From Bacteroidaceae bacterium (lineage in GTDB: Bacteria; Bacteroidota; Bacteroidia; Bacteroidales; Bacteroidaceae): DNA of 44,154 bases. The notes below the pieces were generated by a model that saw nothing but the letters and a program-made list of their open reading frames with translations, searched no databases and was not told the DNA's origin. A program made the position numbers and the translations under genes. Below, in pieces: positions 1-44,154 of this stretch (position 1 is the first letter of the stretch; each line of letters opens with the position of its first letter). The DNA is taken from positions 1 through 44,154 of the forward strand of contig JAFXVS010000063.1 in the NCBI GenBank assembly GCA_017534815.1. The letters run 5' to 3'.

Positions 1-194
1 TATATATATAATATAAAGTTCAGTTTCGACTTTTTTACCTATCGTAAATCAAACTGTAACAACTGTAACGTAACGCTTCTTATTGCCTCGCCTAGAAAAC
101 TGTGCTCTGTGCTCTGTGCGCTTTTCCAAATGTAATTTCCTAATGGTAAATTGGTAAAATGGTAAATTATAAGTGAGAGAATTATTTTCCGTTC

Positions 195-225
195 TTTGTA
201 TATAAGAATGTTTTTTGTACCTTGG
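195..225 (+). promoter_or_regulatory. Possible distal Bacteroidetes promoter
   Basis: TTTG at 195-198 is followed by 19 bases and TACCTTGG at 218-225. This is one mismatch from the Bacteroidetes -7 consensus TAnnTTTG. It could start a leader of about 260 bases that reads into the gene at 491. Confidence 0.35.
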
Positions 226-384
226 GCTATCCAACAGTATGTGGAAGGAGGACAAGGGCACCGTCGCGATTCGCGACACTGCCTACGAACCCAGAGCCAT
301 CCTCACAACGAGAGTGGTTATGATGGTCAAAATCGCTTTCACAATTCGAATGAAGTTCAAAATAGAGAGAAAAACGCGTTTTCC

Positions 385-416
385 TTTGGTATTTCGCTCG
401 ATTTACACTACCTTTG
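385..416 (+). promoter_or_regulatory. Promoter of the secreted protein at 491
   Basis: TTTG at 385-388, a 20-base spacer and a perfect TACCTTTG at 409-416 match the Bacteroidetes sigma-ABfr consensus. The downstream bases closely copy those after the promoter at 1131-1161. Confidence 0.6.
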
Positions 417-490
417 CAAAAGAATCAAATTGATGACAATATAAACATTATCCTTGGATGGCTCCCTGAGCCCCTAAACATCTAACTATT

Positions 491-1081
491 ATGAAGAAGT
501 ATTTATTATGTTTCATTATGCTGGCAGGAGCCACGCTACTGCAAGCACAGGTACAACGTACACAAGTTCAACAAAGCACAACAACGCAGGCTGCCACGAC
601 AACGTTTACGCTCGTGAACGGCAAGTTGGGTCCTGTACAAGTTGGGTCGAAGTTCGCCAACATCCCTGCTACTTATGCTGGATTGTATGACAAATATATA
701 CATGAAACGCAGACGATGGAAGATATGGATGGAGAATGGACAGTTGAGTACTACCAATTCACCAAAGCTGGAAAGAATGTCTTCCGTGTTGACCTTGATG
801 ACACTAAAAAAATCTCATCCATTACTTTGCAGGAGGGTTCATCCTCTCTTGTTAAGACTCCAGATGGTTTTTATGTAGGCTATCCTGCTCGTACCCTTTT
901 CACTAAAAAGCGTATGGAATGGAGTACTTATTACGATGGTTGTACTTTTGCAACCAGTGGTAATTTCACTTACAAGGTGAACGATGAAGACCTTGTCAAC
1001 ATTGACATTCCCCAAAATGTCAACCATTTCAAACCTACGGCAAAAGTGAGTTCAATTATATATAGTACGATGGAATATTAA
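491..1081 (+). CDS. Small secreted protein of unknown function
   Basis: This 196-residue protein starts at an ATG followed by a typical export signal: positive start, hydrophobic core, and a likely cut after LLQAQ near residue 20. A Gln/Thr-rich stretch follows to about residue 38. The rest is mostly polar and beta-rich by eye, with many aromatic residues; I see no lipobox, catalytic motif or membrane segment. The mature protein probably sits in the periplasm or outside the cell. It has its own promoter at 385-416 and a strong hairpin terminator directly after the stop codon, so it is probably a single-gene transcript. I do not recognise the family. Confidence is good that it is a real secreted protein and nil for function. 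Confidence 0.7.
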   Translation: MKKYLLCFIMLAGATLLQAQVQRTQVQQSTTTQAATTTFTLVNGKLGPVQVGSKFANIPATYAGLYDKYIHETQTMEDMDGEWTVEYYQFTKAGKNVFRVDLDDTKKISSITLQEGSSSLVKTPDGFYVGYPARTLFTKKRMEWSTYYDGCTFATSGNFTYKVNDEDLVNIDIPQNVNHFKPTAKVSSIIYSTMEY

Positions 1082-1087
1082 AATTTA

Positions 1088-1134
1088 TTGCTGTCCGCTC
1101 CAAGAGTTTTAGTGGACAGCAATAATTTTTTTTG
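1088..1134 (+). terminator. Intrinsic terminator after the gene at 491
   Basis: TTGCTGTCC at 1088-1096 pairs with GGACAGCAA at 1114-1122 to give a 9-base stem, followed by a run of Ts at 1126-1133. The last Ts are also the -33 element (TTTG at 1131-1134) of the next promoter, so terminator and promoter overlap. Confidence 0.8.
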
Positions 1135-1161
1135 TAGTGTGTTCGATTTGTGCTACCTTTG
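1131..1161 (+). promoter_or_regulatory. Promoter of the HExxH gene
   Basis: TTTG at 1131-1134, exactly 19 bases, then TACCTTTG at 1154-1161 is a full Bacteroidetes promoter match. The predicted transcript start is only a few bases before the ATG at 1175, so the mRNA would be almost leaderless, or translation may begin at the second ATG at 1187. Confidence 0.75.
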
Positions 1162-1174
1162 CAAAAGAATCAAA

Positions 1175-2512
1175 ATGGATGACAATATGAACATTATCAT
1201 TAAGGATGACCAGGGACTGGATGCCACCCTTATGATGGACGGGTATTCGGGGGAACAGAGGATGGAGGCTAAGCAGGTTCTTCGTGCAGCGTTCAGGGAT
1301 ACTGCTGTTAGGGTGTTTCAGGAGGTGCTGGATAGACCGTTGCCGGAGACCATTACTGTGAATCTGGCTGTCAGCAGGAATGACGAACTCAAGGGTGAGG
1401 GTGCTGCCCGATTGGCCAGTTTCAATTCAGAAGTCAGCCGTATCGATTCTTTTGACTTTACGATACGCGAACTAACCGTCAAGAAGGTTCTTGATCATAG
1501 TGACCTCACTTTGTTTAAGAGCACGGTCATCCATGAGATGTTCCACGCGGCTGACCTAAGCATGCTGGAAGAAAACCAAAGATTGTTTGATGGCTTGCGT
1601 GAAAAAATCAATGAAAGCTTTTCCGATTTCAATCAAGAAGTGAGTAATGGCTATATCGCTCTGTTGAAGACGCTGCAGATGTTTAATCACTACAGGGCTG
1701 AGGGTGTGGCGATTTTGGGCGAGTCTTTACTGATGAAGAGTGAGTTTGGTGCTATCGACAATGCGACCGCGCTGTTCTGCAGGGTCTTTGAGATGGCGAT
1801 GATGAGGGCTCAGATGAGCATATACGGCTATCGGTCCGAGGATGGTTTTGATGAAGATGTGTTTCATGGGGCGTATGCTGTGGCGCCGATCATTCTGCTG
1901 ATGGTGCTTGGAAAAGAGGGAGCTGTCAAGGGTGAGTTGGTCATGAAAGCTTTGGACGGGCTTCATGATGGGATGTACGACCTTTCTGATGAAGAGATCA
2001 TCTCCATCATGCGTTCTGCGTTGGCGCTGAATCTCACGGGATATATTCAGGGATTGGTGAGTTTGGGTGATCAGGTTGCTCCCATCCGACCGTTCTTGGA
2101 TTTCTGCATTTCACTCCAACAAGATGGCGATGAGGACAGCACCAATGCCTATGAGCAACTGATGAATGAGCCAAGATCTGCAGCGTCTTTCAATGCTGCT
2201 ATGAGTCAGATTATGGGGAGTTGTATGGACGAGAAAGAGTTGGCGGCACTTTATGAGGATTTCATTACCAATGCTTCTGACGCATCTTTCTCTCTGCAAA
2301 TGAGGGAGAAGGTGACGAAGTTGTATAACATCTTTAAGAACGATGGCAATCCTGACAGGCAGCGACTTGCCCAATGGGCGTTGACTTACTTCTTTGACGA
2401 TGAAGACATCATACATGATGATGTGTCTGGACTCGGTTTTGTAGATGATATCATCATCATCGATTATGCCATCAATCTGCTCAATCATGAACAAGATGAA
2501 CCACAAAAATAA
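1175..2512 (+). CDS. HExxH protein with C-terminal DUF1232-like segment
   Basis: This is a predicted 445-residue cytosolic protein with no signal peptide or clear membrane helix. I place the start at the ATG at 1175 because the longer open frame would run through the promoter; an ATG at 1187 is the alternative. Residues 120-124 read HEMFH, the zinc-binding signature of metallopeptidases, and E176 in EGVA is a candidate third ligand as in gluzincins. The last ~35 residues (from about 404) have the pattern YFFDDEDIIHDD followed by GLGFVDDIIII. This resembles YkvA/DUF1232, where Asp-rich turns flank a short hydrophobic hairpin. The combination suggests a zinc protease or inactive relative. The AAA+ gene follows after about 400 bases on the same strand, but it has its own promoter. 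Family membership is inferred by eye from motifs. Confidence 0.65.
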   Translation: MDDNMNIIIKDDQGLDATLMMDGYSGEQRMEAKQVLRAAFRDTAVRVFQEVLDRPLPETITVNLAVSRNDELKGEGAARLASFNSEVSRIDSFDFTIRELTVKKVLDHSDLTLFKSTVIHEMFHAADLSMLEENQRLFDGLREKINESFSDFNQEVSNGYIALLKTLQMFNHYRAEGVAILGESLLMKSEFGAIDNATALFCRVFEMAMMRAQMSIYGYRSEDGFDEDVFHGAYAVAPIILLMVLGKEGAVKGELVMKALDGLHDGMYDLSDEEIISIMRSALALNLTGYIQGLVSLGDQVAPIRPFLDFCISLQQDGDEDSTNAYEQLMNEPRSAASFNAAMSQIMGSCMDEKELAALYEDFITNASDASFSLQMREKVTKLYNIFKNDGNPDRQRLAQWALTYFFDDEDIIHDDVSGLGFVDDIIIIDYAINLLNHEQDEPQK

Positions 2513-2540
2513 AGTTTTTTGAAAATTTTTGGCAAAAAAG

Positions 2541-2571
2541 TTTGTAGTGTAAAATAAATGTTGTTACTTTG
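2541..2571 (+). promoter_or_regulatory. Promoter of the AAA+ gene leader
   Basis: TTTG at 2541-2544 is followed by 19 bases and TTACTTTG at 2564-2571, one mismatch from the -7 consensus. The predicted transcript would start near 2578, giving a leader of about 345 bases before the ATG at 2923. Confidence 0.6.
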
Positions 2572-2577
2572 CAAAGT

Positions 2578-2900
2578 TTTTCCGCTCTTTGGAAACGGGG
2601 TGGGGAAACAATGAGAAAAAAACTGCATCTATAAACATTTTTTCAACCTAAAAACAACAACAAGAGACAAGAAAAAGAACAACGAACCAGCTCTGACGGA
2701 TGCTGACTGAAAGAACGAAAATCCGTAGCTCTAAGCTTTCTTTTGACATGATCTTTTGACGTTGCCCATTGGCATGGGTGGTGCTGCCGTCTGCTCTGGA
2801 CGCTGTGGACACCCCTCCCTGCTCAGCGGCAAACTGAAACGAGCCCGACGCTGCAATATGCAGTATTCTTGCTAAAAAACAGTAATTTACATCTCAAATC
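2578..2900 (+). ncRNA. Structured long leader or possible small RNA
   Basis: No protein is encoded here, yet the sequence is unusually rich in stems for an intergenic region. TTTCC at 2579-2583 pairs with GGAAA at 2591-2595. ACGGAT near 2697 pairs with ATCCGT near 2722. CCCAT at 2765-2769 pairs with ATGGG at 2774-2778 around a TGGC loop. TGCCG at 2785-2789 pairs with CGGCA at 2827-2831. CTGCA near 2851 pairs with TGCAG near 2859. GC content rises sharply at 2760-2850 compared with the flanks. It could be a cis-acting leader of the AAA+ gene, or an independent RNA of roughly 300 bases such as a 6S-type RNA. I could not confirm any RNA family, and no intrinsic terminator is visible before the coding region. 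Confidence 0.35.
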
Positions 2901-2922
2901 AATCATTATTCATTTTATCATT

Positions 2923-4524
2923 ATGAGGCTTGTACCTGAACTTTTAAGACTTAACCAAATGGTATGGGGAAACAACATCGTTGACTTCCTGACCAAACTC
3001 ACCAAACGCCCCAAGGGGACTGTGCTTGCACGCAAGTTCAAAGAGGTGACACAATCAGATAGACACATGACGGTCATGTGGTATTGCCAAGAGGATCAGA
3101 TTGTCCTCGTCGGTTTGGAACACCATCAACAGACGAAAGAATATTTGGCCGATGAGGAGCCCTTTGCGGGCACGCCGCCGATGTATTTCTCTGAGTCTGG
3201 TCACTACTACAGTCCTGTCCATCAGTTGAAGAAACTGAGGAATGAGGTTTCAAAAACGCTTCAAGAGCAGAGGCTTCTTACGAATGCCATCTGGATTGTG
3301 TATGTCACCAATAATCGTCTGATTAACATCGATGCTATGAAGGATGACGTGTGGCTGCCGGATCGGGTGATTGTCTTTGACCGTCAGGAGGATTTGTCTC
3401 CTAAATTCTGTCCGGAAAGTGCTTATCAGGTGAAAGTTGGACTTGAGGCTTTCCGCTATGCTAAAGAACATACGACATGGGACGGTACGGAAGATCCCGA
3501 TGAGACGTATGATGATGTGGAGGAGGAAGATGAGCTTGATGATATCATCGACACCAAATATCCCTTTGGAAAACCATCATCCTCTGACGATGAGGCTCCC
3601 CGTCGCCGCAAGGCATCGACCTATGTGCCTAAGTTGGAGGACGGGATGAGGGCTGAGGTCTATCCTTGTTTGGAGAATCCTGAGGCGATGTTTGAGGACA
3701 TCATCGGGTGTCAGGAAATCAGAGAGCAGATTCGTCAACTGACGACCTTGCACAGCTATAACCTCAGGATGCGTGAGTTCAATCCCAAAGCCCAACCACA
3801 TGAGATGTCGCTGCATGCCATCTTTCATGGTTCGCCTGGTACGGGCAAGACGACGCTCTGCAGACTCTACGCTTCCTTGCTCTTTCAGGCTGGGGCACTG
3901 ACACATGGACACGTCGTGGTGGCATCGAGAAGCACTTTTCTCGGCACCAACTTCGGCGATGAGGAGAAAGCGGTTCACGCTGTACTGAAAGCCGCTAAGG
4001 GTGGGGTGCTTATGATTGACGAAGCCTATCTGCTGAATCCGCCTCACCCTAACGATCCAGGCAAGCATGTCCTTCAGTTGATGATGCCGATGTTGGCTGA
4101 TGAGAAGGAAAGGGACATCGCCATCGTGCTTTGCGGATACACTGAGCCGATGGAGAAGCTGCTCAGCCTGAACGAAGGATTGGCTTCACGTTTTCCCAAC
4201 CGATTCAAATTCCCAGACTTCACCGTTCCGCAGTTGCTCGACATCAGCAAATTGCGCATCAAGAAGTTCAACTACCATTTCACGCCCAAGGCCTGGAAGT
4301 TGTACAAGGAAATGGTGACGCAGGTGTATGACCATCGTGACAAGAAGAAATGGGGCAATGCCAGAGAGATGGGGCAGCTCTTGGACAAGATATACATCCA
4401 TCATGCGAAGCGTTGCATGTCCACATCTGACCCCAAGAAGATGTTTGCCATCACGGTGGCAGATATCAAGCCTGTGGAAGGCTCCCTCACGTTCAGCCCT
4501 CAACACCATATTGGCTTCCGATAG
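2923..4524 (+). CDS. CbbX/SpoVK-type AAA+ ATPase
   Basis: This is a 533-residue protein starting at the ATG at 2923; an upstream in-frame TTG at 2869 lies in the structured leader and is less likely. Residues 1 to about 180 form a domain I do not recognise. Next is a very acidic linker (about 186-212, many Asp and Glu), then an AAA+ module. The module shows Walker A GSPGTGKTT near 302, Walker B VLMIDEA near 362, a sensor-1-like LCGYTEP segment, and Arg-finger-like SRFPNRF near 421. CbbX/SpoVK relatives form ring-shaped ATPases that remodel protein partners, such as the Rubisco activase CbbX; here the substrate is unknown. The neighbour upstream encodes an HExxH protein, so a chaperone-plus-protease pairing is possible but unproven. 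The protein is presumably cytosolic, as no export signal is seen. Confidence 0.8.
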   Translation: MRLVPELLRLNQMVWGNNIVDFLTKLTKRPKGTVLARKFKEVTQSDRHMTVMWYCQEDQIVLVGLEHHQQTKEYLADEEPFAGTPPMYFSESGHYYSPVHQLKKLRNEVSKTLQEQRLLTNAIWIVYVTNNRLINIDAMKDDVWLPDRVIVFDRQEDLSPKFCPESAYQVKVGLEAFRYAKEHTTWDGTEDPDETYDDVEEEDELDDIIDTKYPFGKPSSSDDEAPRRRKASTYVPKLEDGMRAEVYPCLENPEAMFEDIIGCQEIREQIRQLTTLHSYNLRMREFNPKAQPHEMSLHAIFHGSPGTGKTTLCRLYASLLFQAGALTHGHVVVASRSTFLGTNFGDEEKAVHAVLKAAKGGVLMIDEAYLLNPPHPNDPGKHVLQLMMPMLADEKERDIAIVLCGYTEPMEKLLSLNEGLASRFPNRFKFPDFTVPQLLDISKLRIKKFNYHFTPKAWKLYKEMVTQVYDHRDKKKWGNAREMGQLLDKIYIHHAKRCMSTSDPKKMFAITVADIKPVEGSLTFSPQHHIGFR

Positions 4525-4545
4525 TGGTTGAGTGTAACCTTGAAT

Positions 4546-4566
4546 GGTTATTGGTTATAGGTTATT
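4546..4566. repeat. Heptamer array GGTTATW x3 at a gene end
   Basis: Three 7-base units (GGTTATT, GGTTATA, GGTTATT) lie end to end. The TAA stop codon of the minus-strand PHP gene (4562-4564) falls inside the last unit. The same unit recurs at 18439-18466. Confidence 0.7.
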
Positions 4567-5293
4567 GAGTTGAGAGCTGGGGGATTCCCAAATACTCGAA
4601 GAATCGGTCTGGCCAGAAGTTCAGGAGGAGTTCGTCTGGGAAGTCGGTTTCGGCGAGTAGGGGGATGAGCCGGTCGTAGTCGGCAATTTGGAAGGATATG
4701 TGGGCGTCGCTGCCCAAGATGGTGGGTACTTCATACTTCTTGCAGAGACGCAGAAGCTCCAGGTTGTTGTCACGTGCTGCTGGTTTCTTGCGCTGGGGAG
4801 CAAGGGAATGGTTGTTGATTTCCAACAACGTGTGAGACTCCTTGGCAGCCAAGACCAGCGGCTCGAAATCCAGTTCGGCTGTGCCGTCGCCTGGATGGCT
4901 GATGATGTGGATCTTGGGGTGACGGATTACCTTCAGCAGCCCTTGGGTGTTCTCCTCCTTTGTGCCTCCCTTCCAACATTTCAGATGTACGCCAGCAATG
5001 GCAAGGTCGAGGAAGTCAAGATGCTCATCGTCGAGGTCGAGCATGCCTTGAGTGTCGAGAATGTTAATTTCGCAGCCCATCAGAATCCTGACCCCATACA
5101 TCTGACGGGGAACGACAAACATGTTCCTGAAATAGACCAAAGGGCATGTACCTTGGATGGTGGGACCGTGTTCTGTGATGCCCAGCACCTGCAGCCCTTT
5201 GTCGGCTGCCGCCTGTGCCATTTCCTGAAGACTGCTGTAGGCATGTCCAGATGCCACTGTGTGTGTATGTGCGTCAATAAGTACTTTTTGCAT
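4562..5293 (-). CDS. PHP-domain phosphatase, YcdX type
   Basis: This 243-residue protein starts at the ATG at 5293, not at the longer frame, because a -7 element lies just upstream. It begins VLIDAHTHT with metal-binding His9 and His11, then TEHGPT, GCEIN, a Gly-Val-His segment, a HISHPG-type segment, EINNHS, and a final GSDAH. These are the ordered metal ligands of the trinuclear-zinc PHP fold, as in E. coli YcdX. The family hydrolyses phosphate esters; the natural substrate is not known for most members and cannot be told here. Length is normal for stand-alone PHP phosphatases. It is transcribed divergently from the MscS gene. The last residues (LSTQ) and the stop codon are written in short repeat units that continue past the gene, so its C-terminus has been shaped by repeat DNA. 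Confidence 0.85.
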   Translation of the reverse strand: MQKVLIDAHTHTVASGHAYSSLQEMAQAAADKGLQVLGITEHGPTIQGTCPLVYFRNMFVVPRQMYGVRILMGCEINILDTQGMLDLDDEHLDFLDLAIAGVHLKCWKGGTKEENTQGLLKVIRHPKIHIISHPGDGTAELDFEPLVLAAKESHTLLEINNHSLAPQRKKPAARDNNLELLRLCKKYEVPTILGSDAHISFQIADYDRLIPLLAETDFPDELLLNFWPDRFFEYLGIPQLSTQ

Positions 5294-5316
5294 GATGGGT
5301 TTAGAGTTTAAGACTA

Positions 5317-5324
5317 CAAAAGTA
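5317..5324 (-). promoter_or_regulatory. -7 element of the PHP gene
   Basis: Read on the minus strand the bases are TACTTTTG, a match to TAnnTTTG, 24 bases before the ATG at 5293. The -33 element is weak. Two heptamer-like units (GGTTTAG, AGTTTAA) lie in the leader at about 5297-5310. Confidence 0.5.
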
Positions 5325-5398
5325 CACATAAATCGTCGAAAGACGAAGGATTTGCGAAAAAAAATGCAAACATCATGTACGGATTGCTCGATTTGTGT

Positions 5399-5406
5399 TA
5401 TCTTTG
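5399..5406 (+). promoter_or_regulatory. -7 element of the MscS gene
   Basis: TATCTTTG matches the -7 consensus 22 bases before the ATG at 5428. The bases just upstream (TCGATTTGTG) are shared with the promoter at 1131-1161, while the -33 position is poor. Confidence 0.5.
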
Positions 5407-5427
5407 TCCCCAGAAACTGAAAGAACT

Positions 5428-7194
5428 ATGAGTACCTATTTTGCAAGAATCGTGATGGTCGGCATGCTGCTGATGTGTGCCGCCAAGGGCTTCTGCCAAG
5501 AGGAACAGGCAGATGCAGTTCCCTCGCCCATTGACTCGCTGCAGTCTGTGAATGATTCGATTTTTGAGTCGCTGAACCACCAGATTCAGGAACTGAAACT
5601 GCATGGAATCATGATGCAGGAGCAGTTGGAACGGACGGGTAAGAGTGCGAAGGAGGATTCGTTGCGGCAGGCTGAACGCAAGGCACGTGTGGATTCGCTG
5701 AGGAGCGTGACACCTGGTGCCCCGCTGATTATCGACAATGACACATTGCTGGTCATCTATGCCCGTAAAGGTGGTATGTTGCCAGAGGCACGTGTGAAGT
5801 CCGTGAAGAGCAAAATCTATGAGGCGGGCAAGCGACTGACGATGTTTGTCGATTCCATCTATGTGTTCGACAGCGAGGTGTCGTCGGATGTGATGGTGGG
5901 CGAGGAAGTCATCCTGAGTGTGACGGATTTGGATGCCTTGTGGATGGGTATGGAACGTATGGAACTGGCTGAGACCTATCGTGATGCCATCAGCAAGAAG
6001 GTGAACGAATTGCACGAGACCTACGGCTTGCAGCAGAAGTTGCAGAGTCTGGGTTGGGTGGCACTTATCATCGCTTTGCAGATTCTGCTTATCTGGTTCA
6101 TCGTGTGGCTCTTCCGTCGCTGGAAATACAGCGTTACTCGCAGGTTGCTGCTTCGTATCAAGTCGGTGGTCATCAAGAACTACCCCTTGCTTGATACGCA
6201 TCGTCTGGGCATCGCCATCCTTTTCCTCTTCAATTTGGTACGCCTGTTACTCATTCTCTTGGTGCTCCTTGTGGGACTCGGCTTCATGTTCTCCTTCTTC
6301 CCAGAAACGAAGACCCTCACCTATACGGCTTTGGGCTTCATCTGGAATCCCCTCAGCGAAATTCTCAAGTCGGTGGTTGCCTATCTGCCCAAGCTCTTCA
6401 AGATTATCGTCATCATCATCTGTTTCCACTATCTGCTGAAACTGGTTCGCTACTTCGCCAACGAGGTGGCCAGCGGACGATTGAAGATCAATGGTTTTTA
6501 TGCTGATTGGGCGATGCCTACCCACGCTATCTTGCGTGTGTTGCTCTATTCGTTCATGTTGGTGATGATTTGGCCGTTGCTGCCCAATTCGGACTCTGAG
6601 ATTTTCCAAGGTGTGTCAGTCTTCATAGGTGTAGTGGTCTCGTTGGGTTCCACATCTGTAGTGGGTAATGTGATGTCGGGTTTGGTGATGACTTACATGC
6701 GTCCCTTCCGCATAGGTGATTTTATCCGCTTTGGCGACGTGGAGGGTGAGGTCATCGAGAAGAGTATGTTGGTGACACGTATCCGCACTCGCAAGAATGA
6801 CATCGTGACCATTCCCAACTCGAACATGATGAGTTCACAGACCTCGAACTTCACCTTCTCTGCCCAGCGTTATGGCATCATCGTACATACCAAAATCACC
6901 ATCGGCTATGATGAGTCCTGGAAGAAGTTGGAGTCGCTCCTTGTGCAGGCAGCAGAAAATACTGATGGCATCAAGCGGCACCCCAAACCCTTTGTCCGCA
7001 TCACGGCACTCGACGATTTCTATGTGGAGTACGAAATCAATGGCTATACAGATCGTGCCAAAACCCTCTCTGCCGTCTATTCTGCCCTTCATCAGCAGAT
7101 TCTCGACACGCTGCATGGTGCAGGTGTAGAGATCATGTCACCTCACATCGAGGCACGACGCGATAATCTGCCTTTGCAGATTCCAAAGGAATAA
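5428..7194 (+). CDS. MscS-family mechanosensitive channel
   Basis: This 588-residue inner-membrane protein starts at the ATG at 5428. A signal peptide (residues 1 to about 23, cut near GFC-QEE) leads into a periplasmic region of about 180 residues that looks helical. Hydrophobic segments follow near residues 208, 261, 321 and 367. The conserved MscS pore helix and beta domain begin near 392, with the Gly/Ser-rich SLGSTSVVGN helix, MRPFRIGDFI, and VTIPNS. Channels of this family open under membrane tension and release solutes during hypo-osmotic shock. The large periplasmic domain makes it an extended type like MscK or YbdG relatives rather than small MscS. It is divergent from the PHP gene. 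Its stop codon is followed directly by a heptamer array. The family call is secure; gating behaviour is not readable from sequence. Confidence 0.88.
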   Translation: MSTYFARIVMVGMLLMCAAKGFCQEEQADAVPSPIDSLQSVNDSIFESLNHQIQELKLHGIMMQEQLERTGKSAKEDSLRQAERKARVDSLRSVTPGAPLIIDNDTLLVIYARKGGMLPEARVKSVKSKIYEAGKRLTMFVDSIYVFDSEVSSDVMVGEEVILSVTDLDALWMGMERMELAETYRDAISKKVNELHETYGLQQKLQSLGWVALIIALQILLIWFIVWLFRRWKYSVTRRLLLRIKSVVIKNYPLLDTHRLGIAILFLFNLVRLLLILLVLLVGLGFMFSFFPETKTLTYTALGFIWNPLSEILKSVVAYLPKLFKIIVIIICFHYLLKLVRYFANEVASGRLKINGFYADWAMPTHAILRVLLYSFMLVMIWPLLPNSDSEIFQGVSVFIGVVVSLGSTSVVGNVMSGLVMTYMRPFRIGDFIRFGDVEGEVIEKSMLVTRIRTRKNDIVTIPNSNMMSSQTSNFTFSAQRYGIIVHTKITIGYDESWKKLESLLVQAAENTDGIKRHPKPFVRITALDDFYVEYEINGYTDRAKTLSAVYSALHQQILDTLHGAGVEIMSPHIEARRDNLPLQIPKE

Positions 7195-7215
7195 AGTTTA
7201 GAGTATAGAGTTTAG
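7195..7215. repeat. Heptamer array AGTTTAG x3
   Basis: Units AGTTTAG, AGTATAG and AGTTTAG start on the base after the MscS stop codon. The array lies between two convergent genes (MscS and sprA) and belongs to the same unit family as 18499-18526 and 25693-25748. Confidence 0.7.
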
Positions 7216-7227
7216 AGATAACGTTTA

Positions 7228-10200
7228 TCATCTCGTCAGAGAGAAGGACATGCTGACGCCGAAGTCGGCAGTCGTGGTGGGATAGGAAGATTGTGAAACG
7301 AGAGGAACGTTGCGCTGCCAGTCGAGGAAGCCGGAAAGAGTGAGAAGTCGGCTGAAAGTGTAGTCGGCCGAAATGGCAAGTTTATAGGCTGTGGCTCCGC
7401 CTGTGGCGGTTGTCACAGCTGTTTGTATGTTGCGGTTGAGCGCATTCTGCATACGGTAAGAGAAATCGGCACGCAGATTGAGGTCATGACTGACGTTGTT
7501 GCGAGTGTTACGCGTGTTGTTATTGGCATTATTCTTCGAGTCATCCTTCTTGTTCTTCGATTTAGACTTCGACTTTCTGCCCTCGTTGCTTTGGATGGAC
7601 TTGGCACCAAAGAGGTTGAGGTCTTTGATCTTATAGCCCATGCCGATGACGAGGTCGTTGGAGAAGTTCTCTGTAAGTGCCACGCTCGTCATCGAGAGGT
7701 TGAGGGTACGAATCTTGTTGTATTTCATCGTAGCCGTCAATCCGCTGTTGAAAGTCATGTCGACACCAATGAGTGGCGAGAAGGACTCGTTGATGCTGAC
7801 GGTCGAGACGTTATACATGGACGATGGGATGGGGTTGCCTGTGGTGACGTTCTTGATGAACCCCCAACCGTTCATGTATTCCATAAAGTTGGAGTAGGAG
7901 TTGTAGGCTCCCACAGAGTAGATGCTCTTGTAGGTGTGATTGATGTTGAAACTCTTGAAATGGTCTGCCAACCAAGGTGAGAGTTTGATGAGTCCACCAT
8001 AAGAAAGGCTCCAGTTGGGCAAGAGACGTGAGAGGGTGGGGAAGATGTCGAGGGGAATCGAGTGTACGTTTCCTCCGCAGTAAGCAGAGAGGAAAGCAGG
8101 CACCATCACATCGGCAGAGTAGAGTTCCACACCTCCGTTCTCTGGGTCGTATGCTTTGCCCGCCCATTCGCTGCCAGCACTCTTGGGATAGGTGGTGTTG
8201 GCAAATTTCTGTTCCAGACGGCTCTGGATGACGGGAAGGTTGTTAAGGAACTTCTCAAAGTGCTTAGAACGGTAGTTGTTGTTGATGTTGCCGCCCGATT
8301 CAAAGGCAGAGCCAAAGGTGACAACGGTCATCGAGAAGGAACCGCTTTGGGTAACAGGCATACCTTCGTACATGAACTGGATGCTACGTGACTTATTGAC
8401 GGTACGGGTAGCTGTAAGGTCAATCTTGAGATCCTTGATGGGTTCGAGGGTGGCCTGGATCTGGAGGTCTTCCATCGCTGCCGTTGTGGCAGGGGTGGTG
8501 ATGTTGCTGTCGTTCTGCATGAGCCATCCGTGACGTGCAGCTTTGTCAATGTAGCTGTCGCCCACAGCACCGATGGCAAAGGGCACACCTGGAGAGAAAA
8601 GGCCGTCAATACGCCTCTGTCCGAAGGCATCACCCACCTCAGTACGGAAACCTGGCAGCGTGAGGGCATAGGTGTTGCGATAGGAAACGCTGACATTGCG
8701 CAACATCATGAGGCCTCGTGCAAAGACTTGTGTGGTCTTGTACCAGCCGAGGTCATCGAGCGGTCGTTTGGCCACCACGTTGATCTTGACAGGAATGCTG
8801 TCGTGGTTCTTCACCTTGATGGTGTTGGCATCGACCTTCTTGTATTTCAGTTTATAAGTCTTGCCTTCAGCAGTTGTAGCACGCACGATGAGTCGTTTGG
8901 AGTTCTGCCCGTGCTTGACTTCTGTGCTGGTGGAGTCGTTGAGGGTCACTTCCTTTGTGAAGCCTTTGGTCTTGCTGTTGGCTTGTGCGTTCCTTCTGTT
9001 AGCCTGTGCATTTTTAGTGTCGGTGTTCTTGGTTTCATCCTCTTGTCCTTCACCCTCTTCGCCTTTCTTGGCTTCAGTCTTGGTGGTCTTGGTCGTGGTG
9101 CGCGAGTTCGAGTTGCTCTTCTTGGTGTTGCCAGAGAGCCGCTTGTCGGCATCAGCGAGGAACTTCCACTTCTTGTAGAGTGTGTCGAAGTTCAGACGGC
9201 CATTGATGTTGATGGTGCGCTGTGTGCTGACCGTATGCCCCAGTGATGTGCCGTCCTCCAGTTCTGTACCACGTGTCCAGTTGTAGTTGCCTGCGTAAGT
9301 ACCATCAGCAGTGATCCAGTCGAAGATTGGAATCTTGTTGATGGGTAACTGGTAGGATCCGTTGAAGGTGCTACGATAGGTCAGCGGACGTCCGAAAGAA
9401 GCGAGACTTCGTTTGACAGAGTCTTTCCAGATGGCATACTCGTCAGGGTAGAGGTGCTTGTTGACCACTACGTAAGGCTCTTCAATCTCTGCATGAGTGG
9501 CAGATGTCCAAGACATCTTGAGTGCTTTGAAGATGTCCCACTTGACCGTCAGTTCACGGTTCCACAGAATCTGGTCAGAGAAGATGACGGGTATCTTGGT
9601 GTCAGAATCGAGGTCACGCTTCTGGAACTCGTAGTAACTGCGTGTGAGATCCGTATTGAACGAGAGGCTTTGAGGTAACCACTGCAAGTTCTGAATCTTG
9701 AGGATGTCGAGCCACTTGGACTTGCCCTTCAGGTTCTTGAACGGTTCGAGCGGCTTGTACTTGGGCGAATAATTGTAGCCCATGTTGAGGCGCCAATTCT
9801 CTTCGTTCTCATAAACGGTGGTCTCGCCCGTCTTGTAGCGCTGACTGTAGCTGTAACTGAAGGTGAAGTTGGCTGGGTCGTAAGGCATCGGGGTGCGGCT
9901 CTGCACATTGGATTTCCAGTTGCTGAGCGAGAAGTTCTTGTTCTTGACAATGGTTTCTGTCAGACTGCTGAGGGAGTCGCGTGCAGCTTTGTTCTCACAC
10001 TCGTCGAGGGCATCCTTCAGCAGCATGTCCGTATCGAATGGATTGTATTTGGGCGAGATTTTCTGCCAGGAGTAAGAATAGTAGAGAGGTAAGTTCATTT
10101 TCCATTTCTCTGGGAAGAACTTGCCGAGTTCGAGCTGGGTCGTAATGCTCCACTCGTAGAGGTTGTCATTGCGGCGTTCGTTGACTTTCTCTTCCAGACC

Positions 10201-13200
10201 ACCAAAACCAGCCGTCTCGATATGTCCAGTCATATTCACGGAACCGAGGTCTGACATCTGCACATTGAGGTTACCCTGAGCAGCCCAACCACCTTCGTTG
10301 CTGTAGTCCTGCATGCGGAGTTCGTTCACCCACACTTCCACATTGCCCGTGCGACGTCCGTTGTTGCGCACACCAATCATCATAGTCTTCACCTCGCCCA
10401 ATGACGGGTTACCGATGATGCTCACCTTGTTGTTGGGACGGTTGCTGTCGTAGGCATAGTACAGTTGTGTGTAACTGGCAGAACCGTTGGCTTTTGCCTT
10501 GTTGCGTTCATGCTTCAGGTTGGTGAAGGTGGTGAAGTCGATGTCGAGCATGTTCTCTTCTGGCCACACGGCTCTGCACCCCTGTGCTGTGTAAGTGTCA
10601 TAATGACCAGCAGGAGTAAGTTTGAGTGGTATCTCGTATTCGTAGTAGTTGCTCTTGTAGTCGCTACCCATACGGATGAAGATGCTCATCTGGTTGTCTT
10701 GCAGTTCTGTGTCACCCTCCATTGCGTTGGCATGAACAAACATCTGTAAATGCTTGTAATTGCGGAAGTCCATATTCATGGTGCGATAGACGGCACGTGC
10801 ATCGCCAGTAGCAAGATTCTCGACAGTAAGTGCCAATGCCTGCTCGTTCTCTTGAGAAAGCTGGGGTTGAGAGGGGTCAAGCACACGTGTGATGCCTGGA
10901 GGCAGCACATAGTTGACAGGTGTCTTGTCGTTGTTCTCTTCGATGTTGACAGCCGATGGAACGATGGTGCCGCTCACGCTGGGTTTCTCGCCGGTATAGA
11001 GGGTCTGGGTGTAGGTGCGCCAGTCACCCTGTACGAGGTCGAGATTGGCTAGACGAACGACAATAGGCTCCTGGAAGCCAGTCATATACAGACGCATGAA
11101 ACGGATGCTGGAGAAGTCGCTGATGGTACCTTCCTTGCTGGCAAACTCGTCGATAGGGATACGGAACTGATACCAGGTGGCATCCTCCTTCTTTCCGTTA
11201 CGCAGTCCGACGGTGGTCTCACGTGAATCGACAATGAAGTTCCGACCCACAATCATGTCTTCAGGACGAAGGCTGACGTGATACTCGTAGAAGTTTTCAT
11301 ATTCATTCATCGTGTAGTCGGAGTTCACATCTTCCACATCAGGGGTGCTCTTGTAAGCTGTCGAATAGCGTTCACCCGACCCGCTGCTGTTGGGCGAGTT
11401 CCCTTCGGGCGAGTTGATGTACTTGTAACGGTCAAGAATGGAAGTGTGGGCTGCATCGAAGTCGCTGCCTCTGAAGTAGTGGTAGTCATCACCTGCAGGG
11501 TCTTCGAAGATGGAGTCATAGACAGCTGTGTTCACTTTGGCCTTCATCGCCTCGAGGTAATCGGAATAGATGCCGAATTTGCGCTCATCTACGTCAGCGA
11601 GACCATTCAAACCAATATCCTGCTTGGGACGTGCACCGCTCTCGTTCGAGAAAGAATAAACCACAGACTTCTCACTGGGCACGCGTCCCCAAAGGGTTTC
11701 CACATAGGTGGCGGCACTGCTGACAGGCATACCACTTTCGTAGGCCTTCTTTCCGTCCTTCAGCACATCTTCGCTGATGTCGCCCAAGTCGAAGTAGAGG
11801 TCACCACCATAGCGTCGGTCATCTTTGGTGTAGATGAATGGGTCGAGCATCCAGAACTCGATGTACTGGATGTTGCTGGCCTCGAAGTCGCTGGCATCTA
11901 ACTTTCTCATCATACCACCCCAACGTTTCTTGGGGTCGTTCAGATGACCGTTCTGATCCACATCTGTGTCGAGGTTGTAGGGACCACGCTCGTTGGGGTA
12001 GTATGCCAAGTTCAGGATGTCCAGCGTGTTGCTCTCTCCTGAGTTGGTGTCGCGATTAGGATAGACCTCGCGGATATAAACCTCACGCACATAGTGATTG
12101 GAGAGTTGTTCGACGTCGCTCTTGATATGTGCTGGCGTCAGTGATGAAGAACGGCGCGTGAAGAGTGGGTCGATGTTGTACCAGGCCAGTCGAGCACGGT
12201 TGTAGCCATACTTCACGTCGTTGCTCAGTTTTCCATATTCCAGATGCGAAGGTGTGGAAGCCAACACCCATTCCTTGGGGTGACTGATGTTGAGAGGTTT
12301 CTTCGTGCGCTCAAAGTCATCGAGATAGGATGCGTTGCCCTGCGTTTCCTTTGCTGTACCCGCCTTCAGTTGTGCATATTCGCCTGTGAAAGAGATGCTG
12401 GAAGGAGCGCTGAGGTTGAGAAGAGGTAACTTGTCCAACAGGTTGGTGAGCCATTGGGAGTTCTGTTTCCAGTTGATGTGGAAGCCCCACAGCATGTTGT
12501 TCAGTGGTTCACTGCCCATCGCCACTTTGGAGGTGAGGGGCTTCTCGCTCACTTTCATGAACGTACCACCAATGTTGAAATTCTTGGAGAAGTCGTAATC
12601 CCAATTCAGACCCAACATCGTCTTGCGCATCGTGGACCATTCCGACTGACTTTCAAGACTGACACTCACATTGGTACCTGCATCAATGATGCTTTGGTTG
12701 ATGATGTTCACGATACCTGACTGGTAATCGACGCTATAGTCAGTTCCTTCCGTCAGGGTGACGCCACCTGCTGTCACAATCACAGAACCAGGAGGAATAT
12801 TCCTGCTGCCTAATTGTATCTCATTACCGTTGGATGCCTTATACTCACCCGATAGCGTGAACTTATTCTTTTCCGCAACCTGCTTGGCCACCGTCTTGGT
12901 GGAGTCGTAAAGTTCATCGTAGCAGTATTTGTCAGCAATGTCTTCATCGCCAATCTTCTTGCGCAACCATTCACCAAAAGGCTCAACTACAGGGAAGATG
13001 ACGCGTCCCGTCTGTGACTGGATGGTGTAGCCCTCGATGTAGTCGAACTTGCCGTTCGGATTGGTCTTGTTGTTGTCATCCAAACGGTCGAGGTTAAGCA
13101 TCCTCAACAGGGTGGTCTGCTTGAATTTCTCTTCTGGAATGTAGGTGAGGTGTACACCCGTTGTGTCGCTCAGGTACTTGATGTCCATCTTGAATTTCTC

Positions 13201-14865
13201 ACGCTGCACAGACATCGCACCTAAACTATACACATTCTTCATCATCAAGTCCCAGTTGCCAATCTTGGGCGATCCTGATGTGTTCTTCAGCAACTTCACG
13301 AAGAGCGCTTTGTCGTTGTCCTTCTGGTCAGCAGAGAACTCTCCCACCTGATAGGTCTGTCCGTTGTAAGTGTATTCAAATGCTACAGCCAGCACCTGGT
13401 TGGGTTGGAGGGTGCTCTTCAAACTGATATAACCCAAGTGCTTGTTCAGCGTGTATTCTGACGAACTGAGCAGACGGGCGTTTTCCACTTTCTCGTACTC
13501 GATACCACCAGCCATCACAGGGTCTAAGACGGTACTCGTCTGATCCATGTTGCGGGCATCGTTGTAGGTGCTGACCATGCGAGCATACAGTTTGTTGCTT
13601 TCATTGCTTGGTATATCCAATCTGGCACCAGCCCATTCAGGATTGCTGATCTTGATACCTTCAGCCAAATCGACCAGACCGATGATGTTGCGTGTGTTTT
13701 CTGTCTGTCCGCCTTTGTTGGTTGCCCAAACTTCAATGCGGTTGATGGTGACGCCGCTGGTGATGTTGGGAAGGGTGGAGCACGCCTTGTCGTAGGTGTC
13801 GTGGAAGTAGTGTGCCAGGAAGAAGTGACGGTTCTCGTCATAGTCATACACCTGAATGTCGTAAGTGCTCAACTGAGTGCCTCCTCGACTGCCGACAGTC
13901 GTCGATTGAGTCTTCTTCTGACTCGCAACGGCTTGCAGTCTCAGACGTCCGAACTGCAAGTCTGTCCTGATACCAAACAGCGCACTCGAACCCCTGATGA
14001 GGCTCGAGTTGGTGGGGAACGTGATGTTACCTCCTTCTACTAACTTGACGATGTCATCTTCCTTTCCTTCATAACTCAGTTTCAGGTTCTTGGCATCGAA
14101 ATCGAAGGTGGCTTCCGTGTTGTAGTTGATGTTAAAATCCATGCGGTCACCAACCTTAGCGTTCACGCTCATGTTGATTTGCTCGTCAAAGTCGAAGGAT
14201 TTCGTCACGCGGTTACGCTCTGACAACGAGGGGTTGTCCACGAATTTGTAGTTGAAGCCGAATTTCAGCGAAGCTTTACCTTGTGTGCGAATCTGAACAC
14301 CGCCAGGGCCGAATATCTTCTCCGCTGGTCCCAAGTCGAAGTGCATGTTGGTGAAGTCAAACTTTTCCTTCCCCTTCATCGTGAACAGCGAGTCGTTCCT
14401 GACCTTGAAATAATCCTTGAACGCCTTCTGCTCCGACCATTTCATATATTCTTCAGGTGTCAGCAACCAAGGTTGGCTCAAGAAGTTGTCTCCCAATTTC
14501 GTACCTACCTTGAAATAGCCAGATTTCTCATCATAGATGGCTGTGTCAGGTTTCAGATTTTCAGGGTCTTGCAAGTCCAGAGCAAACGCTTCGCTATGCA
14601 CGTCTAATGGGTAGTCTGTCTTCTTTACCTTCACCGTATCGCCCATCTCTGCATCTTGTGGAGAAACTGTACTTGTTTCAGATACGGTCGTTTTCTTAGA
14701 CACAACACTTGATGACGAGAAAAGATTGCTATTGCTCACTTTTGCAATAGCGCTCACGCTCGTCATAACCAGTAAGATATATAATATATTTCGAAGTGTC
14801 TGCTTCAAGATGCTATGTCTATATTGTGAGGAATCAAGTCCCCTTTTCTTACATATTCTATCCAA
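7228..14865 (-). CDS. sprA: SprA, T9SS outer-membrane translocon
   Basis: At 2545 residues this matches the size of SprA (called Sov in Porphyromonas), the giant beta-barrel that forms the protein-conducting pore of the type IX secretion system. A hydrophobic export segment (about residues 22-42) precedes a Ser/Thr-rich linker. The rest is rich in aromatic, alternating beta-strand sequence typical of a very large barrel. Family-typical stretches include repeated LLSSSEYTLN-like and GSVIVTAGGVTL-like segments and a C-terminus ending in SFSLTR. A Lys/Asn/Thr-rich low-complexity insert lies roughly three-quarters along (bases about 8940-9130). The frame's first codon is TTG at 14865; a TTG at 14808 would give a cleaner signal peptide, so the start is uncertain. 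It stands alone, divergent from a secreted protein. Other T9SS genes are not in the window. Confidence 0.9.
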   Translation of the reverse strand: MDRICKKRGLDSSQYRHSILKQTLRNILYILLVMTSVSAIAKVSNSNLFSSSSVVSKKTTVSETSTVSPQDAEMGDTVKVKKTDYPLDVHSEAFALDLQDPENLKPDTAIYDEKSGYFKVGTKLGDNFLSQPWLLTPEEYMKWSEQKAFKDYFKVRNDSLFTMKGKEKFDFTNMHFDLGPAEKIFGPGGVQIRTQGKASLKFGFNYKFVDNPSLSERNRVTKSFDFDEQINMSVNAKVGDRMDFNINYNTEATFDFDAKNLKLSYEGKEDDIVKLVEGGNITFPTNSSLIRGSSALFGIRTDLQFGRLRLQAVASQKKTQSTTVGSRGGTQLSTYDIQVYDYDENRHFFLAHYFHDTYDKACSTLPNITSGVTINRIEVWATNKGGQTENTRNIIGLVDLAEGIKISNPEWAGARLDIPSNESNKLYARMVSTYNDARNMDQTSTVLDPVMAGGIEYEKVENARLLSSSEYTLNKHLGYISLKSTLQPNQVLAVAFEYTYNGQTYQVGEFSADQKDNDKALFVKLLKNTSGSPKIGNWDLMMKNVYSLGAMSVQREKFKMDIKYLSDTTGVHLTYIPEEKFKQTTLLRMLNLDRLDDNNKTNPNGKFDYIEGYTIQSQTGRVIFPVVEPFGEWLRKKIGDEDIADKYCYDELYDSTKTVAKQVAEKNKFTLSGEYKASNGNEIQLGSRNIPPGSVIVTAGGVTLTEGTDYSVDYQSGIVNIINQSIIDAGTNVSVSLESQSEWSTMRKTMLGLNWDYDFSKNFNIGGTFMKVSEKPLTSKVAMGSEPLNNMLWGFHINWKQNSQWLTNLLDKLPLLNLSAPSSISFTGEYAQLKAGTAKETQGNASYLDDFERTKKPLNISHPKEWVLASTPSHLEYGKLSNDVKYGYNRARLAWYNIDPLFTRRSSSLTPAHIKSDVEQLSNHYVREVYIREVYPNRDTNSGESNTLDILNLAYYPNERGPYNLDTDVDQNGHLNDPKKRWGGMMRKLDASDFEASNIQYIEFWMLDPFIYTKDDRRYGGDLYFDLGDISEDVLKDGKKAYESGMPVSSAATYVETLWGRVPSEKSVVYSFSNESGARPKQDIGLNGLADVDERKFGIYSDYLEAMKAKVNTAVYDSIFEDPAGDDYHYFRGSDFDAAHTSILDRYKYINSPEGNSPNSSGSGERYSTAYKSTPDVEDVNSDYTMNEYENFYEYHVSLRPEDMIVGRNFIVDSRETTVGLRNGKKEDATWYQFRIPIDEFASKEGTISDFSSIRFMRLYMTGFQEPIVVRLANLDLVQGDWRTYTQTLYTGEKPSVSGTIVPSAVNIEENNDKTPVNYVLPPGITRVLDPSQPQLSQENEQALALTVENLATGDARAVYRTMNMDFRNYKHLQMFVHANAMEGDTELQDNQMSIFIRMGSDYKSNYYEYEIPLKLTPAGHYDTYTAQGCRAVWPEENMLDIDFTTFTNLKHERNKAKANGSASYTQLYYAYDSNRPNNKVSIIGNPSLGEVKTMMIGVRNNGRRTGNVEVWVNELRMQDYSNEGGWAAQGNLNVQMSDLGSVNMTGHIETAGFGGLEEKVNERRNDNLYEWSITTQLELGKFFPEKWKMNLPLYYSYSWQKISPKYNPFDTDMLLKDALDECENKAARDSLSSLTETIVKNKNFSLSNWKSNVQSRTPMPYDPANFTFSYSYSQRYKTGETTVYENEENWRLNMGYNYSPKYKPLEPFKNLKGKSKWLDILKIQNLQWLPQSLSFNTDLTRSYYEFQKRDLDSDTKIPVIFSDQILWNRELTVKWDIFKALKMSWTSATHAEIEEPYVVVNKHLYPDEYAIWKDSVKRSLASFGRPLTYRSTFNGSYQLPINKIPIFDWITADGTYAGNYNWTRGTELEDGTSLGHTVSTQRTININGRLNFDTLYKKWKFLADADKRLSGNTKKSNSNSRTTTKTTKTEAKKGEEGEGQEDETKNTDTKNAQANRRNAQANSKTKGFTKEVTLNDSTSTEVKHGQNSKRLIVRATTAEGKTYKLKYKKVDANTIKVKNHDSIPVKINVVAKRPLDDLGWYKTTQVFARGLMMLRNVSVSYRNTYALTLPGFRTEVGDAFGQRRIDGLFSPGVPFAIGAVGDSYIDKAARHGWLMQNDSNITTPATTAAMEDLQIQATLEPIKDLKIDLTATRTVNKSRSIQFMYEGMPVTQSGSFSMTVVTFGSAFESGGNINNNYRSKHFEKFLNNLPVIQSRLEQKFANTTYPKSAGSEWAGKAYDPENGGVELYSADVMVPAFLSAYCGGNVHSIPLDIFPTLSRLLPNWSLSYGGLIKLSPWLADHFKSFNINHTYKSIYSVGAYNSYSNFMEYMNGWGFIKNVTTGNPIPSSMYNVSTVSINESFSPLIGVDMTFNSGLTATMKYNKIRTLNLSMTSVALTENFSNDLVIGMGYKIKDLNLFGAKSIQSNEGRKSKSKSKNKKDDSKNNANNNTRNTRNNVSHDLNLRADFSYRMQNALNRNIQTAVTTATGGATAYKLAISADYTFSRLLTLSGFLDWQRNVPLVSQSSYPTTTADFGVSMSFSLTR

Positions 14866-14961
14866 ATAAACGTAAAACTCCCCACATTATTGTATTTAAA
14901 AGGGAAAAAAGTTGGTTCAAAGGTTTCTGCACACCAACAATGCAAATAAAAGTGGATTTAT

Positions 14962-14992
14962 TTTGTATTGTCTTCAGCTTTCACTACCTTTG
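14962..14992 (+). promoter_or_regulatory. Promoter of the gene at 15017
   Basis: TTTG at 14962-14965, exactly 19 bases, and TACCTTTG at 14985-14992 form a full consensus promoter 24 bases before the ATG. Confidence 0.75.
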
Positions 14993-15016
14993 TGGCCAAA
15001 TTTAATATTTGGAATT

Positions 15017-15907
15017 ATGTTTACAAAGAATTTGTTTTGGATGGCACTGATTGTGATGGGTGCCGTGAGTATCAATGTAAGTGGTCAAAATGAAACTGTA
15101 CGGCAGAAGTATGAGCGACTGGCGAAGGATGCTGACGCTAATCCTACTGACTGGAAAAAGCAATACGAGGCGGCGCACATGTTGCTGGACAAGAATAGTG
15201 AATTGTATGACCAAATTGGGGCAGGGAAGTACTATGAGCGCATCTATCACCTGGTGGCTGATATCAATTCTTCCGTGCCTGATTCTGTCTTCAATGAGGC
15301 TGGCATCACGCTGATGTTCAATGCGATGAATCATGAAGATATTCCAACGACGGTGTTCTATGGTGACGAACTGAAACGTTATACTCAATTGAAGCATGAC
15401 AAGGAAAGCACGATGCCGATGTTGGTCAACACAATGGCGATTATGCTGCAGCTGGCGCAGGAGCGTTCCATGAGTGCTGGTGACATGTTGAGCGAAGTGC
15501 GGAAGGAATTGACGCAGAGACAATTCCAGGGTGTTGAAAATACGGATGTGACGATGGCTGTGATTTACGAACAGATATTTGATGACTATCTGGAGTTTGC
15601 GAAAAACAAACTGATGGAGATTACTCTTGATGGCAAACCCTATGTGGTCATCGCACAGGGAGCGTGGAATGTAGAACAGCCTTTCATGGGTTGGTTGGCA
15701 GATGCGCCAGACAGCAAGATGCTTTTCTATGGAGAAGATGGACGTGTCTATGATGACCTGCACGGCCAAATGCTTTTCAACTTCCATTGGAGTGAGGAGA
15801 GCAAGGCAGTCGTGAAGAGCGAAGACACGAACACGCGTCTCATCACGGTCACACCTGAGCAGCGCCAAAAGTATGTGGAGGCGTACAGGAAATACATGAA
15901 GAAATAA
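15017..15907 (+). CDS. Secreted helical protein of unknown function
   Basis: This 296-residue protein starts at the ATG at 15017. A longer frame from 14912 runs through the promoter and is rejected. Residues 1 to about 23 are a signal peptide (hydrophobic core, cut near VSG-QNE). The mature part is strongly helical by eye, with charged repeats reminiscent of TPR-like helices (KNSELYDQIGAGKYYERIYH region), and a C-terminal part of mixed strands (KPYVVIAQGAW region). It has no lipobox or known catalytic motif. The gene is divergent from sprA, but divergence alone does not link it to secretion. I do not recognise the family. A likely periplasmic or surface location is the only inference I would make. 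Confidence 0.75.
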   Translation: MFTKNLFWMALIVMGAVSINVSGQNETVRQKYERLAKDADANPTDWKKQYEAAHMLLDKNSELYDQIGAGKYYERIYHLVADINSSVPDSVFNEAGITLMFNAMNHEDIPTTVFYGDELKRYTQLKHDKESTMPMLVNTMAIMLQLAQERSMSAGDMLSEVRKELTQRQFQGVENTDVTMAVIYEQIFDDYLEFAKNKLMEITLDGKPYVVIAQGAWNVEQPFMGWLADAPDSKMLFYGEDGRVYDDLHGQMLFNFHWSEESKAVVKSEDTNTRLITVTPEQRQKYVEAYRKYMKK

Positions 15908-15935
15908 TGTCGGAACTTACCGTTCCTACACACCA

Positions 15936-18146
15936 TCAGAACTCAAAGCCGAGGTTGAGGTAGAAGTTGAGTTCTTTGGTTTTGTTGGAGTAGCCGAAGG
16001 TGGCGCCCAATGGACCAAACATGGTGTTGTAGTAGTAGGCGAGTTGTGTGCCAAGCATCGTCTGGTGGTCGAACAGATGCCGGAAGTTGTTGGCATGTTG
16101 GGCGGCAGCCACACGTAGCAGGACAAAGTGGTTGGTCGCGATGCGTTGTTGTGCTTGCATCTGCATCGCGATGAAATGCGGGTCGGTATATTCGAGATTG
16201 CCCACACCTGCAAAGGGCATTTGTTGCTCGATGTAGTGCCCGAACCATTCGCCACCAATGGCGTTGCCGTAGATGACAGGGATGTTGGCTCCAAAGAGGC
16301 ACCTGCCGTAAAACATGGGTTGGAGGGTGAAGCGCTTGCTGAAGGGGATGGAAGTTCGCCAGTTGGCGTTGATGTCGCTCGCCCCCGCCTTTTTCCCTAA
16401 TTGAGTGAAGTTGTCGGTCAGATACACATATTCCATCTTGAAACGCGAGCCGATGGTGGGGAAATTCCAGTTGTCTTCAGAGTTGTAGTTGATCAGTGCA
16501 TGATAGCTGAAATAGTGGTCATTCTCCCGTTTGATGGGTGTGGCTCCTTCTGTGTATAGGTTACCAAGAAAATGAAGGTAGTCCCATCGTATGCTGGCTT
16601 GCAAGTTGAAGTTGCGTATGTTGAAGTTGATGGGCGTCAACACACCTTGATGGTGGTTATAGACAAAACTGTGGTTGCGGTCACCTTTCTCGTAGATGTT
16701 GATGTCGTTGTGACGGAAGGTGTAGGCGATGCTGGGGCGTGTGAAACTGCGTGGATGGAAGGTGATTTCACCTCTGCCCATGATGCGTTTGCCCAGACGG
16801 ATGGTGAGGTCGGTATAGATGGGAATATTTGTTTGCAACGGGTGGTCGGCATTGATTTGCAGCGCAACGATTTCTTCTGTGTCGAACCGTCCGCCCAGAT
16901 TGAGCTGGCTGGTCTTCTTGTTGCCAGCGGTGAAGACGAGGATGTAGCCGTTGCCATCAGGAATGGAACGGGTATCGATGGTCTGGTAGAAGAGGTCAAT
17001 GCGCATGGAAGTGGCAATTTCTGCTTCTTGACGTGCATCGATGCTGTCGTAGCGGTTCAGGTGAAATTTGGAACGGATGAAGTGCTCGTCATGAGACGTG
17101 AAGTTTTCGAAGACAAAGCCGTTGACCTTCACTTTTTCCGTCAGAGCCGATGTGCTTTTGGGCGTGTGGGGCTCAGGTTTGAAATCGTCGTCGATGCCAA
17201 TGCGCTGTTTGAGGGCGATGAGTTCATCCCAATGTTTCATCGCTTCTTCTTCACCCCGTCGGATGAGTTCCGTGATGGCGCTGCTGGTGAAACTGGCAGC
17301 ATTGTAACCTTCTGTGTTCACGCGGATGGGCACATCGGTGATGGCCAGATTCTCATCGTATTTGTTCTTACAGTTGACATCGATGATTTGGCTGAGAATG
17401 CTGATGGTGTGCCCGATGTCCTCGCTGGTCTTTGGGGCACCTTGCACAGTGACACCAATGATGATGTCTGCCCCCATCTCACGTGCGATGTCAGCAGGGT
17501 AGTTGTTGCGCAAACCGCCATCCACCAGCACTTTGTCGCCAATGCGTACAGGCGAGAAAGCGGCCGGAATGGCCATCGATGCTCGCATGGCTTGTGGCAG
17601 ACGTCCTGAATGAAAATCGTACTCTGTGTTGTCAATGATGTCAGTCGCAACGCAAGCAAAAGGAATGGGGAGCTTGTTGAAGTCAATCGAGTCAGTATAA
17701 CCCAAACAAAGTTTCTGGAACAGCTGCGCCAGATTCTTCCCCTTGATGAGACCTCCGTCATTGTTGTTGCGCTTGCCCAGCGTAAAACCTCGTGACAAGA
17801 AATAAGTGTTCTGCTTCTCGCGGTCGCTCAGGCTCTGCTGACTCATGTCTTCCTTGTCGGAGAGGGTGTAGTCCCAATCGATGGTGTGAACCAATGAGTC
17901 GAGGATGTTGGCATTGTAACCAATGGAATAGAGACCACCCACGATGCTGCCCATGCTGGTGCCTGTGACATAATCGACAGGAATGCCAGCACGTTCGATG
18001 ACTTTCAAAGCACCAATATGTGCCATACCTTTAGCGCCGCCACCGCTGAGCACAACGGCCACTTTCTTTCTGTCTGGATTCGGCTCTTGTCCCCAGATAG
18101 TGGTCGTGATCATCAACGTGACAATCAGAAGAAGAACTTTTTTCAT
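15936..18146 (-). CDS. Patatin-like phospholipase with outer-membrane barrel
   Basis: This 736-residue protein starts at the ATG at 18146, where a signal peptide begins (MKKVLLLIVT, cut near GQE). The patatin domain has the oxyanion loop GGGAKG at 35-40, nucleophile Ser64 in GTSMG, and a catalytic Asp in DGGLRNNYP near residue 200. After about residue 330 comes a POTRA-like segment, then a BamA/Omp85-type barrel of roughly 350 residues ending in LGFEF, with the terminal aromatic typical of barrel proteins. This order matches the PlpD-like, self-secreting type VD patatin family. The enzyme part probably hydrolyses acyl esters of phospholipids and is displayed at or released from the outer membrane. 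It has its own promoter at 18202-18231 and converges with the gene at 15017. Length and motif order are normal for the family. Confidence 0.88.
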   Translation of the reverse strand: MKKVLLLIVTLMITTTIWGQEPNPDRKKVAVVLSGGGAKGMAHIGALKVIERAGIPVDYVTGTSMGSIVGGLYSIGYNANILDSLVHTIDWDYTLSDKEDMSQQSLSDREKQNTYFLSRGFTLGKRNNNDGGLIKGKNLAQLFQKLCLGYTDSIDFNKLPIPFACVATDIIDNTEYDFHSGRLPQAMRASMAIPAAFSPVRIGDKVLVDGGLRNNYPADIAREMGADIIIGVTVQGAPKTSEDIGHTISILSQIIDVNCKNKYDENLAITDVPIRVNTEGYNAASFTSSAITELIRRGEEEAMKHWDELIALKQRIGIDDDFKPEPHTPKSTSALTEKVKVNGFVFENFTSHDEHFIRSKFHLNRYDSIDARQEAEIATSMRIDLFYQTIDTRSIPDGNGYILVFTAGNKKTSQLNLGGRFDTEEIVALQINADHPLQTNIPIYTDLTIRLGKRIMGRGEITFHPRSFTRPSIAYTFRHNDINIYEKGDRNHSFVYNHHQGVLTPINFNIRNFNLQASIRWDYLHFLGNLYTEGATPIKRENDHYFSYHALINYNSEDNWNFPTIGSRFKMEYVYLTDNFTQLGKKAGASDINANWRTSIPFSKRFTLQPMFYGRCLFGANIPVIYGNAIGGEWFGHYIEQQMPFAGVGNLEYTDPHFIAMQMQAQQRIATNHFVLLRVAAAQHANNFRHLFDHQTMLGTQLAYYYNTMFGPLGATFGYSNKTKELNFYLNLGFEF

Positions 18147-18201
18147 ATAAAGAATGCCCAAATTTCGCAAACAATCAATTTCGTTTGTCCTTATTTTTTT
18201 G

Positions 18202-18231
18202 CAAAGGTAAGAAAAACAAACCTAATACAAA
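18202..18231 (-). promoter_or_regulatory. Promoter of the patatin gene
   Basis: On the minus strand, TTTG (18228-18231), 18 bases, then TACCTTTG (18202-18209) match the Bacteroidetes consensus. Confidence 0.65.
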
Positions 18232-18360
18232 AGTTTTTTATTTTTTTCTTTGTTTTTTTCTTCCTCCTTTTCTTCGAAGGGAGGAAACTTCCACCGATTT
18301 ATTCGCTAACAATCAGCACGTTGCAAAAGGTTTAAATCACCTTCCCTATATCTGTTATAG

Positions 18361-18387
18361 GAAATCCCCTACCATTTGGGGATTTTC
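18361..18387. promoter_or_regulatory. Inverted repeat, possible operator
   Basis: GAAATCCCC and GGGGATTTTC flank an 8-base centre (TACCATTT). The palindrome ends about 3 bases before the -33 element TTTG, where an activator or repressor could bind. A further half-site-like AAACCCC lies in the promoter spacer. The binding protein is unknown. Confidence 0.4.
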
Positions 18388-18389
18388 AG

Positions 18390-18421
18390 TTTGAAACCCC
18401 TGTCAAAAGTCCGTAACTTTG
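18390..18421 (+). promoter_or_regulatory. Promoter of the GIN-like gene
   Basis: TTTG at 18390-18393, 20 bases, then TAACTTTG at 18414-18421. The predicted leader of about 140 bases contains two heptamer arrays. Confidence 0.6.
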
Positions 18422-18438
18422 CATCGTCAACAAAAAAA

Positions 18439-18466
18439 GGTTATAGGTTATAGGTTATAGGTTAAA
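18439..18466. repeat. Heptamer array GGTTATA x4
   Basis: Three exact GGTTATA units and one GGTTAAA lie head to tail in the predicted leader of the gene at 18567. The same unit occurs at 4546-4566. Confidence 0.75.
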
Positions 18467-18498
18467 GACCACTCGACATGCATCGCGTCAGCCTTTCT

Positions 18499-18526
18499 CT
18501 AAACTCTAAACCCTAAACTCTAAACT
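18499..18526. repeat. Heptamer array CTAAACY x4
   Basis: Units CTAAACT, CTAAACC, CTAAACT and CTAAACT lie head to tail. They resemble telomere-type heptamers but are internal here. Confidence 0.75.
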
Positions 18527-18566
18527 TTACAAGACAATAATTAATAACAAATAAAACAAAACAATT

Positions 18567-18938
18567 ATGAAAAAGTTTATCACCCTCGCTCTCGTAGCAA
18601 TCATCGCCATCAGTGCAAGTGCAAAGAAGGTTAACACCGCAGTGTTCAACTCAGTAAAGGTCAACGCACCCGTTCACCTGGTCATCGTCCCCAGCAGAGA
18701 ATACTCCGTGAACGTCACCTCTCGCGAGGCAGGCCTCTCCTCCGCCATCTCCTGGAGCATCAAGGACGGTGTGCTCAACATCTCAGCCCGCGACCTCGAG
18801 GCACTCGAGCAGGCAGACGGTCCAGTGGATGTCATCGTATCAGCCCCACGTGGTGTTGACTATCAGATTGGTCAAGACATGCAAGAAACATCCAGCAGCA
18901 AAAAACGTGCCCCGATGTTTAGACGCCATCGCCGCTAA
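18567..18938 (+). CDS. Small secreted protein, GIN/DUF2807-like start
   Basis: This 123-residue protein has a signal peptide (residues 1 to about 19, cut after ASA) and a basic tail ending RRHRR. Residues about 24-60 (FNSVKVNAPVHLVIVPS and what follows) resemble the first strands of the GIN/DUF2807 'head' domain, a right-handed beta structure found in secreted Bacteroidetes proteins. That domain is usually about 180 residues or more, so this is either a short relative or a truncated one. A strongly basic segment after residue 105 is unusual. A dedicated promoter with an upstream palindrome suggests it is specifically regulated. The family link is a visual impression and needs a profile search. 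Confidence 0.6.
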   Translation: MKKFITLALVAIIAISASAKKVNTAVFNSVKVNAPVHLVIVPSREYSVNVTSREAGLSSAISWSIKDGVLNISARDLEALEQADGPVDVIVSAPRGVDYQIGQDMQETSSSKKRAPMFRRHRR

Positions 18939-18974
18939 ACAACCCATACATCACACTTATTCATAAAAACGAAA

Positions 18975-19006
18975 AAGCCCGTGCAATGATGACGTTGCAT
19001 GGGCTT
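18975..19006 (-). terminator. Hairpin with T-tract on the minus strand
   Basis: AAGCCCGTGCAA at 18975-18986 pairs with TTGCATGGGCTT at 18995-19006 (12 base pairs, one wobble). On the minus strand the stem is followed by TTTTTCGTTTTT, an intrinsic terminator. On the plus strand no T-tract follows, so it may end the gene at 18567 poorly or not at all. No obvious minus-strand gene feeds into it. Confidence 0.6.
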
Positions 19007-19011
19007 AAAAT

Positions 19012-19068
19012 GATACGGCGTTTCGTGCCCCTTGATACGGCGTATTGTTGCCCACGAAACGGCGTATC
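19012..19068. repeat. 16-base inverted repeat with internal third copy
   Basis: GATACGGCGTTTCGTG at 19012-19027 and CACGAAACGGCGTATC at 19053-19068 are inverted copies (15 of 16 pairing). A third GATACGGCGT core lies in the loop at 19034-19043. It directly follows the hairpin at 18975-19006. Confidence 0.7.
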
Positions 19069-19599
19069 GTCCAAAGCCGTCTGCTGGAGGGTGAAGGTGC
19101 CTACCTTGCCTCCCTCCCGCTCCGACCGGATATAAGACAATTTTTTTCAGCAAGGCACCCCAAACGAGCCTTAAAAGACATAAGAAAATGGTACTTGGAG
19201 CCGTTTTTCTGGACGATTTTGATTCAGTTTTTTGTCGATTTTGAGCGGATGCGACCAAGAAAAAGAAGGGGGCTCAATGCTTATTTATGATAGCCAAATG
19301 TCTTTTTTCTGATAGACTTGACGTCGTAATTTGTGCCGTCAAATTTGTATTCGTCTGATTGTCAGCTATTTTTAATAAAGTGTAAAAGTGTGTCAACCAA
19401 TCCAGTACTAAGACAATGTGATGTGCTCGAAAAAAATCAAAAAAACACAAATTATTTTTTGCCAAAACATTCGTAAACCGCAATGTGGATGTCGTAAATT
19501 TGCGCTGCATTTGAGATGCATCGCGAGTGAAGGCTGCGGCTCAGCATAGCTCGAGCGAGCTCGGCTCTGCGTTCACCTTGCAACTTCAGTTACAGCGTC

Positions 19600-19652
19600 A
19601 ATCGATGGAGCAGCGAGAGCCATCAGGCTAGCATGAATGGCCGAGTCGTGAC
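19600..19652 (+). repeat. 53-base palindromic element, intergenic copy
   Basis: This stretch matches 46 of 53 bases of 20391-20443 (read on the opposite strand), which lies inside recG. Six of the seven differences fall in the central 10 bases, and both copies keep a central palindrome (GCTAGC here, AAAC/GTTT there) within a GCCAT/ATGGC stem. Confidence 0.75.
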
Positions 19653-19754
19653 AAAGAAAGACGCAGTCAACTCCAAGGAGAAAACTTGCAGCCCTTAATG
19701 GTCACAAAATTTTCCCTTAGGAGACACAAAAAACTAACTAACACATCATCCATT

Positions 19755-21986
19755 TTAACTGATTGCGCCCCAGTTGATGTTGCTCTTGCGGAGTTCGCGG
19801 AGGTGGCGCCAGAGGATGTCGTTCTGGGGGTTGTGTTCTTCGGGGTCGGAGGTAATGACGGATTGGGCGGTGTCGCGGGCAAGGTTGAGGATTTGACCAT
19901 CACGGGCGAGATTGGCGATTTTGAGGTCGAACGCCATGCCGGATTGCTGGGTGCCTTCGAGGTCGCCAGGACCACGCAGTTTGAGGTCTTCCTCGGCTAT
20001 CTCGAAACCGTCAGTGGTATCGACCATCACCTGAATGCGCTTACGAGTGGTCTCACCTATCTCGAACTTGGTGACGAGAACGCAGTAGCTCTGGTCGGCA
20101 CCACGCCCTACCCTGCCTCGCAACTGATGAAGTTGGCTGAGTCCGAAGCGCTCGGCATTCTCGATGATCATGACGGAGGCATTGGGCACGTTCACACCCA
20201 CCTCGATGACGGTGGTGGAGACGAGGATGTGGGTCTCGTGGTTGGCGAACCGCTGCATCTCAGCATCCTTGTCAGCTGATTTCATTTTGCCATGCACCTT
20301 GCCGACTTTGTGGTTGGGAAAGGCTCGTTGAATCTCCTCAAAACCTGCTTCCAAGTCTTTCAAGTCCATCTTTTGGCTCCGCCTTCCTCCGTCACGACTC
20401 GGCCATTCAAACCTGTTTGATGGCTCTCGCTGCTCCGTCGATTCGGTCTCCTGAATGAGGGGATAAACGATGTAGATTTGACGTCCGAGGTCGAGTTCAC
20501 GATTCATCAGTTCGTAGATGCGCTGACGATGGGCATCGAACATGTGGACGGTGCGGATGGGTTTACGACCTGGGGGCAGTTCGTCGATGACGGACACGTC
20601 GAGGTCGCCATAGAGGGTCATCGCCAAAGTGCGTGGGATGGGGGTTGCCGTCATCACAAGGACATGAGGCGGCACTGCGTTCTTCATCCAGAGTTTGGCT
20701 CGTTGCGCCACTCCAAAACGGTGCTGCTCGTCGATGACTACAAGTCCTAACTTGTTGAACATCACATTGTCTTCTATCACGGCATGGGTGCCCACAAGGA
20801 TGTGGATATCGCCCCTCACAAGTCCTTCGAGCACAGCGGTCCGCTTCTTGCCCTTCACGGTGCCTGTGAGCAGTTCGACACGCACAGGGAGGTCGCCCAA
20901 GAAGTCACGCAGGGTGGCGAGGTGCTGCTCTGCAAGGATTTCCGTAGGAGCCATGATGCAGGCCTGACAGCCGTTGTCGATGGCAATGAGTGCCACCATG
21001 AGTGCCACGAGGGTCTTGCCGCTGCCCACATCGCCCTGAAGGAGTCGGTTCATCTGCCGACCTGACTTCATGTCGGCTCGTATTTCACGGATGACCCGCT
21101 TCTGTGCCTCTGTAAGTTGGAAGGGCAGGTGGTTGTAGAAGAAGCCGTTGAAGTGGTCGCCAATGGTATTGAAGATGAGTCCTTTGTAGCGCAGTTGACG
21201 GTCTTTCACGTAGCGCAGGATGTTGAGCTGGACGTAGAAGAGTTCCTCGAACTTCAGTCGCAACTGGGCATGTCGCAGGACTTCGGGCGAACTGGGATAG
21301 TGGATGTTGCGCACAGCCTCATCGTAGGACATGAGATGGTGCTGCTGCACGATGTAGGGGGGAAGCGTCTCTGCCAAGGGCTCCTTGAGCAACTTGAACA
21401 TGTTGGCAGTCAATTTCGCTATCGCTGCAGAATTGAGTCCGCTCCGCTTCATCTTCTCAGAAGTGTTGTAGGAAGGTTTGAAGTTGAGAGATGAGAGGTT
21501 AGAGTTGAGAGTCGAGAGTTGAGCATCGTCTTCAAAGAGGTTGCCTGTGGTACGTGCCTGTTCCCTCAGTTCCTCAGGAGCGTTCTCAACTTCTGGGTGG
21601 GCAATCTGGATGTGTCCATTGAAGACGGTGGGTTTGCCAAAGACGAGGTAGGGTTTGCGGCAGTCGTAGTTCTTGGCGGCATACTTGATACCCTGAAACC
21701 ACACGAGGTCGATGCTGCCCGTCCCATCGGAGAAATGGGCGATGAGACGCTTGGCACGTCCCTCGCCCACTGTATCGAAAGAGAAGATCTGTCCGCAGAG
21801 CTGCACGTATGGCATGCTTCCATCTATCTCACGTATCTGATAGATGCGGCTGCGGTCCACATACTTGTAAGGATAATATCCCAGCAAGTCGCCCACGGTC
21901 TTGATGCCGAGTTCGTTGGCGAACAGGAGGGCTCGATTAGGCCCCACTCCCTGCAGATACTTGATATCCTGACTCAGTATGTTCAA
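19755..21986 (-). CDS. recG: ATP-dependent DNA helicase RecG with repeat insertions
   Basis: RecG remodels stalled replication forks and Holliday junctions. The 743-residue protein has an N-terminal OB/wedge domain, Walker A GDVGSGKT, the DEQHRFG box, MTATPIPRT, and the C-terminal helicase motifs (VGVNVPNA and QLRGRVGRG). The family is usually about 700 residues in Bacteroidetes. Two in-frame additions explain the excess: a 14-residue Ser/Leu/Asn tract written by six 7-base DNA repeats (21482-21523), and about 23 residues at 20370-20450 that include a 53-base repeat element. Both fall at loop or linker positions, so activity may be kept. The frame's start is TTG at 21986; ATGs just upstream are out of frame and meet a TGA overlapping the TTG. 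The gene lies 12 bases after the GH30 gene and is probably co-transcribed with it. Confidence 0.93.
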   Translation of the reverse strand: MNILSQDIKYLQGVGPNRALLFANELGIKTVGDLLGYYPYKYVDRSRIYQIREIDGSMPYVQLCGQIFSFDTVGEGRAKRLIAHFSDGTGSIDLVWFQGIKYAAKNYDCRKPYLVFGKPTVFNGHIQIAHPEVENAPEELREQARTTGNLFEDDAQLSTLNSNLSSLNFKPSYNTSEKMKRSGLNSAAIAKLTANMFKLLKEPLAETLPPYIVQQHHLMSYDEAVRNIHYPSSPEVLRHAQLRLKFEELFYVQLNILRYVKDRQLRYKGLIFNTIGDHFNGFFYNHLPFQLTEAQKRVIREIRADMKSGRQMNRLLQGDVGSGKTLVALMVALIAIDNGCQACIMAPTEILAEQHLATLRDFLGDLPVRVELLTGTVKGKKRTAVLEGLVRGDIHILVGTHAVIEDNVMFNKLGLVVIDEQHRFGVAQRAKLWMKNAVPPHVLVMTATPIPRTLAMTLYGDLDVSVIDELPPGRKPIRTVHMFDAHRQRIYELMNRELDLGRQIYIVYPLIQETESTEQREPSNRFEWPSRDGGRRSQKMDLKDLEAGFEEIQRAFPNHKVGKVHGKMKSADKDAEMQRFANHETHILVSTTVIEVGVNVPNASVMIIENAERFGLSQLHQLRGRVGRGADQSYCVLVTKFEIGETTRKRIQVMVDTTDGFEIAEEDLKLRGPGDLEGTQQSGMAFDLKIANLARDGQILNLARDTAQSVITSDPEEHNPQNDILWRHLRELRKSNINWGAIS
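20391..20443 (-). repeat. 53-base palindromic element inside recG
   Basis: In the recG frame this element codes for the stretch from about TEST- through -PSRD. It sits in a surface loop of the second helicase lobe between YPLIQE and MDLKDLE. Its partner copy is at 19600-19652. Confidence 0.75.
21482..21523 (-). repeat. Six heptamers inside recG
   Basis: Six 7-base units on the coding strand (CTCAACT, CTCGACT, CTCAACT, CTAACCT, CTCATCT, CTCAACT) total 42 bases, or 14 codons, so the frame is kept. They resemble the intergenic heptamer arrays elsewhere in the window. Confidence 0.75.
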
Positions 21987-21998
21987 TGCATCATTTCA

Positions 21999-23564
21999 CT
22001 AATTACGGATGAAAACCTTTCTGGATGTTCCGTCAGCGAATTTCTCCACACAAAGACCGGTCGGGGTTTCCATAGGACGTCCCTGCAAATCATAAAAGGT
22101 AGAAGGGATTTCTTCCTCTGGCTCCTCCACATCTTCGATGGCGGTAGCCTCCTGATCAACCATGAAGATATAGGTGTTCACACTCTTGGCTGGCATGCTG
22201 ACCGGCACTTCCATCACGGAACCCTCAAGGGCGAGATCTGTTTTCTGGCAGAGGTCGGCCTTATCATTGCTCGTCGAGAGCCAATGAGTGCAGCTCTTCA
22301 CGTAGGAGGGCAGTTTGATGGTGAGATTATCGTTATAATCCGTGGAATTGATGGTCATCACAATGATGGAGTCACCCTTGACGTAAGCAGTCAACTGACG
22401 AGTTGCACCAGTCTTGGCGATAAAAGCTGATGAAATCGTTCCTGCGCTTGTCGTCACCCTGGCGTTCACACGAGTGGAACCAGTAACATTCTTGGAGAAG
22501 TGCGACATGATGTAGGCACGAGGCAAGAGCCTGTTCTTCACGTCATCAGACCCATACACATAATTACCGTTATTATCTTTCTCACCAGTACCCACAAATG
22601 CCCAATGGGCACGCATATACCAATAGATATAGCCTGTGCAACCAGCCTGCATACATTCGTTCAACTCACGGGCAAACTCCAATTGTTCATTCCAATTTGG
22701 CAAGCGCCCTTTAATATTGTCTGATACAGAGTGCTCCGTCATCCAAATCTCCTTGCCATACTGGTTGGCCTTAACAGCAGCTTTCTTCATATAATCCAAT
22801 GGGGCGTGACCATAGAGGTGACCTGCCACAATATCAATTTGCTCACGTGCATCAGGGTCATCCATCAAAGCATCTGAATAATTGGCGGTGAAGCCCAAGG
22901 GTTCGGCACTAATCAGGCGCACATTATACGTTTCTCTATCGAGCAAATGTGCGTAGTTCTTCACCAATTCGACCTGTTCCTCAGGCGAATAGAGACAGCC
23001 AGAGTAGTTCACCCACCAGTCGGGCTCATTCTGAATGGACACAGCATAGACATCGAGATCTTTCGACTTCATATACTTCAGGTAAGAATTGAGCCAAGGG
23101 AAGAGATCCTTATAATGCTCTTTACTCAGTTTGCCACGCACATTTTTAGGATCGTCATCTTTATCGGGGTTCGCTTTTCCTCCTGAAGCCGAACCGTTAG
23201 TCTTATAATCACCTGGGGGTGACCAAGGTGTACCAAAGAGAATGCCGCCACGTTGCTTGACAATCTTGGCAGATGGCACGCAACCATACCAGTCGTAGTC
23301 GCCCCAGCCATCAGCATTTTCTATGAAATTAGGAGATATCTCCATACGCATAATGTTCAGGCCGATTTTTGACACATCGCCATAAAGCAACTTGACAGGA
23401 CTCGTGTCTGTGCCATAAGGCTTCATAGCACCATCACAACAGGCAGCGCCAAAGCCTATAATGGTCTGATACTGTGTAGTAGGCCGCACTTCGACAATGA
23501 AGTTACCAGCCTCGATGGCCATTGCAGCCATCAGCGCGAAAAAAGATGTAAAAAATTTCTTCAT
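21999..23564 (-). CDS. GH30 glycosidase, xylanase-like (GH30_8 type)
   Basis: This 521-residue secreted enzyme starts at the ATG at 23564 (signal peptide MKKFFTSFFALMAAMAIEAG). A TIM-barrel plus side beta-domain is indicated by GFGAACCDGA, the acid/base Glu180 in QNEPD, HLYG, and the nucleophile Glu277 in WMTEHS. A YWYMRAHW segment resembles the Arg site that binds methyl-glucuronic acid in GH30_8 glucuronoxylanases. It therefore probably cuts xylan main chains, although other GH30 specificities cannot be excluded. The last ~30 residues (FYDLQGRPMETPTG, ending VFIRN) look like a T9SS-type sorting tail, so it may be surface-attached or released. The gene follows a terminator and its own -7 element and is followed 12 bases later by recG. 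Confidence 0.85.
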   Translation of the reverse strand: MKKFFTSFFALMAAMAIEAGNFIVEVRPTTQYQTIIGFGAACCDGAMKPYGTDTSPVKLLYGDVSKIGLNIMRMEISPNFIENADGWGDYDWYGCVPSAKIVKQRGGILFGTPWSPPGDYKTNGSASGGKANPDKDDDPKNVRGKLSKEHYKDLFPWLNSYLKYMKSKDLDVYAVSIQNEPDWWVNYSGCLYSPEEQVELVKNYAHLLDRETYNVRLISAEPLGFTANYSDALMDDPDAREQIDIVAGHLYGHAPLDYMKKAAVKANQYGKEIWMTEHSVSDNIKGRLPNWNEQLEFARELNECMQAGCTGYIYWYMRAHWAFVGTGEKDNNGNYVYGSDDVKNRLLPRAYIMSHFSKNVTGSTRVNARVTTSAGTISSAFIAKTGATRQLTAYVKGDSIIVMTINSTDYNDNLTIKLPSYVKSCTHWLSTSNDKADLCQKTDLALEGSVMEVPVSMPAKSVNTYIFMVDQEATAIEDVEEPEEEIPSTFYDLQGRPMETPTGLCVEKFADGTSRKVFIRN

Positions 23565-23592
23565 CGATGGAAAAGATTTTTGAATTCGGCGG

Positions 23593-23600
23593 CAAAGATA
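23593..23600 (-). promoter_or_regulatory. -7 element of the GH30 gene
   Basis: TATCTTTG on the minus strand, 29 bases before the ATG, immediately after the terminator of the preceding GH97 gene. The -33 element is not clear. Confidence 0.5.
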
Positions 23601-23601
23601 C

Positions 23602-23630
23602 AAAAAAAGTGAGAATATGACATTCTCACT
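23602..23630 (-). terminator. Terminator after the GH97 gene
   Basis: AGTGAGAAT and ATTCTCACT form a 9-base stem with a 5-base loop. On the minus strand it is followed by seven Ts (23602-23608). Confidence 0.75.
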
Positions 23631-23663
23631 TGCTATTTTTTTGTATATTAGGGCATAAAATCC

Positions 23664-25685
23664 TTATTTCACCATCACAAAACCACCTTGATCAACCATC
23701 GTGACGGTGACAGCCTTGGGGTTGCTGATTTTCAAGACAGACTTCTGAGGTTCACGGTCTTTGAGGTTGTCGCTGTAAAGAGTTGCCTGATCACCCTTTG
23801 CCAACATGGGAAGATTGAGCTTCAATGTCAGCGGAGCACCAGTGGCATTGTTGCCGGCGATGTACCAAGTGTCACCATGACGGCGAGCGAGAACGCAGTA
23901 TTTGCCTGGGTAGCCATCGATGAAGACCGTCTCGTCCCAAGTGGTGGGCACTTCACGCAGGAAGTCCATGCTGATGGCTGGGGCAGGTGCGCCTGGTTCG
24001 TTGGGTTGCAAATTCTTCGTCGCCTCTGTTGGAAGATTCTCAGGCGTAATGGCGAAGTTCTGGATGGGGTTCTGGAAAAGGATGCAAGTAGCAAGTTCGT
24101 GACAGTCAGACGTCTTGCGTGTATTACCACCTCTATTGCCCTTGCGGATGTGACGGTTCATGAAGCAGCCACCAAATTCCATACAGCCGATGGCGTTGCG
24201 GATGAAAGGATGCGTAGCAGCATCCTTAGCCTCCTTGTCGGCGGCACCCTGACTGAAATAGATGTTCTCTGAAGCCAAAACTGCCTCGCTGCCCACATAG
24301 TTGGGGTACATACGTTCCCAACCACGAGGAATAGTACACCCGTGGAAGATGACCATGATGTGATGATCGTCAGCATCAGAAAGGATTTCCTCATAGTGAC
24401 GCATCGTCTCTTGTTTGTCGCCACCAAAGAAATCGACCTTGATACCCTTCACGCCGATGAGGTTCATCCAACGCATGTATTGCTTACGCTTGATGGGGTC
24501 AGACATGATATTAATAGGGCCCTGCTCAATGTCGTTCCACCAACCACTGGAGCTATACCACAAGAACACATCAACACCTTGACCCTGAGCGTATCTCACC
24601 AATTGTTCCATCTTCTCACGACCGATGTTTGTGTCCCACCAGTTGTCGATGAGCACATACTTGAAGCCCATCGCCTTAGAAAGCTGGATGTACTTCACTT
24701 GGTCGTCGTAATTGATGGAGTTGTCCTGCCAGACAATCCAACTCCAAGTTCCCTTTCCAAATTCATAATGATGGGGGGTATCGTAACGCGGCTCCACATA
24801 GTTCCAGGGGATAGTCGTTTCCACAATAGGCTTCAGCGAGGTGCCCACCGTGATAGTACGCCAAGGGGTCACGCCAGGCAACGCAAAAGCAGGCTCGACG
24901 GTACCGTTGCCGTTGTTCTCCTCTGGCATCGGGAACTCAAGCGTGTAGAGCCCGTCACCCTTCATGTCGGAAAGACGAGAAGCGCAGTAACGGGAATCGA
25001 CACCTGTCTCAGAGATGAGCGCCCAAGCGTCCTTGTCGTTCTTGTAAGCAGCCTTCACGTGGAAGAGGCAGGGGAACGTGTATCCGTGTCCGTACTGGCT
25101 GCGCTTGTTCATCGGTTCGTCGTAGCCATAACCCTCCTCATAACTGGGTTTCGTGCCCTTCCAACCAATCATAGCATCAGATTGTGGCGTGAGGAACGTG
25201 GTTGTCTGGCTGGGGAAATCAAAGCCCGTCGCCTCCTTCATGATACGGATGGAAAACTTCTTCTCGTTGCGACGACTTGGATGATTGGGAACAGCGTAAC
25301 GGAACGCCACATCGTTATTGCTGACACGAAAATCGACATCATAAGGATTGCCCTGCGCATTCTTCAAGGTCACCACCAACTGGTTGGCCTGTACGTGCAC
25401 TTGACTGAACTTTGAACGCGACATCTCGTAGTCGAATTCCAAGACATTCTCCTTTTTGCTGTCGAAGGTGATGCCCTGCGTGAAGTCGCCGTTGTCGGCC
25501 ACAAAGCCAAGAGGGCTTTCGTCCAGCATCTGCTTGCCGTCGTAAAATACTTCATAGACGGGCTTGCCGCCTTTGACATCCACATTCACTTTCAGGCGAC
25601 CATCAGGACTCGCCACACTTGCCACCTGCGCCGACATGCTCAATGATGCCAGCATTGTGGTCAAAAACAAGATTCTTTTCTTCAT
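23664..25685 (-). CDS. GH97 glycosidase, probable retaining alpha-galactosidase type
   Basis: This 673-residue secreted enzyme has a signal peptide (cut near SMSA-QVA) and starts at an ATG. It shows the GH97 order: N-terminal beta-sandwich, TIM barrel with WDTNIGREKM, KGIKVDFFGGD, and PNYVGSEAVLASEN, then a C-terminal sheet. GH97 contains inverting alpha-glucosidases (SusB type, calcium-dependent Glu bases) and retaining alpha-galactosidases with an Asp nucleophile in the barrel. Here Asp418 in KVDFF falls where the retaining group has its nucleophile, and Glu467 is a candidate acid/base; on that basis I favour alpha-galactosidase. It lies downstream of the DHH gene with no clear promoter between them, and a terminator follows. 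The family call is firm, the substrate call moderate. Confidence 0.87.
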   Translation of the reverse strand: MKKRILFLTTMLASLSMSAQVASVASPDGRLKVNVDVKGGKPVYEVFYDGKQMLDESPLGFVADNGDFTQGITFDSKKENVLEFDYEMSRSKFSQVHVQANQLVVTLKNAQGNPYDVDFRVSNNDVAFRYAVPNHPSRRNEKKFSIRIMKEATGFDFPSQTTTFLTPQSDAMIGWKGTKPSYEEGYGYDEPMNKRSQYGHGYTFPCLFHVKAAYKNDKDAWALISETGVDSRYCASRLSDMKGDGLYTLEFPMPEENNGNGTVEPAFALPGVTPWRTITVGTSLKPIVETTIPWNYVEPRYDTPHHYEFGKGTWSWIVWQDNSINYDDQVKYIQLSKAMGFKYVLIDNWWDTNIGREKMEQLVRYAQGQGVDVFLWYSSSGWWNDIEQGPINIMSDPIKRKQYMRWMNLIGVKGIKVDFFGGDKQETMRHYEEILSDADDHHIMVIFHGCTIPRGWERMYPNYVGSEAVLASENIYFSQGAADKEAKDAATHPFIRNAIGCMEFGGCFMNRHIRKGNRGGNTRKTSDCHELATCILFQNPIQNFAITPENLPTEATKNLQPNEPGAPAPAISMDFLREVPTTWDETVFIDGYPGKYCVLARRHGDTWYIAGNNATGAPLTLKLNLPMLAKGDQATLYSDNLKDREPQKSVLKISNPKAVTVTMVDQGGFVMVK

Positions 25686-25692
25686 ATTTTTG

Positions 25693-25748
25693 GATTGAGA
25701 GTTTAAAGTTTAGAGTTTAGGGTTGAGAGCTTAAGGGTTAGGGCTTAG
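25693..25748. repeat. Eight degenerate heptamers between the DHH and GH97 genes
   Basis: Units GATTGAG, AGTTTAA, AGTTTAG, AGTTTAG, GGTTGAG, AGCTTAA, GGGTTAG and GGCTTAG follow one another without gaps. The stop codon of the DHH gene (25738-25740) and its last codons lie inside this array. Confidence 0.75.
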
Positions 25749-26817
25749 AGTCAACATTGGGGTTAGGGGCAGCGTTAGCATCATCAGCCAATCGGTCACG
25801 CCAGGCCTCCAACGCCTTCATGGCGATGTCAACAGCTTCTTCCATCGAGCATTCCAGCGTTCCTCCTGCCGCATTCTTATGGCCTCCACCATTGAAGAAC
25901 TGCTCGCAGAACTCGTTACAAGGCAGATCATCGACAGAACGTGTGGAAACTCTGATGAGCGGTCTCTCTGTGTCCTCACGCAAAGCGATGCTGAGTTTGT
26001 GTCCCTTGATTTGCAACGGCATATTCACCACTCCTTCCATATCACCTTTCATGTAGTGGAACTGCGTCAGTTCCTCCTTCTTGATGGCGAAGAGCGAGGC
26101 GTGCAATTCTGGGAACACCTGCAATTTCTCATACAGCACATAGCCGATGAACTTCAGACGGTCAGCCGAGTAGTTATTCTGGATGTTGCGGTTGATACGA
26201 TCCTTGTCAATCCCCTTCTTCAGCAGTTCACTGATGATGACGAAGAGGTCGGGGTCGTTGCTGTTGAAGGAGAGAAAGCCCGTGTCTGTGGCGATGCCGG
26301 CATACAGGTCTTCAGCGGCAGCAAACGTCAGGTTCTTTGTATCCTCCATCGCATCAATGAGACGGAAAAGCAACTCACTCGTACTGCTCATTTCTGGATG
26401 CGAGATGATGTGTCCGAACTGTTTGCGGTCAGGGTCGAGATGGTGGTCGATAAGGAGGCGTTTGCAGTGCATCCGACCAACGGCAATGCCCAGTTCGTCG
26501 ATGCGTCGCATATCGTTGAAGTCGAGGCAGCAGATGAGATCTGCCAACTTCAACGCCGCATAAGACGCTGTCTTCTGACGATCAAAACGCAGGATTTTGT
26601 CTGCATCCTTCATCCAATGCAGGAAATCAGGAAAGTAGTTCGGAACGATGACCGTCACCTGCTTCCCTTTCCGTTTCAGATACTCATACAGACCCAATGA
26701 CGAACCGATTGCATCGCCATCGGGTGAGGTGTGGCAAACGATGACCACATTCCTGCATTCTCCAAAGTCTTTCTTCGCTATTGCCACCTCTTGTGGCGTT
26801 ATCACTCTTTTCAGCAT
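25738..26817 (-). CDS. DHH/DHHA1 phosphoesterase, NrnA-like
   Basis: This 359-residue cytosolic protein starts at the ATG at 26817, since the longer frame runs through the promoter. The DHH domain shows CHTSPDGDAIGSS near residue 27, a CLDFND metal site and IDHHLDPD; the DHHA1 domain ends with FFNGGGHKNAAGG. Relatives such as NrnA degrade very short RNA oligonucleotides (nanoRNA) and dephosphorylate pAp, using manganese; c-di-AMP/pApA breakdown is another role in the group. Length and motif order are normal. A consensus promoter (26841-26872) lies upstream, and GH97 follows without a clear promoter. The C-terminal NPNVDSKP tail is partly encoded by a heptamer repeat array, so the stop position may differ between related strains. 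Confidence 0.88.
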   Translation of the reverse strand: MLKRVITPQEVAIAKKDFGECRNVVIVCHTSPDGDAIGSSLGLYEYLKRKGKQVTVIVPNYFPDFLHWMKDADKILRFDRQKTASYAALKLADLICCLDFNDMRRIDELGIAVGRMHCKRLLIDHHLDPDRKQFGHIISHPEMSSTSELLFRLIDAMEDTKNLTFAAAEDLYAGIATDTGFLSFNSNDPDLFVIISELLKKGIDKDRINRNIQNNYSADRLKFIGYVLYEKLQVFPELHASLFAIKKEELTQFHYMKGDMEGVVNMPLQIKGHKLSIALREDTERPLIRVSTRSVDDLPCNEFCEQFFNGGGHKNAAGGTLECSMEEAVDIAMKALEAWRDRLADDANAAPNPNVDSKP

Positions 26818-26840
26818 GTTTCTTAATTCAAAAACAGTTG

Positions 26841-26872
26841 CAAAGGTAACACAAAAAAAGACAACGAGCAAA
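26841..26872 (-). promoter_or_regulatory. Promoter of the DHH gene
   Basis: On the minus strand, TTTG (26869-26872), 20 bases, then TACCTTTG (26841-26848), 23 bases before the ATG. Confidence 0.65.
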
Positions 26873-26953
26873 AAAAGCCCCAAGTTGTGGGTCTTGATGA
26901 CATGAAAAAAAATTATTGGGCGCAATTATTATCATTTATTGGTAATTATTGTG

Positions 26954-26961
26954 TAACTTTG
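26954..26961 (+). promoter_or_regulatory. -7 element of the DUF4230 pair
   Basis: TAACTTTG, 22 bases before the ATG at 26984. The -33 element is weak in an AT-rich background. Confidence 0.5.
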
Positions 26962-26983
26962 CAAGGCGAAAAGATTCGGAAGC

Positions 26984-27679
26984 ATGAAAATTCTGCACAT
27001 TATATTATATATGGGACTGATGACGGGGATGATGATTCTCGCCTCGTGCAACGGATGCGGTTCGTCAAAGGATGAGAAGGTGCCAAGGATGGAATCGGTC
27101 ATCCTGAGCAGCATCAAGCAGAAAGCGGATTTGGTTACGACGGAAGTGAGGGTGAGGAAACTGGCGATTTACGATTCGAGTCGCCACGAGAAGTTTGAGC
27201 TGAAAGATCCGAGAACGTGGAAGTATGGGGAGAGGAAGTGTATCGTGCCGGTCGATGTGACCATCAAGTACGGCTACGACCTCAAAGACCTGACCATCGA
27301 CGACGTGAAGCTGACGGATGATTCGACGGCAGTAGTCATCCTGTTGCCGGAACCGAAGGTGATTGACTCGGGCTATGAGGCGAAAGTGGAGGAAGGTCAG
27401 GTGGTGAGGATGTCGTCAGGACTCAGGGATCGGATCAGCCATGAGGAGGTGGATGAATTGATGGTGAGGGCGTATAAGGCGGTGATGAAAGAGGACTTCA
27501 CAGAGCTGATTCGCGGGGACATCGAAAGCAATGCCAGACTGGTGTTCACCTCGATCGTCAAGGGACTGGGAATGAAGAACGTGGAGGTGATTGTGATGAG
27601 GAAAGAAGAGTGGCGGAGTGAGCAAGTGAACAGTGAAAAAATGGGGGAACGGAAGAATGGAAATCAGCAGAAGAAATAG
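26984..27679 (+). CDS. DUF4230 lipoprotein
   Basis: This 231-residue protein begins with a lipoprotein signal (hydrophobic MKILHIILYMGLMTGMMI, lipobox LASC near residue 22), so it is probably anchored in an envelope membrane. The middle part (SVILSSIKQKADLVTTEVRV, then IPVDVTIKYGYDL and VVILLPEPKV) resembles DUF4230, a Bacteroidetes-rich family of unknown function with beta-rich envelope proteins. The Gln/Lys-rich tail after residue 210 is less conserved in look. The last 23 bases overlap the start of the next gene, which has a similar domain, so the two are translated together. No function can be assigned. Confidence 0.75.
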   Translation: MKILHIILYMGLMTGMMILASCNGCGSSKDEKVPRMESVILSSIKQKADLVTTEVRVRKLAIYDSSRHEKFELKDPRTWKYGERKCIVPVDVTIKYGYDLKDLTIDDVKLTDDSTAVVILLPEPKVIDSGYEAKVEEGQVVRMSSGLRDRISHEEVDELMVRAYKAVMKEDFTELIRGDIESNARLVFTSIVKGLGMKNVEVIVMRKEEWRSEQVNSEKMGERKNGNQQKK

Positions 27680-28223
27680 AGGAACGATTGTGGTGGTCTG
27701 TATGGCGACGTTAAGCATTCTGGCAACGTTGGTCACGAAGCGATGTGCGGAGCAACGTCAGCAGGAGACACTTCCGATGGAGGCGACGATGGCGAGCATC
27801 GAGGAAGTGAGACTACGAGGGGAGATGTACGTGTGCAGCGCCCTGATCGAGGACTACACGATGATGCGAGCCAAGGAGGAGAACATCTTCTGGGCAGATG
27901 ACGAGCACTCGTGTGTGCAGACCATGCGGCAGAAGTGCAGCTATAAGATTGATATGGATAAGGTGGAGTATCAACCTGCTGACTCTGGAAAAACTGTCCT
28001 GGTGAAACTTCCAAAAGTGGAGTACGTAGCCACCACCCAAAGCAGCTCCTTCCTCTCGGATGACGGCAACTATTGGGCGGATCATCTGCCGAACACCAAC
28101 GCCATGAAGCGCAAGGTAGAAGGTCAGATCAAACGGAGATTCGACACGGCAGAGAACCGTCGGAAAGCAGAAATCTTTGCCGAGGATGCCATCAGCGAAG
28201 TCATCGAAAAACTGGGATACTAA
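27657..28223 (+). CDS. Second DUF4230-like membrane-anchored protein
   Basis: I take the ATG at 27657; a GTG at 27633 is less likely. The 188-residue protein has an N-terminal hydrophobic segment after positive residues (RRNRGTIVVVCMATLSILAT), with no lipobox Cys at the right place, so it is probably a membrane anchor. The middle resembles its neighbour: YKIDMDKVEY followed by KTVLVKLPKVEYV matches the DUF4230 strand pattern. It overlaps the preceding gene by 23 bases. Tandem, diverged copies suggest two subunits of one envelope complex or a duplication. The stop codon is followed by a region with AAAAGAAGGC repeated three times. Confidence 0.7.
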   Translation: MEISRRNRGTIVVVCMATLSILATLVTKRCAEQRQQETLPMEATMASIEEVRLRGEMYVCSALIEDYTMMRAKEENIFWADDEHSCVQTMRQKCSYKIDMDKVEYQPADSGKTVLVKLPKVEYVATTQSSSFLSDDGNYWADHLPNTNAMKRKVEGQIKRRFDTAENRRKAEIFAEDAISEVIEKLGY

Positions 28224-28340
28224 GTGGAATTTGTCCGTCAGTTGGAGAAGAAAAAGGAGTAGAAATCTCACATAAAAGAAGGCAAAAGAAGGCAAAAGAA
28301 GGCTTTTTAACGGAAAAGTTTGAAAAAAACGAGAAAAAGC

Positions 28341-28371
28341 ATTGTCACTTTGTTAAAAAGTCGTACCTTTG
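28341..28371 (+). promoter_or_regulatory. Promoter of the rplM operon
   Basis: ATTG at 28341-28344, 19 bases and a perfect TACCTTTG at 28364-28371 give a near-consensus promoter. Transcription would start near 28378. Confidence 0.65.
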
Positions 28372-28389
28372 CAAGCCGATTTATATCGA

Positions 28390-28409
28390 GAGGTGGCGCA
28401 AGCCGCCTC
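28390..28409 (+). promoter_or_regulatory. Stem with GCAA loop in the rplM leader
   Basis: GAGGTGGC and GCCGCCTC form an 8-base stem closed by a GCAA tetraloop shortly after the predicted transcript start. A long, GC-rich leader before a ribosomal protein gene suggests feedback control by a product such as L13, but I could not confirm a known leader family. Confidence 0.5.
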
Positions 28410-28564
28410 ATTCTCTGTGTGGATAGCACTTCTCGCGTCGTTGGGAATGCGGTCCGTGAAACGCAGAAAACCCAAAGGGAAACCGATGGGCACAGTACGT
28501 CAGTCGAACGGCAACGTCGAGCTGGCAGCGAACACATTATTAATTTTTAAAACCAAAAGGTTAA

Positions 28565-29026
28565 ATGCAATCAAACAGTTTCAAGACAAGCTACATCACC
28601 CCTGAAGCAGCAGAAAAGAAATGGGTGGTGGTGGATGCCGCAGGACAGACCCTTGGTCGTTTCGCATCCAAAGTAGCACAGGTACTTCGCGGTAAGTACA
28701 AACCCGTCTTCACACCCAACATGGACTGTGGCGACAATGTAATCGTTATCAATGCCAACCAGATCAAGGTTACTGGTGCAAAGGAATCTCAGAAGATGTA
28801 CATCACCTTCTCAGGCTATCCAAGCGGTCAGCACAAGGCAACTTACGCCGAAATGGTGAAGCGCCCCAACGGATACGAGAAAGTGCTCCGTCACGCAGTC
28901 AAGGGCATGCTCCCCAAGGGCATCCTCGGCGCAAAGGTTCTGAAGAATCTCTACATTTTTGAAGGCGCTGAGCACGACAAGCAGGCTCAGAAGCCAGTAA
29001 CACTTGATATTAACACCCTCAAATAA
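28565..29026 (+). CDS. rplM: 50S ribosomal protein L13
   Basis: This 153-residue protein shows the uL13 pattern: KKWVVVDAAGQTLGRFASKVA at the start, LRGKYKP, VIVINANQIKVTG, and HAVKGMLPKG near the middle. uL13 is an early assembly protein of the large ribosomal subunit. It is the first gene of the rplM-rpsI-rpsB-tsf unit, and 11 bases separate it from rpsI. Codon use is strongly biased (CGC, AAG, CTC), as expected for a highly expressed gene. The long upstream leader with a stable stem suggests translational feedback. Confidence 0.97.
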   Translation: MQSNSFKTSYITPEAAEKKWVVVDAAGQTLGRFASKVAQVLRGKYKPVFTPNMDCGDNVIVINANQIKVTGAKESQKMYITFSGYPSGQHKATYAEMVKRPNGYEKVLRHAVKGMLPKGILGAKVLKNLYIFEGAEHDKQAQKPVTLDINTLK

Positions 29027-29037
29027 GCATCAGGTAT

Positions 29038-29430
29038 ATGGCAGTAGAATATATCCACGCAATTGGCCGCCGCAAGAGCGCCGTTGCTCGCGTGTACCTT
29101 GCAGAAGGTACTGGCAAAATCACTATCAACAAGCGTGAACTTGCTGACTATTTCCCATCTGAACTCGTTCAGTTCGTGGTGAAGCAGCCCCTCAACCTCC
29201 TCGGCGTTGTTGAGAAGTACGACATCAAGGCCACCCTCACCGGTGGCGGTTACACAGGTCAGAGCCAGGCACTTCGCCTCGCCATCGCCCGTGCACTTGT
29301 GAAGATCAACGAAGAAGACAAGAAGGCACTTCGCGCTGAAGGCTTCATCACTCGCGACGCTCGCGCCGTTGAACGTAAGAAGCCAGGTCAGCCAATGGCA
29401 CGCCGTCGCTTCCAGTTCTCTAAGCGTTAA
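29038..29430 (+). CDS. rpsI: 30S ribosomal protein S9
   Basis: This 130-residue uS9 shows IGRRKSAVARVYL near the start, TGGGYTGQSQALRLAIARAL in the middle, and the basic tail ending FQFSKR that reaches toward the P-site tRNA. It follows rplM after 11 bases, as in most bacteria. A 153-base gap then separates it from rpsB; that gap has no clear promoter but may hold an S2-specific leader. Confidence 0.97.
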   Translation: MAVEYIHAIGRRKSAVARVYLAEGTGKITINKRELADYFPSELVQFVVKQPLNLLGVVEKYDIKATLTGGGYTGQSQALRLAIARALVKINEEDKKALRAEGFITRDARAVERKKPGQPMARRRFQFSKR

Positions 29431-29583
29431 TAAAATTACTAGGGAAGCTAGGCTAACCAGAAAAACTAGGACATCTTATATTCGTTTAGTATCTAAATCC
29501 GCAGGCTCTCTCATATTCAGGGCGACCTGGGGATTGGTTAAACAAACATTAACTCAAAAAGAAAGTAAACAAACAAAACTATT

Positions 29584-30396
29584 ATGGCAAGAACAGATTT
29601 TGATTCTCTTCTCGCAGCAGGTGCACACTTCGGTCACCTCAAGCGCAAGTGGAACCCCGCTATGGCTCCTTACATCTTCATGGAGCGCAATGGCATTCAC
29701 ATCATCGACCTTCACAAGACTGTCGCTAAGCTCGACCAGGCCGCTGACGCTCTCAAGCAGATCGCCAAGAGCGGCAAGCGCATCCTCTTCGTCGGCACAA
29801 AGAAGCAGGCACAGGAAATCATCGCTGAGAAGGCTGCTTCAGTAGGCATGCCTTACGTAACTGAGCGCTGGCCTGGAGGTATGTTGACCAACTTCCCAAC
29901 CATCCGCAAGGCAGTGAAGAAGATGGCTAACATCGACAAACTCCTGACTGACGGTACCTATGATAAGCTCTCCAAGCGTGAGAACCTCCAGATTCGCCGC
30001 AAGCGCGCTAAGTTGGAGAAGAACCTCGGTTCTATCGCCGACTTGACTCGCCTCCCATCAGCCCTCTTCGTGGTTGACGTAATGAAGGAGCACATCGCCG
30101 TGAGCGAGGCTAACCGTCTGGGCATCCCAGTGTTCGCTGTGGTGGACACCAACTCTGACCCACGCAACATCGACTTCGTTATTCCAGCTAACGACGACGC
30201 TACAAAGTCTATCGAACTCATCCTGAGCGTAGTTTGCGGCGCCATCAACGAGGGCATCGAAGAGCGTAAGGTGGAGAAGGCTGACCAGGAAGCCAACGCT
30301 GAGAAGAAGGAAGGCAAGGTTCCCGCAGTAGAAGCTGACGAGGAAGAGGTTGCAGAGGAAGCAGCAGAAGAAACTGAGGCTCCTGCAGCAGAATAA
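29584..30396 (+). CDS. rpsB: 30S ribosomal protein S2
   Basis: This 270-residue uS2 begins FDSLLAAGAHFGHLKRKWNP and continues with IDLHKTVAKL, FVGTKKQAQEII, RWPGGMLTN and VVDTNSDPRNIDFVIPANDD. A Glu/Ala-rich acidic tail of about 40 residues follows the core, which is common in Bacteroidetes S2. It is followed by tsf after 53 bases, the usual pairing of S2 and EF-Ts. Confidence 0.97.
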   Translation: MARTDFDSLLAAGAHFGHLKRKWNPAMAPYIFMERNGIHIIDLHKTVAKLDQAADALKQIAKSGKRILFVGTKKQAQEIIAEKAASVGMPYVTERWPGGMLTNFPTIRKAVKKMANIDKLLTDGTYDKLSKRENLQIRRKRAKLEKNLGSIADLTRLPSALFVVDVMKEHIAVSEANRLGIPVFAVVDTNSDPRNIDFVIPANDDATKSIELILSVVCGAINEGIEERKVEKADQEANAEKKEGKVPAVEADEEEVAEEAAEETEAPAAE

Positions 30397-30449
30397 TCAA
30401 CGAGAACTTATAAACTTAAGCACTCACAAACTAAAATTCTAAAAAGATT

Positions 30450-31442
30450 ATGGCAATTACCATACAGGAAATCAACGAGCTTCGCAAGAAGACTCAGGCA
30501 GGTCTCATGGACTGCAAGAAGGCGCTCACTGAGGCCAACGGCGACATGGAGGCTGCAATGGAAATCCTTCGCAAGAAGGGTCAGCTCGTGGCTGCAAAGC
30601 GTTCTGATCGCGACGCAGCTGAGGGTTGCGTACTTGCAAAGGTGGACGGCAACTACGGCGCAATGATCGCGCTGAAGTGCGAGACCGACTTCGTGGCCAA
30701 GAACGCAGACTTCGTGGCTTTGGCTACTAAGATCATCGACGCAGTGGTGGCCAACAAGTGCAAGAGCATGGATGAGGTGAACGCCTTGACCATCGACGGC
30801 GAGAACATCAAGGACGCCATCACCAACCGTTCAGGTGTGACAGGCGAGAAGATGGAGCTCGACGGCTTCAACTATGTGGAAGGTGAGGACATCGTTGCTT
30901 ACAACCACATGAACCAGAACTTCCTTTGCGCTCTCGTAGTGCTAAACAAGAAAGGCTTCGAAGAGGCAGGCAAGGGCGTAGCCATGCAGGTGGCAGCCAT
31001 GTCTCCTATCGCGCTCAACGCTGATTCTGTTCCACAGGAAGTGAAGGACACTGAAACTCGCAACGCAGTTGACAAGGCAAAGCAGAACCAGATTGGCAAG
31101 GCTGTTGAGAACGCACTCAAGAAAGCCGGCATCAACCCAGCACACGTTGACTCTGAGGATCACATCGAGTCTAACACGAAGAAGGGTTGGATCACTCCTG
31201 AGGAGGCTGCCAAGGCTCGCGAGATCAAGGCCACTGTTGCTAAGGAGGCTGAGGCTAACCTGAAGGAGCAGATGATCGAGAACATCGCTAAGGGTATGGT
31301 CGCTAAGTTCTACAAGGAGAACTGTCTCCTCGAACAGGCTTACATCGACGACAACAAAATCTCTGTGGCTCAGTACCTCAAGGGTATCGACAAAGACCTT
31401 ACGGTTACTGACTTCAAGCGTTTCACGCTCCGCGCAGAGTAA
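30450..31442 (+). CDS. tsf: Elongation factor Ts
   Basis: This 330-residue EF-Ts exchanges GDP for GTP on EF-Tu. It has the N-terminal signature LRKKTQAGLMDCKKALTEANGD (shown here in part: TQAGLMDCKKAL) and the core ALKCETDFVAKN that contacts EF-Tu. The length is close to the Bacteroidetes norm, longer than E. coli EF-Ts. It ends the ribosomal unit and is followed by a strong terminator at 31476-31518. Confidence 0.97.
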   Translation: MAITIQEINELRKKTQAGLMDCKKALTEANGDMEAAMEILRKKGQLVAAKRSDRDAAEGCVLAKVDGNYGAMIALKCETDFVAKNADFVALATKIIDAVVANKCKSMDEVNALTIDGENIKDAITNRSGVTGEKMELDGFNYVEGEDIVAYNHMNQNFLCALVVLNKKGFEEAGKGVAMQVAAMSPIALNADSVPQEVKDTETRNAVDKAKQNQIGKAVENALKKAGINPAHVDSEDHIESNTKKGWITPEEAAKAREIKATVAKEAEANLKEQMIENIAKGMVAKFYKENCLLEQAYIDDNKISVAQYLKGIDKDLTVTDFKRFTLRAE

Positions 31443-31475
31443 TCATGTTCAAATAAACATTCATTGTAATAAAAT

Positions 31476-31518
31476 GAGCGGGACACATTCGTGAGAATGC
31501 ATCCCGCTCGCTTTTTTT
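31476..31518 (+). terminator. Terminator of the ribosomal operon
   Basis: GAGCGGGA and TCCCGCTC pair across an inner CATTC/GAATG stem with a GTGA loop; seven Ts follow at 31512-31518. On the minus strand a T-rich run also follows, so it may serve the converging gene too. Confidence 0.85.
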
Positions 31519-31528
31519 CCTTAACTGG

Positions 31529-31573
31529 CCTTAATGTCCTTAGACACCTTAAATACTTTAATGACCTTAAAGA
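31529..31573. repeat. Nonamer array CCTTAANNN x5
   Basis: Five 9-base units (CCTTAATGT, CCTTAGACA, CCTTAAATA, CTTTAATGA, CCTTAAAGA) lie head to tail. The TAA stop of the minus-strand gene (31575-31577) starts two bases later and continues the pattern. Confidence 0.7.
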
Positions 31574-31574
31574 C

Positions 31575-32750
31575 TTATTCTCGCACCAGTTTTTCCTTCA
31601 CATTCCAGCTCTTACCGTCCTCAACCAGTTTGCCGTTTTCCCAGCGCTTCTGGATGTAGGTATAGGAGCCGTCGCGAGCCATGTAGTGACTGAAGACGCA
31701 CTGGTAGGCAGCATCTACTTCGGGATTGGCAATGTCACGGAAAGTCGGATAGAGCGTGAAGGTCACGTTGCCCTCGTTCCAATCGGCAATCCACGCGTCG
31801 TAGTACTGGAAGGTCTGATCGGTCACGCTTCTACCGCCGACGCTGATGAGCAAGTCGGGCGTGCCGTCGAGGTTCACGTCCTGCTCGATGACGTTGCCAA
31901 ACGACTTCATGTCATCCGGGCGGTCTTCCAACTTAGCCTCCAGCACTTGAAGCGTCTTGCCGTCGCGGTTACGGACAATAGCTTCGTAACCAGGCATCGG
32001 TCCTTTCTCATCCACAATGCGGAGGCTCACGTCATAATCCTCCCATGTCTCTTTCGGACCAATGGGACCATCCTCGAACGACAGTTTCTGACCGTTCTTG
32101 CTCTGCTGATGGAACCTCATGCCATCCCACTTGCAGTTGATAACAATAGCGTCCTTGCCTTTGTGCTCCTCCGACGGATAGACCGTAGCGACGATATCCT
32201 TGCCTGTGATGGGCAACGCATAATGCGCCACGCCCCGACCCGGAACGTCGATGTCCATGCCCAGATCGTTCCAACTCGCCCAATTCATGCGACGGGTCTC
32301 TGAGTCATACACATAGAACGACAGACCCGTGTTTTCCGTGTCCACAGGCCTATTATCCCAGAAGAGCTTGATGTTCAATGCCACCAGCTTGTGACGGCCG
32401 TCCACACAGTTCCAATAGCAGAACTCGCATGTCTGCTCCGAGTTCTCCTCCATCGAGTTGACGCGACGGAAGTGGCTCACATGACCGTTCAGCAAGTTCT
32501 CTGTCCACTCGCCCTGTGTCTTCTTCCCCTGCTGATACAACGTCCATTGTTCACTCAGTCCGCCCAGTGCCTCGCCCAGTTCGTCCTGACTCAGTATGGC
32601 CGAAACGAAGTCCGAGATGGTAGGCCGATCGCCCTTAAATCGCACGGGGATCGAGTAATCCTCATCCTGAGCGCTCACCGACAAGCACAAGCCCAACATG
32701 ATGACCCAAGCCACCAACATTTTCTTACAAATCTGATTTCCCATGATCAT
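31575..32750 (-). CDS. Secreted protein with a calcium-loop-like repeat
   Basis: This 391-residue protein has a signal peptide (cut after VSA-QDE, near residue 28) and a start at the ATG at 32750 or, six bases later, 32744. The C-terminal half contains DVNLDGTPDLLIS, which looks like the Asp-rich calcium loop of FG-GAP/EF-hand-like repeats seen in secreted proteins. The N-terminal half has many Trp and charged residues but no family I know. It is probably periplasmic or surface-exposed. It converges with the ribosomal operon, and its stop codon borders a 9-base repeat array. The neighbouring gene at 34714 contains a similar DINFDGVPDVLVT loop, so the two may be related. Confidence 0.7.
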   Translation of the reverse strand: MIMGNQICKKMLVAWVIMLGLCLSVSAQDEDYSIPVRFKGDRPTISDFVSAILSQDELGEALGGLSEQWTLYQQGKKTQGEWTENLLNGHVSHFRRVNSMEENSEQTCEFCYWNCVDGRHKLVALNIKLFWDNRPVDTENTGLSFYVYDSETRRMNWASWNDLGMDIDVPGRGVAHYALPITGKDIVATVYPSEEHKGKDAIVINCKWDGMRFHQQSKNGQKLSFEDGPIGPKETWEDYDVSLRIVDEKGPMPGYEAIVRNRDGKTLQVLEAKLEDRPDDMKSFGNVIEQDVNLDGTPDLLISVGGRSVTDQTFQYYDAWIADWNEGNVTFTLYPTFRDIANPEVDAAYQCVFSHYMARDGSYTYIQKRWENGKLVEDGKSWNVKEKLVRE

Positions 32751-32774
32751 AGTTGTTTTTGAATTGTATAATGT

Positions 32775-32806
32775 CCTTAATGTCTTTAGACTTAAAGACT
32801 TTAAAG
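32775..32806. repeat. CTTTAAAG-type array at a gene end
   Basis: Units of 7 to 9 bases built on CCTTAA/CTTTAGA are packed between two minus-strand genes. The stop codon (32801-32803) and last codons of the downstream-coordinate gene are written in this pattern. Confidence 0.6.
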
Positions 32807-33361
32807 TCCTTCGTTCCTCTTCATTTTCTCCTGATAGAACCGAATCTTCATCAGCACCTTCTCCCTACCCTTCCGCGCAGCGTCCAAGTCATGCATCGCC
32901 TTGGCAAACCGGTAGCACTCATCCACATCCTTCCGTTGCTGCGCCGACACGCCTTTCGGTAGCAGACCCTCATAGCCCTCGCCCTCCAGATCTACCTCCG
33001 TGAACGCATACCTTCTCTTCCCATCGATGTTCACCAGCAGCAGCTTCCCGCTTTCCTCCACTTCGGGAAAGAACGAGAACCGCTCCTTGCTCCCCCGATA
33101 TGCCGGTAGCACCCAGTAGCCCATCATCTGATACTTCTCAACCTTCTCGAAGACGAACCCACGCTTCATGTCCTCCACCTCTAGCGTCGCGAACGTGATC
33201 ACGCTGTCCAACCTTGTCAGTTCCGCCTCAGCCTGAGCCAGTTCCGTCGAGTCGTTCCTTCTGATTTCCTCCCGGCGTTCCTCTGTCCTCGTCGACTTGC
33301 GCTCCTGACACGCCGCCAGCATCAGCATCGCCACCAGCAAAAAGACACATTTCCTATCCAT
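32801..33361 (-). CDS. Lipoprotein of unknown function
   Basis: I place the start at the ATG at 33361, giving 186 residues. The signal ends in a lipobox (LMLAAC near residue 18), so the protein is membrane-anchored. A charged, coiled-coil-like segment (about residues 22-50, rich in Arg, Glu and Ala) is followed by a small domain containing KLLLVNIDGKRRYAFTEVDL, and a helical C-terminus with RFAKAMHDLDAARKGRE. No family is recognised. The stop codon lies within a short repeat array. The gene is divergent from the WG-repeat lipoprotein gene. Confidence 0.65.
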   Translation of the reverse strand: MDRKCVFLLVAMLMLAACQERKSTRTEERREEIRRNDSTELAQAEAELTRLDSVITFATLEVEDMKRGFVFEKVEKYQMMGYWVLPAYRGSKERFSFFPEVEESGKLLLVNIDGKRRYAFTEVDLEGEGYEGLLPKGVSAQQRKDVDECYRFAKAMHDLDAARKGREKVLMKIRFYQEKMKRNEGL

Positions 33362-33514
33362 ATTCCTATTCAGATTAAAATTCGCTGGCAAAGTTACGAA
33401 TAAGTGGAAGAAGAAGCAAATATATTCGTGTTAGTTTATCGTATCGAAGAGGAAATTTTGTTGGGATATTGTATTTTTTCGAAGAGAATGGTGGGTATTT
33501 TCGTGATTTTCTTG

Positions 33515-33522
33515 TAAATTTG
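33515..33522 (+). promoter_or_regulatory. -7 element of the WG-repeat gene
   Basis: TAAATTTG, 17 bases before the ATG at 33540. The -33 element is poor. Confidence 0.45.
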
Positions 33523-33539
33523 CAAGCGGAAACATCTAA

Positions 33540-34712
33540 ATGAATGATATGATGAAAAAGAATCTGTTTTTGGTGAGTCTGGCGGCGGCGGGGCTGCTGA
33601 CGGGCTGCAACATGGGCAAAGGTACGGACGGACAGGCCTCGGAGGAGGACAGTGTGGCCGTGAGTGAATCGGTGTCGGCGGAGGAAAATAAGGGGTATGA
33701 CCTGGAGGCGCTGGCAAAAGTGATTGAGGGGGCAGAGACGTTGATGGGGTTCTCGGAGGGAAGAGCCTCGGTGGAGAATGGGGATGAGAAGGTGGGGGTG
33801 ATTGACAAGATGGGTAATGTGGTGATTCCGTTTGAGTACGGGTACTCGGTGTTCCGGTATTCGGACGGGGTGATTTGCTGCGTGAGCACGAACGACAAGT
33901 GGAATTATTTTGACCGGGAGGGGAAGCTGCTGTTCTCGTCGACGGACGGGGGACCGAGCCAGTTCCACGACGGGTTTGCGTGTAAGTACAGCTCGGAGAC
34001 TGGCAAGTACTACTTTATTGACAAGAAAGGCGAGAAGGCTTTCGGCGGCAAGATGTGGGAGTGGGCTGATGATTTTTCGGACGGGATGGCGTCGGTGTTT
34101 GATGGCCGCGGATGGGGTTTCATCAATACGGAAGGCGAGCTGGTGATTCCGTGCAAGTATGATAGTGCGGCTGAGCAGAATCCGGGCGGGTTCGCGGAGG
34201 GTCTGGCGGCTGTGGTGATTGTGCCGGAGCGGGATTTGTTCGGCTATATCGACAAGACGGGCAAGCAGGTTTTCCCGAATCTGTACTTTGCTGACACGCC
34301 GTTCTCGGAAGGGCTGGCCTGGGTCTGGGACCGTGAGTCAGAACGCTATGGGTATATCGACAAGACGGGCAAACTGATCATCAAACTGGAGGAGAATTGG
34401 AACGGGGATTCGTTCCACGAGGGTTTGGCGCTGGTGCGGATGGGCGAAAACAAGCTGGGCTTCATCGACAAGTCAGGGAAGCTGGTGATTGACTTGGGGA
34501 ACGAGTATGACGAGGCTTTCCAGTTTCAGGAGGGTCTGGCTCGTGTGAGGAAGGACAAGTCGTATGGGTTCATCGACACGACGGGCAAGCTCGTTATCCC
34601 GTGCGAATATACTTCTTGCTATGAGAACTTCTCGGAGGGTCTGGTGCCAGCGAAGAAGGGTGAAAAGTGGGGATATATCGCCAGAGACGGAAAGAGCACG
34701 TTTGATTTTTGA
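33540..34712 (+). CDS. WG-repeat lipoprotein
   Basis: This 390-residue lipoprotein (start ATG at 33540; an ATG at 33552 is possible) has a signal ending LLTGC near residue 22 and an acidic Ser/Glu linker. From about residue 75 come repeated blocks of the WG/KWG type: VGVIDKMGNVVIPFEYGYS, WGFINTEGELVIPCKYDSA, FGYIDKTGKQVFP, YGYIDKTGKLIIK, LGFIDKSGKLVID, YGFIDTTGKLVIPCEYTS and WGYIARDGK. Such repeats form beta-propeller-like or solenoid domains thought to bind partners at the cell surface. The partner is unknown. It starts a long plus-strand unit; the next gene starts one base after its stop. Confidence 0.85.
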   Translation: MNDMMKKNLFLVSLAAAGLLTGCNMGKGTDGQASEEDSVAVSESVSAEENKGYDLEALAKVIEGAETLMGFSEGRASVENGDEKVGVIDKMGNVVIPFEYGYSVFRYSDGVICCVSTNDKWNYFDREGKLLFSSTDGGPSQFHDGFACKYSSETGKYYFIDKKGEKAFGGKMWEWADDFSDGMASVFDGRGWGFINTEGELVIPCKYDSAAEQNPGGFAEGLAAVVIVPERDLFGYIDKTGKQVFPNLYFADTPFSEGLAWVWDRESERYGYIDKTGKLIIKLEENWNGDSFHEGLALVRMGENKLGFIDKSGKLVIDLGNEYDEAFQFQEGLARVRKDKSYGFIDTTGKLVIPCEYTSCYENFSEGLVPAKKGEKWGYIARDGKSTFDF

Positions 34713-34713
34713 A

Positions 34714-35331
34714 ATGAAGGATATGAAAAAGATATTTTTGATGGCATTGGCAGGTCTGCTGATGGCTTGCAACGGAAAGATTTCCGGCAATAACAATTCG
34801 GGCGAAGACTCAACGGCAGTGGATCAAGACTCGGTGGTTGCGAAGGCTGACGAACCGTCGTTACGCGAATGTACAACATTCTCAACAAGATTCCGCAAGG
34901 ACGAGAATGGACAGTGTGACGCGCTCATCCTGACGTGCAACATTGACACCAAGAAACAGGAGTTCACGTGCGAATTCAACTTTTCGAAGGACAGAGAGTA
35001 TCTGGGCGAGGCTGGCGAGATTGAGGAGGTGGACATCAACTTCGACGGCGTGCCAGACGTGTTGGTGACACTGGGTGATTTCGGTGTCAATCCAGGGCTT
35101 TTCCCGATGATCTTCTACGGGGCATTCGTCTTTAACGAGGCAACTGGAGAATTTGAGCAGGTAACCGTCTTGGAGGACAAGCCCAACCTGTCCATCGATG
35201 CCGAGAGGAAAGTCATCGAAAGCAATTTTGCTACTGTCGTAGGTGACCATTATCATGAGGAATATGCCTGGGAGAACGGCAAGCTGAAGCTGGTGGAGGA
35301 AAGACAGACAAACAATTACGAAGACGAGTAA
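34714..35331 (+). CDS. Lipoprotein with calcium-loop-like motif
   Basis: This 205-residue lipoprotein begins at the ATG at 34714, one base after the WG gene stop (a second ATG at 34723 is possible), so the two are probably translated in series. The lipobox LLMAC lies near residue 19. The middle contains DINFDGVPDVLVTLGDFG, an Asp-rich loop resembling the DVNLDGTPDLLIS loop of the protein at 31575-32750. A Tyr/Glu-rich end (HEEYAWENGKL) is similar in style to that protein's KRWENGKL. This suggests a small paralogous set of envelope proteins in this area. Function is unknown; cca follows after 4 bases. Confidence 0.75.
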   Translation: MKDMKKIFLMALAGLLMACNGKISGNNNSGEDSTAVDQDSVVAKADEPSLRECTTFSTRFRKDENGQCDALILTCNIDTKKQEFTCEFNFSKDREYLGEAGEIEEVDINFDGVPDVLVTLGDFGVNPGLFPMIFYGAFVFNEATGEFEQVTVLEDKPNLSIDAERKVIESNFATVVGDHYHEEYAWENGKLKLVEERQTNNYEDE

Positions 35332-35335
35332 CTAT

Positions 35336-36847
35336 ATGAAGATTCTCACCCACGACGACATCTTGCGTCAGCTCGACCACCCGTTCTTCCGCCTCATCTC
35401 TGAGACGGCAGAGGAGTTGGGTCTGGACTGCTACGTCATCGGCGGATGGGTAAGAGACCTCTACTTGGAACGTCCATCAAGTGACATCGACATTGTGGTG
35501 GTCGATGAGAAGAAAGAGACGAAACGTCCTGGCATTGCCATCGCCGAAGCACTCCGACACAAACTCGGCAAGAAGGCGCACATCGCCATCTACAAGAACT
35601 TCGGCACGGCGCAACTGAAGCACAAGAGTCTGGAAATTGAGTTCGTCGGTGCCCGGAAAGAGAGCTACGACCGCAACTCGCGCAAGCCTGTGACCGAGGA
35701 CGGCACGCTGGAGGAAGACCAGAACCGCCGCGACTTCACCATCAACGCAATGGCACTCTGCCTGAACAAAGACCGCTTCGGCGAACTGGTCGATCCCTTC
35801 GACGGACTAGCCGACCTGGAGGATAAGACCATCGCCACCCCACTCGACCCCGACATCACGTTCAGCGACGATCCTCTCCGCATGATGCGCTGTATCCGAT
35901 TCGCCACTCAACTCAGTTTCCATATTGAGGAAGAAACCTTTGACGCGTTGAGCCGCAACAAGGAACGCATCAAAATCATCTCAGCAGAGCGCATTGCTGA
36001 CGAGCTCAACAAGATCCTCCTCTCCCCCACTCCCTCCAAAGGTTTCGTAGAATTGGAACGTTGTGGGCTCCTGCCCCTCATTTTCCCCGAACTGGCATTA
36101 CTGCAAGGAGTGGAAACCAAGGATGGCAAAGCGCACAAGGACAATTTCTACCACACGTTGGAAGTGTTGGACAATGTAGCAAAGAATACGGCCGATTTCA
36201 ACAGCATTGGTGAGGGGAACGGTACGTGGGATTCGCCCAAAGACCATGTTCTCTGGCTCCGCTGGGCAGCCCTGCTCCACGACATTGGCAAACCCAAGTC
36301 CAAGCGCTTCGACCCGCTCTTGGGTTGGACCTTCCACAACCATAATGACATTGGCGAAAAGATGATACCGAGCATCTTCCGAAAGATGAAACTCCCGATG
36401 AACGAGAAGATGAAGTTCGTACAGAAGTTGGTGCAGATGCACATGCGTCCGATTGCCATCGCCGACTCGGAAGTGACGGATAGTGCAGTCAGAAGATTGC
36501 TCTTCGATGCTGGTGATGATATTGACGATTTGATGTTGCTTTGTACGGCCGACATCACCTCGAAGAATGATTTGAAGAAGAAGAAGTTTGCCGACAACTA
36601 CATCACGGTCCGCACGAAGCTCGTGGAGATTGAGGAGAAAGACCGCATCCGCAACTTCCAACCACCCATCAGCGGCGAGGATATCATGCAGATGTTCGGA
36701 CTGCATCCCAGCAGGGAGGTCGGCGTGCTGAAGACCTGCATCAAGGACGCCATCCTAGACGGAAAAATTCCCAACGAGTACGAGCCCGCGGAGGCGCTGC
36801 TCATCGAGGAGGCCAAGAAGATGGGACTGAAACCAGTAACTAACTAA
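35336..36847 (+). CDS. cca: CCA tRNA nucleotidyltransferase with HD domain
   Basis: This 503-residue enzyme adds or repairs the CCA tail of tRNA. The class II signature is clear: GGWVRDLYLERPSSDIDIVV holds the Gly motif and the catalytic Asp pair, then RRDFTINAMA and DPLRMMRCIRFATQL. A C-terminal HD domain has LLHDIGKPK near residue 315, as in many bacterial Cca proteins with added phosphatase or phosphodiesterase activity. It lies 4 bases after a lipoprotein gene and is followed by GH105 after 22 bases, so it is part of a mixed unit. No oddity in length or motifs. Confidence 0.93.
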   Translation: MKILTHDDILRQLDHPFFRLISETAEELGLDCYVIGGWVRDLYLERPSSDIDIVVVDEKKETKRPGIAIAEALRHKLGKKAHIAIYKNFGTAQLKHKSLEIEFVGARKESYDRNSRKPVTEDGTLEEDQNRRDFTINAMALCLNKDRFGELVDPFDGLADLEDKTIATPLDPDITFSDDPLRMMRCIRFATQLSFHIEEETFDALSRNKERIKIISAERIADELNKILLSPTPSKGFVELERCGLLPLIFPELALLQGVETKDGKAHKDNFYHTLEVLDNVAKNTADFNSIGEGNGTWDSPKDHVLWLRWAALLHDIGKPKSKRFDPLLGWTFHNHNDIGEKMIPSIFRKMKLPMNEKMKFVQKLVQMHMRPIAIADSEVTDSAVRRLLFDAGDDIDDLMLLCTADITSKNDLKKKKFADNYITVRTKLVEIEEKDRIRNFQPPISGEDIMQMFGLHPSREVGVLKTCIKDAILDGKIPNEYEPAEALLIEEAKKMGLKPVTN

Positions 36848-36869
36848 CACATTATATATATTATAACCT

Positions 36870-38063
36870 ATGAAGAAATTATCAATACTCATCCTCGGAC
36901 TTGTAGTCATGCAGACTGTTGCGGCACAGTCCTTACCTTTTTTCTCTCCATTTGATGAGAGACGCAATACAGGAACGCAACTCTCCATCGATGTCACCAA
37001 CAGCATCAAAAAGGTGAACGACTATTGGCAGAGCCATAACTCACCCAAATGCCGCGCATTCTGGGACAACGCCGCTTATTTCACTGCCAACCAGGAAGTC
37101 TATCAGCGGTTCGGCACAAAACGATACCTCGACTATGCACTCGAATGGGCTGAATACAATCATTGGCAGGGTGCCACGCAGACGGACAAGAGCAAATGGC
37201 AGTACAAGACCTACGGCGAGGGCATGGATCATGTGCTTTTCGCTGACTGGCAAATCTGTTTCCAAGTGTATATTGACCTTTACAAACTGGAACATCGTGC
37301 CGAACGTATCGAACGAGCCCTCGAAGTGATGGGCTACCAAGCCTCAACCAAAGAGAAGGATTATTGGTGGTGGTCGGACGCCCTCTACATGGGTCTGCCC
37401 ATCTTCTCGAAACTATACACCATCACCCACGATGAGAAGTTGCTCGACAAGCAATACGAGTGCTTCAAGTGGACAGACAGCCTGCTCTTCGACACCGAGG
37501 CACAACTCTACTACCGTGATGCGAAGTATGTCTATCCGAAGGTGAAAACCGCCTGCAACGACGGAAAATCCTTCTGGGCACGCGGTGATGGATGGGTGTT
37601 GGCAGGCTTGGCAATGGTGCTGCAAGACCTTCCTCGCGACAGCAAATATCGTCCGTTCTATATCGACCGCTTCAAGAAACTCGCTGAGGGTGTGGCTCGC
37701 TGTCAGCAACCCGAAGGACACTGGACACGCTCGATGCTCTGCCCTGACGACGCTCCTGGTTACGAAACCTCCGGCACCGCTTTCTTCACCTACGGCCTTC
37801 TTTGGGGGGTGAACAATGGAATTCTCCCTCGGGAGAAATATCAATTCGTCATCCAGAAAGCATGGAAGTATCTCTCCGAAGTGGCACTCCAACCCGACGG
37901 CAGCATCGGCTATGTGCAGCCCATCGGCGAGAAACCCGACCCGACGAAGACCGTCAATGCCCAGTCACAAGCCCCGTTCGGCACCGGCGCATGGCTCTTG
38001 GCGGCATGTGAGATGCTCAATTACATCGTTGATACCTCTTTGATGGGAAGAATCGCAGGATAA
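36870..38063 (+). CDS. GH105 unsaturated rhamnogalacturonyl hydrolase
   Basis: This 397-residue secreted enzyme has a signal peptide (cut near VAA-QSL) and the alpha6/alpha6-barrel pattern of GH105 (YteR/YesR type): RALEVMGYQ, catalytic-type Asp170 in WWWSDALYMG, RGDGWVLAGLAMVL, and ETSGTAFFTYGL. Such enzymes remove unsaturated galacturonic acid from rhamnogalacturonan fragments produced by pectate-type lyases. Since it carries a signal peptide, it acts in the periplasm or outside. It shares a 1-base TAATG overlap with lpxK. It is an isolated pectin-related gene here, as no lyase or SusCD pair is present in the window. Confidence 0.88.
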   Translation: MKKLSILILGLVVMQTVAAQSLPFFSPFDERRNTGTQLSIDVTNSIKKVNDYWQSHNSPKCRAFWDNAAYFTANQEVYQRFGTKRYLDYALEWAEYNHWQGATQTDKSKWQYKTYGEGMDHVLFADWQICFQVYIDLYKLEHRAERIERALEVMGYQASTKEKDYWWWSDALYMGLPIFSKLYTITHDEKLLDKQYECFKWTDSLLFDTEAQLYYRDAKYVYPKVKTACNDGKSFWARGDGWVLAGLAMVLQDLPRDSKYRPFYIDRFKKLAEGVARCQQPEGHWTRSMLCPDDAPGYETSGTAFFTYGLLWGVNNGILPREKYQFVIQKAWKYLSEVALQPDGSIGYVQPIGEKPDPTKTVNAQSQAPFGTGAWLLAACEMLNYIVDTSLMGRIAG

Positions 38064-39055
38064 TGGGAGGTGACCACATCCATATCAACCACTGGCTCAT
38101 GCCGTTCTCATGGCTTTACGGAGCAGGTGTCAGCATCAGGAATCTGATGTTCGATGGCGGTGTGCTCAAATCCCAATCGTTCAACATTCCTGTCATCTGC
38201 GTGGGTAACATCACCGTGGGCGGAACGGGCAAGACCCCTCACACGGAATATCTTATCCGCCTCTTGTCGAAGACGCATCAGGTGGCAGTGCTCAGCCGAG
38301 GATACAAGCGCCTGTCGAAGGGTTATGTGCTCGCCACCAAGGACACTCCGATGACCGAGATTGGCGACGAACCTTATCAGATGAAGCAGAAATTTCCGCA
38401 CATTCACATGGCCGTCGATCGTGACCGCTGCCACGGCATCGCAGAACTGATGAAGCCCAGCGTGACGCCCAAGACTGACGTGGTCATCCTCGATGACGCC
38501 TTCCAGCACCGCTACGTAAATCCACGTCTAAGCATCATGCTGATGGACTACCACCGTCCCATCTATCTCGACAAACTGCTGCCCGCCGGACGACTGCGCG
38601 AGTCCATGTCAGGACTCAAGCGTGCCGATATCATCATCGTCACCAAATGTCCGCGCGACATCACGATCATGGAGCAAAGGGGCATCGAGCGTTCCCTCCA
38701 TGTGGAGCGGCATCAGAAGGTCTTCTACACCACCTACCGCTACCCCGCCACCATCGGGGATGTCGGCGAAAAGCCTCTCCTCGTCACTGGCATCGCCTCG
38801 CCCCAGCAGATGGAGTACGACCTGCGGAAGATTATCCCCGACTTCGAGATAATGACCTTCCCCGACCACCACAACTTCACAGCCCTCGATATCGAGGACA
38901 TCAAGAGACGAGCCAACGACCGCACCATCCTCACCACCGAGAAGGACGCCACCCGACTACATGGGCTCGACAACGTGAAGGTCATCCCCATCGAGGTCGA
39001 GTTCCTCAACAACCAAGACGACGAGTTCAACCAGATCATCGATAACATTATATAA
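38063..39055 (+). CDS. lpxK: Tetraacyldisaccharide 4'-kinase
   Basis: This 330-residue enzyme adds the 4'-phosphate to the lipid A precursor at the inner membrane. The Walker A motif GGTGKTP lies near residue 54, followed by SRGYKR, DEPYQMK, DDAFQHRYVNP and the FPDHHNF segment, all standard for LpxK. The start codon overlaps the GH105 stop (TAATG), indicating coupled translation, and thiL begins 1 base after its stop. Length is normal. Confidence 0.95.
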   Translation: MGGDHIHINHWLMPFSWLYGAGVSIRNLMFDGGVLKSQSFNIPVICVGNITVGGTGKTPHTEYLIRLLSKTHQVAVLSRGYKRLSKGYVLATKDTPMTEIGDEPYQMKQKFPHIHMAVDRDRCHGIAELMKPSVTPKTDVVILDDAFQHRYVNPRLSIMLMDYHRPIYLDKLLPAGRLRESMSGLKRADIIIVTKCPRDITIMEQRGIERSLHVERHQKVFYTTYRYPATIGDVGEKPLLVTGIASPQQMEYDLRKIIPDFEIMTFPDHHNFTALDIEDIKRRANDRTILTTEKDATRLHGLDNVKVIPIEVEFLNNQDDEFNQIIDNII

Positions 39056-39056
39056 T

Positions 39057-40118
39057 ATGGCAACAGAAATATCAACCATCGGCGAATTCGGCCTTATCAA
39101 GCGACTGACGCAAGGCATCGAACTACAGAACCCCGAGACCAAATATGGAGTCGGCGATGACTGCGCCGTCCTCAAATATGATGACGACAAAGACATCCTC
39201 GTCACCACCGACCTGCTCATGGAGGGCGTCCACTTCGACCTCACCTACCTGCCCATGAAGCACCTCGGCTACAAGTCCGCCATTGTCAACCTCAGCGACA
39301 TCTACGCCATGGGCGGCATGCCCAAGCAGATTACCGTCAGCCTCGCCCTAAGCAAGCGCTTCAGCGTGGAAGACATGGACGATTTCTATGAGGGGCTTCG
39401 ACTCGCCTGCGCCGAACATCAGGTGGACATCATCGGCGGCGACACCACCAGTTCCCGCACCGGACTCGCCATTTCCATCACCGCCATCGGCGAGGTGGAG
39501 CACGGCAAGGCCATCTACCGCAACGGAGCCAAGGAGACCGACCTCATCTGTGTGAGTGGAGACCTCGGCGGCGCCTACATGGGCTTCCAGCTCCTCGAGC
39601 GCGAAAAGGAAGTCTATTACAAGCAGATTGAGACCGCCAAGACCGACGCCGAGCGCATGGCGATTTCCCAGCCCGACTTCAGCGGCAGGGAATACCTTCT
39701 CGAGCGTCAGATGAAGCCCGAGGCACGGCGCGACATCATCGTGCGGCTCCGCGAGGCAGGCATCCAGCCCACCGCCATGATGGACATCAGCGACGGGCTC
39801 TCCTCCGAGATTCTCCACATCTGCACCCAGAGCCACTGCGGATGCCGCATCTACGAAGAGCGCATCCCCATCGACTACCAGACCGCCGTCATGGCTGAAG
39901 AGCTCAACATGAACCTCACCACCGCCGCCCTCAACGGAGGCGAAGACTACGAGCTCCTCTTCACCGTCCCCATTGCCGACCACGAGAAGGTCGAGCAGAT
40001 GGAAGGCGTCAAGCTCATCGGCCACATCACCAAGGAGAGCCTCGGCTGCGCCCTCATCACCCGCGACGGCGCAGAGTTTGAACTGAAAGCTCAGGGATGG
40101 AATCCGCTGAAGAAATAA
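39057..40118 (+). CDS. thiL: Thiamine-monophosphate kinase
   Basis: This 353-residue enzyme phosphorylates thiamine monophosphate to the active pyrophosphate. It has the N-terminal GVGDDCAVL metal motif, DLLMEGVHFDL, NLSDIYAMGG, IIGGDTTSS, MMDISDGLSSE and GGEDYELLF, all hallmark ThiL segments. It starts one base after lpxK. The stop codon TAA is followed by five CCTATAAGN nonamers, so the gene end adjoins a repeat array. Confidence 0.95.
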   Translation: MATEISTIGEFGLIKRLTQGIELQNPETKYGVGDDCAVLKYDDDKDILVTTDLLMEGVHFDLTYLPMKHLGYKSAIVNLSDIYAMGGMPKQITVSLALSKRFSVEDMDDFYEGLRLACAEHQVDIIGGDTTSSRTGLAISITAIGEVEHGKAIYRNGAKETDLICVSGDLGGAYMGFQLLEREKEVYYKQIETAKTDAERMAISQPDFSGREYLLERQMKPEARRDIIVRLREAGIQPTAMMDISDGLSSEILHICTQSHCGCRIYEERIPIDYQTAVMAEELNMNLTTAALNGGEDYELLFTVPIADHEKVEQMEGVKLIGHITKESLGCALITRDGAEFELKAQGWNPLKK

Positions 40119-40120
40119 GC

Positions 40121-40165
40121 CCTATAAGTCCTATAAGACCTATAAGACCCATAAGCCCTATAAGA
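40121..40165. repeat. Nonamer array CCTATAAGN x5 after thiL
   Basis: Units CCTATAAGT, CCTATAAGA, CCTATAAGA, CCCATAAGC and CCTATAAGA follow the thiL stop codon with only two bases between, leaving about 50 bases to the nagB start. Confidence 0.75.
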
Positions 40166-40214
40166 TTAGCAACCAACAATCAACCCAAATATTAACTTAA
40201 AAACCAACAAAATT

Positions 40215-41006
40215 ATGAGAGTAATTATTGAACCCGACTACGAAGCCCTCTCCAAGTGGGCTGCCAACTACGTGGCAAACCGCATCATCCAGGCCAACCC
40301 GACACCCGAGAAGCCATTCGTGCTCGGATGCCCCACAGGCTCATCGCCCCTCGGTCTGTACCGCAACCTCATCGACATGTGCAGCGCAGGCAAGATCTCG
40401 TTCCAGAACGTCATCACGTTCAACATGGACGAGTACGTGAAGCTCCCCGAGGACCATCCCGAGAGCTACCACAGCTTCATGTGTAACAACTTCTTCAACC
40501 ACATCGACATCAAGCCTGAGAACGTGCACATCCTCAACGGCAACGCTCCCGACCTCATCGCCGAGTGCAACCAGTATGAGGAAGCCATCGCCAAGGCAGG
40601 TGGCGTTGACCTCTTCATGGGCGGCATCGGTCCCGACGGACACCTTGCATTCAACGAGCCAGGTTCTTCCTTGTCTTCTCGCACCCGCATCAAGACATTG
40701 ACCACCGACACCATCCACGCCAACAGCCGCTTCTTCGACAACGACCTCAGCCTCGTGCCCAAGCAGGCGCTGACCGTCGGCATCGGCACCGTGATGGACG
40801 CCAAGGAAGTGCTCCTCGTATGCTCCGGCCACAACAAGGCACGTGCCCTCAAGCACTGCATCGACGGCGACATCAGCCACAAGTGGACTTCTTCCATGCT
40901 CCAGATGCACCCACACGCCATCGTGGTCTGCGACGAAGCCGCCTGCGACGAGCTCACAGTCGGCACCTACAAGTATTACCTTGATAAGGAGCGCGGGAAC
41001 CTGTAA
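40215..41006 (+). CDS. nagB: Glucosamine-6-phosphate deaminase
   Basis: This 263-residue enzyme converts glucosamine-6-phosphate to fructose-6-phosphate and ammonia. The GCPTGSSPLGLY phosphate-binding loop, NMDEYV (catalytic Asp near 72), and GPDGHLAFNEPGSS (catalytic His and Glu near 143-148) are all present. The length matches short bacterial NagB. It is separated from thiL by 96 bases with a repeat array and may have its own start of transcription; a strong terminator follows at 41015-41052. Confidence 0.95.
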   Translation: MRVIIEPDYEALSKWAANYVANRIIQANPTPEKPFVLGCPTGSSPLGLYRNLIDMCSAGKISFQNVITFNMDEYVKLPEDHPESYHSFMCNNFFNHIDIKPENVHILNGNAPDLIAECNQYEEAIAKAGGVDLFMGGIGPDGHLAFNEPGSSLSSRTRIKTLTTDTIHANSRFFDNDLSLVPKQALTVGIGTVMDAKEVLLVCSGHNKARALKHCIDGDISHKWTSSMLQMHPHAIVVCDEAACDELTVGTYKYYLDKERGNL

Positions 41007-41014
41007 AACAAAAA

Positions 41015-41052
41015 AAGGAGCACTCGATGATTCGAGGGCTCCTTGATTTTTT
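41015..41052 (+). terminator. Terminator of nagB
   Basis: AAGGAGC and GCTCCTT with an inner CTCGA/TCGAG stem and a TGAT loop; six Ts follow. Confidence 0.85.
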
Positions 41053-41072
41053 ATGTGCTTCGCACAGTCGTT

Positions 41073-41184
41073 GAAAGTAAATTCGGAGTAAATACGGAGT
41101 AAATTTATTCGAGTAAATTTCATGTGTGCCAAGTGTTTATTTACTGGTCAAAATTTACTCCGCATTTACTCCGCATTTACTTTC
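41073..41184. repeat. Long inverted repeat with tandem GTAAAT units
   Basis: A 34-base left arm (41073-41106) and right arm (41151-41184) are inverted copies with 32 of 34 pairing. Each arm has three tandem GTAAAT units about 11 bases apart (GTAAATNCGGA). The 44-base loop holds another AGTAAAT/ATTTACT pair. Small hairpins flank it: TGTGC/GCACA at 41054-41066 and GTGCC/GGCAC at 41192-41204. Confidence 0.8.
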
Positions 41185-41220
41185 CGAGATAGTGCCAACG
41201 GCACGCACGTTAATTTTCAA

Positions 41221-41248
41221 CTTTTAGTTTTTAGTTTTTAACTTTTAC
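41221..41248. repeat. Heptamer array NTTTTAN x4 at a gene end
   Basis: Units CTTTTAG, TTTTTAG, TTTTTAA and CTTTTAC lie head to tail. The TAA stop codon of the minus-strand DUF6261 gene (41245-41247) is inside the last unit. Confidence 0.65.
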
Positions 41249-42216
41249 CCTTCACCGCCACTTGGGGGCAGTCCACCACCGCCGGGGTTGTCACCTACTT
41301 CGCCGCCGGGGTCGGATGGCAGTCCACCGCCACCATTGTCGCCAGTGTTGTCACCCACTTCGCCGCCGGGGTCAGATGGCAGGCCGCCACCGTTGTCGCC
41401 ACCGTTGTCGCCGCCGCTGTCACCGCCCGGAGTGGTGCCAGAGTTGCCAGAGTCGGTGTTGGAGGAAGAAGAGGAAGAGGAAGATGATGAGGAGGAGGAA
41501 GATGAATCGGAGTTGCCGCTCTTCCTGTCGAGCATGTCCTGATAGAGCTTGATGGTTCCGTTCCACTGCTTGATGAAAGCATCATACGTGGCAGGCTCAT
41601 CGGCAAAGACGGAAGCAGCCTCTATGATGGAAAGGATAGCCTCGTAGGCAGCATCGGTCTCGCGACGTGCAGCGGCCAGAGCACCCTTCACCTTCTCGCT
41701 CTCCTCGCCACCCTGCTCGATGCGCAGCGAAACAACCTCGTTGTTGGCAGCCACAAGCTGGTTGAACAGATAGGTGCCGTTGATGGCCTCAAGGCGGGCA
41801 AGGTTCTCTGGCGTGGAGAGGTCAGTGATAAGATTCAGGAGCTGACCCGTCTCCTCATCGAGCTGGGCGGTGGTATTCACCTTGTAGAGTTTGAAAGGCT
41901 TAATCAGCTCACTGGCGGCAGGGTCAAGCACGTCCATTCCGCTGCCTGCCCATGCCTGCACGAGACGGTGCAGACGTGTATAGAAGGAATCGCGACGGCG
42001 GTCGGCAGCCTCCTTCTGAGCAATGATTTCACTCGCCTTCACCAGCATGTAGAGGCTGTCCTCCGTGCCGAAAACGGTCACGAGGGTCTGCAACGCGGTC
42101 AGAATCTTCTGGGCGCTGAAGCCTGTGGATTGTGCATACTGGATGAAAGCATGGATGAACGCGAAATGCTGCGCGTTCGTCAGACGATAAGTTCTTAAAC
42201 GATTAAATTTGTTCAT
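41245..42216 (-). CDS. DUF6261-like protein with Ser- and Gly-rich repeat tail
   Basis: This 323-residue protein has no export signal. Residues 1 to about 230 are almost all helical and resemble the Bacteroidetes DUF6261 family (NKFNRLRTYRLTNAQHFAFI at the start, then LTALQTLVTVFG and ASEIIAQKEAADRRRDSFYT). A pure Ser run of about 15 follows near residue 240, then a Gly/Asp/Pro tail in which GGLPSDPGGEVGDN occurs twice. The tail is encoded by tandem DNA repeats and could vary in length. The function is unknown. The region upstream (42217-42660) is a predicted leader carrying a 41-base tandem array, which is exceptional for such a gene. The stop codon lies in a heptamer array. Confidence 0.75.
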   Translation of the reverse strand: MNKFNRLRTYRLTNAQHFAFIHAFIQYAQSTGFSAQKILTALQTLVTVFGTEDSLYMLVKASEIIAQKEAADRRRDSFYTRLHRLVQAWAGSGMDVLDPAASELIKPFKLYKVNTTAQLDEETGQLLNLITDLSTPENLARLEAINGTYLFNQLVAANNEVVSLRIEQGGEESEKVKGALAAARRETDAAYEAILSIIEAASVFADEPATYDAFIKQWNGTIKLYQDMLDRKSGNSDSSSSSSSSSSSSSSSNTDSGNSGTTPGGDSGGDNGGDNGGGLPSDPGGEVGDNTGDNGGGGLPSDPGGEVGDNPGGGGLPPSGGEG

Positions 42217-42255
42217 AACTTGAAATTTTTTAATTGGTAAAATATTCTTTTTTCC

Positions 42256-42475
42256 TTGTCACGCTGACAAAACTCATTTTGGTTCCAGCGAAGACTTTGT
42301 CACGCTGACAAACTCAATTTTGGCTCCAGCGGAGACTTTGTCACGCTGACAAACTCAATTTTGGTTCCAGCGGAGACTTTGTCACGCTGACAAACTCAAT
42401 TTTGGTTCCAGCGGAGACTTTGTCACGCTGACAAAACTCATTTTGGCTCCAGCGGAGACTTTGTCACGCTGACAA
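42256..42475. repeat. 41-base tandem array with palindrome TTGTCACGCTGACAA
   Basis: The 15-base palindrome occurs at 42256, 42297, 42338, 42379, 42420 and 42461, exactly 41 bases apart, with near-identical sequence between (ends in CAGCGGAGACT). Five full units and a last palindrome are present. The period is close to four helical turns and is not a multiple of three, so the array is not coding. Confidence 0.85.
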
Positions 42476-42652
42476 AAGCAGCGAAAAATTTCGCCAACAG
42501 ACAAAATCATTGTCTGGTAAACGCATTTCTGATTTCTTTCTTCATTCGTTCTTTTTTCCTTTCTTTTTTAATTTGTACCTAAAAACATGATGCCCGGTGT
42601 GTGCCTTTCAGTCCATTTGCCCAATGGTTCACATCCTTCGTCATTTCGGCTG

Positions 42653-42685
42653 CAAATATATGATGTGCGCACATCGTTTTCCAAA
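42653..42685 (-). promoter_or_regulatory. Promoter of the DUF6261 gene with palindromic spacer
   Basis: On the minus strand, TTTG (42682-42685), 21 bases and TATATTTG (42653-42660). The spacer contains GATGTGCGCACATC (42662-42675), a perfect 14-base palindrome and probable operator. The predicted leader of about 430 bases includes the 41-base array. Confidence 0.55.
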
Positions 42686-42778
42686 CCTTCCCACTTTCTT
42701 TTCCATCTTTTCAACAATATTTAACGCAAACAGGCGCATTTTCCCTCTGAAACAGGGGTGACAAGTGACAAAATGGGG

Positions 42779-42818
42779 GTAAAAGAAGAGCCCGTGCTGG
42801 TGCACAGGCTCTCTTCTG
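42779..42818 (-). terminator. Terminator of the BspA-like gene
   Basis: AGAAGAG-GCC-GTGC stem arms pair with GCAC-GGC-CTCTTCT around a 4-base loop; on the minus strand TTTT follows. Confidence 0.75.
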
Positions 42819-43102
42819 TTTTCTACTCTAGATTTTTTATATTATTCCTCTACAATATTCATGAACCTGCTCCATGTTTTGCAATGAGGTCGTTACTTGA
42901 CAAGCACCTTTTTGCCATTGACAATATACACGCCCTTTGGCAATTTTTTATTTGAAATGCGGTGACCTTGTAAGTCATAAATCACATTTGTCTCATGGCT
43001 CTTTCTACTTTGGCCAAATTCAATGTCCGTGATTGCCGTCTCCTCATCAGTCAAGGCTACAATCTCCTTAAATGTGTTCCATGGATCTGTCGCCTTGTAC
43101 GT

Positions 43103-43231
43103 CTCTAAGGAAGCAACTGGCACGTGGAGCGTGGCAGAAGAGATGGATGAGTTATCAAACGCACCCAACCAACCACTGACTGTTTCCGGAACACTCTTTG
43201 CACAACAATATACATCCTTCAGGCCGGAGCA
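43103..43231. repeat. 129-base block, copy 1
   Basis: Same sequence as 43871-43999 with a single base difference, 768 bases apart (256 codons, frame kept). Confidence 0.85.
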
Positions 43232-43870
43232 ATCCTGAAAAGCATAGTCTCTTATTGATGTCACACTGTTAGGGATAGTCACCGATGTCAGGCCGGAGCA
43301 ACGAGAGAAAGCCCCGTATCCTATTTCTGTCACGCTATTGCCGATTGTCACCGATGTCAGGCTGGAGCATATATAGAAAGCAAAGTTTCTGATTGATGTC
43401 ACGCTGTTGGGGATAGTCACCGATGTCAGGCCGGAGCAACGAGAGAAAGCCCCGTATCTTATTTCTGTCACGCTGTTGGGGATAGTCACCGATGTCAAGC
43501 CGGAGCAGGCTGCGAAAGTCCCTTCTCCTATTGATGTTACGCTGTTGGGGATTGTCACCGAAGTCAGGCCGGAGCAGCCAGAGAAAGCCCTGTTTCCTAA
43601 TGATGTCACGCTGTTGGGGATAGTCACCGATGTCAGGCGGTAGCAGCCATAGAAAGCATCGTCTCCTATTTCTGTCACGCTGTAGGCCACATCATTTTCT
43701 GTTACAGTCTCGGGAATCGTCACACTGCCTGTGTAGTTGGTGTCGCCAGAGGTTACAGTAGCCTCCATTGTATAGGGATTTAGAAGGTAAAAGACACCAT
43801 CAATTGTTACAGAATGCTCAATAGCCACAATTTTACGGAAATCCTTCCATGGTGCTGTCGCCTTATAAGC

Positions 43871-43999
43871 CTCTAAGGAAGCAACTGGCACGTGGAGCGT
43901 GGCAGAAGAGATGGATGAGTTATCAAACGCACCCGACCAACCACTGACTGTTTCCGGAACACTCTTTGCACAACAATATACATCCTTCAGGCCGGAGCA
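43871..43999. repeat. 129-base block, copy 2
   Basis: Partner of 43103-43231; codes for the segment with PVASLEAYKA and the GWSGAFDNSS stretch. Confidence 0.85.
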
Positions 44000-44006
44000 G
44001 CCAGAG

Positions 44007-44154
44007 TATTTGCAACTTACTGTGTACCAATTCGTTTTGTTTAAAACGGTAGAAAAGTTGTTTCGAGGATTTTACTGAGAGTGAATAAGATGAAGATTTA
44101 ACGTTTTTACCCTTTGTTTAGGTCGCAAATCGTTCTTATGGAGAGTGTAAAATA
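44007..44154. other. Sequence beyond the BspA break, possible mobile element end
   Basis: From 44007 the sequence no longer matches the LRR pattern; it is AT-rich and has no recognised gene to the window end. It could be the end of an insertion sequence or the far side of a rearrangement. No inverted terminal repeat can be confirmed because the window ends. Confidence 0.35.

Follow-up and report, generated by a model that had tools for sequence, protein, structure and literature searches.

How did a short palindromic sequence come to lie in frame within a conserved helicase gene, and is it a dispersed element or merely a variable loop of the protein? The question is raised by recG of a Bacteroidaceae bacterium (assembly GCA_017534815.1, contig JAFXVS010000063.1), which occupies the minus strand at 19755-21986 of the window, i.e. 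the whole stretch of 44,154 nucleotides that was analysed. The open reading frame (ORF) scores 859.7 bits against the NCBIfam model NF008165, ATP-dependent DNA helicase RecG, the cut-off of which is 711. Short palindromic repeats that often insert in frame are best known from Rickettsia, according to the excerpted text of PMC10969869, and the Rickettsia palindromic elements (RPEs) are given in the excerpt of PMC2229807 as 105-146 bp long with a 12-bp terminal inverted repeat. REPs, by the part of PMC3733652 consulted, are 20-40 bp long and carry a terminal GTAG or CGTC tag. We show here that the recG insert belongs to a dispersed repeat family of the Prevotellaceae and near relatives, that members reside in frame and mainly on the sense strand in conserved genes, that exact empty sites exist in relatives, and that the fold of the element covaries strongly. 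A description of this family was not found in the titles and abstract starts of the open-licence papers listed by literature searches.

The original prediction was of a 53-base repeat, in recG and again at 19600-19652. Both copies are present there, with 46 of 53 bases identical, but the 53 bases are only the 5' part of a unit of about 71 nt. The in-gene copy (20373-20443, minus strand) is an AA...AA unit of 71 nt, net 69 nt, that scores 91.3 bits with a covariance model of the family. The second copy (19600-19670, plus strand) is intergenic, lies downstream of recG in the opposite orientation, and was recovered by BLAST at 82% identity (E 1e-13 against the 2.3 Mb of its own genome) and by the model at 86.2 bits; the two full units, an inverted pair, agree at 58 of 71 positions. 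Beside copy 2, a weak match (19538-19576, minus strand; 19.1 bits, E 0.27 for the whole genome) covers the apical part only; it is possibly a remnant or a member of another class, and is not counted as a firm family member. At the protein level, the prediction of extra RecG residues was borne out: the insert is a clean 23-residue block of exactly 69 nt, STEQREPSNRFEWPSRDGGRRSQ, added between ETE and KMDLKDLE. Residues 520-543 of the query are unaligned to the solved chain 9wm0_A, the flanks meeting at chain positions 501/503, in what we take to be a loop of the second helicase lobe. Most likely the protein simply tolerates this loop, which would have no function in itself. The window also holds a second dispersed short repeat, made of heptamers like TTGAGAG/TTTAGAG, in recG itself (21479-21523) and at 7192-7217, 18500-18529 and 25690-25733, as well as tandem arrays at 42256-42517 and 43219-43770 with spacings of 41 and 69 nt.

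An alignment of RecG across the genus had been named beforehand as the check on whether the insert is confined to some strains, and it is. A RecG match was obtained in 43 of 45 genomes, 42 of which gave informative rows at the insert site; in the 43rd (L079, G041) sequence was absent there, and the row was left out. The G041 match is split into residues 1-364 and 536-743, in separate ORFs. Only three of the 42 rows carry the insert (G000, the genome of the window, together with G010 and G035), and 39 are free of it. The insert is a dispersed element, as predicted, and other copies lie in frame in genes of relatives. In the RecG tree, the sole tree used and one read without its support values, the sister of G000 is G038, that of G010 is G012, and that of G035 is the pair G021 and G040; these four neighbours are without the insert. 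A pheT tree was discarded for an implausible grouping of G016, G035 and G040. Precise loss, repeated insertion or recombination could each account for such patchy occupation; the flank identities around the recG insert were indecisive as to local recombination.

Empty sites could be compared base by base in recG, pheT, truA and an AIR-synthase-type gene (AIRS), in five comparisons, each with a net length of 69 nt. For pheT, G015 is occupied and G016 is empty, the proteins being 99% identical; for truA, the same applies to G032 (occupied) and G022 (empty), again with 99% identity. The AIRS site is occupied in G032 and G029, the two copies having two family-rare letters in common, and the copy is absent in G022 and G026, neighbours of G032 and G029 in the RecG tree. 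In some relatives, and in the genome of the window (L288), CTCAAC-type repeats lie in the truA loop. The empty pheT site reads GGTGA|GACC; the left A is thus part of the target, which leaves room at this gene for a duplication of 1-2 nt at most, and none beyond 1-2 nt was found at the empty sites of the four genes. The left flank, read at 141 of 145 junctions, was G (0.50), C (0.34), A (0.12) or T (0.04), followed by A (0.99). The element inserts after [G/C]A, with no target duplication of 3 nt or more.

As to recurrence elsewhere in its own genome, which is about 75% complete, the element was indeed found, mostly in altered form. BLAST gave only the two window copies as good matches, and the covariance model gave ten copies at E < 0.01, mostly diverged. 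Seven of the eight copies outside the window pair lie in no spanning ORF of more than 87 aa, and one (L254) is located right at the start of a 221-aa ORF; the recG copy is therefore the only one clearly genic in this genome, and the in-gene series comes from relatives. A BLAST search with the 86-nt in-gene stretch (E up to 0.01) matched 25 of the 45 genus genomes, its own included. Of 399 genomes sampled from the family, 191, belonging to 17 of 30 genera, contained a model match at E up to 1e-6; copy numbers in this sample are lower bounds because 12 candidates were scored per genome. An exact core pattern occurred in at least 120 stretches of public genomes, and the model, run on 80 loci listed from that search, recognized 104 copies (E up to 0.1) in 77 of the 80. 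Among the matches listed, these 77 loci belong by record title to Bacteroidota (76) and one uncultured bacterium, and ruminant gut sites are mentioned in many of the titles. A copy (L128) is carried by Xylanibacter ruminicola Ga6B6, which is a cultured isolate from the rumen. Core-pattern matches outside Bacteroidota (L140, L160 and L195) were unsupported by the model and were taken as chance. Units are mostly 69-80 nt net, the longest being 85, and tandem units that abut, or nearly so, occur. Copies with another core, such as GATTAAG(C/T)GAG..., have the same layout (L249, L252-L254, L157:3688-3766, L146:3579-3647 and L382:2777-2849) and are present in the genome of the window too.

Recent spread is suggested by units that are identical or nearly so: G149 has five identical ones and G004 has three with at most two differences between them (0-2), the wider flanks differing in both genomes. 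G273 has four identical units. Those of G149 each lie in similar simple repeats and those of G273 at least partly within a larger common repeat, so that neither set says much for the unit having moved by itself.

The residence of the element in genes was assessed over distinct loci. Grouping by BLAST on sequences that contained the element lumped unrelated loci together, so the flanks were used for clustering instead; 164 copies were entered, 159 were kept (at least 64 nt), and 145 distinct loci resulted. A locus was classed as long-ORF if its longest spanning ORF was 200 aa or more in length and extended 20 aa or more beyond the element in both directions. By this definition 41 loci were long-ORF, 34 with the element in sense and seven in antisense, and 75 had no spanning ORF of 130 aa; the 29 intermediate loci were left out of the frame test (21 of them are 0 mod 3, and several, e.g. 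AIRS, are genic by other evidence). The net length was a multiple of three in 31 of 34 sense loci, five of seven antisense loci and 36 of the 75 others, an excess of sense over others with a Fisher p of 1.3e-5. The sense exceptions are L019, L204 and one of the two L202 copies; at L204 the element precedes the matched domain and may lie before the true start. A single copy common to four genomes (L019, L023, L100 and L358) has a net length of 73, not a multiple of three, and its ORF stays open; the gene that contains it resembles that of a mobilisation relaxase by a motif, although L019 is without a Pfam match.

In a Pfam scan of the sense ORFs, from which L354 was left out, six of 34 were without a match at 1e-5 (L019, L191, L153, L196, L184 and L156). 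The residues encoded by the element are enclosed by a single Pfam match in PheT (L007), TruA (L032), a DUF6273 protein (L082), a zinc-ribbon protein (L173) and a GNAT protein (L154), and with two copies each in a glycosyltransferase (L202) and an RND transporter (L133); in the remaining matched loci, the element is near a domain end or between domains. Four of the seven antisense loci are without Pfam matches; L155 and L138 have some, and those of L171 fall on its sense ORF. Stop codons fail to explain the sense bias, because antisense frames are open as often as sense frames (279 vs 240 of 435). The bias may instead be explained by hydropathy: the sense frames are hydrophilic (mean GRAVY -1.53, -0.94 and -0.30), and the antisense frames range from 0.02 to 0.14.

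The fold was evaluated in two alignments, A1 with 46 copies and A2 with 101 distinct rows fitted to the model, four copies of A2 also being in A1. Copies of the first set were collected for their likeness to the window copy and those of the second for the exact core, so conservation of the core is overstated; the stems lie mostly outside the letters fixed in the core-pattern search. In A1, 76.6% of the cells pair under the structure, as opposed to 66.2% when shuffled and at most 42.0% when slid, and column pairs 4-64, 7-61, 69-79, 26-47, 33-38 and 3-65 were prominent in mutual information. In A2 the figures are 82.9%, 66.2% and at most 49.3%, and two-sided changes number 380 cells against 105 in shuffles. 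The fold is a rod consisting of a basal helix (P1), an inner helix and a variable apical hairpin, followed by a 3' mini-hairpin (P3). In the in-gene copy (all on the minus strand), P1 is formed by 20436-20441 as the 5' strand, which includes a G.A, A.G tandem, and by 20386-20391 as the 3' strand, both supported by pair counts and covariation; the apical hairpin is at 20402-20424 (folding and pair counts), and P3 at 20375-20383, with two covarying pairs and 98.9% of cells paired in each of the two alignments. Tandem G.A steps occur at three places, in 39, 33 and 44 of the 46 A1 rows, and that of P1 is swapped for Watson-Crick pairs in many A2 copies. The apical hairpin is the variable palindrome of the original prediction, which held that it is kept in both window copies and seems to be maintained as a hairpin. 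It is part of a larger conserved fold, and covariation over the family supports the hairpin. In copy 2 the palindrome is imperfect, an apical pair and a basal step being scored by the model as lost, and the 53 bases, when folded by themselves, give no evidence of a hairpin (z = -0.84 and -0.79).

Of the explanations that compete for these observations, an ordinary length-variable RecG loop unrelated to the repeat can be given virtually no credence. Such variation does exist, in that four of the 39 insert-free rows (G013, G020, G027 and G023; L049, L053, L054 and L055) have other, unrelated extra residues at the same loop, but the nucleotide sequence and fold of the insert recur in many unrelated places and its empty site is exact; the dispersed copies refute this reading. 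A structured RNA element that functions in transcripts (in processing, stability or protein binding), spread secondarily and is tolerated in genes has more to offer, and yet we consider it unlikely. Its mainly sense orientation within genes would suit such a role, though hydropathy accounts for that as well. By RNA folding, seven of eight chosen copies gave z values of -1.98 to -3.05 (the eighth, -0.81), but the 71-nt window units fold weakly (-1.62 and -0.80), and with DNA parameters seven strands ranged from -0.11 to -3.46. Pair counts likewise point both ways. The six core pairs favor G.U (Watson-Crick 673, G.T 134, A.C 3, other 13), column pair 14-54 being G.U in 127 of 140 cells, whereas the ten variable pairs, with duplicates dropped, do not favor it as an RNA constraint should, G.T being barely above A.C (Watson-Crick 1251, G.T 32, A.C 24, other 59); three less well aligned apical pairs gave Watson-Crick 315, G.T 28, A.C 17 and other 54. 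Relatives dispense with the element at four genes, and Rfam 15 gave no match in 10 loci at E up to 0.1 and, in 14 loci at E up to 1, three matches, none on the element. DNA is weakly favored as the recognized form.

A folded strand, a target that lies to the left of the insertion, a 3' end that adjoins a small hairpin and the lack of target duplications of 3 nt or longer would all fit a REP or IS200/IS605-type derivative moved by a Y1 (TnpA/RAYT) transposase. IS608 transposes as a single strand, and the fold, target and 3'-end layout of the element resemble it. This derivation is nevertheless quite unlikely. Y1 transposase genes were matched in 10 of 45 genus genomes without tracking copy number, and Y1_Tnp was unmatched in the other 35, among them the carriers G035, G029, G036, G043, G026 and G010; the gene is present in seven of 26 element-rich and two of 13 element-free genomes, many of the genomes being incomplete. 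IS91-type Y2 transposase was matched in none of the 45, the control genomes being silent as well. Like REPs, the element is a short imperfect palindrome dispersed over the genome, but its ends read AA-(C/T).. and ..(C/T)CAA, and the terminal GTAG/CGTC is missing; where CGTC does occur in some copies, it is internal only and on the other strand. Nor do the ends form one inverted repeat, the last stretch on the 3' side being folded into a mini-hairpin of its own. ERIC and Correia (107-bp form) sequences, in the partial descriptions used, have terminal inverted repeats and target duplications, in contrast to the element, for which duplications of 3 nt or longer are not seen; the limit of 1-2 nt at the four empty-site genes likewise sets it apart from a MITE of a DDE transposon. 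The MITEs of Porphyromonas gingivalis are also small repeats in Bacteroidota, a likeness drawn from the description in part of PMC4596501 only.

The comparison with RPEs made in the original prediction stands for behavior and fails for length. Both are short structured repeats, intergenic as well as in frame in conserved genes where they add a peptide (PMC2229807, PMC3733652 and PMC10969869, each in the portion consulted). Judged by the RPE description only, the element differs in its length of mostly 69-80 nt rather than 105-146 bp, its tandem G.A motifs, its 3' mini-hairpin and its phylum.

Copies also occur on possible carriers. The exact core was found in 34 viral-contig stretches, in which the model recognized 47 copies (E up to 1e-5), although some of these contigs may be mis-called. 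On the phage-like contig L400, which carries phage-type genes (DNA methyltransferases, HNH endonuclease and polymerase clamp), a copy lies in frame within a match to the SAM-synthetase N-terminal domain (3962-4426, minus strand). A possible mis-call is L408, which has an insertion in common with L106 and with L357, a locus in a genome of 5.6 Mb. The L106 unit is also present, without any difference, in a plasmid record of Phocaeicola massiliensis (OY726012.1). The window copy was unmatched in the plasmid and phage record collections.

Taken together, the element is probably best read as non-autonomous and mobile, RPE-like in behavior and yet a separate family. An enzyme supplied in trans would move it by recognizing the folded single strand, a rod of short helices with tandem G.A pairs between them and a mini-hairpin adjoining the right end. 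Insertion into a gene would be tolerated if a length divisible by three is combined with a sense frame that yields a short hydrophilic loop, and selection would purge the other events. No mobilizing gene was found for the element, and the patchy recG and AIRS sites can also stem from between-species recombination; both points count against this reading. A bolder version is a tentative possibility, namely a new mobile class in which a novel enzyme would recognize a folded single DNA strand, the rod of Watson-Crick steps and tandem sheared G.A pairs, and in which the element would insert into genes and be lost from them with precision, a loop of 23-25 residues thereby coming and going in essential proteins, with phages and conjugative elements carrying the element between species.

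Because copies lie in pheT, truA, recG and other core genes, the element matters for the annotation of these genomes. With exact empty sites in close relatives and a family member in a cultured isolate, its movement, its mainly one-sided orientation in genes and a possible effect of the added loop on the protein would become testable.
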